Both the position numbers and the translations under genes were made by a program. Source: a methanogenic archaeon mixed culture ISO4-G1 (GTDB lineage Archaea; Thermoplasmatota; Thermoplasmata; Methanomassiliicoccales; Methanomethylophilaceae). From it: a stretch of DNA of 64,000 nucleotides. The notes under the pieces were generated by a model. The model had not been told where the DNA came from. It worked only from the letters and a program-made list of their open reading frames with translations, and searched no databases. Position 1 is the first letter of the stretch; each line of letters starts with the position of its first letter. Below are positions 1-64,000 of the stretch, one piece after another. The stretch is taken from contig CP013703.1 in NCBI GenBank assembly GCA_001563305.1, positions 744,001 through 808,000 on the forward strand, written 5' to 3'.

Positions 1-291
1 CTTGTGCTCCGAATGGTTCACCAGGGTGCCCACGGCGCCCGTTGCCTTGATCAGCGAGGGGGATGTGAAGCCGGTCCCGGACCCAGGGACGAACGGGTCG
101 ACATCCTGGGAGAAAACCGGGACCTTTGATTGTTCGGCCACCCTGGCCAGTTCGACCATGGGCGGGCATATGATGAGGTTTGCGCCCGTCTCCTCCCTGA
201 CGCTGGCACATATGGATGCCAGCGAGGATGCTCCCCTGCCCTCCACCTGCTGGTAGATCTTGCAGTTGATTATGACGACGGGCTGTGACAT
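1..291 (-). CDS. tpiA: Triosephosphate isomerase, archaeal type (partial, N-terminal 97 residues)
   Basis: Reverse-strand reading from the ATG at 291 gives a protein beginning MSQPVVIINCKIYQQ and containing a VPVFSQDVDP segment and a GAVGTLVNHSEHK segment. This is the start of an archaeal triosephosphate isomerase, which interconverts dihydroxyacetone phosphate and glyceraldehyde 3-phosphate. NCK supplies the substrate-binding Asn and Lys, and the NHSE segment holds the catalytic His. The C-terminal half lies outside the window. The ATG starts 5 bp after the stop of the FBP aldolase/phosphatase gene, so the two are probably co-transcribed, as fits consecutive gluconeogenic steps. The plus-strand ORF over the same bases is a shadow. 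Confidence 0.88.
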   Translation of the reverse strand, partial: MSQPVVIINCKIYQQVEGRGASSLASICASVREETGANLIICPPMVELARVAEQSKVPVFSQDVDPFVPGSGTGFTSPSLIKATGAVGTLVNHSEHK

Positions 292-296
292 CGATA

Positions 297-1502
297 TCAC
301 TCGACGTCGGCTGCCTTCTTCTTGGAGCTGCTCTTTTTCTTGGGCTTCTTCTCGCTCTCGTCGAGGGAGACGAACCTGTTGGTGAGCTCCTTGAGGACAT
401 CGGGCCTTGAGGTGTACTCCATCTCCTCGGCTCCGAGGATGGAGGGCACGAAGGGTCCCTGGGACCTCATGAACTTGCTTGCCCTGATGGCGTTCCTGCG
501 GGCCTCGTCGAAGGTGGAGGTCCCGAAGAAGTCGACCGGGATGTGCTCACCGTTCTTGGCTCCGTAGGGCTCGAGTCCCTGGAGGTGACCGTCGTTGAGC
601 TGGAATCCCAGACAGCAGATTCTTGGGGGTCCGTCGTAGTAGGTGGGGTCGGAGTCCTCGGGCGAGCAGGGGTAGAACGCACCGATGTGCGATCCCCTCA
701 TCCAGCCTGCGACGAGCATGGTGTTGTTGAGGAAGGGCTGCGTGTACTCTCCGACGGAGGGCAGTCCGCTCTGGCACCTGCATATGCAGACGGGATCGTC
801 CTTTCCGACGTACCTGCCGGCGGTCATGTTGAGCTTGTCTGTGGAGACGACCGCCGCGGGTCCGATTCCGGACCTCGAGTTGATCCTCTTGATGGCGTAT
901 CTGGATGTGTCTCCGAGAAGGGAGAGGATGCTCCAGGATTCCTCGGGGGCGGACATGACGACCTTCTTGTTGGCCATGACGTCCTGGATCTCGAAGTCGA
1001 ATCCCTGCTTGGCCCTCTTGTCGATCACCAGTCCGGTGGTCGTGAAGGGGTCCATGAAGATCCTCGTGAGGGGGAGTGTGTATGCCGACGGCTCCGTCTT
1101 GTCGGCCATGAAGAACAGGAGGGGCTCAGATCCCCTCTCCTCGAACGTCATCTCGGCGGAACCGGGCCCTGCTCCCTTGACGTTGCCTGAGAACGCATCG
1201 GTCAGGAGGTCCTGTCCTGCCGCGTAGAGCTTCATCTTCTTGGCGATCTTGGTCGCCTGCATGAAACACTCCCAAGCGGTGCCGTGGACGTCCCTGTTGT
1301 TCTCTCCCTTGTAGTGGGTCATGTACAGGTTGATGTCGTCCCCCACGCGGGTGACGTAGAAATCCTCGATGGTTCCGGCCTTCTGGGCGTCCTTGAGGAC
1401 TTTCCTGGCGGCATCAAGCATGGACGGGTGGGGTCTGGCGTGTCCTACGACCGAGCCGACATCCGCCTTGATGATAGAAACGGTGACTTTCTGTGCAGAC
1501 AT
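297..1502 (-). CDS. fbp: Fructose-1,6-bisphosphate aldolase/phosphatase (bifunctional, archaeal type V FBPase)
   Basis: This 401-aa protein matches the archaeal bifunctional enzyme that condenses triose phosphates to fructose 1,6-bisphosphate and then dephosphorylates it to fructose 6-phosphate in gluconeogenesis. Visible family features are the N-terminal VTVSIIKADVGSVVGH segment, metal-ligand-type VGDDINLYMTH, the NVKGAGPGSAEM loop, and DPFTTTGLVID. The family is usually 360-400 aa; the extra length here is a Lys-rich C-terminal tail. It is immediately upstream of tpiA on the same strand, which places consecutive gluconeogenic steps in one operon. A short AT-rich stretch at about 1503-1560 would hold the promoter. 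Confidence 0.95.
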   Translation of the reverse strand: MSAQKVTVSIIKADVGSVVGHARPHPSMLDAARKVLKDAQKAGTIEDFYVTRVGDDINLYMTHYKGENNRDVHGTAWECFMQATKIAKKMKLYAAGQDLLTDAFSGNVKGAGPGSAEMTFEERGSEPLLFFMADKTEPSAYTLPLTRIFMDPFTTTGLVIDKRAKQGFDFEIQDVMANKKVVMSAPEESWSILSLLGDTSRYAIKRINSRSGIGPAAVVSTDKLNMTAGRYVGKDDPVCICRCQSGLPSVGEYTQPFLNNTMLVAGWMRGSHIGAFYPCSPEDSDPTYYDGPPRICCLGFQLNDGHLQGLEPYGAKNGEHIPVDFFGTSTFDEARRNAIRASKFMRSQGPFVPSILGAEEMEYTSRPDVLKELTNRFVSLDESEKKPKKKSSSKKKAADVE

Positions 1503-1597
1503 GATAACACTCTTTCTGATGTATCTGGATTGTCCGACTCTTATAATAATTGTTCTTAGGACGCCGCGGGCAACCCGAACATGCTGGGCAGGAAGGA

Positions 1598-3076
1598 TCA
1601 GGAGTTGCCCTCGTTGCCCTGACGGATGGTCTCAACGGTTACCTTGTACTTATCCCCCGTGAGGTTCAGCAGGCCGTTCTCTATGAATCCCTTGACGAAA
1701 TAGGACGGCCAGGACCTCCACAGCGTATGCGGGGAGAGCGTGACGTCGATCTTCAGGGGGATGTACGAGACGACGGTGGCCTGATCCGGATAGGACACCA
1801 TGGAGCATGAGATGTCGACGAAGTTCTGGGGAGTGATGTCCGGATGGAGGTCGATCACGGATTTCGCCGTGGTCCTGCCGGCCTTGCTGAACATCCTGTC
1901 GAACTCTACGCCCATGCACTTGGTGGCCTCCATCGCGTAGCCGATCACCGCCGAGTAGTAGTCGATCTCTCCGCGGATGAACCTCTCCCTGATCTCGGCC
2001 AGCTTGTTACAGTTAGTGACCTCCGGCTCCTTGCAGAACAGGACGGGGTCGGAATCGAGGGAGTACTTCTTGGGGTTCTTCTGATTCTCGTCCACATTTA
2101 TGGCGCCCATTTCCATCAGCTTCACCAGTGACGCGTAGACGGTGGCCTTGGGTATGCCTATGGCCGCGGTAAGCTCGTTCACGGACTTGCTGCCTTCTGT
2201 CAGAGAGTTGAGGACGGATATCATGGTCGAGTTAGTGAACAGCACGGCCTTGTCGTCGATGGAATAGATCGCGAACGGCTGGTCGACCTTGAAGTCTGAC
2301 ATGTTGTGGTGCCTGAACCCGCTCCTCACATAGTCTTGGCCGACGAAAGGCTTGACGGTCATGGTGACCTCGCGCCCGTAATCCTCTATCTCCAGATCTA
2401 TGTCCTTCGAAAGGTGGTAGCCCAGCAGGTCCTTGGAGCGTGACACGATTCCGCCCAGCATCGGGACCACGATGAGGGACACGTCGGCGATGTTCTCGTC
2501 GCCTTCCGATCTGAACTTCAGTTTCAGTCCGGACCTGTCCTCTATGAGGACCTTCATGCCGCGGTCGGAAGACTGTTTTAAAATGTTTCTCTTTATCGAT
2601 TCCCAGTCCGAATAGTCTGGAGTATCCGGCATCAGGGAGCTGCCCACGCTGAACAGTCCTTGCACGATGTCCAGGCCGCTCTCCGTCAGAGAGACGCCGT
2701 ATAACGAAAGGTCCTCCCTGCTGGTGCATCTCCCCTTGCTGAGTATGCGCGAGGCGGAGGCCGTCCTGACGTTGAGCTGCCATTTCGTATCCATGTAGCT
2801 GCCGAAGACCTGGATGGCATCGATGCGGTAGATCACTCCCCTGGAATCCTCCTTATTCTCATCCTGGCATAGTATGCCCATATGCAGGAGCTTGCTGATG
2901 TTGGCCTGTATCGTGGATTTCGGCAGACCGAGCTCCATGGCCATGCTCGTCGGGGACACTTCGCGGAAGCGCATCTCGTTCAGTATCTTCAGACTGAGGT
3001 CGTTGGTCACAATCTGTACACCTTCGTTGCGGGTAAGAAAAATCGAGTAGTCGGAACTGTAACCAAAGTCCGTCAT
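1598..3076 (-). CDS. Two-wing winged-helix transcriptional regulator, paralogue 1
   Basis: This 492-aa predicted DNA-binding regulator has an N-terminal ArsR/TrmB-like winged helix at about residues 20-95 (VSPTSMAMELGLPKSTIQ) and a second one in the middle (about 285-345, VNELTAAIGIPKATVYASL). A C-terminal domain of about 120 residues contains YYSAVIGYAME and GVEFDRMFSKAGR and could be a sensor or oligomerisation domain; I cannot name its family with certainty. The protein is clearly paralogous along its whole length to the one at 9168-10631. Its upstream region carries two palindromes built on TTGAC (3116-3126 and 3135-3147), plausible sites for autoregulation. In methanogens such ArsR-like regulators often control methyltransferase genes; a role for this one is inference. 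Confidence 0.8.
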   Translation of the reverse strand: MTDFGYSSDYSIFLTRNEGVQIVTNDLSLKILNEMRFREVSPTSMAMELGLPKSTIQANISKLLHMGILCQDENKEDSRGVIYRIDAIQVFGSYMDTKWQLNVRTASASRILSKGRCTSREDLSLYGVSLTESGLDIVQGLFSVGSSLMPDTPDYSDWESIKRNILKQSSDRGMKVLIEDRSGLKLKFRSEGDENIADVSLIVVPMLGGIVSRSKDLLGYHLSKDIDLEIEDYGREVTMTVKPFVGQDYVRSGFRHHNMSDFKVDQPFAIYSIDDKAVLFTNSTMISVLNSLTEGSKSVNELTAAIGIPKATVYASLVKLMEMGAINVDENQKNPKKYSLDSDPVLFCKEPEVTNCNKLAEIRERFIRGEIDYYSAVIGYAMEATKCMGVEFDRMFSKAGRTTAKSVIDLHPDITPQNFVDISCSMVSYPDQATVVSYIPLKIDVTLSPHTLWRSWPSYFVKGFIENGLLNLTGDKYKVTVETIRQGNEGNS

Positions 3077-3115
3077 GGGGATAGAAAATTAGTTTAAGTT
3101 TATTAATCATAACTA

Positions 3116-3147
3116 TTGACAGTCAAGAAAATATTGACTAATAGTCA
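3116..3147. promoter_or_regulatory. Tandem palindromic operator-like sites between regulator 1 and gpmA
   Basis: TTGAC-A-GTCAA (3116-3126) is a perfect 11-bp palindrome, and TGACTA-A-TAGTCA (3135-3147) is a perfect 13-bp palindrome. Their centres are 20 bp apart, about two helical turns. They lie 40-70 bp upstream of the regulator start at 3076 and 70-100 bp upstream of gpmA at 3219, so they could control either divergent gene. The 14-mer at 3114-3127 recurs as its reverse complement at 9074-9087. Confidence 0.6.
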
Positions 3148-3218
3148 CATCAAAAACCAGGTATTCGGATAATCGGTGCTGGTAAAGAGTAATAAAGGTA
3201 ACTGGCATTCAGAAACCG

Positions 3219-3980
3219 ATGAACTCTAAGATGACCCTGGTACTCCTCCGTCACGGGGAGAGCGAATGGAACAAGCAGAACCTTTTCACGGGATGGACCG
3301 ATGTCGACCTCTCCGATCTTGGAAGGGAGGAGGCGAGGAACGCCGGAAAGCTCATGAAGGAAGGCGGTTTCGATTTCGACGTCTGCTACACATCCTACCT
3401 GAAGCGTGCCATACACACGCTGAATCTCGCGCTGGAGGAGATGGACAGGGAGTGGCTGCCAGTCATCAAGACATGGAAGCTCAACGAGAGGCACTATGGT
3501 GCGCTGCAGGGTCTCAACAAGGCCGAGACCGCCGAGAAGTACGGGGAGGACCAGGTCAAGAAGTGGAGGAGATCCTACGACATCCCCCCGCCGGTCCTTG
3601 CGGAGGACGACAGCAGGAATCCGGCTCTCCAGGAGCAGTACCGCGGCGTCCCCAAGGAATCCCTGCCGCTGACCGAGAGTCTCAAGGACACCGTCGCCAG
3701 GGCGGTGCCGTTCTTCAACGACGTCATCAGGCCCAGGATGCTGGCGGGTGACAGGATCATCATCGCGGCCCACGGGAACTCCCTCAGGGCCCTCGTGAAG
3801 TATTTCGAAGACATCTCCGACGAGGAGATCGTGGGCGTCAACATCCCTACAGGGGTACCGCTCGTGTACGAGTTCGACCACGACTTCAAGGTCGTCTCCA
3901 AGAGGTATCTGGGGAACCAGGACGAGATCAGCGCCAAGATGAACGCGGTGGCCAACCAGGCCAAGAAGACCAATCATTAA
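3219..3980 (+). CDS. gpmA: 2,3-bisphosphoglycerate-dependent phosphoglycerate mutase
   Basis: The 253-aa protein is a cofactor-dependent phosphoglycerate mutase, which interconverts 3- and 2-phosphoglycerate in glycolysis and gluconeogenesis. The histidine phosphatase signature [10 protein letters not shown] near residues 9-18 carries the catalytic His; [11 protein letters not shown] and [12 protein letters not shown] (second His) complete the active site. The length matches bacterial GpmA (about 250 aa). Many archaea use the unrelated cofactor-independent enzyme, so this copy may have been acquired from bacteria. It stands alone, with its own promoter region shared divergently with regulator 1, and is followed 27 bp later by aspS on the same strand. 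Confidence 0.95.
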
Positions 3981-4007
3981 GAATCAATTACCGATAGGTG
4001 GAATCAT

Positions 4008-5312
4008 ATGACAGAATTCAGAGACTCGGGAAACATCAAGGTCGGCGACGGCACCGTCACCATCCGCGGATGGGTCCAGGACATCAGGAACATGGGGGGC
4101 ATCGCATTCCTCCAGCTCCGCGACAGGCACGGCGTCATCCAGGTCACCATGCCCAAGAAGAAGATCGACCCGGAGCTCTTCGAGAAGCTCACGACGCTCT
4201 CGAGGGAGTCCGTCGTGTCGATCACGGGAGAGGTCAAGGAGAGCAACCAGACCGCACTGGGACTGGAGCTCATCCCCTCGGCATTCGAGCTGCACAGCGA
4301 GGCCGGCGTGCCCCTGCCTATGGGAGTCATCGACAAGGTCAACGTCGAGATGGACACCCGTCTCAACAACAGGTTCATGGACCTCAGGAAGCCCGAGATC
4401 AAGGCGATCTTCGAGCTGAAGTCCATGATGGTGGACCTGATCGAGGAGGCCGTCAGGGAGAACGGATTCACCCAGGTCTTCACACCCAAGATCTCCGCCG
4501 CAGGTGCGGAGGGGGGAGCGGAGCTCTTCAGGATCAAGTACTTCGACAAGGACGCGTTCCTGTCCCAGTCGCCCCAGCTCTACAAGCAGGTGCTCATGTC
4601 CACCGGACTCGACAGGGTCTTCGAGATCGCCCCCGCGTTCCGCGCGGAGCAGTCCAACACAAACCGTCACGTCACGGAGTTCATCTCCTTCGACGGCGAG
4701 ATGTCGTGGATCCAGAACGAGGAGGAGGTCATGGCGATGATCGAGGAGATCATCGACCACGTGCTCAGGGGACTCAGGGAGAAGGGCGCCAAGCAGCTGG
4801 AGGTGCTCGGCAAGGACATCGCCGTCCCCGCACGTCCGTACCCCATACTCACATATTCCGAATGCCTCAAGATCGTCAACGACGGCGGACTCGCACTGAA
4901 GAACGGTGACGACCTCGGGACCGAGGGAGAGAAGATCGTCGGCGACTACATGGCGTCCCAGGGGCGCGACCTGTACTTCATCGCAGAGTATCCCGAGGAG
5001 GCCAAGCCCTTCTACATCATGGAGAAGGACGGGACCGAGTTCGCGTACGCCTTCGACTTGGACTACAAGGGCCAGGAGATCTCCTCCGGAGGCCAGAGGG
5101 AGCACAGGTACGACAGGCTCGTGGCCAGGATGGAGAAGAAGGGACTCAACCCGGACGACTTCGGATTCTATCTGGATGCCTTCAAATACGGGATGCCCCC
5201 GCACGGCGGATGGGGAATCGGTATCGAGAGGTTCCTGGTCAAGATGCTGGATCTCCCGAACATCAGGGAAGCTATCCTCTTCCCCAGGGACCCCAGCAGA
5301 CTGTCCCCTTGA
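4008..5312 (+). CDS. aspS: Aspartyl-tRNA synthetase (archaeal type, Asp/Asn possible)
   Basis: The 434-aa class II aminoacyl-tRNA synthetase charges tRNA-Asp, and in non-discriminating forms also tRNA-Asn. An N-terminal OB-fold anticodon-binding domain (about residues 10-100, VTIRGWVQDIRNMGGIAFL) precedes the catalytic core. Class II motif 2 is visible as FRAEQSNTNRHVTEF and motif 3 as GWGIGIERFLVKMLDL. The length fits the short archaeal form, which lacks the bacterial GAD insertion. It starts at an ATG 27 bp after gpmA. A T-rich run at about 5357-5373 (TTCTTTTCTTTATAT) follows and may serve both as terminator and as TATA element of the next gene. Confidence 0.95.
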   Translation: MTEFRDSGNIKVGDGTVTIRGWVQDIRNMGGIAFLQLRDRHGVIQVTMPKKKIDPELFEKLTTLSRESVVSITGEVKESNQTALGLELIPSAFELHSEAGVPLPMGVIDKVNVEMDTRLNNRFMDLRKPEIKAIFELKSMMVDLIEEAVRENGFTQVFTPKISAAGAEGGAELFRIKYFDKDAFLSQSPQLYKQVLMSTGLDRVFEIAPAFRAEQSNTNRHVTEFISFDGEMSWIQNEEEVMAMIEEIIDHVLRGLREKGAKQLEVLGKDIAVPARPYPILTYSECLKIVNDGGLALKNGDDLGTEGEKIVGDYMASQGRDLYFIAEYPEEAKPFYIMEKDGTEFAYAFDLDYKGQEISSGGQREHRYDRLVARMEKKGLNPDDFGFYLDAFKYGMPPHGGWGIGIERFLVKMLDLPNIREAILFPRDPSRLSP

Positions 5313-5407
5313 TAGAAACGGGGGGCCATCCACCACTTTCGCCATTTTCGGCGACCCCCTTCTTTTCTTTATATACTCATCATCCGGTCTAGTAACTGGG
5401 ATGTAAC

Positions 5408-5947
5408 ATGGCAGCACCGGGCGAACCGTACGAGAGGGAACTGAAAGGACTGTTGTCCGGCGATGAGAAGGTCATCGCCAAGATGGTGAAGACGTGCAGC
5501 GAGGCAGAGAGGGCCGCATATCTGAGCATGCTCACCAACCCGTTCCTGGTGACCCGTGCCGCCGGCTCTTTGGGAATCGACCTCGTGGCACTGAGGTGGG
5601 ATTTCTCTTTCCCGATCGAGGTCAAGAGCTCGGCCGACGACGTCATGCACTTCAGCAAGAACGCCAGGCTGTCCGATCAGGCCAACGGGATGCTGGACGA
5701 ATGCACGCAATCCCATCTCGTGCCGATCTACGCCTACAGACTGAAATCGTTCCGCGGCGACCCGTGGAGGATCTTCACCATACCGACGGACCATGTCTTC
5801 AAAGGGCGCAACGCGATACTATTCCGCCGCATCCCCAAGTTCGAGACATCCGCCAACGGTAACTTCATTATGCGCTGGGAGAACGGCATGAAGCTGTCGG
5901 ACCTCATAAGTTACGTCGGGATGTCCGACTATTCGGTGGACGAATGA
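5408..5947 (+). CDS. hjc: Holliday junction resolvase, Hjc-like
   Basis: The 179-aa protein has the layout of archaeal Hjc. Near the N-terminus GEPYERELKGLL supplies the first acidic residue. FLVTRAAGSLGIDLVAL then corresponds to the family's (V)RAAGSxGxxDLVA, and FPIEVKSS is the E-x-K nuclease motif. Together these form the PD-(D/E)xK-type site that cuts four-way junctions during recombination. Family members are usually 120-150 aa; here the C-terminal extension contains RGDPWRIFTIP. The gene has its own TATA-like element (TTTATATAC at about 5369-5377). Confidence 0.72.
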   Translation: MAAPGEPYERELKGLLSGDEKVIAKMVKTCSEAERAAYLSMLTNPFLVTRAAGSLGIDLVALRWDFSFPIEVKSSADDVMHFSKNARLSDQANGMLDECTQSHLVPIYAYRLKSFRGDPWRIFTIPTDHVFKGRNAILFRRIPKFETSANGNFIMRWENGMKLSDLISYVGMSDYSVDE

Positions 5948-6104
5948 GCGGAACACCGTCAGAACTCATAGGGCTCATCATCAGTCAGCCAAGGTCGATC
6001 ATCATCCGGTCTGTTCCAGTATGGTGATTGCGTTCAACAGTTAAAGGGAATACCTGCCGATTTTTCAAAAAGTATTTATCATTCAGATAATAGGGTGGTG
6101 ACCG

Positions 6105-7511
6105 ATGTCGGAGAACGCGGAAGGTACCACAAGGGATGTAGACATCCTTCTCGGTAACCCCAAAGGTGCACTCATTGCGATGGCCGTTCCGGTCATGATC
6201 GCGAATCTCATCCAGAGTATCAACAACATAGTGGATACCGTCTGGCTGACCTCTCTCGGAGTGGAGGCACAGGCCGCCGTCAACGTCATCTTCCCGCTGT
6301 TCTTCCTGACCATAGGGTTCGGCAACGGTATCGGGGTGGGAGCATCCCAGGCACTGGCCCGCAGGATCGGCGCCATGGACCGCAAGGGTGCCAACGAGGT
6401 CGCCGCGCAGGCATTCGTGATGACCCTCATCATAAGCATCCTGCTGACCGTCGTGTTCGTCCTGTTCGCGTACGACCTGATATGCTACAGCGGAGGCGCA
6501 TCCAACATCGATGCCTGCATGGAATATGCGATACCCATCTTCATCGGAATCACGCCCATCCTGATGGGAGGGATGTTCAGTGCACTGCTCAGGTCAGAGG
6601 GTGCCGCTAAGCGTTCGATGTACATCCATGTGCTGGGGGTCATATTCAACATGATCCTCGACCCGGTCTTCATCTTTGGATTCGGCATGGGCATCTCCGG
6701 TGCCGCGATCGCAACCGTCATCTCGATGACAGTGCCCATAGCGATCTCCATCTTCTGGTACTTCGGGAACCAGAGCACTTTCGTCAGAATCCCCCTCAAG
6801 GGATTCAGATTCAACAAGGGCCTGGTCTGGGATATCCTCCGTGTGGGGATACCTGCATCGATGGAGATCATCCTCATGTCCGTGGTCATCATGGTCATGA
6901 ACATAATCATCGAATCCATCTCACCGGTCGACGGTGTCGCCATCTACGGCAACGGCTGGAAGATGATGGACCTGTTCTTCATGCCGACCATGGCCATAGG
7001 GTTCGCCATAGTCCCGATATGCGCCGCGGCGTTGGGTGCCAAAAAGGTCTACAAGATCAGGGAGGTCTACAGGATAGCCCTTGGCTACGGTGTGGTCATC
7101 TGTTTGGGCATCGCCCTGGTGCTGGGACTGTTCGCCAACTATCTGGTCATACCCTTCTCGTACTCGGAGTCCACGGCCGGCCTCAGGGAGGAGATGGCCC
7201 TTTTCATAACGATATGCGCGGTATTCCTGCCCTTCACCCCTCTGGGCTACACCAGTGTGGGTCTGTTCCAGGGTCTGGGCTGGGGTTACAAATCCCTACT
7301 TGTCACGTTCGTGGTCAATATCTCCCGTATCCCAATCTGCTACCTCCTGGCAATCTCGATCGGCTCCCTCGAATCCATCTGGTACGGTGTGGTAATCGCG
7401 GAGATCATCGGTTCTGTCTTCGGAGGCGTTTTCGGTATCTACACCATTAGGAAGCTCATGAACGGCGGATATCCGAAGCTCCTGCCCAAGGAAGAGTTCG
7501 TCGAAGAGTGA
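6105..7511 (+). CDS. MATE family efflux transporter
   Basis: The 468-aa membrane protein has about 12 hydrophobic segments arranged as two similar halves, typical of the MATE/NorM/DinF family that exports cationic drugs or metabolites in exchange for Na+ or H+. Family-like stretches include GNPKGALIAMAVPVMIANL near residue 20, GVGASQALARRIGAMD, and GMGISGAAIATVIS in the first half. The start ATG at 6105 is preceded by GGTGGTG, a plausible ribosome site, and by a TATA-like TATTTATC at about 6072. Substrate unknown. A small membrane protein follows 36 bp downstream on the same strand. Confidence 0.9.
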   Translation: MSENAEGTTRDVDILLGNPKGALIAMAVPVMIANLIQSINNIVDTVWLTSLGVEAQAAVNVIFPLFFLTIGFGNGIGVGASQALARRIGAMDRKGANEVAAQAFVMTLIISILLTVVFVLFAYDLICYSGGASNIDACMEYAIPIFIGITPILMGGMFSALLRSEGAAKRSMYIHVLGVIFNMILDPVFIFGFGMGISGAAIATVISMTVPIAISIFWYFGNQSTFVRIPLKGFRFNKGLVWDILRVGIPASMEIILMSVVIMVMNIIIESISPVDGVAIYGNGWKMMDLFFMPTMAIGFAIVPICAAALGAKKVYKIREVYRIALGYGVVICLGIALVLGLFANYLVIPFSYSESTAGLREEMALFITICAVFLPFTPLGYTSVGLFQGLGWGYKSLLVTFVVNISRIPICYLLAISIGSLESIWYGVVIAEIIGSVFGGVFGIYTIRKLMNGGYPKLLPKEEFVEE

Positions 7512-7547
7512 TTCATGGATTAATATCAGAATCGCCATTACCGTATC

Positions 7548-7916
7548 ATGGTGGACGACACTCCAAAAACTCACAGCTGGGGCACGATCAGTGCGATCGT
7601 GTTCCTTCTCGCGGTGATCGTCGGGCTGATCTACTACTATTATGTCAGCAACAACCTCATCGCGGCCGTCTGTCTCGTCATTCTCATCGGCGGTATCTAT
7701 ATGGTGATATCAGCCCTCATGAGGAGCACCGCGAAGGATCAGTGGGGAACATCGGAATCCGGTGCTGCGGCGCTGTTCGGATTCCTCATGCTGGCCGTTG
7801 GGGGTGCAGGGATGATCTACGTCTTCGCGGACGGATTCGTCCTGCCTCTAATTTACGCCATCCTGATGATAGTCCTGTATCTGATCTACGCGTTGGCGAT
7901 GAAGAGGAAGGCGTGA
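7548..7916 (+). CDS. Small four-helix membrane protein, function unknown
   Basis: I do not recognise this 122-aa protein. It has four clear hydrophobic segments (about residues 12-30, 36-56, 70-90 and 93-115), separated by short polar loops, and a basic C-terminus (AMKRKA), so it should sit entirely in the membrane. It follows the MATE transporter with a 36-bp gap and ends just before a strong hairpin terminator at 7923, so the two may form one transcription unit. No enzymatic motif is visible. Confidence 0.65.
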   Translation: MVDDTPKTHSWGTISAIVFLLAVIVGLIYYYYVSNNLIAAVCLVILIGGIYMVISALMRSTAKDQWGTSESGAAALFGFLMLAVGGAGMIYVFADGFVLPLIYAILMIVLYLIYALAMKRKA

Positions 7917-7922
7917 AACCAT

Positions 7923-7947
7923 CGGGGCATCGCCCCGTTTTCCTTTT
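7923..7947 (+). terminator. GC hairpin with T-rich tail after the MATE/membrane protein unit
   Basis: CGGGGC-ATC-GCCCCG (7923-7937) is a perfect 6-bp stem followed by TTTTCCTTTTC, the form of an intrinsic terminator for the plus-strand genes ending at 7916. Confidence 0.7.
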
Positions 7948-7998
7948 CAAACAACTAGCTTCTGACGAAGGTATTCTTGGAAGAAGAGATGATATCGG

Positions 7999-8062
7999 CC
8001 GACGGCAAGGATAGGGCTATGTTAAAGAAGGAGGAAACACCGCTCCGTCTTCTTGCCGTCGG
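7999..8062. repeat. Long-range 11-bp perfect inverted repeat in a convergent gap
   Basis: CCGACGGCAAG at 7999-8009 is perfectly complementary to CTTGCCGTCGG at 8052-8062, with a 42-base interior that can itself fold (GAAGGAG against CTCC/CTTC). It lies between the converging small membrane protein and the corrinoid gene. It could be a structured RNA, a bidirectional terminator or a small element; nothing decides this. Confidence 0.5.
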
Positions 8063-8087
8063 AAAGGGTTTATGTCTGGTTGTTCAG

Positions 8088-8102
8088 AGGGGCCGTGCCC
8101 CT
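8088..8102 (-). terminator. Hairpin downstream of the corrinoid protein gene
   Basis: AGGGGC-CGT-GCCCCT is a perfect 6-bp stem 13 bp beyond the stop of the minus-strand corrinoid gene. There is no strong T tract after it, so terminator function is only likely. Confidence 0.45.
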
Positions 8103-8114
8103 TTGAAGAGTGAT

Positions 8115-8759
8115 TCAGTCCGAGGCTACTGCCTGGGCCTTCTTGGTTGTCTCGGAAGCGGACTCTCCGTAGATGTCTGCTCCGATCTTGTCGGCGTATG
8201 CCTGGGTGACGGGTGCTCCTCCGACCATGATCTTGACCTGGTCGCGGATTCCCTGTGCCTTGAGGTCCTCGATGACTGTCTTCATTCCGACCATTGTGGT
8301 GGTCATGAGTGCAGACATTCCGCAGAAGTTACAGCCATTCTTGACTTCCTCGATGAAGTTCTTGAGAGGTACGTCCCTTCCGAGGTCGCGGACCTCGAAT
8401 CCTGCGCACTGGAGCATGGTGGAGCAGATCGACTTTCCGATGTCGTGGACATCTCCCTCGACCGTTCCCATGACTGCGACTCCCTTTGCCTGGTCGGATC
8501 CTGCTCCGGCCTTCAGCTCCTCGTCGAGTGTGGACATGGCGTTCTTCATTCCGGCTGCTGCGCTCAGGACGTGGGGCAGGAACAGTTTTCCCCTCTCGAA
8601 GAGAACTCCGACATCGGACATTGCTGCACCGAGTGTTGTGATGATCTCATCTGCGGGCATTCCTGCTGCGTGAGCCTCCTCGACAGCCTTACCGATGTCG
8701 GGGACCTTACAGGAAACCAACGCGTCCTTGAGCTTCTGTGTCTCTGCTTCGTAGGACAA
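8115..8759 (-). CDS. Corrinoid protein of a methylamine-type methyltransferase system (MtbC/MttC/MtmC family)
   Basis: The 214-aa protein carries a B12 cofactor that shuttles methyl groups from a substrate methyltransferase to coenzyme M in methylotrophic methanogenesis. An N-terminal helical cap (about residues 1-90) precedes the Rossmann-like corrinoid domain with the cobalt-ligand motif GDVHDIGKS (DxHxxG) at about 102-110, then VGGAPVTQAYADKIGADIYG near the C-terminus. The start is TTG at 8759, supported by GGAGG seven bases upstream and by the lack of an in-frame ATG. No partner methyltransferase is adjacent, so this is an orphan copy. A TATA box TTTATATA (reverse of 8825-8832) lies about 70 bp upstream. 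The partner substrate (mono-, di- or trimethylamine, or another methyl donor) cannot be read from the sequence. Confidence 0.9.
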   Translation of the reverse strand: MSYEAETQKLKDALVSCKVPDIGKAVEEAHAAGMPADEIITTLGAAMSDVGVLFERGKLFLPHVLSAAAGMKNAMSTLDEELKAGAGSDQAKGVAVMGTVEGDVHDIGKSICSTMLQCAGFEVRDLGRDVPLKNFIEEVKNGCNFCGMSALMTTTMVGMKTVIEDLKAQGIRDQVKIMVGGAPVTQAYADKIGADIYGESASETTKKAQAVASD

Positions 8760-9167
8760 TTCTATTCCTCCATAATTTATAACTCTGATTTATGAGTTAG
8801 TTGCACTATCTATCATACATTTACTATATAAACACTTTTAATGTGTTTTAAATAGTAAAATCTACGTCGAACTAAGTTGCAAATAATCATATAAAAAACT
8901 ATCTTTAATTTTCAACGACGGAAATCGCCGAAAAATAGTATGTTATTTATAAATGGTTTATATAGTGCAGGAAAATATGTTAGACATATAATCCAACTCG
9001 AGCAACAATTAGTTTATGTATTTTGTCTAAGTGTAAAGCTCAATAGTATAGATAACTAAACCGTACAATTTTACTTGACTGTCAATATAATATGATCTAT
9101 TGACAGCCAGACAGCAATCGGATTAGGATGCATAATTGGTCAAGAGAAGATGACCGTTCTAGAGGGA
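8760..9167. promoter_or_regulatory. 408-bp AT-rich control region upstream of the corrinoid gene
   Basis: No convincing ORF is present. Two TATA-like boxes of the form TTTATATAGT occur in opposite orientations (near 8823-8832 minus, near 8957 plus). Two TTGAC-type sites lie further up: TTGACTGTCAA at 9075-9085 is a perfect palindrome, and CTATTGACAG at 9097-9106 matches the site upstream of regulator 1. The layout suggests a regulated, possibly multi-promoter leader for the corrinoid gene. A small RNA starting from the plus-strand TATA box cannot be excluded. Confidence 0.55.
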
Positions 9168-10631
9168 TCAGGAGTGCTGCCTGATGGTCTCGATACGGAT
9201 CTTGTATTCGTCACCGGTCAGCTGCTTGAGGCCTTGGGCGACGTATCCTTTGGCGAAGTCACCGGGCCAGGATTCCCAGAGCGTGTTCTGGGCCAGGGTG
9301 ATCCTCAGCTTGAGGGGGATCAGCGTCATTATCTCCAGGTTGTCCGGGGTCGAGACCATGGAACACGCGGTCTCGAGGAACTGCTGCGGTTCGATGTTGG
9401 GGTGCAGTTCGAGCGCGACCTGGGCCATGCTCTTGCCGGCGCGGGTGAACATCTTGTCAAAGTGTATTCCCATGCATCTGATGCTCTCCATCGCATATGA
9501 GATCGCGGCGGAATAGTAATCAAGGTCGCCGTTGCTGAACTCTCTGACGATGTGCTCGATGTTGCTGCAGTCCTCTATGTCAGGCGTCCTGCAGTAGAGG
9601 ATCGGGTCAGCGATAAGCTTGTAGTTCTTGGGGCTGCTGGAGCTCTTGTCGACCTCCACGGCATTCATCTCGATGAGCTTCATGATGGCAGCGTAGACCG
9701 TGGCCTTCGGGATGCCTATGATGTCAGACAGGCCGTTGGCGGAGTTGTCCCCGTCGGAAAGGGCGTAGAGGACCGACATCATGGTGGGGTTGGTGAACAA
9801 TGTCGCACGTCCGTTCAGCGAATAGATGGCGAAGGGCTCGTTGACCCTGTACTGCTCGAGCGTGGTGAGATGGAAATCTCCGCGCTTGTAATCCTGACCG
9901 ATGAACGGATCCACATGCATGAAGACCTCGCGTCCCTCGTTCTCGACGGACAGCTGGACATCGTTGACCAGATGGTATCCGAATATCTTCTTGGACTTTG
10001 AGATGATGGCCCCGAGCATGGGCACTACGATGAGGGGGACATCGGAGATGTCCTCGTCCTTTGATGAGAAATGGAGGTCGAGGCCGTCCTTGACCGTGAC
10101 GTCCACATCGATCCCGCGCTTCTCGCATTCTCTGTGGATCTTGTCGACGATGACCGGCCAGTAGTCTAGACCATCATAGTTCCTCACAAGTGCGGAACCT
10201 ACTGCGAAGAGTCCCTGGACGATGTTCAGGCCGCTCTCCGTCAGCGAGACCCCGTACAGGGAAAGGTCCTCCCTGCTGGTGCATCTGCCGGTCTTCATGA
10301 TGCGTTTCGCTGATGCGCGCCTTGCGTAGACCTGCCATTTGATGTCAGTGTCGCTGGTGAAGAGCAGAGCGGCATCTATATGGTACACGACGCTCCTGGA
10401 ATCGGTTACGTTCTCGTCCTGGGAGACGATGCCCATGCGGAGGAGCTTGGTTATGCTAGATTGAACAGTTGACTTAGAAACATTGAATTCTAAGGCGATG
10501 TTTGTGGGCGAGATTTCATGGTAGCGCATCTCCTTGAGGATGGCTAGGCTGAGGTCGTTCGTCACAATCTGGACGCCGTTTTCCTTCGTGAGGTAGACTT
10601 CGTAATCAGAACTGTAACCAAAATCGGTCAT
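9168..10631 (-). CDS. Two-wing winged-helix transcriptional regulator, paralogue 2
   Basis: This 487-aa protein is a full-length paralogue of the regulator at 1598-3076, sharing the opening MTDFGYSSDY, the first winged helix (ISPTNIALEFNVSKSTVQ), the block CTSREDLSLYGVSLTESGL, a central winged helix (GLSDIIGIPKATVYAAIMK) and the C-terminal YYSAAISYAMES/MGIHFDKMFTRAGK domain. It lies directly upstream of the corrinoid gene on the same strand, with a 408-bp gap, so it may sense substrate or growth state and control that gene. Its own upstream region has AACAGT (10664-10669) and ACTGTT (10682-10687) as an inverted repeat. The ligand of the C-terminal domain is unknown. Confidence 0.8.
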   Translation of the reverse strand: MTDFGYSSDYEVYLTKENGVQIVTNDLSLAILKEMRYHEISPTNIALEFNVSKSTVQSSITKLLRMGIVSQDENVTDSRSVVYHIDAALLFTSDTDIKWQVYARRASAKRIMKTGRCTSREDLSLYGVSLTESGLNIVQGLFAVGSALVRNYDGLDYWPVIVDKIHRECEKRGIDVDVTVKDGLDLHFSSKDEDISDVPLIVVPMLGAIISKSKKIFGYHLVNDVQLSVENEGREVFMHVDPFIGQDYKRGDFHLTTLEQYRVNEPFAIYSLNGRATLFTNPTMMSVLYALSDGDNSANGLSDIIGIPKATVYAAIMKLIEMNAVEVDKSSSSPKNYKLIADPILYCRTPDIEDCSNIEHIVREFSNGDLDYYSAAISYAMESIRCMGIHFDKMFTRAGKSMAQVALELHPNIEPQQFLETACSMVSTPDNLEIMTLIPLKLRITLAQNTLWESWPGDFAKGYVAQGLKQLTGDEYKIRIETIRQHS

Positions 10632-10663
10632 AGTACCAGTACTGAATCTACAACATCTAATAA

Positions 10664-10687
10664 AACAGTTTGCAATTAAATACTGTT
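10664..10687. promoter_or_regulatory. Inverted repeat upstream of regulator 2
   Basis: AACAGT and its exact complement ACTGTT flank a 12-bp AT-rich spacer, 33-56 bp upstream of the start at 10631. The position suits an operator, possibly for autoregulation. The half-site differs from the TTGAC palindromes near regulator 1 and the corrinoid gene. Confidence 0.4.
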
Positions 10688-10789
10688 AAAAATCAAGATA
10701 TAAAATAATAATTGTGTAGAAGTATTCGAAACAGGGTTCCGATTTTTATAACGATGACCCGAGAAAAAATAGGTCGAAGGAGACCAATC

Positions 10790-11077
10790 TCAGAGCTCAT
10801 CTATCATTTTCGACCAATTGACGAGGACCTTGAACTCCGGGATCTTGTCATAATCGGATGAGAGCAGCACGTCGTCGCAATACCTGGAGATCTTCAGGAA
10901 CTCGTCTCTGGTCGCCTCATCGAAGAGTCCCTGCTCGCATGCCCGGATGATAAAGGGGTCGAGGGGTCCGATGATCCTCTCCTCCTTCAGCATGACCCTG
11001 AGCTTCTGGACTAGCTTGGACCTGATCTGGCTTGCGGTGCATATCGCTTTGGGGCTGTTGAAGGGGATGTCGCTCAT
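10790..11077 (-). CDS. Hypothetical protein, 95 aa
   Basis: I do not recognise this small soluble protein. It is mainly helical by composition, with IRSKLVQKLRVMLKEERI in the first third and an acidic/hydrophobic remainder (FLKISRYCDDVLLSSDYDKI), and no membrane segment. Its codon use resembles that of its neighbours, and its ATG at 11077 lies about 60 bp downstream of the flavoprotein stop on the same strand, so they may be co-transcribed. No catalytic motif is visible. Confidence 0.55.
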   Translation of the reverse strand: MSDIPFNSPKAICTASQIRSKLVQKLRVMLKEERIIGPLDPFIIRACEQGLFDEATRDEFLKISRYCDDVLLSSDYDKIPEFKVLVNWSKMIDEL

Positions 11078-11139
11078 GGGCCTTCACCGTTACTGGTCCG
11101 ATGTAGAGCCGGCTCGGATTTATAGGTTGGTGAGGAGGT

Positions 11140-11679
11140 TCAGCTGATGGACCTTCCCAGCTCGTATGCTTCATCCAGTTCCGGACGACCGGCGATGTCG
11201 CCCGGGTCCTTGACGCCGTCCACAGTGACTATGCCTGCATCGCTCAGGCCGAAGAATCCCATGGTGGACCGGTATTGCGCGATGATCGGATCGAACAGTC
11301 CTTCCTCCCTGTTGGCGGCAACGAGGAGCAGCGCCAACTTCCTGACATTGAATGTGTACCTCAAAGGGGTGTGGAGCCTGTCGATGATGCATTTGAGCTG
11401 TGCGCTCAGGCCGTAGAAGTACACAGGGGATGCTATGACCAGGACATCTGCTTGGCTCAGTCTGTCATAGATGTCATCCATCCCGTCATCTTGGAAGCAC
11501 CTGTTGCCTTCCCTGGTGTAGCAGGAGTTGCATCCGATGCAGGGGTTGATCCTGTGGTCGGCCACCGAGATGATTTCGACCTCGTTGTAAAGCGCCGCAC
11601 CTTCGGCGAATTTCTGTGCTAGCATGGCCGTGTTACCGTTCCTGCGTACACTTCCGACTAGGATGGCGATCCTGCTCAT
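11140..11679 (-). CDS. NADPH-dependent FMN reductase / iron-sulfur flavoprotein family
   Basis: The 179-aa flavodoxin-fold protein opens with the FMN phosphate-binding pattern ILVGSVRRNGNTAMLA. It continues with PCIGCNSCYTREGNRC, a Cys cluster like that of archaeal iron-sulfur flavoproteins, and VLVIASPVYFYGLSAQLK. Such proteins move electrons between reduced ferredoxin and small acceptors or oxidants and are common in methanogens. The compact cysteines could bind a [4Fe-4S] cluster. A 95-aa protein follows on the same strand. Confidence 0.85.
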   Translation of the reverse strand: MSRIAILVGSVRRNGNTAMLAQKFAEGAALYNEVEIISVADHRINPCIGCNSCYTREGNRCFQDDGMDDIYDRLSQADVLVIASPVYFYGLSAQLKCIIDRLHTPLRYTFNVRKLALLLVAANREEGLFDPIIAQYRSTMGFFGLSDAGIVTVDGVKDPGDIAGRPELDEAYELGRSIS

Positions 11680-11981
11680 GCGATCCTTCCTTAACCCAAC
11701 GCGGGCATCGGAAGAATCGGATACAGTGATGAAAAGGTTATTGCATCCTTTGTAGGAAAACAGACGCTTCCATTCTGATTGACGGACCTTTATTCACAGA
11801 GGATGTGCCAGAGTTACTGATGAGAAGAACAGAAAGTGGCGCGGAGGATGGAATGTACAGGTAGTTGTACTCAGATTCCTAACCCGAACCTCATGATTTT
11901 ACCCTAAAATTCAGCCTTCTGCATCATAGCCTCTGTGCTATTGCTGATTTGGAGTACTTAGAACAGTTCAGAATAGGATTA
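11680..11981. other. Intergenic stretch with no recognised gene
   Basis: In 302 bp no gene, hairpin terminator or RNA is evident. A short open stretch around 11787-11864 reads as GPLFTEDVPELLMRR and then stops at TAG; it could be the relic of a lost C-terminus, but it is too short to assign. Confidence 0.3.
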
Positions 11982-13394
11982 TCACAGCCGGTCGTCGGCA
12001 ATCTCCCAATGACCTCTTGTCCCTCCGACCCTTCTGATAGTGCCTTCTGCCTTGAGTTTGGTTATCTCCCGAGCTACCGTGCTCTTGGAGACACCGATCT
12101 TTTCTGCAAGGGAATCAACACTGATCTTTTCGTCCTTGTTCATCATATTGATGATCTTGAAAGACAGATCGCCAGATTTCTTCAGCTTCAATGTTACCGT
12201 GACGCGTGACGGATTGAATGATTCTTCCATCAGCGGCTCTTCTAGGCCTTCTTCACGGCATGTGCGGATTACGCGATATATCCCACTGCCGGCGCGCTCC
12301 ACGAAACCGAGAAGCGTGAACATCTTCATCATCAGGGGGTTGCGTGCATCGCTGTATCCACCTCTCAGCGCCTTGGAAACCGGGATGCGGAAATTACCTG
12401 GATTGCTCACAACCAACTTATCATTCCATAGCGATACGTTCACGCCGCCCTTCCCGAGATAATCTGCATGGACCAGACCGTTCAGAACGATCTCCCTCAT
12501 GGCTTTGATGACATCATTGTCATCAATCCTGCGAAAACCATCCAAAATAAATGGATGCTCGGATGCTGAGGCAATCTTGTTTGATATGTCTAGGAAGAAA
12601 TCGAAGATGTTTCCGGACCATAGGCCGGAACCAGAATCGACTCTGTCGCTCCATTCCATGTCGTTTAGATACCTCTTATAATCCAGATGATAGTCTGGAA
12701 TCTCGCGCGAGATCCTGTAATCGTTGCCAAACATCAGCAATCCAGCGTAGGTCAGCCTGAATCTATCGTCATCCAGATCTGCTGCGCCGATAAGCCTGAG
12801 GAATTCTTCATCGGATTCAGTAAGCCATGGATGCGACGGATGATAGGAACGGAGATGGTTGCGGAATCTTTCCAAAGTCGTTATGTTGACATCTTTGAAA
12901 GATGATTTCTCCACCACCCTTTGGTCAGTAGAGGAATCGCTGGAGTCTCTGCCCATCTCTAGGATCTCCGGTACACTGCAATGATAATCGCTTTCGTTGT
13001 TGCGACGATATGTCCCGTTATCAAGGCTACCGTTCACATAGATAGGTTTGATGTGCCTTTCCGCTCTGGGTACGGTAATAACAATGTATTGAATGTCGTT
13101 GTCCTCCTCGATACGGACGTCACTGTCCGTGAGGATGTTTGCGCTCACCTTCCTGGGATCGTTTAAAAGGTCCCACAGATCCTTCATGATCTTTTGCGGA
13201 TCCACTATCCCTGAGAGTTTCAGATAAGGGCCCTCTTCCTTGAAACCTAAGGCTATGGTGCCGCCCAGCGTATTGGCAAAGGATGAATATGTCTGCCAAA
13301 TATCTTTTGGAAGTTTATCGCGGCATTCTTTGGCCTCGAACGTTATGGATTCCTTTTTAGTGCAATACCCGTTCTTTACTAGCGATTCTTCCAT
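11982..13394 (-). CDS. Schlafen AlbA_2 domain / ATP-binding transcriptional regulator with C-terminal winged helix
   Basis: The 470-aa protein has the architecture of the AlbA_2 (Schlafen-like, DUF4062-neighbour) regulator family. The N-terminal AlbA_2 domain (about 10-130) reads ESITFEAKECRDKLPKD, then SFANTLGGTIALGFKE. The middle region contains EIVLNGLVHADYLGKGG and VVSNPGNFRIP, like a HATPase_c_4 domain. The C-terminal winged helix (about 410-465) reads VDSLAEKIGVSKSTVAREI. It probably acts as a DNA-binding regulator. Its promoter holds six TGAATAT-type repeats and a 22-bp perfect palindrome, which strongly suggests autoregulation. Such genes are often exchanged between genomes. Confidence 0.85.
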   Translation of the reverse strand: MEESLVKNGYCTKKESITFEAKECRDKLPKDIWQTYSSFANTLGGTIALGFKEEGPYLKLSGIVDPQKIMKDLWDLLNDPRKVSANILTDSDVRIEEDNDIQYIVITVPRAERHIKPIYVNGSLDNGTYRRNNESDYHCSVPEILEMGRDSSDSSTDQRVVEKSSFKDVNITTLERFRNHLRSYHPSHPWLTESDEEFLRLIGAADLDDDRFRLTYAGLLMFGNDYRISREIPDYHLDYKRYLNDMEWSDRVDSGSGLWSGNIFDFFLDISNKIASASEHPFILDGFRRIDDNDVIKAMREIVLNGLVHADYLGKGGVNVSLWNDKLVVSNPGNFRIPVSKALRGGYSDARNPLMMKMFTLLGFVERAGSGIYRVIRTCREEGLEEPLMEESFNPSRVTVTLKLKKSGDLSFKIINMMNKDEKISVDSLAEKIGVSKSTVAREITKLKAEGTIRRVGGTRGHWEIADDRL

Positions 13395-13497
13395 GAATAT
13401 GCAGATTTATATGAATATAAAAATTATTCTTTTGAATATAATATGTGTAATAATGAATATTAAATGAATATAATATTATATTCATCTGAATATAATT
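13394..13497. promoter_or_regulatory. Helically phased TGAATATA repeat array with 22-bp palindrome
   Basis: TGAATAT(A/T/G) occurs at 13394, 13412, 13433, 13454, 13465 and 13487. The last five are spaced 21, 21, 11 and 22 bp, all near multiples of 10.5. The copy at 13465 forms one arm of a perfect 22-bp palindrome (13464-13485). The array lies directly upstream of, and touching, the start codon of the AlbA_2 regulator. Confidence 0.7.
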
Positions 13498-13530
13498 TTG
13501 GAAGTATTGAACACTCAAATTGATTAAAAG

Positions 13531-13613
13531 CGCGGAGGAAGGGATTTGAACCCTCGAGGTGATGCACCACCGGTTTTCAAGACCGGCGCCGTAGGCCGCT
13601 TGGCTACCTCCGC
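13531..13613 (-). tRNA. tRNA-Ser (anticodon UGA)
   Basis: The minus strand folds as a class II tRNA. The acceptor stem is GCGGAGG/CCTCCGC with discriminator G. The D-arm is AGCCAAGCGGCCTA, and the anticodon stem-loop CCGGTCTTGAAAACCGG has anticodon TGA. A long variable arm (GGTGCATCACC) is followed by a T-arm with GGTTCAAATCC. The long variable arm and the anticodon identify serine. CCA is not encoded; CTTTT follows directly and may terminate transcription. No intron is seen. Confidence 0.96.
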
Positions 13614-13653
13614 TTGAAGTGCCCAATGCCGATTGATATTATATTATTTCCCT

Positions 13654-14562
13654 TCACTCGGCGGGTTTCGGCCAAATCTTGTCGAAGCTGCCCTGCATGA
13701 TGACGAACCAGAGGTTCTCCACCATGAGCGAGAGCACCGCCGGCAGCAGCGCATCGGGATACGTCGTGGAGAACATCACTATGCACAGGGTTGCAGCCAA
13801 TCCGGAGTTCCTCCAGGTGCTCATCGCGATGTAGACCACGCTCTTCTCCCTGTCGTAGTTCATCCTCTTGAGGATGAAGATCAGCAGCAGGCTGGGGACG
13901 AAGATCCTGAACATGTTCGCCAACAGCAGCATCAGCGCCACATCCGGGTTGGCGATCATGTAGTCCTTCCTGAATCCCACGCTTATGAACACCATGACCA
14001 TGATGACGACGTTCATCACCATAATCTTCAGGGTCGGCGGTATCGTCACCCTGTTCAGCGGGATGTCTATGACGACAGGCACCACCACGAACAGCACGAC
14101 GTACTCCAGGATCTTCACCCAGCTGGCGGCCTCACCCATGAGGAAATGGGTGATTATGGGCGTGAGCACGAGGGCGAATATGTATATGCAGGAGAATCCC
14201 AGCATCCCCAGCTTCAGGTCCCCTTTCATGTAGAACGTCATGGTCATGACGCTTATCGCACAGGGTACCGCGGATAGCATGATCCACCCGTACCAGAGGG
14301 CGGTGTTGTCAATGAACAGCAGACCCATCAGCAGCGTCAGCGCGGTGTTCAGCCCGAAGCAGAACAGCAGACAGATGAACGCCTCCTTCCTGTTGTCCTT
14401 CAGGTCCGACAGGTTGAACTTCAGCCCTTGGAGTGCCAGCGTCATCTGTATCATCAGGGTGATGATGAGCATCATGGGTGCGTCGGGGTGGTCGAACCCG
14501 ATGACGAATCCCAGGATTATCCCTAGGACTATCCACAGTTTGATGTCCATTATCTCTCTCAT
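13654..14562 (-). CDS. Bile acid:sodium symporter (BASS) family transporter
   Basis: The 302-aa protein has nine to ten hydrophobic segments and the BASS-like C-terminal block VYIAMSTWRNSGLAATLC, which contains the Asn-Ser/Gly cation-site type residues of this fold, together with SAVPCAISVMTMTFYMKGD in the first half. Family members move organic anions with Na+; the substrate here is unknown. The start at 14562 overlaps the last bases of the upstream helicase gene (stop at 14559) by four bases, ATGA, so translation is probably coupled. An auxin-efflux-type carrier is the main alternative reading. Confidence 0.75.
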   Translation of the reverse strand: MREIMDIKLWIVLGIILGFVIGFDHPDAPMMLIITLMIQMTLALQGLKFNLSDLKDNRKEAFICLLFCFGLNTALTLLMGLLFIDNTALWYGWIMLSAVPCAISVMTMTFYMKGDLKLGMLGFSCIYIFALVLTPIITHFLMGEAASWVKILEYVVLFVVVPVVIDIPLNRVTIPPTLKIMVMNVVIMVMVFISVGFRKDYMIANPDVALMLLLANMFRIFVPSLLLIFILKRMNYDREKSVVYIAMSTWRNSGLAATLCIVMFSTTYPDALLPAVLSLMVENLWFVIMQGSFDKIWPKPAE

Positions 14563-16625
14563 CTGAAGAACCTCGCCGCATCCCCTGCCGGGTCATCGCT
14601 CAGTTTGGCATCGAGCTGTTTCACGTATCTCGACGCCCTGTTGTCCAATATCACTGCCATTCCCTTATCCGTTTCGGTCCTGATGAGACGGCCTATGGCC
14701 TGCTTCATCTTCCTGAGGGCGGGAACCTCAAACGTGTATATCCAGCCTTTCCCGGCACCGTATCTCTTGTCGAACATGTCCGACATGGCCTTCTGCTCCA
14801 GGGACGGCGGGGGGTACGGTATGCCCACGATTATCGCGAAACAAAGTTCGTCTCCCGGGAAGTCCATCCCTTCGGCTACGGATCCGCCCATGACCGAGAA
14901 GAACACGCCGTTTCTCCCGTTGCGGAAGGATGCCAGGTTCTCCATCGTCTTCCTTTGGTTCTTGGATTCCTCCCAGTAGAGCTCCTTGTCTATGTGGGTG
15001 GTGAGGTAGGGGCGCATGGTGCGCATGGAGTTGTATGATGTGAAGAACACCAGCGTGTTCTTGTCGACGGAGTTGCAGAGCATCGCTATGTACCTCTCGA
15101 TGCGGTTCTGCATCGAAGGGTCCTTCTGCATCTCCCTTTGCTGTGTGGTGACGTCGCCGACGTAGATCACGGACCTGTTCTCGGGAGGGAACGGGGACGG
15201 GTACATCCTGAACCTCGGGTTGCCCTTCAGCCCCATGACCCTTGCGTACTGGTCCAGTGGCTGCAACGTCCCGGACATGTGTATGGCGCCGGGGATGCTG
15301 TTCAGGAAGGAAGAGATCTCCTCCGGGTCGATGCATTTCGCACTCAGGTATTCTCCATCCTGGTCTATCTTGAGGGAGCGGACGAATCTTGCGGATGCGG
15401 ATGAGCACCAGTCCTTCATGAGGACGCCGAGGCTCTGTATGTCCGAGACCCTGTTCTCGCCGCGCTCCATGAGGAGCTCGGTCCTGGCCTCACCGAGGTC
15501 GATGACCCTGTCGATGGCAGAATCCAGATCCTGATGCTTCATACCGAACTTGGTCATGATGCGCTGCTCGATATAATCGTCGTCGAACAGGTACTCCTTC
15601 TGGTTCAGACCCATCTTCTCCGTCGCAACGTTGCGTATGGAGTTCTTGAAGTAACCGAGGAAATCCTTGATCTCCACTTCCATCCACACCGTTGGGTTGC
15701 CCTTCATTGTGGAGCACTCGTCGATGGCGTTGTCCACCATCGCCCTGTCGATGACGAAGCTCTCCTGGTCCCTTGCGGCATCCATGAGGTTGTGGGCCTC
15801 GTCGACTATGAGCAGAAGGCTCTCGGGGGACTCCTCCAGACCGAGGTTGATCATCAGGTTCCCGCGGATGTCGGATGAGAGGATGTGCACGTACGGTACG
15901 GCGACCACGTCCACCTTCTTCATCAGCATCTTTTTCATCTCGTACGGGCACGCCCCGACCCTCTCGCAGTACCTGTCCAGGTCGTCCGATGTGGGGAATG
16001 CGCCCTTCAGGTATCTCTCCACCTCTTCGGCCTCGGTCTTGATGCGGTCGTAGTAGCGGCATCCTCCGGCCTGGCCCTTCATGCTCTTGGCACGCTTCTC
16101 CTCGCACATCATGGATAGTACCTTGGGGGATAGGTTCTCGTAGTCCTTGGTCCCCCTGAACAGAGGGCAGGACTTGTTGCGCCCTGTGATGGTGAGTCCG
16201 GAGACCTCTTTGATGCGGGATATTGCCCGCAGCTCCTTCATGACCTGGTCGCTCTGGGAAATGGTCCTTGTGAGATAGATGATCTTCTTGCCGGTGGCCT
16301 TGGCATGTTCCAGTCCCGCGGCTAGGGAGACAATGGTCTTCCCTGTGCCCGTACCGGATTCGATGATGATGTGCCTGCCCTCGTTCAATGCCGTGCGGAT
16401 GTCGCTGACAATATCCATCTGGCAGTCGCGGGGCTTGTAAGGGAAATAAGGTGCTTCGGGATTGCTCTCGGACACCATGACGGGTCTGGTCCTTTGGGGG
16501 CTGATCCCGTCGAGCGATGACTGAGCACTTATGTTCTCGGGGCCGAGTGCAGCACCGCACGAGATGCATCTCTTGCTGCCCGGAGGCATAAGACTCTTGC
16601 ACCTCGTACAGAACATCCCTTGCAT
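14559..16625 (-). CDS. XPD/Rad3-family DNA helicase with N-terminal zinc ribbon
   Basis: The 688-aa superfamily 2 helicase begins with a zinc ribbon (CTRCKSLMPPGSKRCISC, residues 6-23). Walker A ESGTGTGKT follows at 89-97, then DEAH in LLIVDEAHNLMD, and motif VI MKQAIGRLIRTETDKG near the C-terminus. Between motifs I and II lie cysteines in NKSCPLFRG, MMCEEKRAK, GGCRYYDRI and CERVGACPYEM, the position of the XPD [4Fe-4S] domain. This indicates a 5'-3' helicase in repair or recombination, of the DinG/XPD type; the exact subgroup is uncertain. The zinc ribbon is an addition to the standard family layout. A BASS transporter gene overlaps its end. Confidence 0.9.
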   Translation of the reverse strand: MQGMFCTRCKSLMPPGSKRCISCGAALGPENISAQSSLDGISPQRTRPVMVSESNPEAPYFPYKPRDCQMDIVSDIRTALNEGRHIIIESGTGTGKTIVSLAAGLEHAKATGKKIIYLTRTISQSDQVMKELRAISRIKEVSGLTITGRNKSCPLFRGTKDYENLSPKVLSMMCEEKRAKSMKGQAGGCRYYDRIKTEAEEVERYLKGAFPTSDDLDRYCERVGACPYEMKKMLMKKVDVVAVPYVHILSSDIRGNLMINLGLEESPESLLLIVDEAHNLMDAARDQESFVIDRAMVDNAIDECSTMKGNPTVWMEVEIKDFLGYFKNSIRNVATEKMGLNQKEYLFDDDYIEQRIMTKFGMKHQDLDSAIDRVIDLGEARTELLMERGENRVSDIQSLGVLMKDWCSSASARFVRSLKIDQDGEYLSAKCIDPEEISSFLNSIPGAIHMSGTLQPLDQYARVMGLKGNPRFRMYPSPFPPENRSVIYVGDVTTQQREMQKDPSMQNRIERYIAMLCNSVDKNTLVFFTSYNSMRTMRPYLTTHIDKELYWEESKNQRKTMENLASFRNGRNGVFFSVMGGSVAEGMDFPGDELCFAIIVGIPYPPPSLEQKAMSDMFDKRYGAGKGWIYTFEVPALRKMKQAIGRLIRTETDKGMAVILDNRASRYVKQLDAKLSDDPAGDAARFFR

Positions 16626-16827
16626 GTCATACGGGAAATAGAGGGCCGATTTAATCCTACGCGTACGCGGTCTGAATGAAGATGTGTAGATTCTGCATTC
16701 CGAGGTACGATTGGATGTATTTTAGTTAATAATTTTATTAACTTAATTATTTAAATTGAATAATAAATCAACACAATTTAATTTAGTTATCAGATTAATT
16801 TTTAATTGTTAATAATTGAAAAATAAA
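16626..16827. promoter_or_regulatory. AT-rich promoter region of the XPD-like helicase
   Basis: This 200-bp stretch is very AT-rich. It contains a near-perfect inverted repeat GTTAATAA-TT-TTATTAAC (16725-16742). Overlapping its end is AACTTAATTA (from 16740), the same decamer that recurs in the gap at 35540-36220. TTAGTTATCAGATTAA follows at about 16783. No ORF is evident. Confidence 0.4.
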
Positions 16828-17739
16828 TTAGAAAGAATTGTTGCCCTGACTGTCGAGATAGTCCTTGGCACCGTTCACTCCCATGGACACCGCCCTCATG
16901 AGATGCTTCTCGGCCTCCGACATCCTCCCCATCGATATGAAGGCGGATGCCAGATCCTGATGCAGGTTGACAAGTATGTCCGTTGATTCAAGGCGGTTGG
17001 CCCTCTGCATCTCCTCCAGAAGGCTGATGGCTAGTTCCATGTCCTTTATGTAAAGCTCCTTCAGGTCCAGCTCCGATTCGCTGTGGGCCCTTGCGATTAT
17101 GGGGACGATCAATTCTTCCATGTCCGATAAGGCCGACTGGTCCATCAGCGCGGTCCCGATCGAGATCGCGGCGGAATAGCTCTCCACGGCGGAACTGTGG
17201 TTGCCGAGCGATGTCTCGCACTCGCCCATGAGGGTGTGCAGCTCCATCTTCCTGTTCTCCGACCAGTGGTCCGTCGAGTGCTCCAGGATCGACAGCCCCT
17301 TGGAGACGAACTCCTTCGATTCCTCGGCGTATTCGCTGTCGAGAAGATTCTCCGCCGATTCGATGCACATGCGTATGATCCCCGCGCGGTCGAAGTGCTT
17401 CGACTCCGGGTTCAGTTCCCCGAGACGGGTCATCGCGTAGGAGTATTCCTCGATGATCTCCGATCCCTGTTCGAAAAGGATAGAACCCATCGTAGCATGT
17501 GCCTTCACATATGTACCAGCATCCACTTTGTTTCCCGATTCCTCGAGGGTGTCGATCATCTCCGATGCGGCACTGAGGTCCTCTATAGAGGATGTGGTGT
17601 AGCCCATCATGTACAGGATGCATCCGCGGTTGACGTACGCATCCACAAGTTCGTAGGATGTCCCCTTCGGCTCGAGCATGTTCACCGTCGAGTTGTATTC
17701 GTCCAATGCCTTTTCGAGACGGATGTCGGAAACGTCCAT
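16828..17739 (-). CDS. TPR-like repeat protein
   Basis: The 303-aa protein is all-helical with tetratricopeptide-like units of about 34-40 residues, for example DAYVNRGCILYMMGYTTSSI, HTLMGECETSLGNHSSAVES and HQDLASAFISMGRMSEAEKH. It probably mediates protein-protein contacts; no catalytic domain is seen. The reading frame stays open upstream to 18018, but that extension is antisense to the pyridoxamine kinase gene. I choose the ATG at 17739 (MDVSDIRLEK), which leaves a 61-bp divergent promoter region. Confidence 0.72.
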   Translation of the reverse strand: MDVSDIRLEKALDEYNSTVNMLEPKGTSYELVDAYVNRGCILYMMGYTTSSIEDLSAASEMIDTLEESGNKVDAGTYVKAHATMGSILFEQGSEIIEEYSYAMTRLGELNPESKHFDRAGIIRMCIESAENLLDSEYAEESKEFVSKGLSILEHSTDHWSENRKMELHTLMGECETSLGNHSSAVESYSAAISIGTALMDQSALSDMEELIVPIIARAHSESELDLKELYIKDMELAISLLEEMQRANRLESTDILVNLHQDLASAFISMGRMSEAEKHLMRAVSMGVNGAKDYLDSQGNNSF

Positions 17740-17800
17740 GCACGTGACATTAATAGCTAATAGAAAACATTTTTTTCTAACGTTGTTATGATGAACGTCG

Positions 17801-19144
17801 ATGATCAGGAGAAGACTTCTGGCAATACATGATGTATCCTGCGTGGGTAGATGCTCGCTTACCGTTGCGCTCCCCATAATATCAGCGGTGGGGATCGAGT
17901 GTTCGGTGCTCCCGACGGCGGTGCTTTCGACGCATACCGGGGGTTTCCAGGGATTCACATACAGGGACCTGACGTGCGACATCGAACCCATCGAGAAGCA
18001 CTGGGGGACACTGGACATAAGGTTCGGATCGTTCTACACCGGTTTCCTGGGCTCGTACGAGCAGATCGACCTGGTCAAGGATCTGATAAAGAACCTGAAG
18101 AGCGACGACGGGACCGTTTACGTGGATCCCGTCATGGGCGACAACGGGAGGCTGTACACCGTCTTCGACAGCGAGTTCCCGAAGGGGATGAGGAAGCTGT
18201 GCGAGCAGGCGGATGTCCTCATGCCGAACCTCACCGAACTGTGCTTCATGCTCGGTCTGGAATACGTCGACGGACCGTACACCTGGGAGTACATCGATTC
18301 GGTGTTCAAGGAGGCCGAGGTCTTCGGACTGAAGAAGATAGTCATCACCGGCATCAGTTTCGAGAAGGGAACGGTCGGGGCGGTCTTCAAGGACTACCAG
18401 ACCGGCGAATGCGGCCAGGTCATGAGGCCGGCCATCGAAGGCTACTACCACGGCACGGGCGATGTCTTCGGATCGGCCCTGGTTGGCTCGCTGGAGTCCG
18501 GGCTTTCACTTCAGGATTCGGTGAACATCGCAGTGGACTTCACGGTGGATGCCATCAAGAGGACGTATGTATCAGGTGCGGACGTCAGATACGGGGTCGA
18601 CTTCGAGCAGGGTCTCGGAGATTACGCGAAGAAGGTCTCCTGTCTCAAGGAAGGTATAACCTTCGAACCCGTCCGTTCTGATCTCCAGATCTCGCGCGTC
18701 GCGGGTCTGGCCGCAAAGATATGGTCGGAGGGCTACAAGGACCTCATCGACGAGGGCCAGATCGAGTACATGGTGAACAAGTTCCAGAGCTCCCCCGCCA
18801 TATTGGGCGCGATCTCCCAGGGCTACAGGTACTACATCGTCAGATGCGGCGTCAGCGACATCGGTTACGTCGGCATCAACAGGGACGGCGGCAGAATGTT
18901 CCTATCCAAGTTCTACATCGACGCAGAGCACCGCGGAATGGGGCTCACCGGCAAGTGCATGAGGATCCTGAAGGACATGTGCGTATCGGAAGGTGTCAGA
19001 TCCATATACCTGACGGTGAAGCGCAACAACGACCGTGCGATCAGGGCGTACAAGGCCAACGGCTTCGTCATAACGGATTCTGTCGACAAGGGCATCGGAT
19101 GCGGCTACGAGATGAATGATTACATAATGGAACTGACATTGTGA
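17801..19144 (+). CDS. Pyridoxamine/pyridoxal kinase fused to a GNAT acetyltransferase
   Basis: The 447-aa protein is a fusion. Residues 1-285 match PdxK/PdxY kinases of the ribokinase fold: AIHDVSCVGRCSLTVALP at the start, the THTGGFQGFTYRDLT substrate loop, VYVDPVMGDNGRLY, and the anion-hole/catalytic motif YHGTGDVFGSALVG near 222-235. These phosphorylate pyridoxal or pyridoxamine to make PLP precursors. Residues 300-447 form a GNAT domain: FYIDAEHRGMGLTGKCMRIL is the acetyl-CoA binding motif A, followed by YLTVKRNNDRAIRAYKANGF. The acetyl acceptor is unknown. YgiQ follows 7 bp downstream, so an operon is likely. Confidence 0.88.
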   Translation: MIRRRLLAIHDVSCVGRCSLTVALPIISAVGIECSVLPTAVLSTHTGGFQGFTYRDLTCDIEPIEKHWGTLDIRFGSFYTGFLGSYEQIDLVKDLIKNLKSDDGTVYVDPVMGDNGRLYTVFDSEFPKGMRKLCEQADVLMPNLTELCFMLGLEYVDGPYTWEYIDSVFKEAEVFGLKKIVITGISFEKGTVGAVFKDYQTGECGQVMRPAIEGYYHGTGDVFGSALVGSLESGLSLQDSVNIAVDFTVDAIKRTYVSGADVRYGVDFEQGLGDYAKKVSCLKEGITFEPVRSDLQISRVAGLAAKIWSEGYKDLIDEGQIEYMVNKFQSSPAILGAISQGYRYYIVRCGVSDIGYVGINRDGGRMFLSKFYIDAEHRGMGLTGKCMRILKDMCVSEGVRSIYLTVKRNNDRAIRAYKANGFVITDSVDKGIGCGYEMNDYIMELTL

Positions 19145-19151
19145 ATCTCAG

Positions 19152-20828
19152 ATGTTCATCCCTACGACCGCCGATGAGGTGCGTGCGAGAGGCTGGGACG
19201 CATTGGACGTGATCCTGGTCTCCGGCGACACCTACACCGACAACTCATACAACGGCACCGCCATAATCGGCCATTGGCTCATCCGGAACGGCTTCCGCGT
19301 GGGCATCATAGCCCAGCCCAGTATGGATTCGCCGGATGACATCATACGCCTAGGTCAGCCGGAGCTGTTCTGGTCCGTTTCCTCGGGCTGCGTCGATTCC
19401 ATGGTAGCCAACTACACAGCCGTCAAGAAGTTCCGCAAGGATGACGACTTCACTCCGGGTGGGGTCAACGACCGCAGACCGGACAGGGCCTGCATCGCGT
19501 ACACGAACCTGATCAAGAAGCACATCAAGGGGAGACCGATTGTCCTGGGCGGCATAGAGGCCAGCCTGAGGAGGGTGGCGCATTACGATTACTGGTCCGA
19601 TTCCGTCAGGAGGTCAGTCCTGTTCGATGCCAAGGCGGATGCCATCACATACGGGATGTCCGAGCTCAGCAATCTGGCACTGGCACAGTGCATGAGGGAC
19701 GGCAGGGACTGGAAGCATGTCCCCGGGATATGCTATGCTTCCTCATCGGTCCCGGAAGGTTTCATCGAAATGCCTTCGTACGAGGACTGCGCTGCCGATT
19801 CAGGCGCGTTCATGGATGCCTTCAGACTGTTCAGGGACAACTGCGACCCGCAGTACGCCAAGGGGCTCGTCCAGAAGACAGGGAATCGCTATCTGGTCCA
19901 GAATCCTCCGTCTAGGAACCTCACGTCGGAAGAACTAGATCAGGTCTATGAGATGGATTACGAGAACGCTGTGCATCCCTACTACCTCAGGGACGGGCCC
20001 GTGAAGGCCATGGAGACCGTCCGCAACTCGATCACCACCCATAGGGGATGCTACGGTGACTGCTCGTTTTGTGCCATCGCCGTGCATCAGGGGAGGACCG
20101 TGATCTCCCGTTCAGAGGACTCCATAATCCGCGAGGCTACAAGAATGGCTTCGGATCCGCATTTCAACGGCATAATACAGGATGTCGGAGGACCGACGGC
20201 CAACATGTACGGCATCGAATGCCCCAAGAAGCTGGCCCACGGCGTATGTACGGACAAGCGCTGTCTCGGCGACAGGCCGTGCCCCAGCCTGTGCATAGAC
20301 CACACCAGGCAGGTCAGACTGCTGTCAAGGATCAGGAAGATCCCCGGCATCAAGAAGGTGTTCGTCAACTCGGGCATCAGATACGACATGATCCTCTCGG
20401 ACCAGAAGTGCGGGGACCGCTATCTCGAGGACCTGGTCCGCCATCATGTTTCGGGACAGATGAAGATCGCTCCGGAGCATGTCGAGCGCAGGATACTGAG
20501 GCTCATGGGCAAGCCCGGACCGGGGATGCTGCTGGATTTCAAATCTAAATTCGACTCCTGCGCCTCCAGATGCGGCAAGGAACTGTTCCTGACATACTAC
20601 TTCATCGCTGCCCATCCAGGATGCATGGAGGAGGATATGAGGGAACTGTCCTCGTTCTGCCATTCCAGGCTCAGGACCAACCCGGAGCAGGTGCAGATAT
20701 TCACACCTACACCCTCTACGGTATCCACCGCCATGTACTGCACCGGGAAGGATCTCGATGGAAAGCCGGTCTTCAGCGAGAAAGACATCGCCAAGAAGAG
20801 GAAGCAGAAGGAGGCAGTCGTCCGTTGA
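19152..20828 (+). CDS. YgiQ family radical SAM protein
   Basis: The 558-aa protein matches the UPF0313/YgiQ family. The N-terminal region resembles a B12-binding-like fold (DVILVSGDTYTDNSYNGTAI). A radical SAM core contains the [4Fe-4S]-binding motif RGCYGDCSFCAIAVHQG (CxxxCxxC) at about residues 300-315 and further cysteines at CTDKRCLGDRPCPSLC. The length matches bacterial YgiQ minus its C-terminal tail. The reaction is not known for the family. The gene lies between the pyridoxamine kinase fusion and an SprT-like gene, whose TTG start overlaps this gene's TGA. Confidence 0.93.
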   Translation: MFIPTTADEVRARGWDALDVILVSGDTYTDNSYNGTAIIGHWLIRNGFRVGIIAQPSMDSPDDIIRLGQPELFWSVSSGCVDSMVANYTAVKKFRKDDDFTPGGVNDRRPDRACIAYTNLIKKHIKGRPIVLGGIEASLRRVAHYDYWSDSVRRSVLFDAKADAITYGMSELSNLALAQCMRDGRDWKHVPGICYASSSVPEGFIEMPSYEDCAADSGAFMDAFRLFRDNCDPQYAKGLVQKTGNRYLVQNPPSRNLTSEELDQVYEMDYENAVHPYYLRDGPVKAMETVRNSITTHRGCYGDCSFCAIAVHQGRTVISRSEDSIIREATRMASDPHFNGIIQDVGGPTANMYGIECPKKLAHGVCTDKRCLGDRPCPSLCIDHTRQVRLLSRIRKIPGIKKVFVNSGIRYDMILSDQKCGDRYLEDLVRHHVSGQMKIAPEHVERRILRLMGKPGPGMLLDFKSKFDSCASRCGKELFLTYYFIAAHPGCMEEDMRELSSFCHSRLRTNPEQVQIFTPTPSTVSTAMYCTGKDLDGKPVFSEKDIAKKRKQKEAVVR

Positions 20829-21622
20829 AGGGTCTGGACATATCGGACCGCGTCCGCCCGCTGGACATGTACCCCTATGACGACTACAAGGTCATACTGA
20901 AGCCTCTGGCACATCTCCATTACGCCTACCGCATCGAGAACGGCGGCATCACGATCGAACTCTCTGATTACCTCAAGGATGCTCCGGACAAGGTCATAAA
21001 CGACACCTGCAAGGCCATCATCAAGTGGTCTTCCGGGAGGAAATACGTGGCGCCGGATTCCCTGATGGACTACATCTCGTCCGACGATTTCATCGTCAGG
21101 AGCAGACCCTTGTATCTGGACAGGTCCAGGTCGTTCCGCAGGGACCAGCAGGGGGCCCACAAGAACCTGCTGGATTCCATAGAGCGTCTCCTGGAATCGG
21201 GACTCGTTCTGGAATCGGACATCCAGAATTCCTACATCACATGGGCGGAGCACATGGCGAAGTACCGTTTCGGGCAGTGCAACCAGATGTTTCGCGTCAT
21301 CTCCGTCAATCCCGACCTCGATTCCGATTCGGTACCGGACACCGTGGTGGATTACGTCGTGTACCATGAGATACTTCATCTCAGACAGGGCGTCATGAGG
21401 GGTCATCGCCCGCATAACGCGAAGTTCCGCGGCTGGGAGCACAGCTATCCCGATTACGAGAGGATAGAGAACTATCTGAGGAACTTCTACGTCGGAAGGA
21501 GACGATCACGCCAGAAGGTCGGTCTTCTTCATCAGGAGGCCCGCATCGGTATCGAGCATTATCCTGCAGTTGTCGGTGTAGTACAGGTCGGGAACGACGA
21601 AGGACACCTTTCCAGAATATGA
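20825..21622 (+). CDS. SprT-like / zinc metalloprotease-fold protein
   Basis: The reading gives 265 aa if translation starts at TTG 20825 (LKGLDISDRV), which overlaps the ygiQ stop in a TTGA arrangement; the frame is open further upstream only as ygiQ shadow. The HExxH zinc motif is VVYHEILHLRQG, followed by PHNAKFRGWEHSYPDYERIE with the third ligand region, as in SprT/WSS-type or UPF-type metallopeptidases. The conserved part ends near 21490. The last 40 residues (RRRSRQKVGLL onward) overlap the convergent gene at 21506 by 117 bp and look less protein-like, so the true end may have shifted by a recent frameshift. Confidence 0.68.
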   Translation: MKGLDISDRVRPLDMYPYDDYKVILKPLAHLHYAYRIENGGITIELSDYLKDAPDKVINDTCKAIIKWSSGRKYVAPDSLMDYISSDDFIVRSRPLYLDRSRSFRRDQQGAHKNLLDSIERLLESGLVLESDIQNSYITWAEHMAKYRFGQCNQMFRVISVNPDLDSDSVPDTVVDYVVYHEILHLRQGVMRGHRPHNAKFRGWEHSYPDYERIENYLRNFYVGRRRSRQKVGLLHQEARIGIEHYPAVVGVVQVGNDEGHLSRI

Positions 21623-22072
21623 TCCTCCGTCCCCGTCCAGTTCAAGTGCGGATGCCTCGAACACCTGGCCTCTGCTGAGAAGGCCCAGGCCCAGGACGGA
21701 CCAGTCTATGTAGTCCTCCGAGTCATTCACCAGGGCTACACCGTAGGTCAGAATGACGTATTCGCCGTCCATGACCTTATCCTCGATCTCGTAGTCGTAT
21801 GCTACATCCGCCTGTATGAGCCCTGCCATGTTCACTGCAGCCAGGATACCGAAGGCGCCGATGACGGCTATCACGATGAGGAAGAACGATGCAAGGTACC
21901 TCGAATCGCTCTTCGGGACCTTGATGGGAGGTATCTCATCCTCCCAGACCCTGGTGTTCCGGAATCCGTCACGATATTCGGATCCCGCTGTGGCAAAAGA
22001 TGCTCTGCAGTAAGGACATACCTTGACCGACTCCTCGTGGAATGCGTGGCATTTCCAACACATCTTAGCCAT
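21506..22072 (-). CDS. Zinc-ribbon membrane protein
   Basis: The 188-aa protein has an N-terminal zinc ribbon (CWKCHAFHEESVKVCPYC, residues 5-22), a polar linker, one membrane segment (about 60-85, YLASFFLIVIAVIGAFGILA), and a C-terminal domain of about 100 residues that should lie outside the cell and reads as a small beta fold (YEIEDKVMDGEYVILTYGVA). It is similar in layout to many uncharacterised archaeal zinc-ribbon/FxLYD-like proteins. Function unknown. Its end overlaps that of the SprT-like gene on the other strand. Confidence 0.72.
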   Translation of the reverse strand: MAKMCWKCHAFHEESVKVCPYCRASFATAGSEYRDGFRNTRVWEDEIPPIKVPKSDSRYLASFFLIVIAVIGAFGILAAVNMAGLIQADVAYDYEIEDKVMDGEYVILTYGVALVNDSEDYIDWSVLGLGLLSRGQVFEASALELDGDGGSYSGKVSFVVPDLYYTDNCRIMLDTDAGLLMKKTDLLA

Positions 22073-22361
22073 GAGTATAAAATTTTATTCTCAGCATTTA
22101 ATATATTGGTAACAATTTCACTATAGATTCTTTAACCAATAATCGATGGTTTTCGTTTATATATGAAGCGTTCATTTTATCATTCCGAATCGATGGAATG
22201 CATTGTCGTATTCTGTTGACTGATGGATGCAGAGCAGTGGTCACTGCTGAATCGTCACTACGAGGATAAGTCAGAAAACGAGCATTTGGACCAATTAGTC
22301 AAAAAATATTTATTTTCAAGAAAAGTCGAAAAAATAAACGGAATGCAAGGACATTCGCGGC

Positions 22362-22718
22362 ATGCAGCGAACTGCAGTACATCCCTATCTCGACAGCGGG
22401 CTCAGTTTCGTGGCCGAGGAGGACGGCGAGATCTACGGTTTCCTCTTCGCGCAGATGCTCCACCACATCGCCGACTGCGACAATCTGCTCTGGATCGAGA
22501 ACATGGGCGTGGACCCCGTCGTCCGTCGCAACGAGATCGGCTGCCGTCTCCTCCGCGAATGCCTCAGGGCCGGGCGTGGGCAGGGCGCACAGGTCGCGCA
22601 CAGCATGATCGGTCAGGACAACGCCCCCTCCATCATGCTCCACAAGAAGATAGGATTCTTTATGGACAGGCGCAACGTGGCTCTTCTGGATCTGACGGAT
22701 CCGAAGCTAAGGCTGTGA
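22362..22718 (+). CDS. GNAT family N-acetyltransferase, short or N-terminally truncated
   Basis: The 118-aa protein contains the acetyl-CoA-binding core of GNAT enzymes: LSFVAEEDGEIYGFLFAQ (strand before motif A), WIENMGVDPVVRRNEIGCRL (motif A) and NAPSIMLHKKIGFFMDRR (motif B). Typical members are 145-160 aa with an extra N-terminal helix and strand that are missing here. Upstream, the frame is closed by TAA at 22335, and the 290 bp before it are AT-rich. Either this is a compact form or its 5' end was lost. It is transcribed with cobN 80 bp downstream or from its own TATA-like AATATTTATTTT at about 22306. Confidence 0.7.
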   Translation: MQRTAVHPYLDSGLSFVAEEDGEIYGFLFAQMLHHIADCDNLLWIENMGVDPVVRRNEIGCRLLRECLRAGRGQGAQVAHSMIGQDNAPSIMLHKKIGFFMDRRNVALLDLTDPKLRL

Positions 22719-22799
22719 GCGCGCGGATGCGGCCGTGAGGGACGCGAACCTTTAATTCACATACGGCAATCCTCCGGCAGGCATCCGCCGGCGGTCTCC

Positions 22800-25700
22800 A
22801 TGAAGTGTTTCGAAAGCGCGAACGAAGCGAACGGGAAAACCGTAAAGATCACGTATCTGACCTACGGCGGAACAGACATCACCAACGAGCTGGGGGACAT
22901 CTGCAGCGGTCTAGACGTGCCAGTGAAGCTCATCCTCCACACGTACGAGTCCCACGAGACGGAGAGGGACGTCCTGGAATTCATGGGCATGATCGCCGAT
23001 GCTAGGGATTCGGACCTCTTCATGTTCGTGATGCACGGGGACCCCTCCGGCTACAAGAGGTACGACCAGCTGCTGAAGGAGGTCGAGGCGAACGGCATCG
23101 ACATGTTCCTGCAGTGCTTCATCACGGAATCCATGGGTCTGGCACGCAAGTACTTCAAAGAGGACGACGGGATATACGGGAGGATAACGACCTACCTGCA
23201 CCTCGGGGGTCACGATAACAAGGTATCGCTCATCAGATACCTGTGCAAGGTATACGGGGACGGGGACATAGAGGCCGACGAACCCCACATCATCCGCCAG
23301 CAGGGGATATACCATAAGGGCTTCCCGAGGGACGTCACCCGTGCCGAATACATGGCGACTCTGGATCCCTCCGTCCCGACCGTCGGCCTTCTGATACCCC
23401 ATGGTTTCTGGGTCTACGACCGCATGGAATTCGCGGACGAGCTGATAGACAGCATCGAGAGGAGGGGCGCCGCCGTGATCCCGGTGTTCTTCAATTCCAT
23501 GCCCGATGCGATCACCGGTTCGCTGGGATGCGAGGGCGTGTGCCGGGAGTTCTTCACCGACGGGGACAGGACCATCGTCGACTGCATAGTCATCGGGGGT
23601 GGGGGCTTCTCCATGCTCACCCTCTCCAACCCCTCCTGCGGGGAGGTGTCCCGCGACAGGAACTTCTTCGCCTCCCTGGGGGTGCCGGTGCTGGGAGGGA
23701 TCTCCATCTACCGGTCGCAGAAGGAATGGGAGGAAGACGGCATCGGCATGGAGGGCGGGGAGCTCGCCATCCAACTGGCGCTGCCGGAGCTGGACGGACA
23801 GCTGACGACCGTCCCTTTGCTGTTCTCCGAGAAGGACCGGAGGGGGACGGAATACAATTCGTTCAGGAAGGACAGGATCGAACGCATAGCAGACATGGCG
23901 GTCGGATGGGCCAAGGTGTCCCACGTCCCGGTAGCGGAGAGGAAGATATCCATATTGTTCAACGGCGGCGACCTGAGCAACGCCAAGATCGGACGCGCCG
24001 GCGGGATCGACTCCCTGGAGAGCGTGGCCAACATCCTCAAGGCCATGGCCCGCCGCGGGTACACGCTGGACCACGTGCCGGAGAACGGCAGGGAGATCAT
24101 CGACGAGATCCTGGCTGCCGTCACGACCAACTTCGATTGGGTGTCCGACGGCCACATCCGCGAGAAGGCCGTCGATTTCCTCGGGAAGGACGTCTTCGAG
24201 GAATGGCGGTCCGAGCTGACCGACGGCCCGAGGGACTGGATGGTCAAGGACTGGGGGGAGCCGGTAGGGGACATCATGACCATCGACGGGCAGTTCATAA
24301 TCCCGGGCGTGAGGAACGGGAACGTGTACATAGGGTTCGAGCCGGACCGCGGGAAGCACGACAAGGCCGAGCAGCTCATCCACGACCCTTACCTGTCGAC
24401 GCCCCACTCATATCTCGCGTACTACCATTGGATCGAGCGCGTCTTCGGCACCGACGTGCACATACACATCGGGACCCACGGCTCCTGCGAATGGCTCCCG
24501 GGGAAGGGGAACGGGCTGTCGCAGGACTGTTTCCCCGACATCATGATGGGCGGGATGCCCCACCTCTACGTCTACGTCATAGACGATCCGTCGGAGGGGA
24601 TCGTGGCCAAGAGGCGCAAGAAGAGCGTTCTCGTAGACTATCTGATGCCCTCCATGACGCGCGCCGGGGCCTACGAGGGGATCGGGGACCTGGAGGGGCT
24701 CATCCAGGAGTACCTCTATTGCAAGCAGACCATGCAGCACCAGAAGATGAAGGACCTGGAAGGCCCCATCCACGAATGCGTGGAAAGGCTGTCGATGTTC
24801 AAGGAGATCGGCCTGGAGGAGGACGCCTCCCCGGAGGAGGTCGCCGGAAGGTGCGAGGTCATATTCGACCGCATAGCCGACCTCAAGGACAATCTGATCA
24901 CCGACGGGCTGCACATATTCGGCGATGTCCCCCAGGGACGGCGCATGGACGAGATGATATACTGCCTCACGAGGCTGAAGAACGGGCCGGTCCCCTCCCT
25001 GAGGGATTCGATAGCGTCGCACCGCGGCCTCGACCTGGACGCGATCCTCGCCGGCATCTCCAAGATCGACGAGGGGACGGGGGTGCTGAACGGCGAGCTC
25101 CTGGATTCCATAGACGACGAGATGCAGGAGCTGATATCGGCCATGCACGGATTGGATTTCGATCCGGAGGCGTGCAGGGAACTGGCGGTCCAAAGGTACG
25201 GGGATGACCCCTGGCTCCTGGAGGTCGTCGCCTACATCTGCACGTCCATCCACCCCAACCTGTGCCGCATGGTTGAGGAGGTGGACAACCTCGTTGCGGG
25301 CATGGACGGGTGTTATGTGCCCCCGGGTCCGTCCGGATCCCCGACCCGCGGTAACGCCCACCTGCTGCCCACCGGCAAGAATTACTACTCCCTCGATCCC
25401 GAGGCGGTCCCGCTCAAGGAGAGCTGGAAGGTCGGCGTCAAGACCGCGGACGAGATGATCAGCCGCTACGTGGAGGAGGAGGGCAGATACCCGGAGAACG
25501 TGGGGATCGTCCTGTGGTCGTGCGACGTGATGAAGACCGGAGGGGACGACATCGCATACGTGCTCTGGCTCATGGGGGTCCGTCCGGTATGGGGCTCCAT
25601 CGGGGGAAAGATCACCGGCCTCGAGGTCATCCCCCTGGAGGAATTGGGAAGACCCAGGATAGACGTGGTGTCCCGGATAAGCAGCCTCTTCAGGGACACG

Positions 25701-26582
25701 TTCCCGAACCTGTTCCAGCTGATCGACGACGCGGTGAAGCTCGTGTCCGAGCTGGACGAGGACGACGAGAAGAACTACATAAAGAGCCATCTGGCTAAGG
25801 ACATCGCCGAGATGATATCCAAGGGTATCCCCTACGACGAGGCCAGGGAGCTGGCGTCTATCCGCGTGTTCGGGGAGCCTCCCGGGACCCACGGCGCCGG
25901 GGTGGATACCCTGGTGGAGTCCTCGAAATGGAACACCATCGAAGATCTGGCACAGACCTACATCACCTGCGGGTGCAGCGCATACGGGAGGAAATGGAGG
26001 GGCGAGCAGAAACCCGAGCTGTTCAGGCAGAGGCTGGAACAGCTGGATGTCGCAGTGAAGAACCTGGTGGACAGGGAGATCGACATGATCGACATGGACG
26101 ACGGATACTCCTATTTCGGCGGGATAAACGCCGTGATAAGGGCGGCCGGGAAGGAGAAACCCCGCAACTACATGTCGGATACGTCGGATCCCGACCACAC
26201 CAAGCTGACGAGTCTGGAGAACGAGATGGCCAAGATCGTCAGGTCCCGGCTCCTGAACCCGAAGTGGATAGAGGGGCTGAAACAGCACGGCTTCATAGGG
26301 GCCAACCTCCTCGAGGAGAACTTCAACCATGCCTTCGGCTGGGACGCGACGTCGGACGTCATCGAGAACTGGATGTACGATGCCCTGGCCGATCATTTCC
26401 TGTTCGATGAGGAGAACAGGAAGTGGATAGAGGAGAACAACCCGTATGCTCTCAACGACCTGATCAACAACTTCATGGAGGCATACGAGAGGGGGATGTG
26501 GGACGCCAGCGAGGAGACGGTCCGGAAACTGAAGGAACTGTTCCTGCATTCCGAGGAGATCCTGGAGGAGCTGACGAAATAA
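22800..26582 (+). CDS. cobN: CobN/BchH-type metallochelatase large subunit
   Basis: The 1260-aa protein has the length and hallmark motifs of CobN and magnesium chelatase H subunits, which insert a metal into a corrin or porphyrin ring in an ATP-dependent complex with AAA+ partners. IHIGTHGSCEWLPGKGNGLS at about 553-572 is the family signature, together with PPGPSGSPTRGNAHLLPTG and GTHGAGVDTLVESSKWNT. In a methanogen, cobalt insertion for cobalamin, needed by corrinoid methyltransferases such as the one at 8115, is the likeliest role. Nickel insertion for F430 uses an unrelated enzyme. No ChlI/ChlD-type partner is adjacent. A TATA-like CCTTTAATTC sits about 48 bp before the ATG. Confidence 0.93.
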   Translation: MKCFESANEANGKTVKITYLTYGGTDITNELGDICSGLDVPVKLILHTYESHETERDVLEFMGMIADARDSDLFMFVMHGDPSGYKRYDQLLKEVEANGIDMFLQCFITESMGLARKYFKEDDGIYGRITTYLHLGGHDNKVSLIRYLCKVYGDGDIEADEPHIIRQQGIYHKGFPRDVTRAEYMATLDPSVPTVGLLIPHGFWVYDRMEFADELIDSIERRGAAVIPVFFNSMPDAITGSLGCEGVCREFFTDGDRTIVDCIVIGGGGFSMLTLSNPSCGEVSRDRNFFASLGVPVLGGISIYRSQKEWEEDGIGMEGGELAIQLALPELDGQLTTVPLLFSEKDRRGTEYNSFRKDRIERIADMAVGWAKVSHVPVAERKISILFNGGDLSNAKIGRAGGIDSLESVANILKAMARRGYTLDHVPENGREIIDEILAAVTTNFDWVSDGHIREKAVDFLGKDVFEEWRSELTDGPRDWMVKDWGEPVGDIMTIDGQFIIPGVRNGNVYIGFEPDRGKHDKAEQLIHDPYLSTPHSYLAYYHWIERVFGTDVHIHIGTHGSCEWLPGKGNGLSQDCFPDIMMGGMPHLYVYVIDDPSEGIVAKRRKKSVLVDYLMPSMTRAGAYEGIGDLEGLIQEYLYCKQTMQHQKMKDLEGPIHECVERLSMFKEIGLEEDASPEEVAGRCEVIFDRIADLKDNLITDGLHIFGDVPQGRRMDEMIYCLTRLKNGPVPSLRDSIASHRGLDLDAILAGISKIDEGTGVLNGELLDSIDDEMQELISAMHGLDFDPEACRELAVQRYGDDPWLLEVVAYICTSIHPNLCRMVEEVDNLVAGMDGCYVPPGPSGSPTRGNAHLLPTGKNYYSLDPEAVPLKESWKVGVKTADEMISRYVEEEGRYPENVGIVLWSCDVMKTGGDDIAYVLWLMGVRPVWGSIGGKITGLEVIPLEELGRPRIDVVSRISSLFRDTFPNLFQLIDDAVKLVSELDEDDEKNYIKSHLAKDIAEMISKGIPYDEARELASIRVFGEPPGTHGAGVDTLVESSKWNTIEDLAQTYITCGCSAYGRKWRGEQKPELFRQRLEQLDVAVKNLVDREIDMIDMDDGYSYFGGINAVIRAAGKEKPRNYMSDTSDPDHTKLTSLENEMAKIVRSRLLNPKWIEGLKQHGFIGANLLEENFNHAFGWDATSDVIENWMYDALADHFLFDEENRKWIEENNPYALNDLINNFMEAYERGMWDASEETVRKLKELFLHSEEILEELTK

Positions 26583-26699
26583 AAACCCTGACCTGCCACT
26601 TTGTGATTGTTGAACGAAGTCCGACCCATTCGCCACTTGGCGGTTTCCATAGCTTACGCTGCCAGTTGACCCGATGATCTCGGCCCGGGATGACCGTTT

Positions 26700-27521
26700 T
26701 CAGGCCGGAATCTCAAGATTCTTCTCGATATCGGCACGCATATTGCCGAAGATCTCCTTGGAAACGGGGTTCCAATTGCTGTAGATGGCCTCTTTCCTGT
26801 TCCCGTTCTCCATCATCCTCGTAAGTGTCAAATGGCCCAAAGACCAGACGATGGATTCGGTGTTCGGTTTCTCCACGACCGTTCTCTTCCTCCCCCGCCT
26901 GTTCTCCGTCTTCTCTTTGCCTTTCATCTCGTATCTCGCCATGGCAATCGCGGTCTCGGAAAGAAGAGCCAGTATCATAGATCCGCGGATGGACGGTTCG
27001 CTCCAGACCCGCAGCGGTTTGAGTCCGGTGACCCTCTTCAGGGAGTGGATGAGGTGCTCGACGGTGGCCCTTGCACGGTACTTTTCAAGAGCTTCCAATG
27101 GTGTCAATTGCTCCGAGGATTCCAGTTTGAAAATCCCTGCACGGGTGCCCATGATCTCCCGGATTATGCCATCCCTCTCACTCTCGTCGAATGCGAATTT
27201 CGTCTGAAGGCTCACCTTCACCTCCACATCCGCGAGAACGTTCCTCTTCACCGTAACGAAGTCGGATTTCCTGAAATGCCCGTCCTCGTAGGTCCTCACC
27301 GCCTCCACCATACGGTCGAAGCTTTTCGATGCGGAATGATACGAACGGTATCAGTTATCGAGGGAGAAGAACAGATACGTCGTCCTCCCGGAAGAGTCGA
27401 AGGTGTGTTTCTTACAACACACCCCTTCCTCCACATACTCCCATTCGCAGTCCGGATCGGTTATCCTTTTGTCATCGGATACGTTCATCTTCACCCTCGT
27501 GAGATATTTATCCTGATTCCG
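26700..27521 (-). pseudogene. IS1634/IS4-type transposase remnant
   Basis: The last 203 codons (start at 27311) resemble the C-terminal half of an IS1634-family transposase: KYRARATVEHLIHSLKRVTG with the catalytic-region Glu, then LKPLRVWSEPSIRGSMI. Upstream the same frame continues as KKHTFDSSGRTTYLFFSLDN before a TGA at 27351-27353, and then runs open to a second TGA at 27522. Family members are about 500-570 aa, so the N-terminal half with the first catalytic Asp residues is absent and an internal stop is present. No terminal inverted repeats or target duplication were found by eye. This is a decayed insertion. Confidence 0.8.
27503..27510 (+). promoter_or_regulatory. TATA box of the 27537 gene
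   Basis: GATATTTATCC lies with its centre about 30 bp before the ATG at 27537, the spacing expected for a leaderless archaeal transcript. It overlaps the 5' end of the transposase relic. Confidence 0.45.
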
Positions 27522-27536
27522 TCACCAACATCAGTG

Positions 27537-27842
27537 ATGCAACGACCACCCACCTCTCGTACTCGATGTCCCCCCTTGGTGGAGATCTCCATCGGCAAAG
27601 GGCTGAAGACGGTCGGAGCACACCCGTTCATCGACCATGATTTCTTCGACAAGGACGGAAAGGGTCTGCAGCAGACGGTCAAGAACCTCAAGGGCCATAC
27701 CTTCGTCGGCGTGAATGCCCACCATATGATCATGGATGACAGCGCACCTGAGCAGGAATACGATCTCTGGACGTTCGCCGGTATCCTGATCATCGTACTG
27801 ATCGCCATCACGGCCCTCATGCTGTGCAAGAGGTCACGCTGA
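27537..27842 (+). CDS. Small C-terminally anchored membrane protein, function unknown
   Basis: I do not recognise this 101-aa protein. The first 65 residues are soluble (GKGLKTVGAHPFIDHDFF, then LKGHTFVGVNAHHMIMDD). A single membrane helix at about 76-96 (LWTFAGILIIVLIAITALML) precedes a basic tail. The frame is open much further upstream, but that part runs over the transposase relic. The ATG at 27537 is chosen because a TATA box lies about 30 bp before it. A hairpin terminator follows at 27863. It could also be the surviving C-terminus of a gene cut by the insertion. Confidence 0.5.
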   Translation: MQRPPTSRTRCPPLVEISIGKGLKTVGAHPFIDHDFFDKDGKGLQQTVKNLKGHTFVGVNAHHMIMDDSAPEQEYDLWTFAGILIIVLIAITALMLCKRSR

Positions 27843-27862
27843 TAAACCATTAAACAAACCTG

Positions 27863-27898
27863 AACCCCGGGTTTTTCCGGGGTTCTATTCCCTTTTGT
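27863..27898 (+). terminator. Hairpin terminator
   Basis: AACCCCGG-GTTTTT-CCGGGGTT (27863-27884) is a perfect 8-bp stem followed by a T-rich run (CTATTCCCTTTTGTG), 20 bp after the stop at 27842. Confidence 0.75.
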
Positions 27899-27986
27899 GA
27901 TTGATATCGACGGACATTCGTTGATGCAGAGGGTTCGTCATTGAAAGTAGCGTTAAGGATAAAAAGCCGCAAGTTTTCTTCGTCGC

Positions 27987-29150
27987 ATGTACTCCAACCC
28001 CTACGGCGAACTCAGGCTTTCCGCTCTCGGTTTCGGCGCGATGCGCCTTCCGGTCATCAACGGCAATGATTCGGACATCAACGAGGAAGAGGTCCAGAGG
28101 CTCATCGATGCTGCCTACAAGGCCGGTATCAACTATTTCGATACTGCATGGGGATATCACGGCGGGAATTCGGAGACCGTTCTGGGGAAGGTCTTGGAGA
28201 GGTATCCGAGGGGGTCGTTCTACCTTTCAACCAAGTTCCCTGGGTACGATGTGAGCAACTTCGGAAAGGAGGAGGAGATCTTCGAGCAGCAGCTCAGGAA
28301 ATGCCGTACGGATTATTTCGACTTCTATTTCATGCACAACGTCACGGAGCTGAACATAGAGCAGTATCTGGACGATGACAGGTACCATACGTTCAGCTAT
28401 CTCCTCGAGCAGAGGAGGAACGGGCGCATCAAGCATCTGGGATTCTCATGCCACGGCAACCTGGATACTATGAGGAGGTTCCTAGACAGGTACGGGGAGT
28501 ACATGGAGTTCGGCATGATCCAGCTGAACTTCCTCGACTACGAGTTCCAGAATGCCAAGGAGAAGGTGGACATGCTCAACGACCGCGGGATCCCCATCTG
28601 GGTGATGGAGCCCCTCCGCGGAGGCCTTCTCACCAAACTGCCCGAGGAAGGGATGAAGGAGCTGGAGACGCTCCGTCCCGGAGTCAAACCGGTGGAGTGG
28701 GCCTTCAGATTCCTGCAGTCAATCCCCGGCGTGACCATGGTCCTGTCCGGGATGAACCAAATGTGCCAGCTCGAGGAGAATCTGAGGATCTTCGAGGAGA
28801 GGAAACCCCTGGATGGGGATGAGATGGCGACTCTCACCAGGATCGCCAACGGCATGGTGAGCGGCAAGATCGTTCCCTGCACCTCGTGCAAGTACTGCAT
28901 ATCCCACTGTCCCAAGGGCCTCGACATACCCGCATTCATGTCGCATTACAACGAGACCAATTTCACCGGCGGGGGCTTCATCTCGGCCATGTTTATAATG
29001 TCCCTGCCCAAGGACAAGAGGCCGGCCGCATGCATAGGATGCAGGAAATGCGAGAAGGTCTGCCCCCAGAACATCAGGATCTCAGAGGCCATCAAGGAAC
29101 TCGATACGATGACCTCGGGTGTCAGGAAGGCCATGTTCAAAGAGGAATGA
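27987..29150 (+). CDS. Aldo/keto reductase with C-terminal 2[4Fe-4S] ferredoxin domain
   Basis: The 387-aa protein combines a TIM-barrel aldo/keto reductase with a ferredoxin tail. The catalytic tetrad is readable as Asp52 and Tyr57 (FDTAWGYHGG), Lys83 (STKFPG) and His117 (FMHNV). Two cysteine clusters follow: CTSCKYCISHCPKG (about 297-308) and CIGCRKCEKVCPQN (about 348-359), each suited to one [4Fe-4S] cluster. Such proteins are common in anaerobes and probably couple ferredoxin to carbonyl reduction; the substrate is not known. It has its own promoter region and stands alone. Confidence 0.92.
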   Translation: MYSNPYGELRLSALGFGAMRLPVINGNDSDINEEEVQRLIDAAYKAGINYFDTAWGYHGGNSETVLGKVLERYPRGSFYLSTKFPGYDVSNFGKEEEIFEQQLRKCRTDYFDFYFMHNVTELNIEQYLDDDRYHTFSYLLEQRRNGRIKHLGFSCHGNLDTMRRFLDRYGEYMEFGMIQLNFLDYEFQNAKEKVDMLNDRGIPIWVMEPLRGGLLTKLPEEGMKELETLRPGVKPVEWAFRFLQSIPGVTMVLSGMNQMCQLEENLRIFEERKPLDGDEMATLTRIANGMVSGKIVPCTSCKYCISHCPKGLDIPAFMSHYNETNFTGGGFISAMFIMSLPKDKRPAACIGCRKCEKVCPQNIRISEAIKELDTMTSGVRKAMFKEE

Positions 29151-29294
29151 TTGCTTCAGACCTTTCCGACCTGATAAGTTATGATGCATGTGCGGCATTC
29201 TTTCAGTTATTCGGCGTTAGGATGCTCTACATTTCATAAACAATGGATATATATCTCATCCAACTTTTATATCAGAAGGATTTAACCCAGGCTT

Positions 29295-30110
29295 ATGCGC
29301 GGATTTGATCTGAAGAGGATAACAACCATTGTTGCGTGGTTGATCATCATTTTCGTCCTCTATTCCGTGATCAATATGCGTTACGGGATCATCAAGACGA
29401 CGTACTATTACTTCGCCAGCGACACATTCCTGTATCACACCGTCTGGTCCAACCTTCTTGCACTCATCTGCGCTATTCTCACGCTGTACTATCTTCGCAA
29501 CGGCAAGAGGCTCCCCAGGTTCCTGGCGATAATGAAGCTCGCATCCGTCGCGATGCTCACGATGTCATTCCTTGTGATCGCGCTGTATCTGGCCCCGACG
29601 AAGGGGTGGGTCCTGATGTTCGATTTCGGAGGGTTGATATTCTTTCATCTGTTCGTTCCCCTACTGGCAGTTATTGATTTCCTGTTCCTGGCCCAGATGG
29701 ATGCCTTGGAGTTCAGGGATATGATTCCGACCGTGATCCCCGTGGCGATATACTTGACGGTAGTGTTATTGGTGCTGATAATCTTAGGCAACGACACCAT
29801 ATCCCCGTACGACTTCCTCCACATACACGAGCAGCCGATCCTGGATACGGTGCTTTGGGTCTCGGGATTCCTGGTTTCCCAGTTGATAGCAGCAATAGTA
29901 CTCTGGAAGATCTCCGGATGGACAAATCACAATCTGTGCTCCGAACACGGCCAGCGGAGTCATCGATCAGTTGATCTGTCCCCTTCAGGGACCAAGACAT
30001 GCAAGTGGAACGACCCACACGCCGTCCGCTCTCTGGTAGGCCACATTCGTTCCAGTGAGCACCATCAGGAAGCTGGGTTTCTTAGATTTAGGGTCCAGCG
30101 TATCAACTAG
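29295..30110 (+). CDS. Multi-pass membrane protein (Pr6Pr-like), C-terminus overlapping a convergent gene
   Basis: The first about 215 residues contain six to seven membrane helices. They include TFLYHTVWSNLLALICAIL and FFHLFVPLLAVIDFLFL, which resemble the uncharacterised Pr6Pr membrane family. After KISGWTNHNLCS, near 29940, the sequence loses membrane or protein character, and its last 126 bp overlap the convergent ATPase gene. The natural C-terminus has probably been lost or frameshifted. The nominal stop is TAG, the only one in this window at the end of a possible gene; I do not read it as a real terminator. Confidence 0.6.
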   Translation: MRGFDLKRITTIVAWLIIIFVLYSVINMRYGIIKTTYYYFASDTFLYHTVWSNLLALICAILTLYYLRNGKRLPRFLAIMKLASVAMLTMSFLVIALYLAPTKGWVLMFDFGGLIFFHLFVPLLAVIDFLFLAQMDALEFRDMIPTVIPVAIYLTVVLLVLIILGNDTISPYDFLHIHEQPILDTVLWVSGFLVSQLIAAIVLWKISGWTNHNLCSEHGQRSHRSVDLSPSGTKTCKWNDPHAVRSLVGHIRSSEHHQEAGFLRFRVQRIN

Positions 30111-31247
30111 TTTTTTCAGATTGGCCGCGCCTTCTTCGATGAGTTCGCTGGATCCGAGCTTGATCTCTATCGCGGCCCAGTCGCCGTTCTTCAGCGTTAT
30201 CACAGAATCAACTTCCAAATCGGTGGAATCCCTGTAATGTTTGACCTTTCCTCCCAGCAGATCTGCATAGATCCTCAGGTCCCGGATACAGAGGTTCTCG
30301 AACAGCAGTCCGAATAGTTTTAGATTGGAAATCAAACCGTCTGGACCGATATCCAAGGCCGCACATGCTATGGACGGATCCACGAAATAACGTGTATTGG
30401 AGGTCCTTATCGCGGCCTTAGATCTGAGATTTGGATTCCAGGCTTCTGATTCCTCGACGACATACAACCTTTTCAGGGCTTTGACATACGATGCGATGGT
30501 GTCCTGGTCCAGCGATTCACTGTCATTGGCAATCATGTCCTCGCGTATGGTTGAATTCTTAGCCTGCGTGGAGCAGTTCCTGGCATACGAACGGAGCAAC
30601 AGTCTCACCCGATCCGGGTCACGCTTCACATCATCAGATAGATCCGAATTCACTAAGCCGTCCACATAGTCTGAAGCCTGTTCCAAGGCGACATCGCTCT
30701 CCTGATCTATTGATTTCGGCCAGCCGCCCCTTGCGGTATAGAACGCATAATCCCTCAGTTCGGCATTGCAGCGTCCGGCGGAACCGATGCCTTCGAACAT
30801 CTTCTTCAGGGACACTATCCCGTTACTCTCTCCCGATTCGAAAAGGGACATTGGTCTCATGGTAACAGAAACGATGCGCCCCGTCCCGCTGTGTAGTTCC
30901 ACGTCCTCCACATCACCAGGCTGTTTCGAGCCTGTAAGGATGAACTGTCCGAACTCATCACGTCTGTCTACTTCCGTCCTTATCTGATTCCATATGAAAG
31001 GGATAACCTGCCATTCGTCGATCAATACTGGTACATCGCCCTTCAAGAATTCGCCGGGACTCATTCTGGCCAAAGCCATGTTCTGTTCTCTCATGTCCTC
31101 ATCCTGCATGCGTATGACTGTCTTGGCGAATTGCTCCGAAGTAGTAGATTTGCCGCACCATTTCGGCCCTCTTACCCAAATCGCACCTTTGCTCCGCAGT
31201 TTGAATCTCAGAACGTCATCCAGTAGTCTGGGGATATATTTCTTCAT
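29985..31247 (-). CDS. AAA family ATPase with C-terminal DUF4143
   Basis: The 420-aa protein has a Walker A at WVRGPKWCGKSTTSEQFAK (residues 25-43), Walker B at DVPVLIDEWQVIPF, and the arginine-rich sensor area ILTGSKQPGDVEDVELHSGT. The C-terminal DUF4143 includes NTRYFVDPSIACAALDIG and LEVDSVITLKNGDWAAIEIK, an endonuclease-like fold. These archaeal and bacterial ATPases are widespread, often mobile and of unknown role. Its promoter region carries four 23-bp direct repeats (31275-31366). The end overlaps the membrane protein on the other strand. Confidence 0.9.
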   Translation of the reverse strand: MKKYIPRLLDDVLRFKLRSKGAIWVRGPKWCGKSTTSEQFAKTVIRMQDEDMREQNMALARMSPGEFLKGDVPVLIDEWQVIPFIWNQIRTEVDRRDEFGQFILTGSKQPGDVEDVELHSGTGRIVSVTMRPMSLFESGESNGIVSLKKMFEGIGSAGRCNAELRDYAFYTARGGWPKSIDQESDVALEQASDYVDGLVNSDLSDDVKRDPDRVRLLLRSYARNCSTQAKNSTIREDMIANDSESLDQDTIASYVKALKRLYVVEESEAWNPNLRSKAAIRTSNTRYFVDPSIACAALDIGPDGLISNLKLFGLLFENLCIRDLRIYADLLGGKVKHYRDSTDLEVDSVITLKNGDWAAIEIKLGSSELIEEGAANLKKLVDTLDPKSKKPSFLMVLTGTNVAYQRADGVWVVPLACLGP

Positions 31248-31274
31248 AGCCAGATGCCCTATTGATGATATCAG

Positions 31275-31366
31275 TTCGGTAATATATTATGATTTTGTTC
31301 GGTAAAATATGATGTTATAATTCGGTAAAATATTACAATTTCTTTCGGCAATTTATTACCGAGATT
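31275..31366. repeat. Four iterons of exactly 23-bp period upstream of the DUF4143 ATPase
   Basis: TTCGGTAATATATTA begins at 31275, TTCGGTAAAATATGA at 31298, TTCGGTAAAATATTA at 31321 and TTCGGCAATTTATTA at 31344. All steps are 23 bp. The last unit continues into CCGA and so forms an imperfect dyad with its own TCGG. The array starts 28 bp upstream of the ATG at 31247, so it spans the promoter. Confidence 0.8.
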
Positions 31367-31513
31367 ATCAAAGCTGATCTGTGGAAACTCACTATATGAA
31401 AAAGTATATTATGATGCTTTGGCAAATTCCCTATCCAGGAATCTTTCCGATGACTGAAACCATCTGCCATTCGGGTATGTTTTTATCGGTCATTCAGCAT
31501 ACTTCATCGAACG

Positions 31514-32452
31514 ATGTCCGCTAGGGAACTCCGGCGAACGATCGATTCAGGATTTCTCATGGCTGACGAAGAGAGAAGAGGCTTTGTATTCCATACATCG
31601 AACGGTGAGCAGGAGCTTTCCATCGAGGAAGTCAGGGCTCTGGCCGATCAAGGGGACCCTGACGGGCTGTACGCTTTGGGGATGGCCTATCTGTTCGGTT
31701 GGGACATCGAGGCCGATGAGAAGATTGGTTACGAGTACCTTGAGCAGGCATCCGGCAAGGGACAGACTGAGGCCATGGCGCTGCTGGTCCGCATGTTCAT
31801 GCAGGGCGAATACGACGGCATGGATCAGGATACCGCAGCGGAGATGGCGATCGAGGCCGCCAAGGACGGGATTCCCGATGCGCAGATGTATGCCGGATTG
31901 GCCTACATGGACGGGGTCTCCGTGGAGCAGGATTACGCCGAGGCGGCCAGGTATTTCCGTCTTGCCGCGAACCAGGGCAACGATGAGGCGCGTACCGATC
32001 TGGCATTCCTTTTCCAGGAAGGCCTTGGAGTCGAAAAGGACGAGACCAAGGCATTCAAGATGTACCGCACCGCGGCAAAGAACGGCAATCTCAACGCGAT
32101 GTTCCATCTCGCCATCTGTTACGAGTTCGAGACTGGTACGGAATCCGATATCGCCAAGGCCGCAGAGTGGTACACCAAGGGTTCCGATTCAGGCGATCCC
32201 TTCGCATCTGAAAGGCTCGCCTACATCACGGCAGAAGGATACGGAGACAATGTGCCAGATGCCGAAAAGGCGTTCGAATTGTTCCTCAAGGCGGCCAATG
32301 CGGGGATTCCCGGGGCCATGTTCATGGTAGGGTACTGCTACGTGGGCGGGAGCGGTGTGAAAGCGGATATCGATGAGGCCAAGAAGTGGCTCAAGATGGC
32401 CGCCGACAGCGGGATCCAGGATGCCCAGGAGCTCCTGGCCCAGATTCAATAA
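31514..32452 (+). CDS. Sel1-repeat protein, 312 aa
   Basis: The protein consists of about seven Sel1-like repeats of 36 residues with the usual A-x-x-x-Y/L-G-x-x-Y-x-x-G pattern, for example DGLYALGMAYLFGWDIEADE, DAQMYAGLAYMDGVSVEQDY and GAMFMVGYCYVGGSGVKADI. Sel1 solenoids bind partner proteins or peptides. There is no signal peptide or membrane helix. An alternative start is the Met at residue 16 (MADEERRG). The gene leads a cluster of three, with a second Sel1 protein 30 bp downstream and a coiled-coil protein after that. Confidence 0.85.
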   Translation: MSARELRRTIDSGFLMADEERRGFVFHTSNGEQELSIEEVRALADQGDPDGLYALGMAYLFGWDIEADEKIGYEYLEQASGKGQTEAMALLVRMFMQGEYDGMDQDTAAEMAIEAAKDGIPDAQMYAGLAYMDGVSVEQDYAEAARYFRLAANQGNDEARTDLAFLFQEGLGVEKDETKAFKMYRTAAKNGNLNAMFHLAICYEFETGTESDIAKAAEWYTKGSDSGDPFASERLAYITAEGYGDNVPDAEKAFELFLKAANAGIPGAMFMVGYCYVGGSGVKADIDEAKKWLKMAADSGIQDAQELLAQIQ

Positions 32453-32482
32453 ATATACACCAACGGATTACCACGTGATACG

Positions 32483-33139
32483 ATGGATTCCGACAACCTC
32501 ATAGACAAGGCGACCGCAGGGGACGCAGAGTCCCAGTACAAACTGGGTTTGAACTACATCTACGGGACTGATGTTCCCAAGGATCCCGCTACCGCGGCGT
32601 CTTGGTTCAGGAAATCTGCGGACCAGGGATATCTCCCCGCGCGCAGGGAGCTCGGAATCCTGCTGGCTTCCGGAGAGGCAGGCGAGGTCGACATGGACAA
32701 GGCCATCGAGTACCTTTCCGAGGCCGCAGACCAGCTGGACCCCAGCGCACTTTACCACTTAGGACTGATGTACGAGGTCGGAATCGGTGTCCCCAAGGAC
32801 CTCCAGAAGGCCGTACGCTGTTTGGCTTACGCCGCAGAGATGGGATTCCCCGGGGCGGATACCGATGCCGAGAGGGTGGATAAGATCCTCTATGAGGAGA
32901 GGAAGAAGAAGCTCCGTGCAAGGCCACTTCTGAACCTGCAGATCTCAGACGTGGATGTCGAGGCTGCCTGCTGCAAGGCCATGCTGGACAAGCTTCTTGA
33001 CGAGGAGATCGTCTTCATCGACTCATACAAGGGCCCCGCCCTCCTCGGAGAGGACAAGGACGGGATGGACACCGTTCTCGAATGCTGTCCGTTCTGCGGT
33101 GCGAAGATCCAGCTGATCCCCCACGATACCAAGTTCTGA
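32483..33139 (+). CDS. Sel1-repeat protein with C-terminal zinc-ribbon-like motif, 218 aa
   Basis: The N-terminal half has three Sel1 repeats (DAESQYKLGLNYIYGTDVPK, GYLPARRELGILLASGEAGE, SALYHLGLMYEVGIGVPKDL). The C-terminal part ends in ECCPFCGAKIQLIP, half of a zinc ribbon, paired perhaps with the earlier AACCKAM. A combined adaptor and metal-binding role is possible; nothing more specific can be said. It probably arose by duplication of the neighbouring Sel1 gene, with which it shares an operon. Confidence 0.8.
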   Translation: MDSDNLIDKATAGDAESQYKLGLNYIYGTDVPKDPATAASWFRKSADQGYLPARRELGILLASGEAGEVDMDKAIEYLSEAADQLDPSALYHLGLMYEVGIGVPKDLQKAVRCLAYAAEMGFPGADTDAERVDKILYEERKKKLRARPLLNLQISDVDVEAACCKAMLDKLLDEEIVFIDSYKGPALLGEDKDGMDTVLECCPFCGAKIQLIPHDTKF

Positions 33140-33143
33140 TACC

Positions 33144-33614
33144 ATGGACGACATCGATTCCCAGATCGAGATGCTCCTGGCCAAACTGGAGTTTTTACGC
33201 GAGCAGATGCCCGAGACACCCCTTGATGCAGAGCGCAAGGCCATGGAGATAGGTCTCCTGGAAGAGGAGCTGGCAGAGCTCTATCAGCAGAAGGGATCCG
33301 CACCCAAGAACCGGACCTCCGATGTCGAACTCGATGACCTTACCAAGCAGATCAGCGACATCACCGATGAGTTGATGCAGCTGGAGATCCTCATGCTGAA
33401 GGCCGAGATGTCAGGCAATGACAGCGAGAAGACCAAGTTGCAGCTCTCCGCCAACGCTCTCAAGTCCCGCAGGCAGACTCTCATAGATCAGGTCCGCGAG
33501 ATGAACGAGGCCCCTCAGGAAGATGAGAAGGATGATCTCGAAGCGAGGGTGGAAGCCCTCGAGAAAGAGGTCGCCGACCTCAAGGCGCTGGTGTACAGGC
33601 TCCTCACGAGATGA
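33144..33614 (+). CDS. Coiled-coil protein, 156 aa
   Basis: The whole protein is rich in Glu, Leu, Lys and Gln with heptad-like spacing (EMLLAKLEFLREQMPE, LEEELAELYQQKGS, LEARVEALEKEVADLKAL), indicating two long coiled coils. It has no membrane segment or catalytic motif. It starts five bases after the Sel1 gene, so co-expression is likely and it could be a structural partner. Function unknown. Confidence 0.7.
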   Translation: MDDIDSQIEMLLAKLEFLREQMPETPLDAERKAMEIGLLEEELAELYQQKGSAPKNRTSDVELDDLTKQISDITDELMQLEILMLKAEMSGNDSEKTKLQLSANALKSRRQTLIDQVREMNEAPQEDEKDDLEARVEALEKEVADLKALVYRLLTR

Positions 33615-33616
33615 GC

Positions 33617-34261
33617 TCACTGGAACATTCTCAGAAGATCCGAGATCTTGTTTACGTAGCGTGAGTCGTTCTTCTCGCAGTATTCCCTGTCCACCTGATA
33701 GCCGTATGTGGCACCGATGAACGGGATCCCAAGTTCCTTCGCGGCAAGATGGTCGTCGATGCCATCCCCTACGAGAACGCATTCCTCCGGTCCCACACCC
33801 AGATCCTCCAGGCACATCTCCAGAAGGTCCTTCTTAGTCAGGGGGACCTCCAGGCTTGCGCCGTGAACGGTATCGAACAGCGATAGCATGCCATAGTTCT
33901 TCAGGGTGCCCTTGGCGTACAGATCGGCCATGAGCGTGGCGATGCCCAGCTTGTAACCCCTGTTCTTGAGTTCCTTTATCGTCTCGGCCGCACCGTCGAA
34001 GAGTCTGGCCATGCTCTGCCCTTCCTTCACATAGAACTCCGTGTACCTGTGGATGGCATCCGGGACCTTTTCCGCGGGCAGTCCGAGGATCTTCATTATG
34101 TTGTCGAAGAAGGGGCCGCAGAGGCCTGCCCTGATGGCATCCTCGGAGACGTCCGCCACACCGTAGCTCTCGGCCGTCCTGCGGTAGCAGTGCATGATAC
34201 CGGGGGACGAATCGTTGACCGTTCCGTCCAGGTCGAAAATAATGAGCTTAGTTCCGGGCAT
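33617..34261 (-). CDS. HAD superfamily phosphatase, phosphoglycolate phosphatase-like
   Basis: The 214-aa protein shows the HAD motifs in order. Motif I is IIFDLDGTVNDSS (residues 7-19, nucleophile Asp), motif II lies in GIATLMADLYAK, the conserved Lys is in VPLTKKDLLEM, and motif III/IV is CVLVGDGIDDHLAAKELG. The helical cap between about 20 and 85 is of the PGP/beta-phosphoglucomutase type. It hydrolyses a small phosphate ester; the substrate is not determined. It converges on the coiled-coil gene with only a 2-bp gap. Confidence 0.88.
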   Translation of the reverse strand: MPGTKLIIFDLDGTVNDSSPGIMHCYRRTAESYGVADVSEDAIRAGLCGPFFDNIMKILGLPAEKVPDAIHRYTEFYVKEGQSMARLFDGAAETIKELKNRGYKLGIATLMADLYAKGTLKNYGMLSLFDTVHGASLEVPLTKKDLLEMCLEDLGVGPEECVLVGDGIDDHLAAKELGIPFIGATYGYQVDREYCEKNDSRYVNKISDLLRMFQ

Positions 34262-34388
34262 TGTACCATCATAGCGCCACCAATAATAAATGCGGATGCC
34301 TAACAGGATTCAAGACAAAGTGTCAGGTAATGATTTAATTGAGAAAAATAAATCTGATTAAGCTATTAACTAAAATAAATACGATACA

Positions 34389-34781
34389 ATGAAGCAGAAG
34401 CCGATACCAAGGGAAGAACTGTCCGAGATGTTCCGGTTAGGTGCCATCCGCAAGATGGAGGAGCATGAGATTTTCGCCATCCGTCAGGCGGAACAGCCCG
34501 AACGCTCCGCCCTTTTCGCCGAGCTTCTGACGTATACCGACATAGAATGGCGTTACTACGATCTCGCGCTGCATTACTATGCCGATGACATGGAGTATTT
34601 CGAGAACGGCCTTAATGAGGATCTCCTTCTTCTGACTAAGACCAGCGAACTCCCTCCCAAACTCTATGCGGAATATCTGAGGGAGATCAGCCCTTCGGCC
34701 CGTGCTTCCGAGAAGATAACCCATTCGCATCTCGTCGCTCTGAAGAAGAGCATCACAAAGGTCAGGGATGAGCTCAGATGA
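34389..34781 (+). CDS. Hypothetical protein, 130 aa, first gene of the amber-codon unit
   Basis: I do not recognise this helical soluble protein. It is rich in aromatic and acidic residues (DIEWRYYDLALHYYADDMEY, then KLYAEYLREISPSARASEK). It has no membrane helix or catalytic motif. Its TGA overlaps the ATG of the next ORF (ATGA at 34778-34781), so the two are translationally coupled and their products probably act together. An AT-rich promoter (AAAATAAATAC near 34371) precedes it. Confidence 0.65.
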   Translation: MKQKPIPREELSEMFRLGAIRKMEEHEIFAIRQAEQPERSALFAELLTYTDIEWRYYDLALHYYADDMEYFENGLNEDLLLLTKTSELPPKLYAEYLREISPSARASEKITHSHLVALKKSITKVRDELR

Positions 34782-35539
34782 TCTATTCCAATCCCGAATG
34801 TAATCAGATCAAGCGTGTCATACGCCGCAAGGAGATGGAGAAGGTCGTATACTCATCGATGGAGCAGCTCCCTATCGCGGTGAGGACATCCATGGAAGCG
34901 CAGCTGGACCTCGATATCAGGAGATGCCATGCCATGTAGAGACTCTCCCAGAATGATTTCTCATTCATCTTGGACGATGCGGAAATGCTCTCCCCTCAGG
35001 CGTCCATAGTTCCGATGGATCTCTACGAGCACTACCTGTCTAGTCTCGAGGAGGCCGAGATGAAGGATGAGAGCGCCTACATCTTCTTCATCAGCGCCGG
35101 CATAAGGTTCTACATTCACATGACCAATGCGAAGGTCATCTTCAAGGAGATGTCCGAAGGGGACAATCCAGTGTCCTATTCGGATTTCATACAGTTGCAG
35201 ACGCTGAGGGAAACATTCGAAGAGTGCAAGCAGAGATGCGAAATGATGAGGGACGAGACGGACCTTCCTTACAGGTCCGCGGAGAAGTACATCGATCTTG
35301 CTTTGGAGACTATCAGCGTCATGACGAGGGTACATCTCAGGAAACAGATCATCAGCGAGGAATTGGCGTATCTCATCGACAGGATCGAATCCACATCATG
35401 TGATGATTTCAACAAACTGTTCCTCCCGGATTTCGATCCTCATCACCGTGAGCGCATCGTCCTGTTCGAGAACAGTTTCAAGACACGTATAGACATCTTT
35501 TTGGCAATGCTCTTGGTCTATGTTGACATGGGTCTCTGA
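34778..35539 (+). CDS. Hypothetical protein with in-frame amber codon (candidate pyrrolysine)
   Basis: From the ATG at 34778 the frame runs 253 codons to the TGA at 35539, interrupted only by a TAG at 34937-34939 (codon 54). Before it the protein reads MIYSNPECNQIKRVIRRKEM; after it, RLSQNDFSFILDDAEMLSP continues in frame for 200 codons. No other gene in the window is confidently ended by TAG, so read-through as pyrrolysine is credible. The alternatives are a nonsense mutation or restart at Met 34970. The product is helical (ISAGIRFYIHMTNAKVIF, VHLRKQIISEELAYLIDR) and of unknown function, coupled to the preceding 130-aa gene. Confidence 0.6.
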
Positions 35540-36220
35540 GTATTGTTATTAATTAATGTAGTAACTTTATTAGAATTATTAATTGCGGTTTATATTTGCA
35601 TTATGGATTTTAACTTAATTAATTAAGTTAATTGCTTTATTAAGTATATTTTTAATGCTAAATGATATAGTGCAATTGATGTGTGATAAAAATTAATGTG
35701 ATAACTTAATTAGCATAATTATTGAAGCTAAAACTAAAGTGCAACATGAAACTTGAATTAGAGCGAATTTAATTAAGTAGATAACTTAACTACATTAATT
35801 TTTATTAATAAATGATATGAGCAAAGAAAAATTGATAAAATGAACATTTTTGCACAATATTTTGAAAAATATAAAAAAACAGAGCAAAATTATCAAAATC
35901 AATCAAAAATTGAATGAAATTGGATCACCGTCTGTCAACGACGGTCTCCCGAATATCAACTTAATTTAGGCATTTTTGATACGAAACCCCACTACCTTTT
36001 GATGAAGATGTCGAGATCAAAGGATTTCCTGCATTATACGATCATTTTTGGCAAAAAATGCAGCGCACATAGAGATTTCCGGAGGATCCTTCTTCATAAT
36101 TCCTCATTTCTCGATGCGAAACTGCTCTTGATCCTTGCACAATTCTTTGTTCTAATGTATGAGCATTAATTAATTAGTTGATAACGTATTATACTAATAA
36201 AATAAATGTATCACATTAAC
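35540..36220. other. 680-bp AT-rich convergent gap with palindromes and recurring AACTTAATTA
   Basis: No ORF is convincing. A 22-bp perfect palindrome lies at 35610-35631 (core AACTTAATTAATTAAGTT). AACTTAATTA or one-to-three-mismatch forms recur near 35563, 35704, 35782 and 36183, several preceded by GAT. TTAAGT-AGATA-ACTTAA (about 35772-35788) is a further dyad. A GC-richer hairpin, ACCGTC-TGTCAAC-GACGGT, lies at about 35927-35945. Both flanking genes end here, so the gap is not needed for their promoters. Confidence 0.55.
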
Positions 36221-36979
36221 TCAATGGAAAAAGCCTTTCCAGAGCCTAGATGCAAGGCCGGGGAAGTGATATGAGATGGAAACGATGAGTTTGTTCTTGA
36301 TTCCGCATACGGATCTCTTCTTCCCCTTTTCCGCTGCGATCAGAGCTTTCTGCACGACAGCCTCTTTAGTGACCGCTCCGTTGAACACCCTCGGCGGAAC
36401 GTTGTTCTCGGTGACCGTGATGTCTATGAACTCCGTCTTCACCCACCCGGGAGAGACCTCGGTGACCGTGATGCCCTTGTCCTTCAGCTCGAGCCTCAGT
36501 GCGTTGCAGTAATGCTTCACGAAGGCCTTTGTGGATGCGTAGATGTTCAGATAGTACATCGGTATGTAGGCCGATGCGGAATCGAGTTCGATGATGTGCC
36601 CTCCGTTCTCCATGAACGGGATGCAGCCGTCGGTGATGTCGACCGTGGCGCACACGTTGAGGTCGATCATGGAACGGGTCGTTTCCCTCGGGAGTTCCCA
36701 GGTCATGCCGAACTTCCCGAACCCTGCGCAGTTCACAAGGTATTTGATGTTCGGTCTTTCCGAATCGATGGTCTCAAGGAGCGAGTCGATGCAGGACCTG
36801 TCGGTGAGATCCATCGCGAAGATGCGTGTAGAAGTATTGAGGGAATCGGCGACGGATTCCATAAGTTCTTTTCTCCTGGCAACGAGCCAGATGGAGTCCA
36901 GACCTTTGGAATCCAATTGTTTGCAGAATTCCTCTCCCATGCCGGAGGAGGCGCCGGTAACGATGGCTATCGTTTCCAT
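36221..36979 (-). CDS. Short-chain dehydrogenase/reductase
   Basis: The 252-aa classical SDR has the NAD(P)-binding TGASSGMG at 8-15, the NCAG motif at 83-86, a catalytic Ser in ELDSASAY near 134-136, and Tyr147/Lys151 in YASTK. The Arg pair in VARRKEL after strand 2 suggests NADPH preference. It probably reduces a carbonyl or oxidises an alcohol; the substrate is unknown. Its ATG overlaps the TGA of an upstream 31-aa membrane peptide (TGATG at 36981-36977), indicating coupled translation. Confidence 0.9.
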   Translation of the reverse strand: METIAIVTGASSGMGEEFCKQLDSKGLDSIWLVARRKELMESVADSLNTSTRIFAMDLTDRSCIDSLLETIDSERPNIKYLVNCAGFGKFGMTWELPRETTRSMIDLNVCATVDITDGCIPFMENGGHIIELDSASAYIPMYYLNIYASTKAFVKHYCNALRLELKDKGITVTEVSPGWVKTEFIDITVTENNVPPRVFNGAVTKEAVVQKALIAAEKGKKRSVCGIKNKLIVSISYHFPGLASRLWKGFFH

Positions 36980-37074
36980 CAGACGAAGACGGAGGCCATT
37001 GCCACGAGTGCGACGACGACCATGATCCCGACCATCAGGATAGCACGAAACTTAGCCTTCTGTTCCTTGTTCAT
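36979..37074 (-). CDS. 31-aa single-helix membrane peptide coupled to the SDR gene
   Basis: The minus-strand ATG at 37074 opens a 31-codon ORF: a basic N-terminus (MNKEQKAKFR) followed by one hydrophobic helix (AILMVGIMVVVALVAMASVF) and a TGA that shares bases with the SDR start (TGATG). A TATA box TTATATAT (about 37096-37104) lies at the spacing for a near-leaderless transcript. Coupling and charge pattern support a real small protein with its N-terminus inside; it may anchor or modulate the SDR. Confidence 0.65.
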   Translation of the reverse strand: MNKEQKAKFRAILMVGIMVVVALVAMASVFV

Positions 37075-37142
37075 ACCCTGTGGAATTTCATTCACATATA
37101 TAACGGTTGGATAGTCTGATACAGGGGATCAAAAGATTGTTA

Positions 37143-37166
37143 CGGTCCCGGGTTACCCCGGGACCG
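37143..37166 (-). terminator. GC hairpin after MscS copy 1
   Basis: CGGTCCCGGG and CCCGGGACCG form a perfect 10-bp stem with a 4-base loop, 23 bp beyond the channel gene's stop. The same hairpin, differing by one loop base, follows MscS copy 2 at 44549-44572. The flanking CTGATATGAGT is also shared. Confidence 0.75.
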
Positions 37167-37188
37167 CTGATATGAGTCGTTTGCTTAA

Positions 37189-38250
37189 TCAGTTTGCGTT
37201 CTCCGCTTCCATTCCCTCGGACTCGTAGGCCTGGTCGTAGACGTATGCGGTTGCCTCGCGCTTCTGCTTGGCAGTGGACTTCTCCGAGAATCCGTTGTCC
37301 GCATCCGCCTGGTTGATGACGATCTGCGGGTACGGGATCTGAATGCCCATCTCGTTGGCCATCCTGTAGATCTCCCTGTTGAGAGCTCTCCTGGCGGGAT
37401 AGAAGTCCTTCTCTTCACATTGCGCTAAGAACAGGAGGTTTACCGAGGAGTCGTTCATGTCCTGGACACCCTTGTAGTATGGTCCGTTGACGATGTAGGG
37501 GATCTTGTCCTTGATCCTGGGCATGTATTCTTTGATTGCGAGTTCCACGCTTTCAAGGTCGGCGGTATAGAAGATGGCGAGCTCGCATCTGATGTAGGAG
37601 AGGTCCTGGCTCTGGTTGACAACGGCATTGATCGTGCTGTTGTTCATGTACTTGATGTTGCCGCCCTCGTCCTTGATCTTGGTTGTACGGATTCCGATCT
37701 CCATCACGGAGCCTCTCCAGCCGTCCACGACGATGAAGTCGCCGACCTTGTATTCACCGTCGAAGACGATGAACAGTCCGGCGATGATATCCGCTATGAG
37801 CGACTGGGCTCCGAGACCTATGATCAGTCCCAAGATACCTGCACTGACAAGCAGTGTGCGGGTGTCGACTCCCCATGCGGAGAGGACCATGATGATCGCC
37901 ACTATGAATATAGCATATCTGGCGAAGCTGACGATCAGCCTGATCGCCGTCTGGAAGTGCGTATCCGTGGTGATCCTGTTCTTCAGCGCGCTGAGGATGA
38001 CGAACAGCAGCAGCGCAACGAACAGGATCTGGCAGGTCCTGAGGATGCTGGGTATGTCGTGGTATATGCCGTCGATGAACGAGTTACCGGTCGGGTCGTC
38101 TATGAATATCGATTCCGGACCGAAAATCTGTGCATCGAAGAATATCGCTATCGCTGAGATTATTCCCAGGATGACGAGGGCGACCATTATGATGCGGTTC
38201 TCCCTCTGAGCATCCGAGAGCTCTTGTTTTTCTGTTTTCTCTTTTGTCAT
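37189..38250 (-). CDS. Small-conductance mechanosensitive channel (MscS family), copy 1
   Basis: The 353-aa protein has a charged N-terminus, four membrane helices (about residues 20-40, 75-95, 105-130 and 135-160) and the MscS pore region LLVSAGILGLIIGLGAQSLI. The cytoplasmic beta domain begins at FDGEYKVGDFIVVDGWRGSV. The Ala/Gly-rich pore helix is characteristic of MscS channels, which open under membrane tension. It lies 38 bp after the giant surface protein gene 38289-44447. It is a close paralogue of 44595-45656: the last 250 residues are nearly identical, with differences concentrated in the first helices. Confidence 0.92.
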   Translation of the reverse strand: MTKEKTEKQELSDAQRENRIIMVALVILGIISAIAIFFDAQIFGPESIFIDDPTGNSFIDGIYHDIPSILRTCQILFVALLLFVILSALKNRITTDTHFQTAIRLIVSFARYAIFIVAIIMVLSAWGVDTRTLLVSAGILGLIIGLGAQSLIADIIAGLFIVFDGEYKVGDFIVVDGWRGSVMEIGIRTTKIKDEGGNIKYMNNSTINAVVNQSQDLSYIRCELAIFYTADLESVELAIKEYMPRIKDKIPYIVNGPYYKGVQDMNDSSVNLLFLAQCEEKDFYPARRALNREIYRMANEMGIQIPYPQIVINQADADNGFSEKSTAKQKREATAYVYDQAYESEGMEAENAN

Positions 38251-38288
38251 TTTATCAACTCATATCATTGACTGTCTTGTAGATTGTT

Positions 38289-41200
38289 TCATGAGGGGAC
38301 GATAAAGTCGTATGTCTTCTTTTCAACTCCTCCTTTCAGAATCTTGATCGTAAGTGTCTCTCCGCCTGTTACTCCGGTACTATAGGCCATGTCGTATTCT
38401 TGGGATAGATTCTCACCATTGTAGTACTGAAGCATGCTATCGCCCCTGTACAGTTGTATTGTGAAGTCCGACAAGTATGAGACGTTAAAGGTTATGGGCA
38501 CATGCAGTGTACCGTCCGATACGCTCGCGGAACCGAATGTAACGAACTCTTGGACCGTGAAGCTTATGGTGGAATCGTCTGTGAAGGGCTCGTAGTTGGT
38601 ATTGCCTCCGGTTGTCACTTTTACGTACACCGTTTCTCCGGCCGAGAGTGCATTGAGCTGCTGGGTCGTGAGTTCGTTCGTACGACCGTTATCAGAGTAG
38701 TACGAGAATGAGGGGGTTAGTCTGGATTTGAGTGTACCAGATGTGCTCACAGAGTACCCTTCGACTTTAGAGACTGATCCAGGTACAGTCCACGAATCAA
38801 CTGCCTTCGAGACCGTGAACGTGCTTCCGGAAACTGCGAACCCTGCATTGTAGTTGGTGTCGGCCGCAGTCACCGCATAGACATAGTATGTTCCGGCATC
38901 GATGCTTGTGGATGTCAGCGTTGTGGGCCACACGGTCGCGTTGGAAGCCACGTTGTCGGCTGTATATGTGCCTACGGTCGAATAGTACAACGTGGTCGCG
39001 CCGGTCGTGTTCTTGGTCACACTGGGTGCGGATGGTGTTGTCGATTGGCCGTATGTGTATCCAGTCATTGAGACGCTGACAGTATCATCCGCCTTCTGGA
39101 CGACGAACGAGATTGTCGTAATATCGGTGAACGCATTGTAGTTTTCGTTACCTGTTGTGGTTGCTTTGACGTATATGGTCTGGCCAGCATTCACTGTGAC
39201 GATGTTATCGACAGGTACCGAACGTGCCTCATTGGTGAAGTATGAGAATGTCGGAGTTATTCTGGACGCGAGGGTTCCATCGATGACGACATCCTGTCTG
39301 TACACTTTGGACGCCGATGGTGTCGTGGTCCACGAATCAACTGCCTTCGAGACCGTGAACGTGCTTCCGGAAACTGCGAACCCTGCATTGTAGTTGGTGT
39401 CGGCCGCCGTCACCGCGTAGACATAGTATGTTCCGGCATCGATGCTGGTGGATGTCAGCGTTGCTGGCCATGCGGTCGCGTTAGAAGCCACGTTATCAGC
39501 CGTATATGTGCCCACGGTCGAATAGTACAGCGTGGTTGCGCCGGTCGTGTTCTTGGTCACATTGGGTGCAGAGGGGGTCTCTGACTGGCCGTATGTGTAT
39601 CCCGACATTGTGACGCTCACCGTATCATCAGCTACCGCCACGACGAACGAGATGGTAGAGCCGGACATGGGCTTGTAGTTGGTGTTGCCTTCAGTTGTGA
39701 CCTTCACGTAAACCGTTGATCCGGCCGAGAGTGCGTTTAGCTGCGACATGGTGTATTCGTTTGTACGGCCAGAATCGGAGTAGTAGGAGAATGTCGGCGT
39801 CAATCCAGACTTGAGGGTTCCGCTGGTCTGCACAGGTTGTCCGTACACTTTGGATACGGATGCAGATGTAGTCCAATAATCATCCGCCTGCTGGATGACG
39901 AACGAGAGCGATGTATCGGTGAAGGCGTTGTAATCGTCATTGCCTGCAGAGGTGATCTTGACATATACTGTGGTTTCTGCATTCACAGAAGCAAGGTCGC
40001 CAATGGGATCTTCGCGGGCTGGATCGTTGTAGTAGGAGAATGTCCTAGCGATACCGGATTTGAGTGTTCCGCTGGTCTGCACAGGTTCTCCGTACACTTT
40101 GGACGCTGATGGTGCAGACACCCACTCATCATCCGCCTTCTGGATGACGAACGAGATCGTATCATCCGTGAATGCGTTGTAGCGGGTGTTTCCTGCTGTG
40201 GTGACCTTCACGTATACGGTCTGTCTAGTTTCAATAGTATCAAGGTCATTGATGTCGTCTGTGCGGCCCTCGTCAGTGAAATAGCTGAATACGGGTGTCA
40301 ATCCGGATGTGAGAGTACCGCTGGTGACAACGTTCTGACCGTATACTTTGGACGCCGATGGTGTCGTGGCCCATGAATCTTCCATCTTCGAGATGCTGAA
40401 CGAGATTGTCGAATCTGAGAAGGCTTTGTACTGGGCGTTGCCTTCGGTGGTCACCTTGACGTAGACCGTGGTTCCGATATCCAGTTCATCGAGGTCAAGG
40501 ATGCCGATTGTGCGATCCGGATCCGAGAAGTAGCCGAAGACCGGAGTCAATCCGGACACGAGTGTTCCGCTTGTGACCACAGGTTGTCCATACTCCTTGG
40601 AGGCCGATCCAGGCTCATCCCATTCATCATCGGCCCTAATGTCCTGCGTCTTTTTGGCGTAAGTGTGTATGTAAGGTGTTGCCGCACCCGTTTCGTTGAT
40701 GACGATCAGATATAATCTGCTCTGAAGGTCCTCGAATTGTCCGCTGAAGCTGCGATCGGTTAGGACCAGCGCCTCCGAAGATACCAATGTGTATGTTCCG
40801 GGAGTGTCCTCGGAGTAGAGGAATATCGTGAATTCCCCATCATCATAGGTACTGCCATTGTAAGCGATGGTGCTGCCGACAACCGATGTGTACAGGTCCG
40901 TGTAGGAGGCTACTGTAATCGATCCCAGTTGTTTTGGATCCTGACCGTCGATTTCGATCTTCAGAGTGTAGGATTGATCCCTGTCCCAGGGTTCGTATGT
41001 ACCGGTCATAGTGACCGAGGGATCTCCGGAAGGTATGGTGCTTAGCGGGACCGTGAGTACACTGTCGTTGTCCCAGTAGAGCACGAGGTTACCGCTGTAG
41101 TTCCTATGGAGGGTGACGCTGTATTTCATGTCGTCCCCGTCCAATCCGAACATATCGCAAACGAAACCCGTTTCGACTAGTTCGGTTGCGAGCACATAGT

Positions 41201-44200
41201 CCTGGCTGTCGATCTCGACAAGCAGACCGACGTAGACGTCTGTAGTGAAATCGGTGATCGTGAACTCCACTTCGTAGACCTCCTCCTGCTGTGCCGATTC
41301 CGGCAACGATTGCTTAGTTCCGGGCACGAGGTTCTGGCATTCGGGGTCGGTGTAAAGACCAATGGTCATACCGCTCGTATTGATTTCATACACGTCTGTA
41401 CTAGCGGTGAGTGTGCTACCGGCTATTGAAGCATCGATGTAGAATGTTTCCGTGTTATCGTTCGTAGGCATGACGTCGCCACCGCTCATGATTCCCGACC
41501 AGTATTGGCCGACGAGTGCGACGGGTATCCTTGTGAACGACGATGTGATCGGGATCGGATCCATGGAAACGGGGCTCGTTCTGCCCGAATCGGTGAACAG
41601 CATGAAGGACAGGTCCTCGAGGTCGTCCGAATTGATGGTGACGTCGTATATGGTCGCAGAGTCGAGCTTGTACACATTGACCGAAGCAAGTGGCTGTGTC
41701 CAGATATTGCCATACATGGATGGGTACTGCAAATATTCCCCGCGGACCTCCCAGTAGTACTGCGTATTGTATTCCAAAGACGCGGAGGTTATGGTCCCCT
41801 GAGGGTTCTGGTGTAAATCGACTGAAGCAAGGATGTCCCCACCATCAGCTGTCTTGATGTACAGTGTGGCCGAATCGGTGTCACCGGTCACGGTGAAGTC
41901 GTAGTTCACGGTGTTGCCGAACGTCTCCAAGACGTCCCAGTCGATATCGGTACCAGTGACTTGGACATAATCGTCGACCATCACCCCTCCCTGAACAATC
42001 GCAATATAATACTCATAATGGCCGGATATGTTCTCAGTAAAGGTGTATGTAGCGGATGCCGCGGTTAGGTTCGTGGTACCGAGTTCTCCTTCCCTGGTCT
42101 CATCCAGCAATCTAATGCTCATACCGTTATAGTCGCCGTTATTGACTGTAACCTTGACAACGATTCCCGTCTCAATAGAAACATTCTGGATTTCCACTGA
42201 TACATTGTTCACGGTGATGTGCCCATACCAGCCGGTATCACTGCTGCCGTGAAGCACTCCGAAATCATATCTGTGGCCGTATATGATCCAGTCTTCATCC
42301 AGCACGCCGGTGGTTATCCGCTCGGAAACTGATATCGTAGTCAGAGTTACTGAGGAATCGTCTGCGTCCTTGACGTAAATTGTCGTGTTTTCAACGGTGT
42401 CGTTTATTGTTACACTGTAGTGAATAGTCTTGCCGACTTGGGAGAGGTCGTACTCAATGGTGTTCTCAGTCTCTACGCTATCGGAATAATAGGATTCGTT
42501 TCCTGAGATGGTAACATCGTATTCGGTCTGGTAACTCAAATCGTCAATGGTTCCTTCATTGAGACCGACAGTAAGGTCGACACTTCTGTTCGTATCGTAG
42601 TGATTGGTCACAGTCAGCACCGGTGTATCGGTGTTGCCTTCCACAGTGATGCTGTATTCGATGGCAGCCCCTTTGCCCCTGATGTAGTTGACGGTTACTG
42701 TGGTGGGCACGACGGGGTCCTCCTCTGTGGAGATGGTCTCCTCGACGAAGGTCTCGTCCTCGGTGGAGACCACAAGCTGGTACTCGTGTTCGTATTCCAG
42801 GTCCTCTATGGTGCCTGTATTGGATCCCTCTACAAGCTCCAACGTGTAGACGGCGGTTCCAGAGTCCATCAGGTACAATGTCACGGTCTGACCGCTGCCG
42901 GTGACCGTCACGGAATAGGAGATGGTGTTCTCCTCGGCCGTAAGGCTCTCCAGTTCAACGGAGATCGCCGGACCCTCGGTGGTGACCTCCTGGCTGAAGT
43001 AGGTCTCGGTTCCGGAGGAAGCTGAGAGGACATACGTATGGTTGTACAGCAATTCCGTTATTGTGGCGGTGTTCGTTCCCTCCGTCAATGCGATGGAGTA
43101 GACGCTCGTCGAGGTCTCCGGATCGGTGAGGTCCAGCAGGGCATCCGTAATGACCCCGGTTACGGTTACGGTGTATTCAATCGTGTTCAGCACCGGGGTG
43201 ACGCTATCTAGGTTGACTTCGGATGCTGCTGTGGTGATCTCGCTGCTGTAGTATGTGGCGGTCTCTGACGATACCGTAAGGACATAGGTGTGCTTGGAGC
43301 TCAGACCGGTAATGACGCCCTCGTTGTATCCGTTGACAACGGAGACCGAATAGACCGATGCGGATGTCTCTGGATCGTAAAGGTCCAGTGTGGTCGGCTT
43401 CTGGAGCCCCTGTATGGTCACGCCGTACTCTATCGAATCAGAGGTGACCGTGAGATGATCGAGATCCACCGACGGGGACAGTGTGGAGACGTCTACCGAG
43501 AGGTACGATTCGGTTTCCGACCAGACCTTGATCGTGTATGTGTGGGATTCTTCCAATCCTGTGACCGTCTCTGCAAGACGTCCTGTTGTGAGTGGGCTCT
43601 GGTACACGACAGTGCCTGTCACAGCATCGTACATCGCCACGTAGCCGGTTTCGTCGTCACCGTGCAGGAACACGGAGAAGTATATCGAATCGTAATCGGG
43701 TTCGGTGGTGAGCAGTTCCGCCCAGACCGGCATTCCTGGGATCTCTACAGATTTCAGTACCAGCAGGGTCATTTCCCCTGCTCTTACATCTACCGTATGG
43801 TCCCGATAACCGTTCAACCCTGGTATGCTGTTACTTTGCTGGTTATCTATGATTTGCTCTTTGTACACCAGGCTTCCGTTCTCGTATACGCATGCGAAGT
43901 AGGCTTCATCCTCCACTGCATCCACAAGTTCTATGGAGTATGTGAGATAACCCTCGCTGAAGCTGGCATCCAGATAGACCTGGACATCCACATTGGCGAT
44001 GGCGGGGACCACGACTGCGGCTACTGCGACCATGGCCACGAAAGACGACGCTATCACGGTGCTCGCAGAGACCGAAACGGCCGATGCCGATGCAGAAGCC
44101 GCTGTCGAGGCAACCGTTGACGCAGAGGATGCAGTCGTTACAGTGGCCGATGTTGAAGAGGCCGCAGACGATCCAGATGTAGCCTGAGCGGAGGACGTAT

Positions 44201-44447
44201 CCTGTGCACTCTGGCTGCCGTTGAGTTCCTTGTTGAGATCCTTCAGGTCCTCCTGATCCTGGGTGGAGTTGGAATGACCTGCCATCGGCATGTCATCATA
44301 ATTGTTGTGGTACTCGTCGATGTAATCGAAATTGCGGTACCTTTGCGTAGTGGACTCTGGAACATTGTCGAATTCCGAATACCTGTTGTTATTCGGCTCA
44401 GGCAAGTTGTGATATTCGTCGAACAGAGTCCTAACCCCGTTATGCAA
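38289..44447 (-). CDS. Giant repeat-rich surface protein, copy 1 (2052 aa)
   Basis: The protein has a polar N-terminal region with EYHNLPEPN and FDYIDEYHNN, an Ala/Ser-rich linker and one membrane helix (about 128-152, FVAMVAVAAVVVPAIANVDV) that should anchor it with the C-terminus outside. A series of about 75-residue Fn3-like beta units follows (pattern I-x-Y-x-V-T-V-x-G then VYSxxL). From about residue 1270 come six units of about 80 aa with SASKVYGQ and TVYVKVTT, and two of another type with SGYTYGQS, like bacterial MBG/Ig-like adhesin repeats. The start codon is TTG (44447); the Met at MPMAGH is an alternative. A TATA box lies at 44458-44466. It is likely an adhesin or cell-envelope protein. 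Confidence 0.88.
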   Translation of the reverse strand: MHNGVRTLFDEYHNLPEPNNNRYSEFDNVPESTTQRYRNFDYIDEYHNNYDDMPMAGHSNSTQDQEDLKDLNKELNGSQSAQDTSSAQATSGSSAASSTSATVTTASSASTVASTAASASASAVSVSASTVIASSFVAMVAVAAVVVPAIANVDVQVYLDASFSEGYLTYSIELVDAVEDEAYFACVYENGSLVYKEQIIDNQQSNSIPGLNGYRDHTVDVRAGEMTLLVLKSVEIPGMPVWAELLTTEPDYDSIYFSVFLHGDDETGYVAMYDAVTGTVVYQSPLTTGRLAETVTGLEESHTYTIKVWSETESYLSVDVSTLSPSVDLDHLTVTSDSIEYGVTIQGLQKPTTLDLYDPETSASVYSVSVVNGYNEGVITGLSSKHTYVLTVSSETATYYSSEITTAASEVNLDSVTPVLNTIEYTVTVTGVITDALLDLTDPETSTSVYSIALTEGTNTATITELLYNHTYVLSASSGTETYFSQEVTTEGPAISVELESLTAEENTISYSVTVTGSGQTVTLYLMDSGTAVYTLELVEGSNTGTIEDLEYEHEYQLVVSTEDETFVEETISTEEDPVVPTTVTVNYIRGKGAAIEYSITVEGNTDTPVLTVTNHYDTNRSVDLTVGLNEGTIDDLSYQTEYDVTISGNESYYSDSVETENTIEYDLSQVGKTIHYSVTINDTVENTTIYVKDADDSSVTLTTISVSERITTGVLDEDWIIYGHRYDFGVLHGSSDTGWYGHITVNNVSVEIQNVSIETGIVVKVTVNNGDYNGMSIRLLDETREGELGTTNLTAASATYTFTENISGHYEYYIAIVQGGVMVDDYVQVTGTDIDWDVLETFGNTVNYDFTVTGDTDSATLYIKTADGGDILASVDLHQNPQGTITSASLEYNTQYYWEVRGEYLQYPSMYGNIWTQPLASVNVYKLDSATIYDVTINSDDLEDLSFMLFTDSGRTSPVSMDPIPITSSFTRIPVALVGQYWSGIMSGGDVMPTNDNTETFYIDASIAGSTLTASTDVYEINTSGMTIGLYTDPECQNLVPGTKQSLPESAQQEEVYEVEFTITDFTTDVYVGLLVEIDSQDYVLATELVETGFVCDMFGLDGDDMKYSVTLHRNYSGNLVLYWDNDSVLTVPLSTIPSGDPSVTMTGTYEPWDRDQSYTLKIEIDGQDPKQLGSITVASYTDLYTSVVGSTIAYNGSTYDDGEFTIFLYSEDTPGTYTLVSSEALVLTDRSFSGQFEDLQSRLYLIVINETGAATPYIHTYAKKTQDIRADDEWDEPGSASKEYGQPVVTSGTLVSGLTPVFGYFSDPDRTIGILDLDELDIGTTVYVKVTTEGNAQYKAFSDSTISFSISKMEDSWATTPSASKVYGQNVVTSGTLTSGLTPVFSYFTDEGRTDDINDLDTIETRQTVYVKVTTAGNTRYNAFTDDTISFVIQKADDEWVSAPSASKVYGEPVQTSGTLKSGIARTFSYYNDPAREDPIGDLASVNAETTVYVKITSAGNDDYNAFTDTSLSFVIQQADDYWTTSASVSKVYGQPVQTSGTLKSGLTPTFSYYSDSGRTNEYTMSQLNALSAGSTVYVKVTTEGNTNYKPMSGSTISFVVAVADDTVSVTMSGYTYGQSETPSAPNVTKNTTGATTLYYSTVGTYTADNVASNATAWPATLTSTSIDAGTYYVYAVTAADTNYNAGFAVSGSTFTVSKAVDSWTTTPSASKVYRQDVVIDGTLASRITPTFSYFTNEARSVPVDNIVTVNAGQTIYVKATTTGNENYNAFTDITTISFVVQKADDTVSVSMTGYTYGQSTTPSAPSVTKNTTGATTLYYSTVGTYTADNVASNATVWPTTLTSTSIDAGTYYVYAVTAADTNYNAGFAVSGSTFTVSKAVDSWTVPGSVSKVEGYSVSTSGTLKSRLTPSFSYYSDNGRTNELTTQQLNALSAGETVYVKVTTGGNTNYEPFTDDSTISFTVQEFVTFGSASVSDGTLHVPITFNVSYLSDFTIQLYRGDSMLQYYNGENLSQEYDMAYSTGVTGGETLTIKILKGGVEKKTYDFIVPS
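38790..39605. repeat. 540-bp tandem duplication inside surface protein gene 1
   Basis: The block starting CACGAATCAACTGCC at 38791 recurs at 39331, exactly 540 bp away and in frame (180 codons). Over about 275 bp the two copies differ at only a handful of positions. One copy spans a SGYTYGQS-type unit and its neighbour. Confidence 0.85.
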
Positions 44448-44548
44448 TCGCTTTTTGCATATAAATTTTAGAGCGCGATTGCAAAGAGAAGGAACAAAAT
44501 CGGTGTGCCAGCGATTCTTCTTGGATAACGCCCGCAGAGAAATAGGTA

Positions 44549-44572
44549 CGGTCCCGGGTTGCCCCGGGACCG
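44549..44572 (-). terminator. GC hairpin after MscS copy 2
   Basis: A perfect 10-bp stem, CGGTCCCGGG/CCCGGGACCG, lies 23 bp after the stop of MscS copy 2. It is almost identical to the one at 37143-37166, so the duplicated unit includes its terminator. Confidence 0.75.
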
Positions 44573-44594
44573 CTGATATGAGTTGTTTTTCTAA

Positions 44595-45656
44595 TCAGTT
44601 TGAATTCTCCGCTTCCATTCCCTCGGACTCGTAGGCCTGGTCGTAGACGTAGGCTGTTGCCTCACGCTTCTGCTTTGCGGTGGACTTCTCGGAGAATCCG
44701 TTGTCCGGAGCGGCCTGGTTGATGACGATCTGCGGGTACGGGATCTGGATGCCCATCTCGTTGGCCATCCTGTAGATCTCCCTGTTGAGGGCTCTCCTGG
44801 CGGGATAGAAGTCCTTCTCCTCGCACTGGGCCAGGAAAAGGAGGTTGACACTTGAATCGTTCATATCCTGGACGCCCTTGTAGTAAGGACCGTTGACGAT
44901 GTACGGGATCTTGTCCTTGATCCTCGGCATGTACTCTTTGATTGCGAGTTCAACACTCTCGAGGTCCGCCGTGTAGAATATGGGAAGCTCGCACCTGATG
45001 TACGAGAGGTCCTGGCTCTGGTTGACGACAGCGTTTATGGTGCTGTTGTTCATGTACTTGATGTTGCCTCCCTCATCCTTGATCTTGGTGGTACGGATAC
45101 CGATCTCCATAACGGTCCCCCTCCAACCGTCGACGACAATGAAGTCACCGACCTTGTATTCTCCATCAAAGACGATGAACAGTCCGGCGATGATATCGGC
45201 GATCAGAGACTGTGCACCCAGACCGATGATCAGTCCCAAGATACCCGCGCTGACCAGCAGTGTTCTCGTATCCACTCCCCATGCGGATAGGATCAGGATG
45301 ATGGCTACGATGAATATCGCGTACCTGACAAAGCTGACTACCAGCCTGATGGCGGTCTGGAAGTGGGTCTCCGTTGTGATCTTTTTTCCGAGTATGCTCA
45401 GGATCACAAACAGCAGCAGCGTTAGGAACAGGATCTGGCAGGTCCTGATTATGCTCGGTATGTCGTGGTAGATTCCGTCGATGAACGAATTTCCGGTCGG
45501 ATCGTCGATGAATATTGACTCCGGACCGAATATCTGTGCGTCGAATATGACGGATATCGCTGATATTATTCCCAATACGATGAGGGTGAACGTGATTATG
45601 CGGTTCTCCCTCTGCTCATCGGAGAGCTCTTGTTTCTCTGTCTTTTCCTTTATCAT
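44595..45656 (-). CDS. Small-conductance mechanosensitive channel (MscS family), copy 2
   Basis: The 353-aa channel is the same length as copy 1, with the pore segment ILGLIIGLGAQSLIADIIAG and beta domain entry KVGDFIVVDGWRGTVMEIG. Differences from copy 1 cluster in residues 20-45 and 85-110. Third-base differences between the copies are frequent while the protein is almost constant, so the duplication is not brand new and the protein is under selection. It starts four bases after the stop of the giant surface protein gene 45661-50460, which indicates tight co-translation. Confidence 0.92.
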   Translation of the reverse strand: MIKEKTEKQELSDEQRENRIITFTLIVLGIISAISVIFDAQIFGPESIFIDDPTGNSFIDGIYHDIPSIIRTCQILFLTLLLFVILSILGKKITTETHFQTAIRLVVSFVRYAIFIVAIILILSAWGVDTRTLLVSAGILGLIIGLGAQSLIADIIAGLFIVFDGEYKVGDFIVVDGWRGTVMEIGIRTTKIKDEGGNIKYMNNSTINAVVNQSQDLSYIRCELPIFYTADLESVELAIKEYMPRIKDKIPYIVNGPYYKGVQDMNDSSVNLLFLAQCEEKDFYPARRALNREIYRMANEMGIQIPYPQIVINQAAPDNGFSEKSTAKQKREATAYVYDQAYESEGMEAENSN

Positions 45657-45660
45657 TTTA

Positions 45661-48600
45661 TCAACTCATATCTTGCCAATAGGGCTTATTACTAGTATCT
45701 GCTGGTATGATAATAATCTTAGAACTTACTACCTTGTTGGATTCTTTGATATATACTTTATAAGTCGAATCATAATTGATGTTTGGAATGATTACATTAA
45801 ATATAACATCAAATCTTTCTGCGGTACGAACGTAAACGTCTGCGCTATCATAAATTTCGCAGGTGAAAGCACTGTAATTTGATGCGTTGATGGTTATACT
45901 GGAGTTGAGTTGTATCGTTCCATCTGACTTTGTATTTAAATCAATGCGACTACTATATGTGACAACATCCTTCACTGTGAATTCGATGGTACGATCTTCA
46001 AAGGCATTGTAGTTTTCATCGCCTTCAGTGGTCACCTTCACGTAAACCGTTGATCCGGCCGAGAGTGCGTTTAGCTGCGAGATGGTGTATTCGTATTCAC
46101 GGCCAGAATCGGAGTAGTAGGAGAATGTCGGCGTCAATCCAGACTTGAGGGTTCCGCTGGTCTGCACAGGTTGTCCATACGTCTTGGAAGCCGATCCGGC
46201 GGTAGTCGACCATGAATCATTTGCCTTTCCGATGGAGATGTCGTCGGCCACCAATGTAGCATCGATACTGTTGTAGATGCTTGTGTTCGACGGGGTGAAC
46301 TTGTACCAAACAGAATAGGTTCCGACAATTGTTCCCGTGGGAACAGCCGTAGTGTAGGTTCCAGACTCAGTTGTGGAATAGGTGAATTCTCCAGGGGTGG
46401 TGTTGCTTCCCGCTGCGATGAGATTCTGGGCCTCACCGGTATAAACGAGATTGGATAAAACAGTAGGAGCGACGATCTCGGGCGTGGCCTTTTCGCTGAC
46501 GGTAACGGATACGCCATCATACCTGAAGGGACTTGGTTCGTCAAGATCGGTATCGTTGACGACGACATGGTAGCTCTGGAGGGAGACCTCTGTGAAACTG
46601 CCGCTGTTTTCTCCGATATTCAATGTCTTGGATTCGACAATTTCATATTCGCCTGGGCCGGAACCCTGTTCGAGCAGATATACGGACAGGCTGCCGTCCT
46701 GGATGTCTTCGCTGGCGGCCACAGTAATCTCATATGATATTGAGGCAGGACCAGGTATGGCGCTGAATGATGTGACGTAGTTGGGTATCTCCAAGTCACC
46801 AATCTCGTAACTCTCCGTGCCCGTATCGAAAACGAGCGTGTACGAATGGCCTCTTTGCCATGAATCGAATGTTCCGACTACTGGATCATCAGGATCGTAG
46901 GTGATCTCTGCGCTGTCCTTGACGGCATCGTTTTCCATAAGCTTCAGAGTACCTGAAACTTCCAGATTGAATTCTACTTCGTATGAGAGACTTACCTCTC
47001 CACCACTGGTTACCAAACCGAAGTGGGTGGCCGTAACTGGAGCATCGGTCGTCACTTCCTTGCTCATCATCAAAGAGCCGCCGGTCTTTAATCCGATGCA
47101 GTAATTGGTACCGACAGACAGTCCGTCGCGATAGAGTGTCTTCTCATTTTCGCCTTCTCCGACAGTGATGAGATCGCCTATCAGATCGTCGTCGACGCAA
47201 TCGTTGGTTGCATAGAGACCTATCGTCGAACCTGCGTAATCCGTGATGTTGAATGTTATGTTCGCCTGGACGGTGTTTATCGTTGTAACTACGCCCACGG
47301 TCGCGAAATCTCCCGTCGATATGTTGACTTCAAGGCGATCGACAACAGTCACGGTATACCGGGTATTTGGATACAGTTCTGTGGCTCTTCCGGAGTATGT
47401 GGTAGCACTGAGTGTCTCGGTGTACACCTTTTCATCGTAATCATCCGTGATGATGAGGGTAAGGGTGCCGCTGTTACCGGTTATGTTGAAGCTGTAAGAG
47501 ATCGAATCCCCGTCAGCAGTGGGGTAACCATCGGTCCATGCAATGGAATAAGGGACCTCTTCATCGGTTTGGAATTCTTCCCAGATATAGTAATCGTCAG
47601 ATGTAGATACCAGAGCAACATAGTATGTTTGTTCGAAGCCCAAATCGGTGATGGGATAGTTGTCAGTCGATAGTGAAACGGAGTAAGGACCGGCAACCAC
47701 TGTGGTGTTCTCCCTAGTCACGGCCAACGACAAACTTGTCAAATCGGATGCAGTGACAGTCGAGGCCCAATCGAAGGAGACCACTATGTCTTGGCCTGTT
47801 ACTTCAATGGTGGCCGTTGCAAAGGGGTCCGTAGTCACAGTCTGATTGAAGTATTCGTGGTCATTCTCACCTAGGACTTTGACGGTATATGTTGTGTTGT
47901 AATCAATCTGTGCACTGCTAGCTGTGCCGGAAGGGCTGTCCAGGAGGCTGACAGAGTAGACCGTGTCATCATCCAGACTTACGAATATCCAAGGATCGTC
48001 GGAATTCCCTGTCACGGTGAAGTCGTAGTGAATGACGTTGCCGTTGGCGTAGGGGGGTACGTTGACGGTGACTTCGGTCACTTCTCCGGTAGTGGTGGTC
48101 TCCACATGTTCGGCCAGATCATCCATGTAGTAAACTCCGACGTAATAGGTGTGCAGACCGAAGACGCCCTCGGTGAATGTGTAGCTGCCGGTCAATCCCG
48201 TGGCATCCATAGTTTGGATGGGCTCCTCGAGGCCCTCATCCAATAGGGCTATGGTAGCATTCTGATAATCATCGATGCCGATGGTCACCTGGCATGTTAT
48301 TCCATCACCGGTAGAGCTCGTCACTTCGATCTCCGCATAGTTCATGGTGACATGACCGTAGGAGCTGACATCACCGCCGTTGAGCAGTACTCCGAACGTG
48401 TAGGAATGGCCGTACAGGATCCAATCGTAGTCAAGGGTTCCTGAGGTCACGACATCTTCCGCAGGGAACTTGAACGCATCACTCAGCTGTGCCGGTTCAC
48501 TGGTGTAATCCTCGTCGTCTATGACGAATATCTCGCAGTCCTCCCACTCACTGAAGATGGAAACTGTGTATTGTATGGTCTTATTGTCCTGTGTAAGCTC

Positions 48601-50460
48601 GTAATTGTAGATCTCTTGGGTGTAGATCCATTCAGAGTAGTATGTTTCACTGCCTTCGATGCTGACCAGGCATTCGAGGTGATAGCCAAGGTTCTCTCCT
48701 TCGAGGGAGCCTTCGTTGACACCAACGGTCAGTGCGGCGGTTGCGTATACAAACTCCTCGCCGTTGGTGGCTTTGAGGACAGGATTATCGGTGTTGCCCT
48801 CCACTATTATCCTATACTGGTATGTGTCTCCGAAGGCCCTGATGTAATCCACGGTCACCGTGGTCGGGATGATCTCCTCTTCCGTTGTGACGCTCTCGCT
48901 GACGAACACCTCTTCTCCGGACGATACGACGAATGTGTACTCGTGGTCGTACTCCAAATCGGTAATGGTGGCGGTGTTGGAACCTTCTGAGAGATCGACA
49001 GAGTACACTGTGCCCCCATCAGAGCTGTAGAGGCTCGCGGTAGCAATGGCGCCGTTACCGGTGACCAATACCGAGTAGGACACTGTGTTCTCTTCGGCGG
49101 TAAGGCTCTCGAGCTCGATGGTCAAAGCCTGACCCTCGGTTGCGACCTCCTGTGTGAAGTAGGTCTTGGTCCCTGAGGATGCGGAAAGGACATAGGAGTG
49201 ACCGTACTGCAGGTCGGTGATGACCGCGGTGTTGATCCCCTGTTCTAACGCTACGGAGTAGACACTGGTAGATGTCTCGGTATCCGTGAGATCGAGCACC
49301 GCATCTGTAATCGTTCCCGACACCGTGACCGAGTATTCAATGGTGTTCTGCACAGAAGTGACGCTGTCAAGATTGACATCGGATCCTAGGGTAGTGACCT
49401 CACCGCTGTAATATGTAGAGGTCTCGGATGAGACCGACAGGATGTATGTGTGGTTGGAGCTGAGGTCGGATATCGTTCCCTCGTTGTAACCGTTGACCAA
49501 TGATGTCGAATATACATCGGAGGAAGTCTCGGGATCGTAGAGACGGAGCGAGGTAGGTTTCTGGATGCCCTGGATCGTCACACCGTAGTCTATGGAATTC
49601 TCTGTAGCGGTAACGTGGTCGATTTCCACCGAGGGTGACAGTGTAGTTACGTCCGCAGTCAGATACGAATCCGTTTCTGACGCAATCCCGATGGTGTATG
49701 TGTGGGCATCATCCAGTCCAGTGACGGTCTCAGTTAGACGCCCGGTGGTCAGTGAGCTCTGATATATGGCATCGCCGGTTGCGGCATCGTACACGGCCAC
49801 ATAGGCCGTCTCGTCGTTCCCGTGGAGGTATACGGAGAAATAGATCGAATCGTAACTGGGTTCCGCTGTAAGCAGTTCCGCCCAGACCGGTATGCCATGA
49901 ATCTCCACAGATTTCAGGACTAGAAGGGACAACTCGCCGGCTCTTACTTCGACAGTATGGTTCAGACTACCGTTCAGACCCGGTATGCTGTTGCTTTGCC
50001 GATTATCCAATATCTGCTCCTTGTAGACGAGATTGCCGTTCTCATATACGGTAGTGTAGTATGATTCGCCTTCCGCGGCGTCGACCAGCTCGATCGAATA
50101 GGTCAGCAATCCATCGCTGTAATATGCATCAAGGAATACTTGGATGTCTGCGTTAGCTATTGCAGGAACGGCCACGGCCGCCACGGCCACCATGGCCACT
50201 AACGATGTGGACAGGATGGTACTTGCGGATACCGATGCGGCTGCTGAGGCCGATGCCGCCGAGGCCGCAGAAGCCCCTCCCGCGGACGAGGCAGCCGAAG
50301 AAGCAGAGGATGATGCCGATATAGAACCCGTTGAAGCCGAGATCGATGAGGTAGATGATGTAGTGGATGATGCTTCGGAGGACCTTTGGCTTCCGTTCAT
50401 TTCCCTCTTTAATTCCTTTTGTTCCTCCTTCTCACGTGTGGAGTTCGTATGACCCGCCAT
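45661..50460 (-). CDS. Giant repeat-rich surface protein, copy 2 (at least 1599 aa)
   Basis: Paralogue of 38289-44447. A short polar N-terminus (MAGHTNSTRE) precedes an Ala/Ser linker, an anchoring helix (about 82-102, LVAMVAVAAVAVPAIANADI) and many Fn3-like units with VYS and TYYSGEVTT signatures. Near the C-terminus there is a single SASKTYGQ unit instead of six. The ATG at 50460 is the first canonical start, yet the frame upstream to about 50601 still encodes the leader seen in copy 1 (DEYHNIPEPN, ESTTQKFRNFDYIDEFHN), without ATG, GTG or TTG. The true start may be non-AUG, or a frameshift may have cut off the ATG at 50612. A TATA box lies at 50622-50629. Confidence 0.85.
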   Translation of the reverse strand: MAGHTNSTREKEEQKELKREMNGSQRSSEASSTTSSTSSISASTGSISASSSASSAASSAGGASAASAASASAAASVSASTILSTSLVAMVAVAAVAVPAIANADIQVFLDAYYSDGLLTYSIELVDAAEGESYYTTVYENGNLVYKEQILDNRQSNSIPGLNGSLNHTVEVRAGELSLLVLKSVEIHGIPVWAELLTAEPSYDSIYFSVYLHGNDETAYVAVYDAATGDAIYQSSLTTGRLTETVTGLDDAHTYTIGIASETDSYLTADVTTLSPSVEIDHVTATENSIDYGVTIQGIQKPTSLRLYDPETSSDVYSTSLVNGYNEGTISDLSSNHTYILSVSSETSTYYSGEVTTLGSDVNLDSVTSVQNTIEYSVTVSGTITDAVLDLTDTETSTSVYSVALEQGINTAVITDLQYGHSYVLSASSGTKTYFTQEVATEGQALTIELESLTAEENTVSYSVLVTGNGAIATASLYSSDGGTVYSVDLSEGSNTATITDLEYDHEYTFVVSSGEEVFVSESVTTEEEIIPTTVTVDYIRAFGDTYQYRIIVEGNTDNPVLKATNGEEFVYATAALTVGVNEGSLEGENLGYHLECLVSIEGSETYYSEWIYTQEIYNYELTQDNKTIQYTVSIFSEWEDCEIFVIDDEDYTSEPAQLSDAFKFPAEDVVTSGTLDYDWILYGHSYTFGVLLNGGDVSSYGHVTMNYAEIEVTSSTGDGITCQVTIGIDDYQNATIALLDEGLEEPIQTMDATGLTGSYTFTEGVFGLHTYYVGVYYMDDLAEHVETTTTGEVTEVTVNVPPYANGNVIHYDFTVTGNSDDPWIFVSLDDDTVYSVSLLDSPSGTASSAQIDYNTTYTVKVLGENDHEYFNQTVTTDPFATATIEVTGQDIVVSFDWASTVTASDLTSLSLAVTRENTTVVAGPYSVSLSTDNYPITDLGFEQTYYVALVSTSDDYYIWEEFQTDEEVPYSIAWTDGYPTADGDSISYSFNITGNSGTLTLIITDDYDEKVYTETLSATTYSGRATELYPNTRYTVTVVDRLEVNISTGDFATVGVVTTINTVQANITFNITDYAGSTIGLYATNDCVDDDLIGDLITVGEGENEKTLYRDGLSVGTNYCIGLKTGGSLMMSKEVTTDAPVTATHFGLVTSGGEVSLSYEVEFNLEVSGTLKLMENDAVKDSAEITYDPDDPVVGTFDSWQRGHSYTLVFDTGTESYEIGDLEIPNYVTSFSAIPGPASISYEITVAASEDIQDGSLSVYLLEQGSGPGEYEIVESKTLNIGENSGSFTEVSLQSYHVVVNDTDLDEPSPFRYDGVSVTVSEKATPEIVAPTVLSNLVYTGEAQNLIAAGSNTTPGEFTYSTTESGTYTTAVPTGTIVGTYSVWYKFTPSNTSIYNSIDATLVADDISIGKANDSWSTTAGSASKTYGQPVQTSGTLKSGLTPTFSYYSDSGREYEYTISQLNALSAGSTVYVKVTTEGDENYNAFEDRTIEFTVKDVVTYSSRIDLNTKSDGTIQLNSSITINASNYSAFTCEIYDSADVYVRTAERFDVIFNVIIPNINYDSTYKVYIKESNKVVSSKIIIIPADTSNKPYWQDMS

Positions 50461-50621
50461 TGGATATTGGTCATAGTCGTTGTGGAACTCGTCGATGTAA
50501 TCAAAATTGCGGAATTTTTGCGTAGTGGACTCTGGATAGATATCGAATTCGGAGTTCCGATTAAAGTTCGGTTCCGGTATGTTGTGGTACTCGTCCTGCA
50601 GGGATTCACCATCCGGGGTCC

Positions 50622-50629
50622 TATATAAC
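50622..50629 (-). promoter_or_regulatory. TATA box of surface protein gene 2
   Basis: TTATATAG on the minus strand (CTATATAA on the plus strand) sits in an AT-rich stretch (50621-50660) upstream of the conserved leader. Its spacing predicts transcription starting near 50600, that is, downstream of the out-of-frame ATG at 50612. Confidence 0.5.
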
Positions 50630-50702
50630 TAAAATAATTAAAACTAAAAAAAGTAGATAGAGAAGGTATTTATAGGGCCTATTCGACGATAGAAGGATGC
50701 AT

Positions 50703-52345
<1,643 letters not shown>

Positions 52346-52429
52346 GTGCTATCCATCCCGTAAAGAAGTACGAGATGATTCCTATTTAAGGATTGACCTA
52401 GGTTAGAATCGAAGGATATACCGATGCTC

Positions 52430-52441
52430 GGGGGGGGGGGG
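52430..52441. repeat. 12-bp G homopolymer between MarR gene and recombinase promoter
   Basis: Twelve consecutive G residues on the plus strand lie two bases beyond the MarR stop (52444) and about 40 bp upstream of the recombinase TATA-like box. Tracts of this length are slippage-prone in other microbes and can change promoter spacing or 3' ends. It is the only such tract noticed in the window. Confidence 0.85.
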
Positions 52442-52443
52442 CA

Positions 52444-52887
52444 TCAGGCCTGGTTGACCATCAGGTTGGTGAGCGAGAGGAGGACCTTCCCGGCCTTATC
52501 GATGTCCTCGGGAGTGTACATGGTCCTGAGCTTGGCGATGGAGTTGTCCAGGATCTCCATCTCCTGCTGTGTGTCGGCCAGCCTCTGCGGGGACACCTCG
52601 AGGATCTGTCTCCTGTTGTCCTCGGGGTCCTTGGTCCTGACGATGTAGCCCTTCTTCTCCATGCTTATGATGGTCTGGGATACGAGGGCCTTGGATGATT
52701 GCAGAATCTCTACTAGGTCGGACGCGGTGCAGCCCTTCTTGTTCCAGATGCAATACAGGTACAGGATCTCCTTCTGTGTAGGGCGCAGATGGTTGGGATT
52801 CTGGTTGTAGAGCCTGGTTTCCATGATTGCAATGTTGGAGTAGCTTGAGAACAATGCGTTCCTTAAGAATTGCTCTGTGTCGTTCAT
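52444..52887 (-). CDS. MarR family transcriptional regulator
   Basis: The 147-aa protein has the MarR layout: helical dimerisation ends and a central winged helix (about 35-100). KKGCTASDLVEILQSSKALVSQTI reads as helix-turn-helix, followed by the wing SMEKKGYIVRTKDPEDNRRQ. The final helices contain YTPEDIDKAGKVLLSL. It lies upstream of and on the same strand as the serine recombinase pair, so it may control them, the surface module or itself. Ligand unknown. Confidence 0.88.
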   Translation of the reverse strand: MNDTEQFLRNALFSSYSNIAIMETRLYNQNPNHLRPTQKEILYLYCIWNKKGCTASDLVEILQSSKALVSQTIISMEKKGYIVRTKDPEDNRRQILEVSPQRLADTQQEMEILDNSIAKLRTMYTPEDIDKAGKVLLSLTNLMVNQA

Positions 52888-53045
52888 GGAGGACCTTCTG
52901 TAAAGTTAAACCCTGTTAAGTGTGAGTTACATATAAAGGTAGCCTAAAATTAAGGCATTTCACCCACTTTTGATAGAAAAATTGCGTAAAAAAGTTAATT
53001 TTTTTGATAAGTAGGGGGGATGGCCCCCCATTGGGTTTTAGCGGA

Positions 53046-54692
53046 TCACATCTGGGGCATTCCCGGAGGCATTCCGCCGGGTCCGCCTGCTCCTCCCGCG
53101 GGCGTGGGAGGTGCCTTGCGCGACGCGATGACATCGTCGATCCTGAGGATCATGTTGGACACTTCCTCAGCGGAGTTGATGGCCTGGGACTTGACCCTGA
53201 GGGGCTCGATGACGTTGCGGGACAGCATGTCGACCGCCTCTCCGGTGTCGAGGTCGAGTCCGTAGTACTTGGCTTTCGCACCCTTGGTCTCGTGGGCGTT
53301 CTTCAGCTTGATGATGCTGTCGATGGGGTCGATTCCGGCGTTCTCGGCGAGGGTCCAGGGGATGATCTCCAGGGCCTTTGCGAACTTCTCGATGGCGAGC
53401 TGCTCTCTGCCGCCGACGGAGGATGCGTAGTCCATGAGTGCGAGCTCAAGCTCGATCTCGGGTGCTCCTGCTCCTGCGACGACCTTTCCGTCCTCGATAG
53501 CCACTCCGACGGAGCGGATGGCGTCCGTGAGTGCCCTCTCGACTTCCTCGAGAACATGCTCGGTTCCGCCGCGGATGAAGATTGTGACCGCCTTGGCGTT
53601 CTTGCATCCGGTGATGAAGGACATTCCGTCCTCTGCGACCTTCTTCTCCTCGACCGCGCCTGCGGTTCCGAGATCCTTGCTGGTGATGTCCATGACGTTG
53701 GCGCAGATCGTAGCACCGGTAGCCAGCGAGATCGCGTCAAGATCGGAGGACTTGCATCTCCTGTATGCGAGGATTCCTGCCTTTGCGAGGTAGTGCTGGA
53801 CGAGCTCATCGACTCCCTTGGAGCAGTAGACGACGTTGGCTCCGGCCTTCTTGATGGCCTCGACCATGGCCTTCATGGAGTTCTCCTCCTCTGAAAGGAA
53901 CGAGGACATCATGGAGGGGTCGGTGATCTGGATGGATGCGTCGAATTCGGTCTTCTTGACCTCGAGTCCGCATGAGAACAGTGCGATCTTCGCATTCTCG
54001 ACCTTGGAGGGCATCCTTGTGTGTATCTTCTCCTTGTCGACGACTATTCCCTCGACGATCTCGGTGTCCGCGATCGTTCCGCCGACCTTCTTCTGGAGGC
54101 GGATGTTCTTGGGGTCAACGATTCCCTTGTCCGCGACAGCCTTCGCGGCCTTGACGACGAGGTCTGCCAGAAGGGATTCCTCGTCACCGACGGACTTTCC
54201 AGTCAGCGCTGTTGCGGCGACCTGTTTGAGTATCTTGTCGTTCTTCGCGTCGACTGCGATCTTGTCGAGGATCTCGACCGCCTTCGCGGCAGCCATCTTG
54301 TATCCGTTGGTGATGACCGTGGGGTGGACGTTAGCGTCGATGAGCTCCTCGGACTGCTTGAGCAGTTCTCCTGCCAGGACGACGGATGTCGTTGTTCCGT
54401 CTCCGCACTCGGAGTCCTGTGTCTTGGCGACCTCGACGACCATCTTGGCTGCGGGGTGCTGGACGTCGATCTCCTTCAGGATGGTGACTCCGTCGTTCGT
54501 GATGACGACGTCGCCGATCGTGTTGACGAGCATCTTGTCCATTCCCTTGGGTCCGAGTGTGGACCTTACTGCATCAGCGACCGCCTTCGCGGCTGCGATG
54601 TTGTTGAACTGGGCTTCTTTGTCCTTGCTTCTCTGAGTACCCTCTTTGAGTACGATGACAGGCTGATTTCCAGAACCATACATGGCTTTCAC
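53046..54692 (-). CDS. Thermosome subunit (group II chaperonin)
   Basis: The 548-aa protein is an ATP-dependent folding chamber subunit of archaea. Signature stretches include RSTLGPKGMDKMLVNTIGD, the ATP-binding SECGDGTTTSVVLAGELL near residue 92, and NAKAVTIFIRGGTEHVLEEV. It ends in a Gly/Pro/Met-rich tail (GGAGGPGGMPPGMPQM) typical of thermosomes. Length is normal. A TATA box CTTTATATAG (reverse of 54721-54732) lies about 30 bp before the start. It is a core archaeal gene and confirms the domain of life. Confidence 0.97.
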   Translation of the reverse strand: MKAMYGSGNQPVIVLKEGTQRSKDKEAQFNNIAAAKAVADAVRSTLGPKGMDKMLVNTIGDVVITNDGVTILKEIDVQHPAAKMVVEVAKTQDSECGDGTTTSVVLAGELLKQSEELIDANVHPTVITNGYKMAAAKAVEILDKIAVDAKNDKILKQVAATALTGKSVGDEESLLADLVVKAAKAVADKGIVDPKNIRLQKKVGGTIADTEIVEGIVVDKEKIHTRMPSKVENAKIALFSCGLEVKKTEFDASIQITDPSMMSSFLSEEENSMKAMVEAIKKAGANVVYCSKGVDELVQHYLAKAGILAYRRCKSSDLDAISLATGATICANVMDITSKDLGTAGAVEEKKVAEDGMSFITGCKNAKAVTIFIRGGTEHVLEEVERALTDAIRSVGVAIEDGKVVAGAGAPEIELELALMDYASSVGGREQLAIEKFAKALEIIPWTLAENAGIDPIDSIIKLKNAHETKGAKAKYYGLDLDTGEAVDMLSRNVIEPLRVKSQAINSAEEVSNMILRIDDVIASRKAPPTPAGGAGGPGGMPPGMPQM

Positions 54693-54720
54693 CTTTCTAT
54701 GTTGGCCGATATTTTAGTTC

Positions 54721-54732
54721 TTCTATATAAAG
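54721..54732 (-). promoter_or_regulatory. TATA box of the thermosome gene
   Basis: CTTTATATAGAA on the minus strand is a near-consensus archaeal TATA element, 29-40 bp upstream of the start codon at 54692. Confidence 0.65.
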
Positions 54733-54772
54733 GATGCTAATCATCCATCATAATGCACGAGGCATGCCAGCG

Positions 54773-56050
54773 TCAATAGAAGTCCTCGATGCGGCGCTGG
54801 ATGAGATAGTCCTTCAGGACCTCGGAGTTCTTCAGCCAACGCTCTTTCTTTAGGTCCATGAACGCTTCGATCTGGGGCCAGAGGCCCTCGAGGCTCTCTG
54901 CGATGTACGGTTCCGTCCTCAGTGCGGCACGTACGTTCTCGCGGATGTTCCATACGCCAAGGGGGATGTCGTAGCCGGGGTGGATCTCCCTGAACACAAG
55001 GACGGCGGCGGACCTGCCGATCGACCTTAGGTACTCCGCAGCGGCCAGTCTTGCCGCGTAGTAGGCGCCCGTGATGTTGTCGGCATAGGATTTGCGTCCC
55101 TCGAAGAACTCGTGGTCGTGGGACAGTATCATCTCGTTTGGACTGGGATTCCAGGAGGTCTTGGGGTACCATGCCTCCATCATCTCGAACCTCCAGGTCA
55201 GCGGCATCATAACGATGGACCACCAGTTGTCCAGTTCCTTCCACTGGAACAGCCTGAACTCGTCGATGGTCTCGTTGTACTTGATCTCCTTGACGATGTC
55301 CTTGCTTATGATGTCGTCGACGGCGGTTATGCTCCATCTGGTGGGGACGAATCTCCTGTTCTTCTTCACGCCCATGGTTCCGACGGAGAACGCCTTCTCG
55401 ATATCCGATACGAGCGTACCGTTGGTGTATGCGGAGATCACGGCATCCGACGACCTCATGTCTGTATCGTAGAATGATTTCTCCAGATTGTGCTCGAACC
55501 TCCCGTTCGCGACGGTGATGCTGGCGAGCTTGCCGGAGGGGCCGAAGGGCATGATCTCGTCGTCGAGGACTATCCTCCCAGACGGCCTCCTCTCGAAGAA
55601 GCTCTCCACTTCCACAGGTTTCTCCGTCAGGGCCAGTTCCTGGACGTTGTCGACGATTTTGCCAGATTTCTCGAAGTTCACCGCGTCGATCCTGTACTTC
55701 CCGCGGACCAGCTGGAACCTCATGGAGGCGATGTCGTACATGGACTTGCCGCCCCAAAGCTCGGGTTTGTCCAGGATGGTGGTGTCGCCCATGAAGGTGG
55801 GCATCAGCGGGCCGATGTCGACCTTCGGATACCCGTACCTCCCGACGAACACTGCAGGCGGGGAGCTCCCGGCTATGTCGTTGGACTTGATCTCCGGGGT
55901 GCTGATCTTCCTGGAATAGAATTTGAGCATCAGGGGACATTGCGGCTTGCCGCAGAGACGTCTGGTTCCCTTGCAGACGTTGCAAAGCCCGTTCTTGACG
56001 ACGACGTCCCCTGAATCGAAGACTTCGTCGAAGAGTGTCCCCTGTCCCAT
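54773..56050 (-). CDS. nreA: Archaeal DNA repair protein NreA
   Basis: The 425-aa protein matches the archaeal Nre family. The N-terminal zinc-binding region is CNVCKGTRRLCGKPQCPL (residues 23-40). The conserved core includes PPAVFVGRYGYPKVDIGPL, ELWGGKSMYDIASMR, and RRFVPTRWSITAVDD. The C-terminus ends in IQRRIEDFY, which resembles a PCNA-interacting tail of the kind described for Nre proteins. These proteins act in DNA damage tolerance with PCNA. The gene stands between the thermosome and hisD genes on the same strand. Confidence 0.92.
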   Translation of the reverse strand: MGQGTLFDEVFDSGDVVVKNGLCNVCKGTRRLCGKPQCPLMLKFYSRKISTPEIKSNDIAGSSPPAVFVGRYGYPKVDIGPLMPTFMGDTTILDKPELWGGKSMYDIASMRFQLVRGKYRIDAVNFEKSGKIVDNVQELALTEKPVEVESFFERRPSGRIVLDDEIMPFGPSGKLASITVANGRFEHNLEKSFYDTDMRSSDAVISAYTNGTLVSDIEKAFSVGTMGVKKNRRFVPTRWSITAVDDIISKDIVKEIKYNETIDEFRLFQWKELDNWWSIVMMPLTWRFEMMEAWYPKTSWNPSPNEMILSHDHEFFEGRKSYADNITGAYYAARLAAAEYLRSIGRSAAVLVFREIHPGYDIPLGVWNIRENVRAALRTEPYIAESLEGLWPQIEAFMDLKKERWLKNSEVLKDYLIQRRIEDFY

Positions 56051-56266
56051 GATGACCCTAATTGATTACTAGGATAATAAAAGTCGCAAAGTCATGAAAA
56101 CGGATAGAGGAGACAGGTGGATTTCTCCGTGCAAGGGGCTGTCTCCTGCTATGATTGTTGCATAGTTTTGCAGAATATAAAACAAGTGGATAGAAAGGTC
56201 GTTTTTTGACGAAATCGGTCAAAATAAGAATCTTTGAGCAGGATGTATAAAACCTTAAGGATAAAT

Positions 56267-56285
56267 AGGGGTGGTTTTCACCCCT
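56267..56285 (-). terminator. Hairpin terminator after hisD
   Basis: AGGGGTG and CACCCCT form a perfect 7-bp stem around a 5-base loop, nine bases past the hisD stop; ATTTATCC follows on the minus strand. Confidence 0.65.
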
Positions 56286-56293
56286 AGTTTGTA

Positions 56294-57553
56294 TCAGAGA
56301 TCCTCGTCGGATTCCCTAGCCTTCACGGAGGCTCCGTGGGCGAAGAGCCCCTCTGCGTTCGCAAGGGTCTCCACCGTGGGGGCGAGTGCTTCAAGGCCGT
56401 CCCTTGTGAGGTACTGCACCGTAGACGTCTTCATGAATGTCATGACGTTGAGTCCAGAGCATGTCTTGGCGTTGCCGGCGGTGGGGAGGACGTGGTTGGT
56501 ACCGGAAGCGTAGTCCCCGGCAGCCACGGGCGTGTAGGGCCCGACGAATATCGATCCCGCGTTCCTGACCTTGCTCAGGGTGTCCAAGGGGTCCTTCGTC
56601 TGGATGGACAGGTGTTCAGGGGCGATCTCGTTCATGATCTCGACCGCGAGGTCCGGATCCTCGGCTATGATGTAGCCGGAGTTGTTCATGGCCTTCTCTA
56701 TGATCTCACTCCTGGGAGCCTCTGCGATGACCTTCTCCATGATCTTCCAGACCTTGTCCGGGAGAGCGGGGTCGGATGTGATCAGCAGGCATGCCGAAGA
56801 GGGGTCGTGCTCGGCCTGTGCGACAAGGTCCACGGCCACGAATTCGGGGTCGGCGGACTCATCGGCCAGGACAGCGACCTCGCTGGGTCCTGCCGGGAAA
56901 TCGATGTCGACCTTGTCGCGGAGCATCATCTTGGCGGCGGTGACGAAGACGTTACCGGGTCCGACGATCTTCTGGACAGGTTCGACGCTCTTGGTTCCGA
57001 GGGCCATTGCAGCGATGGCCTGGGCGCCTCCGCTGTAGTAGATCTCGTCCACACCGGCGATGTCCGCCGCAACGAGGGTCAGCGGGTTGGCGGGTGCTGG
57101 GGTGAACATGATGACCTCGTCGACGCCAGCCACCTTGGCGGGGATGGCGGTCATGAGGACGGTGCTGGGGTAGGATGCCCTTCCTCCGGGGATGTAGCAT
57201 CCGACCCTCTCGAGAGGGGTCGTCTTGACGCCCAGGGTGATTCCCGGTTCGACCTCTGAGAGCCACAGTCCCCTGGGCTTTTGCATCTCGTGGAAACGCT
57301 GGATGTTGTATGCCGCGTTCTCGAGCTCCTCGACCACATCGGCCGAGACCTTCTCGTATGCGGCCTCGATCTCCTCTCTCGTGACGGTGACCGATTTCAG
57401 TTTGATTTTGTCGAACTTCTCCGCCAGTTCGATGAGTGCTGCATCCCCTTCGGAACGTACCTTCTCGATGATCTCCCTGACGGTGTCGTTGACCTGATCG
57501 ACCTTGGATGTGCGATTCTGTGCCCAGAAATCCTCGCTTACCTGTTTCCACAT
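56294..57553 (-). CDS. hisD: Histidinol dehydrogenase
   Basis: The 419-aa enzyme oxidises L-histidinol to L-histidine in two NAD+-dependent steps, the last of histidine biosynthesis. Family signatures are readable: IVGPGNVFVTAAKMMLRDKV, DFPAGPSEVAVLADESADPE, DLVAQAEHDPSSACLLIT with the zinc-ligand/catalytic His area, and APEHLSIQTKDP with the catalytic Glu-His. The length is slightly below the bacterial norm (about 430). No other his genes lie nearby. Confidence 0.95.
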   Translation of the reverse strand: MWKQVSEDFWAQNRTSKVDQVNDTVREIIEKVRSEGDAALIELAEKFDKIKLKSVTVTREEIEAAYEKVSADVVEELENAAYNIQRFHEMQKPRGLWLSEVEPGITLGVKTTPLERVGCYIPGGRASYPSTVLMTAIPAKVAGVDEVIMFTPAPANPLTLVAADIAGVDEIYYSGGAQAIAAMALGTKSVEPVQKIVGPGNVFVTAAKMMLRDKVDIDFPAGPSEVAVLADESADPEFVAVDLVAQAEHDPSSACLLITSDPALPDKVWKIMEKVIAEAPRSEIIEKAMNNSGYIIAEDPDLAVEIMNEIAPEHLSIQTKDPLDTLSKVRNAGSIFVGPYTPVAAGDYASGTNHVLPTAGNAKTCSGLNVMTFMKTSTVQYLTRDGLEALAPTVETLANAEGLFAHGASVKARESDEDL

Positions 57554-57656
57554 GCCCCTTCAAGTTCGCGTACTCCTATATTAACCCTCTTTTAGCGGGG
57601 GCGCTTGAACAAGGATAATCTTTTTTAGGATGCGGTGTCGTCATACGTACGAAACG

Positions 57657-59009
57657 ATGAAGGTCATCATTGTCGGTGCAGGCAGTGTCGGATATGTCGC
57701 TGCCGAGACCATTTCGGATACGCACGATGTGCTTGTCATAGAGAACGATGCGGACATTGCGGATATCGTCAAGAACCGTCTCAATGTCTCGGTGCTGCAG
57801 GAGAACGGGACGAACCCCAAGACCCTCAAGTATGCCATAGAGATGCATCACGCCGAGGTCATTATCTCCACGCTCCACAACGACGAGTCCAACCTGTTCG
57901 TCTGCATGATGTGCAAGAGGATCAAGCCGGATCTGACCACGGTCGCATCGCTGACCAACCCGGATTATATCATCCCGACAACATCCGAGGGTGTCCCCGG
58001 AGTGGATGTCATCATCTCGCCCGAGTTGATCACGGCGGAGAAGATGTACAAGCTCTGCGTTCTCGAGAACGCGGTCGATTACGAGATCATGCCCACATTC
58101 AACGCTTCGATGGCCGTCTTCCAGGTCTCGCCGGACAGCGAGCTCATCGGAAAGGTGGTCATGAAGACGTTCGACCTGACGGACAGCACGATATTCGCCA
58201 TCTACCGCAACGAGGACCTGTACTTCCAGGTCGACACCATGGAGATACATGCCGGCGACAGGATATGCCTCATGGGAGACGAGGAATCCATCGCCAAATA
58301 CAATTCGGACCTCGGTGTCCAGGATACCGCCCGTGACATAGTCATCCTCGGAGGTACCATCGTCGGAAGGCATCTGGCAACCCTCCTCTCCAAGGACGAG
58401 AAGAAACGTTACATCAGGCTCATCGAGAAGAGGCAGGACCGCTGCCGCGAGCTGTCAAGGCTCCTAACCGGTGTCGTCGTCGTCAACGGCGACTTCACCG
58501 AACCCGAGATCCAGACGACCGAGAACATATTCCGTTCCGACTGTCTGGTCACCGTCACGAACCAGGACGATACCAATCTCCTGATGTGCATGTCGGCACA
58601 GAAATACAACACCAGCAAGATCGTGTCCAGATACCTGAAGAAGGAGTACATGGACATCTTCATGTTCACCGGTCTGGAGACCATCGTCGGTTTCGACAGG
58701 ATCGTCTCCAACGAGATCGCCAAGTGCGTCATATCCGATGACAGGGTCATCCTGAGGATGAGGAGCCACGACGAGGTCTTCTTCATCCACGAGGTCGGCA
58801 AGAAGTCCAAACTGCTGGACAAGTACTATGGCGACCTGATCCTCCCCAACGGGGTCAGGATACTGGCCATCAGCAGGGACAGGTTCACAATCTATCCGAT
58901 GATGGACACGAAGTTCCTCGAGGGCGACCGCGTGATGGTGTTCACCAACTTCACCAAGGACAAGGACCTTGCTAAGGTCTTCGGAAGGAACATCGTTTCT
59001 GAGAGTTGA
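57657..59009 (+). CDS. trkA: Trk system potassium uptake protein TrkA
   Basis: The 450-aa peripheral regulator has two tandem RCK modules, each an NAD-binding Rossmann domain (VIIVGAGSVGYVAAETI at the start; IVILGGTIVGRHLATLLSKD near residue 225) followed by a TrkA_C domain (DSTIFAIYRNEDLYFQVDTM; second near the end). It gates TrkH in response to nucleotides. The frame opens at 57630, but MKVIIVGAG at 57657 is the natural family start. trkH begins four bases after the stop. Confidence 0.93.
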   Translation: MKVIIVGAGSVGYVAAETISDTHDVLVIENDADIADIVKNRLNVSVLQENGTNPKTLKYAIEMHHAEVIISTLHNDESNLFVCMMCKRIKPDLTTVASLTNPDYIIPTTSEGVPGVDVIISPELITAEKMYKLCVLENAVDYEIMPTFNASMAVFQVSPDSELIGKVVMKTFDLTDSTIFAIYRNEDLYFQVDTMEIHAGDRICLMGDEESIAKYNSDLGVQDTARDIVILGGTIVGRHLATLLSKDEKKRYIRLIEKRQDRCRELSRLLTGVVVVNGDFTEPEIQTTENIFRSDCLVTVTNQDDTNLLMCMSAQKYNTSKIVSRYLKKEYMDIFMFTGLETIVGFDRIVSNEIAKCVISDDRVILRMRSHDEVFFIHEVGKKSKLLDKYYGDLILPNGVRILAISRDRFTIYPMMDTKFLEGDRVMVFTNFTKDKDLAKVFGRNIVSES

Positions 59010-59013
59010 TCTG

Positions 59014-60558
59014 ATGGGCGTTCTGGAATCCGCGGTTTTGACCGGCTTGGCCCGGTGGAAGAGCACCGAGATCAAGGTGCTGGGAGGCATCGAGTTCATC
59101 CTCGGTCTCACCCTTCTTGCTCCTGCCCTCTACGCTTCCATAATCGGCGAGGATTCCTCCATATTCTTCAACCCCGGAATCGTGTCCATGATCCTCGGTG
59201 CGATCCAGTTCCTGCTGTTCGCCCCGTCCGAGAACTTCCGTACCGTCAACGGCGTCATACTGGTCGCGTTGGTATGGCTGGTCATGTTCGCCATAGGTTC
59301 GTTCCCGTTCTATTTCGCCGGGCTGTCGCCGGTCGATGCGATCTTCGAATCCGTAAACGGATTCACAACCACAGGGAGTACGACCCTCGAGGACGTCTCG
59401 ATGTGGCCGGTCAGCCTCCTGCTGTGGAGGTCCACATCCCAATGGATCGGGGGAATATCGGTCGTTCTGATCTTCATCTACCTACTCCCGATGTTCGGTA
59501 TGGGCCGTCTCTTCTTCACCAATGAACTGGAGGGTTCCGGTTCCTCTCAGTTCACCATGAGACTCAAGACCGCAGGAAAATCGTTCATCCTCGTCTACAT
59601 GCTGCTCACGATCATCAACTTCATACTGCTTATCCTCTGCAATGCGGGCATCAAGGACGCTTTCTGTCTGGCCATGACCACCATCTCCACAGGCGGTCTG
59701 ATCATCTCCAACAACAGCCTGATGGATTTCAACGTCTACATCCAGATCGTCACCATGGCGTTCATGTTCATCGGAGGAGTGAACTTCTATCTGCACTTCA
59801 AGGCCATCTACGGGAGGAATCCCAAGGTCTATCTGGAGAACTACGAGCTGAGGCACCTCCTGAGATGGTTCATCATCGCATCGCTGATCATCTTCGTCAT
59901 ATACGCAGTGCCTAAGTACAACTCTGCGAACATCGATCTGGGCACAATCCTGCTGGATTACAAGGACTCGCTGTTCACGGTCATATCCATCGGTACGACC
60001 ACCGGAGCATCCGTCATCGATTACAGCGGATTCTCCAGCATAGGCATTTTCGTGCTCATCGTCCTGATGCTGGTCGGTTCCTCTGCCGGTTCCACCAGCG
60101 GAGGAATCAAGTTCACCAGGATCAGGGTCCTGATCCGTTTCTTCAACAACTCCATGAAGAACGTATTGCACCCCAACGCCGTCTACACCATCAAGATGGA
60201 CGGCGAGAATGTGGAGGATTCGCGTGTGCTTTCCGCGGTCACGATATCATTGCTGTATCTGACGACTACCTTCTTCGGAACAGCCGTCATCCTGACGCAG
60301 GGGCTTCCGTTCATCGATGCCCTGGGCCTGTCCCTGGGATCCCTGACGAACACCGGAGTGGGATTCGGTAACTTCGGACCGATGGGAGGTTACAGCACCC
60401 TTTCCGACAGCATCAAGATATTCATCATGCTGCTAATGTGGATCGGACGTCTGGAGATAACACTGGCCCTCGTATTCCTCACACCTCAGTTCTGGAGCGA
60501 CGTGCGTCTCGCATACCACACGTCGCACAAGCGTCTGTGGCTCAAGGGACGTAAGTGA
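59014..60558 (+). CDS. trkH: Trk system potassium channel subunit TrkH
   Basis: The 514-aa membrane protein has the four-fold P-loop layout of TrkH/KtrB: filter-type segments GFTTTGSTTLEDVSMWP, MTTISTGGLIISNNSLMD, SIGTTTGASVIDYSGF and GSLTNTGVGFGNFGPMGG, each preceded and followed by membrane helices. It conducts K+ (or Na+/K+) into the cell under TrkA control. The ORF is open from 58969, overlapping trkA, but the ATG at 59014 (MGVLESAVLTG), four bases after the trkA stop, is preferred. Confidence 0.93.
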   Translation: MGVLESAVLTGLARWKSTEIKVLGGIEFILGLTLLAPALYASIIGEDSSIFFNPGIVSMILGAIQFLLFAPSENFRTVNGVILVALVWLVMFAIGSFPFYFAGLSPVDAIFESVNGFTTTGSTTLEDVSMWPVSLLLWRSTSQWIGGISVVLIFIYLLPMFGMGRLFFTNELEGSGSSQFTMRLKTAGKSFILVYMLLTIINFILLILCNAGIKDAFCLAMTTISTGGLIISNNSLMDFNVYIQIVTMAFMFIGGVNFYLHFKAIYGRNPKVYLENYELRHLLRWFIIASLIIFVIYAVPKYNSANIDLGTILLDYKDSLFTVISIGTTTGASVIDYSGFSSIGIFVLIVLMLVGSSAGSTSGGIKFTRIRVLIRFFNNSMKNVLHPNAVYTIKMDGENVEDSRVLSAVTISLLYLTTTFFGTAVILTQGLPFIDALGLSLGSLTNTGVGFGNFGPMGGYSTLSDSIKIFIMLLMWIGRLEITLALVFLTPQFWSDVRLAYHTSHKRLWLKGRK

Positions 60559-61386
60559 TCAGTGCCCGTCGCAATAGGCCAGGATGTTGATCACTGCTTT
60601 GTTCCCGGGGGAGATCTCGTTGATCGCTCCTGCCGTGATCTTCGCCTTCTGATACTCGCCCTTCATGGCCAGGCATATCCCCAGGGTCTCCATGGCGCCG
60701 ATATGGGAATTGTCCGCCTTGATCGCCTGGGCCGCATAGTTCCCGGCGGCGTTGGTCTTCCCAAGGATTCTGAAGATGTAAGCGGCGACTGCCAGAGAAT
60801 CCGCGGACTTGTCCTTCAGGCCTTCCCTGGCGTATTTCAGAAGCTCCTTGTCATGTCCCGCCATCATCATGGAATTGGCATAGGCCACGCGCACGTCGTA
60901 GTCCTTCGGATATTCAGAGAGCAGTTCCGCGGAGGTCTGAACTGACATCGTGTGCTCCCCGAGGGCACTCTGGAACCTGGAAAGGAGTATCCTGTCGTTG
61001 ACGCACTTGTTCTCGATCTTCCCGTATAGGTCGAATGCAGACTCGTACTCCTCCAGGTCGTAAAGGCAGGAGCACTTCAGACGGGTGTTCCTGTCCGATT
61101 TCTTGATTTTGTCCAGCACCTCGATCGCAAAAAGAGGGCAGTCCAGGTTCTGGAGGGCGGAGGCGATGGTGAATCCGTTATCGTCGTCGGCCAGCTCCCT
61201 AAGCCTCATCGCTATCCTGTTCTCCGCATCGCTGGACGGGAGGAGCTTTAGCAGCGACATGCATTTGAGGATCTCCATAGGGTCGTCCTCGGACTCGCAT
61301 ATGGACAGTATCCTCTGGGGAAGCCCTTCGGTGCGCCCCTCCGAGATGTCATCCGAGATCGACTTAAGGATTGAATCCTCGACCAT
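60559..61386 (-). CDS. TPR-like repeat protein, 275 aa
   Basis: The all-helical protein has degenerate tetratricopeptide units (TRLKCSCLYDLEEYESAFDL, DVRVAYANSMMMAGHDKELL, SLAVAAYIFRILGKTNAAGN, GAMETLGICLAMKGEYQKAK). No signal or membrane segment is visible; it is probably a scaffold. It converges directly on trkH (no gap) and is divergent from the AAA/DUF4435 pair. It differs from the TPR protein at 16828. Function unknown. Confidence 0.75.
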   Translation of the reverse strand: MVEDSILKSISDDISEGRTEGLPQRILSICESEDDPMEILKCMSLLKLLPSSDAENRIAMRLRELADDDNGFTIASALQNLDCPLFAIEVLDKIKKSDRNTRLKCSCLYDLEEYESAFDLYGKIENKCVNDRILLSRFQSALGEHTMSVQTSAELLSEYPKDYDVRVAYANSMMMAGHDKELLKYAREGLKDKSADSLAVAAYIFRILGKTNAAGNYAAQAIKADNSHIGAMETLGICLAMKGEYQKAKITAGAINEISPGNKAVINILAYCDGH

Positions 61387-61492
61387 AGTACGTGGAAAGA
61401 GTAGGTAGATTATATGTGTGTGGTTTAGGACGGACGGGCCAGAAACCAGACATTTAATGCATTTTTTATACGCTTTTCACCATTTGGAATTC

Positions 61493-62533
61493 ATGAAGAT
61501 CCGGTCCATATCAGTGCAGGGGTTGTTCAACGAGTTCGACTACGAGATCTCGCTCTTCCCGGAGCTGACTTTCATTCATTCTCCGAACGGATACGGGAAA
61601 TCGACGCTCATGCATCTGGTGTACAGTGTCTTCAAGGGTGACATAGAGTTCATGAAGGAGACCCCGTTCAAGCGTCTGGACATATCCTTCGTGGATGATA
61701 GCGTTCTGATAATCGAGAACATCGGGAATAAGTTCCTCATGCAGATGCAGAAGAACAACGTCAAGTCGCCTGTGACCTTCGAGGAGATCGAGAAGATCTG
61801 TGACGTCACATTCGTTCCCCCGGACCGTCTCACCATCAGGAAGAAGGACGGGCATCTGGTCAACTCCCTGGAATACATCGCACAGGAACTGTATGAGACC
61901 ATCCGCCGCACCAAGGACGACAAGGAGCTCCAGCCCCCGGTGGAGAAGGAGCGTCTGGACAGATCGGACAGCGAACTCGAGTTCTGGTGCAAGGACCTGA
62001 AGGCCAAGCTGGACTTCATGGCCGATTCCGGATTCGAGATAACCATGCCCTCGGGGCTCAGGTTCCCTCCTGCAAGGTACGATCTCATCGAGAACAGGGA
62101 GAGGTACGAGAAGCTGGCATATTCCGTATCAGACTACATAGACAGGAACTATCAGCTCGCCGAATCCATAATCGTCTTCAAGGATATCGTCAACAACATC
62201 TTCATCAACAAGACCATCGAGGTCAATGAGTCCGGTAAGCTCATGATCATGATGAACAACGGTACGACGCTGCCCTTGAGCAAGCTGTCATCGGGAGAGA
62301 CCCAGATCCTCCTCATTTTCTACATGATACTGTTCCATTCGTCCAACGACGGCATAGTCATCGTCGATGAGCCCGAGAACTCCCTCCACGTCTCTTGGCA
62401 GCAGACCCTGGGGGATTACTTCAGGGACATCTGCAGGGTGAGGAAGGTCCAGATGCTGGTTGCCACCCATTCGCCCCAGGTCATACACGACAAATGGGAT
62501 TTCGCAGAGGAAATGGTGCTGAAGAATGCGTGA
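61493..62533 (+). CDS. AAA/ABC-type ATPase, candidate AriA-like subunit of a PARIS-like defence unit
   Basis: The 346-aa SMC/RecF-type ATPase has Walker A FIHSPNGYGKSTLM (residues 27-40), ABC signature LSSGETQILLIFYMILF, Walker B DGIVIVDEPENSLH and a terminal switch His in MLVATHSPQVIHD. It resembles AAA_15/AAA_21 ATPases of OLD and PARIS systems. The start at 61493 (MKIRSISVQGLF) is chosen over the open frame from 61418 because a TATA box (TTTTTTATAC, about 61462) lies 25-30 bp before it. It overlaps the DUF4435 gene by 8 bp. AriA or an OLD-like sensor is inference from this pairing. Confidence 0.8.
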   Translation: MKIRSISVQGLFNEFDYEISLFPELTFIHSPNGYGKSTLMHLVYSVFKGDIEFMKETPFKRLDISFVDDSVLIIENIGNKFLMQMQKNNVKSPVTFEEIEKICDVTFVPPDRLTIRKKDGHLVNSLEYIAQELYETIRRTKDDKELQPPVEKERLDRSDSELEFWCKDLKAKLDFMADSGFEITMPSGLRFPPARYDLIENRERYEKLAYSVSDYIDRNYQLAESIIVFKDIVNNIFINKTIEVNESGKLMIMMNNGTTLPLSKLSSGETQILLIFYMILFHSSNDGIVIVDEPENSLHVSWQQTLGDYFRDICRVRKVQMLVATHSPQVIHDKWDFAEEMVLKNA

Positions 62534-63401
62534 GTACCTTACACCGGACGATATCTGCAACCAGATTTCGATGAACAGGTCCCTCTTCAAAGGGACCATA
62601 CTGGTGACAGAGGGTAGCACCGACCAGAGGCTCTACAGCAAGTTTGTGGAACCCAAAGGCGCCAAGATCCTTCCGGCCTACTCGAAGAGCAACGTCATCA
62701 ATGTCCTGCGCAAGATGGAATCCCGCCGTGACGGCAAGGTCCTGGGCATCGTGGACAGGGACCTGGACGACCTGAATGGCAAGACTGTCGTGCCCCCGCT
62801 GTTCTACACGGACAACAGGGACATGGAGATGATGCTAATCGTCAGCAACGCACTCGACGATGTGCTTATGGAATACGCGGACAGGGACCGCATGGAGCGT
62901 TTCTGCAGGGGTTCCAATCACGTCAGGGACGTGATCCTCGATGCCGCATACCCGTTGGGCCTGCTGATGTACGTGTCTCACGTGCGCGGCTACAATTTGA
63001 ACTTCAAAGGTCTGAACTTCCACGATTTCATCGACAGACGCACGCTCAGCACGGATGTGCAGAAGATGGTCCAGGCCGTAATTGAGAACACTCTCGGATG
63101 CGAACTGTCCAAACGCGCGGTCGTAAAGGACCTTCAGAGCCACATGGCGTCGCATCCCGACCACAGAGCCCTGTCACGCGGTCACGATGCCGTGAGCATC
63201 CTCCTGATAGGCCTGAAAGAGGTTTTCGGTTCCTACAACTCCTCGGCACTGAACGAGGGTTCTTTGGGAGGCGCCCTTAGGCTGGCGTTCTCCTTTGACG
63301 ACTTCAGGGAGACGGAGCTCTACTCGGGCACCAAGAAATGGGCGGAGTCCAGAGGGATAAGGCTCTGGAAGGTCAGTCAGCCTGGAAATCCTCGGTCTTG
63401 A
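62526..63401 (+). CDS. DUF4435 TOPRIM-like protein, candidate AriB-like effector
   Basis: The 291-aa protein shows the TOPRIM acidic pattern: Glu29 in ILVTEGSTDQRLY, Asp77 and Asp79 in LGIVDRDLDDL, then YTDNRDMEMMLI with an acidic Glu101, as in DUF4435 nucleases. In PARIS, AriB is the nuclease released by AriA when an anti-restriction protein is sensed. The size is close to AriB (about 300 aa). Its ATG lies inside the ATPase gene (8-bp overlap), so the two are coupled. Its end overlaps xseB on the other strand by 29 bp. Confidence 0.78.
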   Translation: MREYLTPDDICNQISMNRSLFKGTILVTEGSTDQRLYSKFVEPKGAKILPAYSKSNVINVLRKMESRRDGKVLGIVDRDLDDLNGKTVVPPLFYTDNRDMEMMLIVSNALDDVLMEYADRDRMERFCRGSNHVRDVILDAAYPLGLLMYVSHVRGYNLNFKGLNFHDFIDRRTLSTDVQKMVQAVIENTLGCELSKRAVVKDLQSHMASHPDHRALSRGHDAVSILLIGLKEVFGSYNSSALNEGSLGGALRLAFSFDDFRETELYSGTKKWAESRGIRLWKVSQPGNPRS

Positions 63402-63615
63402 TGCCTTCCGATGTCTCGATGATCTTCTTGATCCTGCGCTCGCCGTCGTCCAGCAGTTTCTTGCAGTGGTTCCTGAGCAGGACCGCCCTCTCGTAGACCT
63501 CGATGCTCTTGTCGAGATCCAGGCCGCCGTTCTCAAGCTGGTACACCAGGTCCTCCAGTGCCGCTATGCTCTCCTCGAATGTCATCTTCTCGATCTGTTC
63601 TTCCAATTCGCTCAT
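63373..63615 (-). CDS. xseB: Exodeoxyribonuclease VII small subunit
   Basis: The 80-aa protein is a typical XseB: MTFEESIAALEDLVYQLENG, then LDLDKSIEVYERAVLLRNHC, and a C-terminal helix CKKLLDDGERRIKKI. It forms the multi-copy partner of XseA in a single-strand exonuclease. Its ATG overlaps the stop of xseA (ATGA at 63615-63612), so synthesis is coupled. ExoVII is bacterial in origin and patchy in archaea, so transfer in the past is likely. Confidence 0.92.
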   Translation of the reverse strand: MSELEEQIEKMTFEESIAALEDLVYQLENGGLDLDKSIEVYERAVLLRNHCKKLLDDGERRIKKIIETSEGIKTEDFQAD

Positions 63616-64000
63616 CTCTTCATCTCCTTGCTCTTGATCTCCGCTTCGGCAGAGCCGTCGCGGAAGTGTATCTTAACGGCATCCCCGGATTCTAGCATGC
63701 CCACTCCGGTCAGCACCTTCCCGTCCGCCGAAGTTATCATTCCGTATCCCCTGTTGAGGACGTTCAGCGGGTTGAGGCCCTCCATGTGCCTCGAATAGGA
63801 TTCCAGTTTGGCGTTGTCCTCCTTCATCACTGTCTGGATGAGTTCATCCGGGCGGTCTATCATCGGTACGAACCTGCTCCTGCAGCCCTCGATCTTCATC
63901 CTCACGTTCATCTTGGCCTGATCGAACAGTGAATCTATATCGCGTCTCATGTCGGCAATATCCTGGAGGGCCCTCTGCGGTTCCAGCCTGAGGTCCAGTT
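63612..64000 (-). CDS. xseA: Exodeoxyribonuclease VII large subunit (partial, C-terminal part)
   Basis: The visible 128 codons end the large subunit: a helical region with DLRLEPQRALQDIADMRRDI, then LESYSRHMEGLNPLNVLNRG and YGMITSADGKVLTGVG, the conserved RGYA-like C-terminal beta segment of XseA. The N-terminal OB fold and catalytic core lie beyond the window end. It is the upstream gene of xseB on the minus strand. Confidence 0.9.
   Translation of the reverse strand, partial: LDLRLEPQRALQDIADMRRDIDSLFDQAKMNVRMKIEGCRSRFVPMIDRPDELIQTVMKEDNAKLESYSRHMEGLNPLNVLNRGYGMITSADGKVLTGVGMLESGDAVKIHFRDGSAEAEIKSKEMKR

Follow-up and report, generated by a model that had tools for sequence, protein, structure and literature searches.

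In most organisms UAG is a translation stop. The question raised by the locus described here is whether an in-frame TAG in a small gene of the methanogenic archaeon ISO4-G1 is read as a sense codon and, if so, whether the residue, pyrrolysine (Pyl), is favoured at that position or tolerated there. The stretch of DNA that was analysed, hereafter the window, is 64,000 nucleotides long and represents positions 744,001-808,000 of the single-contig ISO4-G1 genome, 1,593,503 bp. GC content of the sampled ISO4-G1 sequence was 55.4%; the published value for the chromosome is 55.5%, and the organism originates from sheep rumen (PMC4824259). The locus consists of two genes, referred to as gene 1 and gene 2, with the following features in window coordinates.

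34389..34781, + strand: gene 1 of the pair, a 130-aa helical protein by prediction, no TAG (orthologue alignment, AlphaFold2).
34778..35539, + strand: gene 2, a 253-aa protein predicted to be all-helical, with UAG as sense codon 54 (ORF, orthologues, AlphaFold2).
34937..34939, + strand: in-frame TAG, codon 54 of gene 2, predicted pyrrolysine (TAG in the same column in genomes G008 and G012).
35006..35008, + strand: codon 77 of gene 2, ATA (Ile) in the window (five of eight core orthologues have TAG here).

An earlier note on this DNA had described gene 2 as open for 253 codons except for the TAG at codon 54, with a start overlapping the stop of gene 1 as ATGA and with normal codon use past the TAG. 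Sequence and coordinates agreed with this description, the overlap was located at 34778-34781, and the codon-use score was 0.42 before the TAG and 0.43 after it (0.38 for gene 1). The gene ends in a TGA stop. The internal Met that the note had placed at 34970 is an error, as the codon there is TTG and not ATG. A reader inclined to see the UAG as a genuine stop, followed by a separate gene or a pseudogene of 199 codons, could point to this internal TTG and to the role of UAG in most organisms; the evidence bearing on that reading comes from the genome as a whole and from the orthologues.

The dependence of the claim on pyl genes had been recognized from the start, and these genes were found. 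The genes for tRNA-Pyl(CUA), pylS, pylB, pylC and pylD are contiguous at approximately 657.6-661.5 kb, and mtmB, with its own in-frame TAG, lies just upstream of the cluster. The PylS profile matched at E 1.2e-78 and PylD was above the cut-off, while pylB and pylC are the ORFs between pylS and pylD, assigned by gene order and ORF length and not by family search. The gene set expected where a Pyl protein is made (pylT, pylS, pylB, pylC, pylD) is complete. UAG use was surveyed in the window and fifteen sampled stretches, comprising approximately 363 kb and 304 scored ORFs. Sixteen of these ORFs ended in TAG, and nine of the sixteen clearly run on as coding sequence to the next stop. At most seven likely real TAG stops were left among the 304 ORFs, i.e., UAG is rare as a terminator, as would be expected of a genome encoding Pyl proteins. 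The ORFs continuing past the TAG include methyltransferases, an amidohydrolase, a Na/Pi cotransporter with a PhoU domain, a family-8 glycosyltransferase, a peptidase, and a NifH/nitrogenase-like protein. The glycosyltransferase (L066 13982-15073, - strand) has in-frame TAGs at two codons, 155 and 262, and scores well as coding sequence over its whole length. An AAA ATPase ORF (AAA_15/AAA_21) at 61085-62533 of the window has a TAG at codon 108; its coding score before the TAG is low, so the true start may be past the TAG.

Homologues of gene 2 were found in 21 of 60 genomes, its own included, all belonging to one genus. Six homologue loci also matched named records, all of them from Methanomassiliicoccales or Thermoplasmata MAGs. 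Eight core orthologues, including the one in the window, clustered together with strong support (100/100). Identity of the other seven to gene 2 of the window was 37-46%, and their alignment covered 253 columns with no internal gaps. There were two TAG columns in this alignment. Three of the eight core species have TAG54 (G000, which is the window genome, G008, and G012) and five have TAG77 (G008, G012, G024, G018, and G030), while no TAG was found in the matched stretch of more distant homologues. The earlier note had asked if relatives carry TAG or a conserved Lys or other residue at codon 54. The TAG is indeed shared, but Lys does not take its place elsewhere: the five core orthologues without TAG54 have Leu, Met or Glu, and further out Ile, Val, Ser and Ala occur. 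At codon 77, core orthologues without TAG have Ile, Thr or Ser. Internal starts in all homologues, which would have spoken for a shorter gene, were not seen, as TAG-free homologues begin at the full-length position. Since TAG occupies one alignment column in separately assembled genomes, chance and sequencing error are ruled out. With pyl genes, full-length homologue starts and a TAG common to independent genomes, gene 2 stands as a candidate pyrrolysine protein.

Four-fold site identity between diverged core pairs was 0.21-0.43, versus 0.23-0.30 for random composition. These values are close to each other, and silent positions are therefore near saturation; nonetheless, two columns retain UAG among species that are mostly 42-57% identical. 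In the closest pair, G018 and G030, both with TAG77, dS was 0.86 and dN 0.028 before the TAG, and dS was 1.18 and dN 0.079 after it, giving dN/dS of approximately 0.03 and 0.07, respectively. Thus, homology and coding constraint extend over both sides of the in-frame UAG, as expected of a Pyl protein. Recurrence of TAG despite near-saturation, together with strong purifying selection on both sides, indicates that the UAG is translated. The same selection weighs against a real stop, as do the two different TAG positions among orthologues, the full length of the TAG-free orthologues, and the presence of pyl genes, and we regard termination at codon 54 with a separate gene or pseudogene behind it as extremely improbable. 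Decoding of UAG 54 as pyrrolysine is, on this comparative evidence, very probable. The tRNA-Pyl(CUA), charged by PylS, would decode the codon in normal elongation, and gene 2 would yield a single all-helical protein of 253 aa in which residue 54 is pyrrolysine. From the same evidence we infer that pyrrolysine is the residue inserted, that it is inserted efficiently, and that these positions favour it rather than just tolerating it.

A PYLIS-type RNA element was considered for the 100 nt from the UAG of five genes and rejected, as no stable structure was predicted (z-scores -0.45 to 1.01). A scan of the region with Rfam gave one sub-threshold match, inside gene 2 on the opposite strand. The structure prediction also bears on a reading in which the UAG, placed early in the gene at codon 54 or 77, acts as a switch sensitive to Pyl: some ribosomes would stop at codon 54 and release a 53-aa product, and the amount of full-length protein would follow the supply of methylamine or Pyl. 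The low frequency of TAG stops points to full readthrough but falls short of proving it, which leaves some room for such a switch. However, orthologues without a TAG produce the whole protein and have nothing equivalent to this stop, and no stable RNA structure follows the UAG, which makes regulation of this kind quite improbable.

A more serious alternative competes with the "favoured" part of our reading only and not with decoding. According to it, the UAG is read as Pyl, but the codons arose and persisted by drift, UAG being a sense codon in this genome, and the residue has no role. Both positions accept other residues, and G011 and G022 have neither TAG54 nor TAG77 yet both have PylS, from which it follows that Pyl is not essential to the fold of the gene 2 protein. 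Codons behaving in this manner are present in the same genome. TAG131 of the amidohydrolase (deaminase-like; L055 13079-14368, + strand) was found in none of 29 other species with a match and, being private to ISO4-G1 among 30 species, looks like neutral Pyl; TAG541 of the NifH/NifD-like protein appears private as well, as expected of neutral Pyl. The Na/Pi cotransporter-PhoU protein (L062 3784-5562, - strand), on the contrary, keeps TAG432 (NNEOELN) in nine species, the rest having Lys or Glu. These species belong to the same part of the genus as the gene 2 species, and the position is a candidate for a second conserved site of Pyl outside the methyltransferases. Stable Pyl sites of this type thus exist beside private ones, and the TAGs of gene 2 group with the conserved sites and not with the private.

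Drift must also account for TAG being found repeatedly at the same two columns although silent divergence is near saturation. In a crude star model, the probability of neutral retention was P = 0.03-0.04 for column 54, and for column 77 it was P = 0.03-0.04 with three lineages and 0.006 with four. Neutral retention of both columns is therefore unlikely but not negligible. Recurrent gain of TAG at the same column is a possible alternative to retention, and it would likewise favour selection. Codons 54 and 77 both look selectively kept, to judge from the alignment, though Pyl can give way to Leu, Met, Glu, Thr, Ser or Ile. A neutral Pyl without a role keeps a considerable share of our credence, short of being the probable explanation, whilst the data lean to Pyl being favoured at both sites.

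The AlphaFold2 model of gene 2 is all-helical with pLDDT 89.8. Codon 54 falls within helix 33-57, where residue 54 probably lies on the hydrophobic face, spaced with L43, I47 and C50; the residues found there in other species are mainly Leu, Met, Ile or Val. Codon 77 is in a loop just before the conserved helix 80-88, which has a Tyr-x-x-Tyr pattern. The model of gene 1 has helices at 8-35, 37-64, 90-99 and 102-129, with pLDDT 82 for the best model and 57-63 for the other four. Helix order in gene 1 is similar to that in the N-terminal half of gene 2, but the hhalign probability for homology of the two was only 1.3%. Neither protein had a fold match in PDB or a match in Pfam or NCBIfam. Identity of gene 2 as a methylamine methyltransferase (MtmB, MtbB, MttB) was rejected on the lack of a Pfam/NCBIfam match and on the helical fold. 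Viral origin was rejected too, as relatives were absent from viral contigs, and so was a 21-mer of the conserved noncoding site described below. With no known domain and no PDB fold match, the functional proposal for the pair is based on its location.

In the core species gene 1 immediately precedes gene 2, and the two are conserved as a unit. Orthologues of gene 1 are 62-68% identical in six core species, and homologues were found in 19 of the 31 genomes of the genus. A third gene, of 439-480 aa and with a related-looking helical sequence, comes after the pair in two distant species (L227 5503-6945 and L232 5322-6641). Three further features surround the pair.

34330..34393, no strand: AT-rich palindromic site before gene 1, overlapping the gene 1 start (PWM scan, score 36.6).
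35534..35817, no strand: four AT-rich palindromes starting at 35534, 35604, 35674 and 35754, with spacing 70, 70 and 80 (repeats, motif).
35929..35966, + strand: conserved noncoding site, core GTCAACGACGGTCTCCCGAATATCAACT, approximately 31 nt with flanks (GTCAACGACGGTCTCCCGAATATCAACTTAA) (27-mer search, conserved extent).

The intergenic stretch 3' of gene 2 is approximately 680 bp long, with GC 0.18-0.25 over the first 400 bp. An AT-rich downstream region with palindromic sites was present in all eight core orthologue loci; as the motif was built from the core regions themselves, finding it in the other core species is in part a consequence of how it was derived. The sampled sequence of ISO4-G1 contained no palindromic sites beyond these five, and the AT-rich stretch was missing at the three distant homologues examined. 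The palindromes are possible binding sites with autoregulation.

The conserved site is sharply bounded and is situated within this intergenic stretch, 0.4 kb downstream of gene 2. The 27-mer searched (window 35935-35961, genome 779,935-779,961) occurred exactly once in each of 34 of the 60 Methanomassiliicoccales genomes, while the reversed control gave 0. Pair and site were found together in every same-contig case examined, the site following the pair, or gene 1 alone, at a distance of 0.4-10 kb and in the same orientation. Measured from orc1, the site lies at 48.9% (G000), 49.7% (G030), 47.7% (G013), 43% (G047), and 31% (G033) of the circle, and GC skew in G000 switches sign at approximately 800 kb. 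In the first three of these genomes, all single-contig, this is close to opposite orc1, and less so in the other two. The site is put forward as a candidate chromosome-terminus or resolution site. It resembles archaeal Xer/dif (PMC2958812) in being single-copy and noncoding, in its AT-rich surroundings and possibly in a position near the replication terminus, and it matches E. coli dif at 14 of 28 positions. It differs in lacking 11-bp inverted arms around a 6-bp spacer beyond chance (arm match 6/11, no better than shuffles), and for this reason it was not filed as dif.

A role in the terminus region is the most economical reading of the surroundings of the pair. The translationally coupled 130-aa and 253-aa proteins would form a helical complex whose targets are the AT-rich palindromes and the conserved site of the presumed terminus region, with a role in, e.g., terminus organisation, dimer resolution or segregation. 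We offer such a complex as a tentative proposal, somewhat unlikely as it stands. That Pyl is selectively kept there as a structural or interaction residue, non-catalytic, in a DNA-organising complex of the terminus on the palindrome array and the 31-nt site, is doubtful, with a clearly smaller chance than the complex itself. If true, part of chromosome biology in these archaea would depend on pyrrolysine.

Pyl codons outside methyltransferases have so far mostly been regarded as accidents, and standard annotation splits UAG-containing genes of this type in two. Kivenson and colleagues reportedly described a genome-wide archaeal "Pyl code" in 2025. The conserved positions of gene 2 and the Na/Pi-PhoU protein offer a way to ask if Pyl is favoured in any non-catalytic role. 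Such proteins are not as little described as the earlier note had it: 25 Pyl genes, nine of them methyltransferases, were published for ISO4-G1 (PMC4824259), 16 non-methyltransferase Pyl genes for Ca. M. alvus (PMC4153887, Table 7), and 46 genes interrupted by an in-frame amber codon for ISO4-H5, a count that takes in the methyltransferases (PMC5011839). The 25 genes counted for ISO4-G1 may already include gene 2, while the M. alvus table has no entry recognisable as this family, judged by annotation.

Comparison with known systems places gene 2 as follows. MtmB, MtbB and MttB share with it a positionally conserved UAG decoded by the same tRNA-Pyl; in these enzymes Pyl is catalytic, whereas gene 2 encodes a small helical protein with no known catalytic motif, in which Pyl is replaceable. 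The tRNA-His guanylyltransferase of Methanosarcina with Pyl (Heinemann et al., 2009, reference 79 in PMC4153887), as cited there, is a non-methyltransferase with an in-frame UAG as well; the title of that paper speaks of neutral evolution, whereas the positions in gene 2 recur across species. The published non-methyltransferase Pyl proteins (PMC4153887, PMC4824259, PMC5011839) resemble gene 2 in that they come from gut or rumen archaea that decode Pyl, contain a UAG in frame, and have UAG-free homologues. Non-methyltransferase Pyl is thus already on record for this order and this genome, and the novelty of gene 2 is in its unusually conserved positions: it differs from these proteins in keeping UAG at two columns across species.
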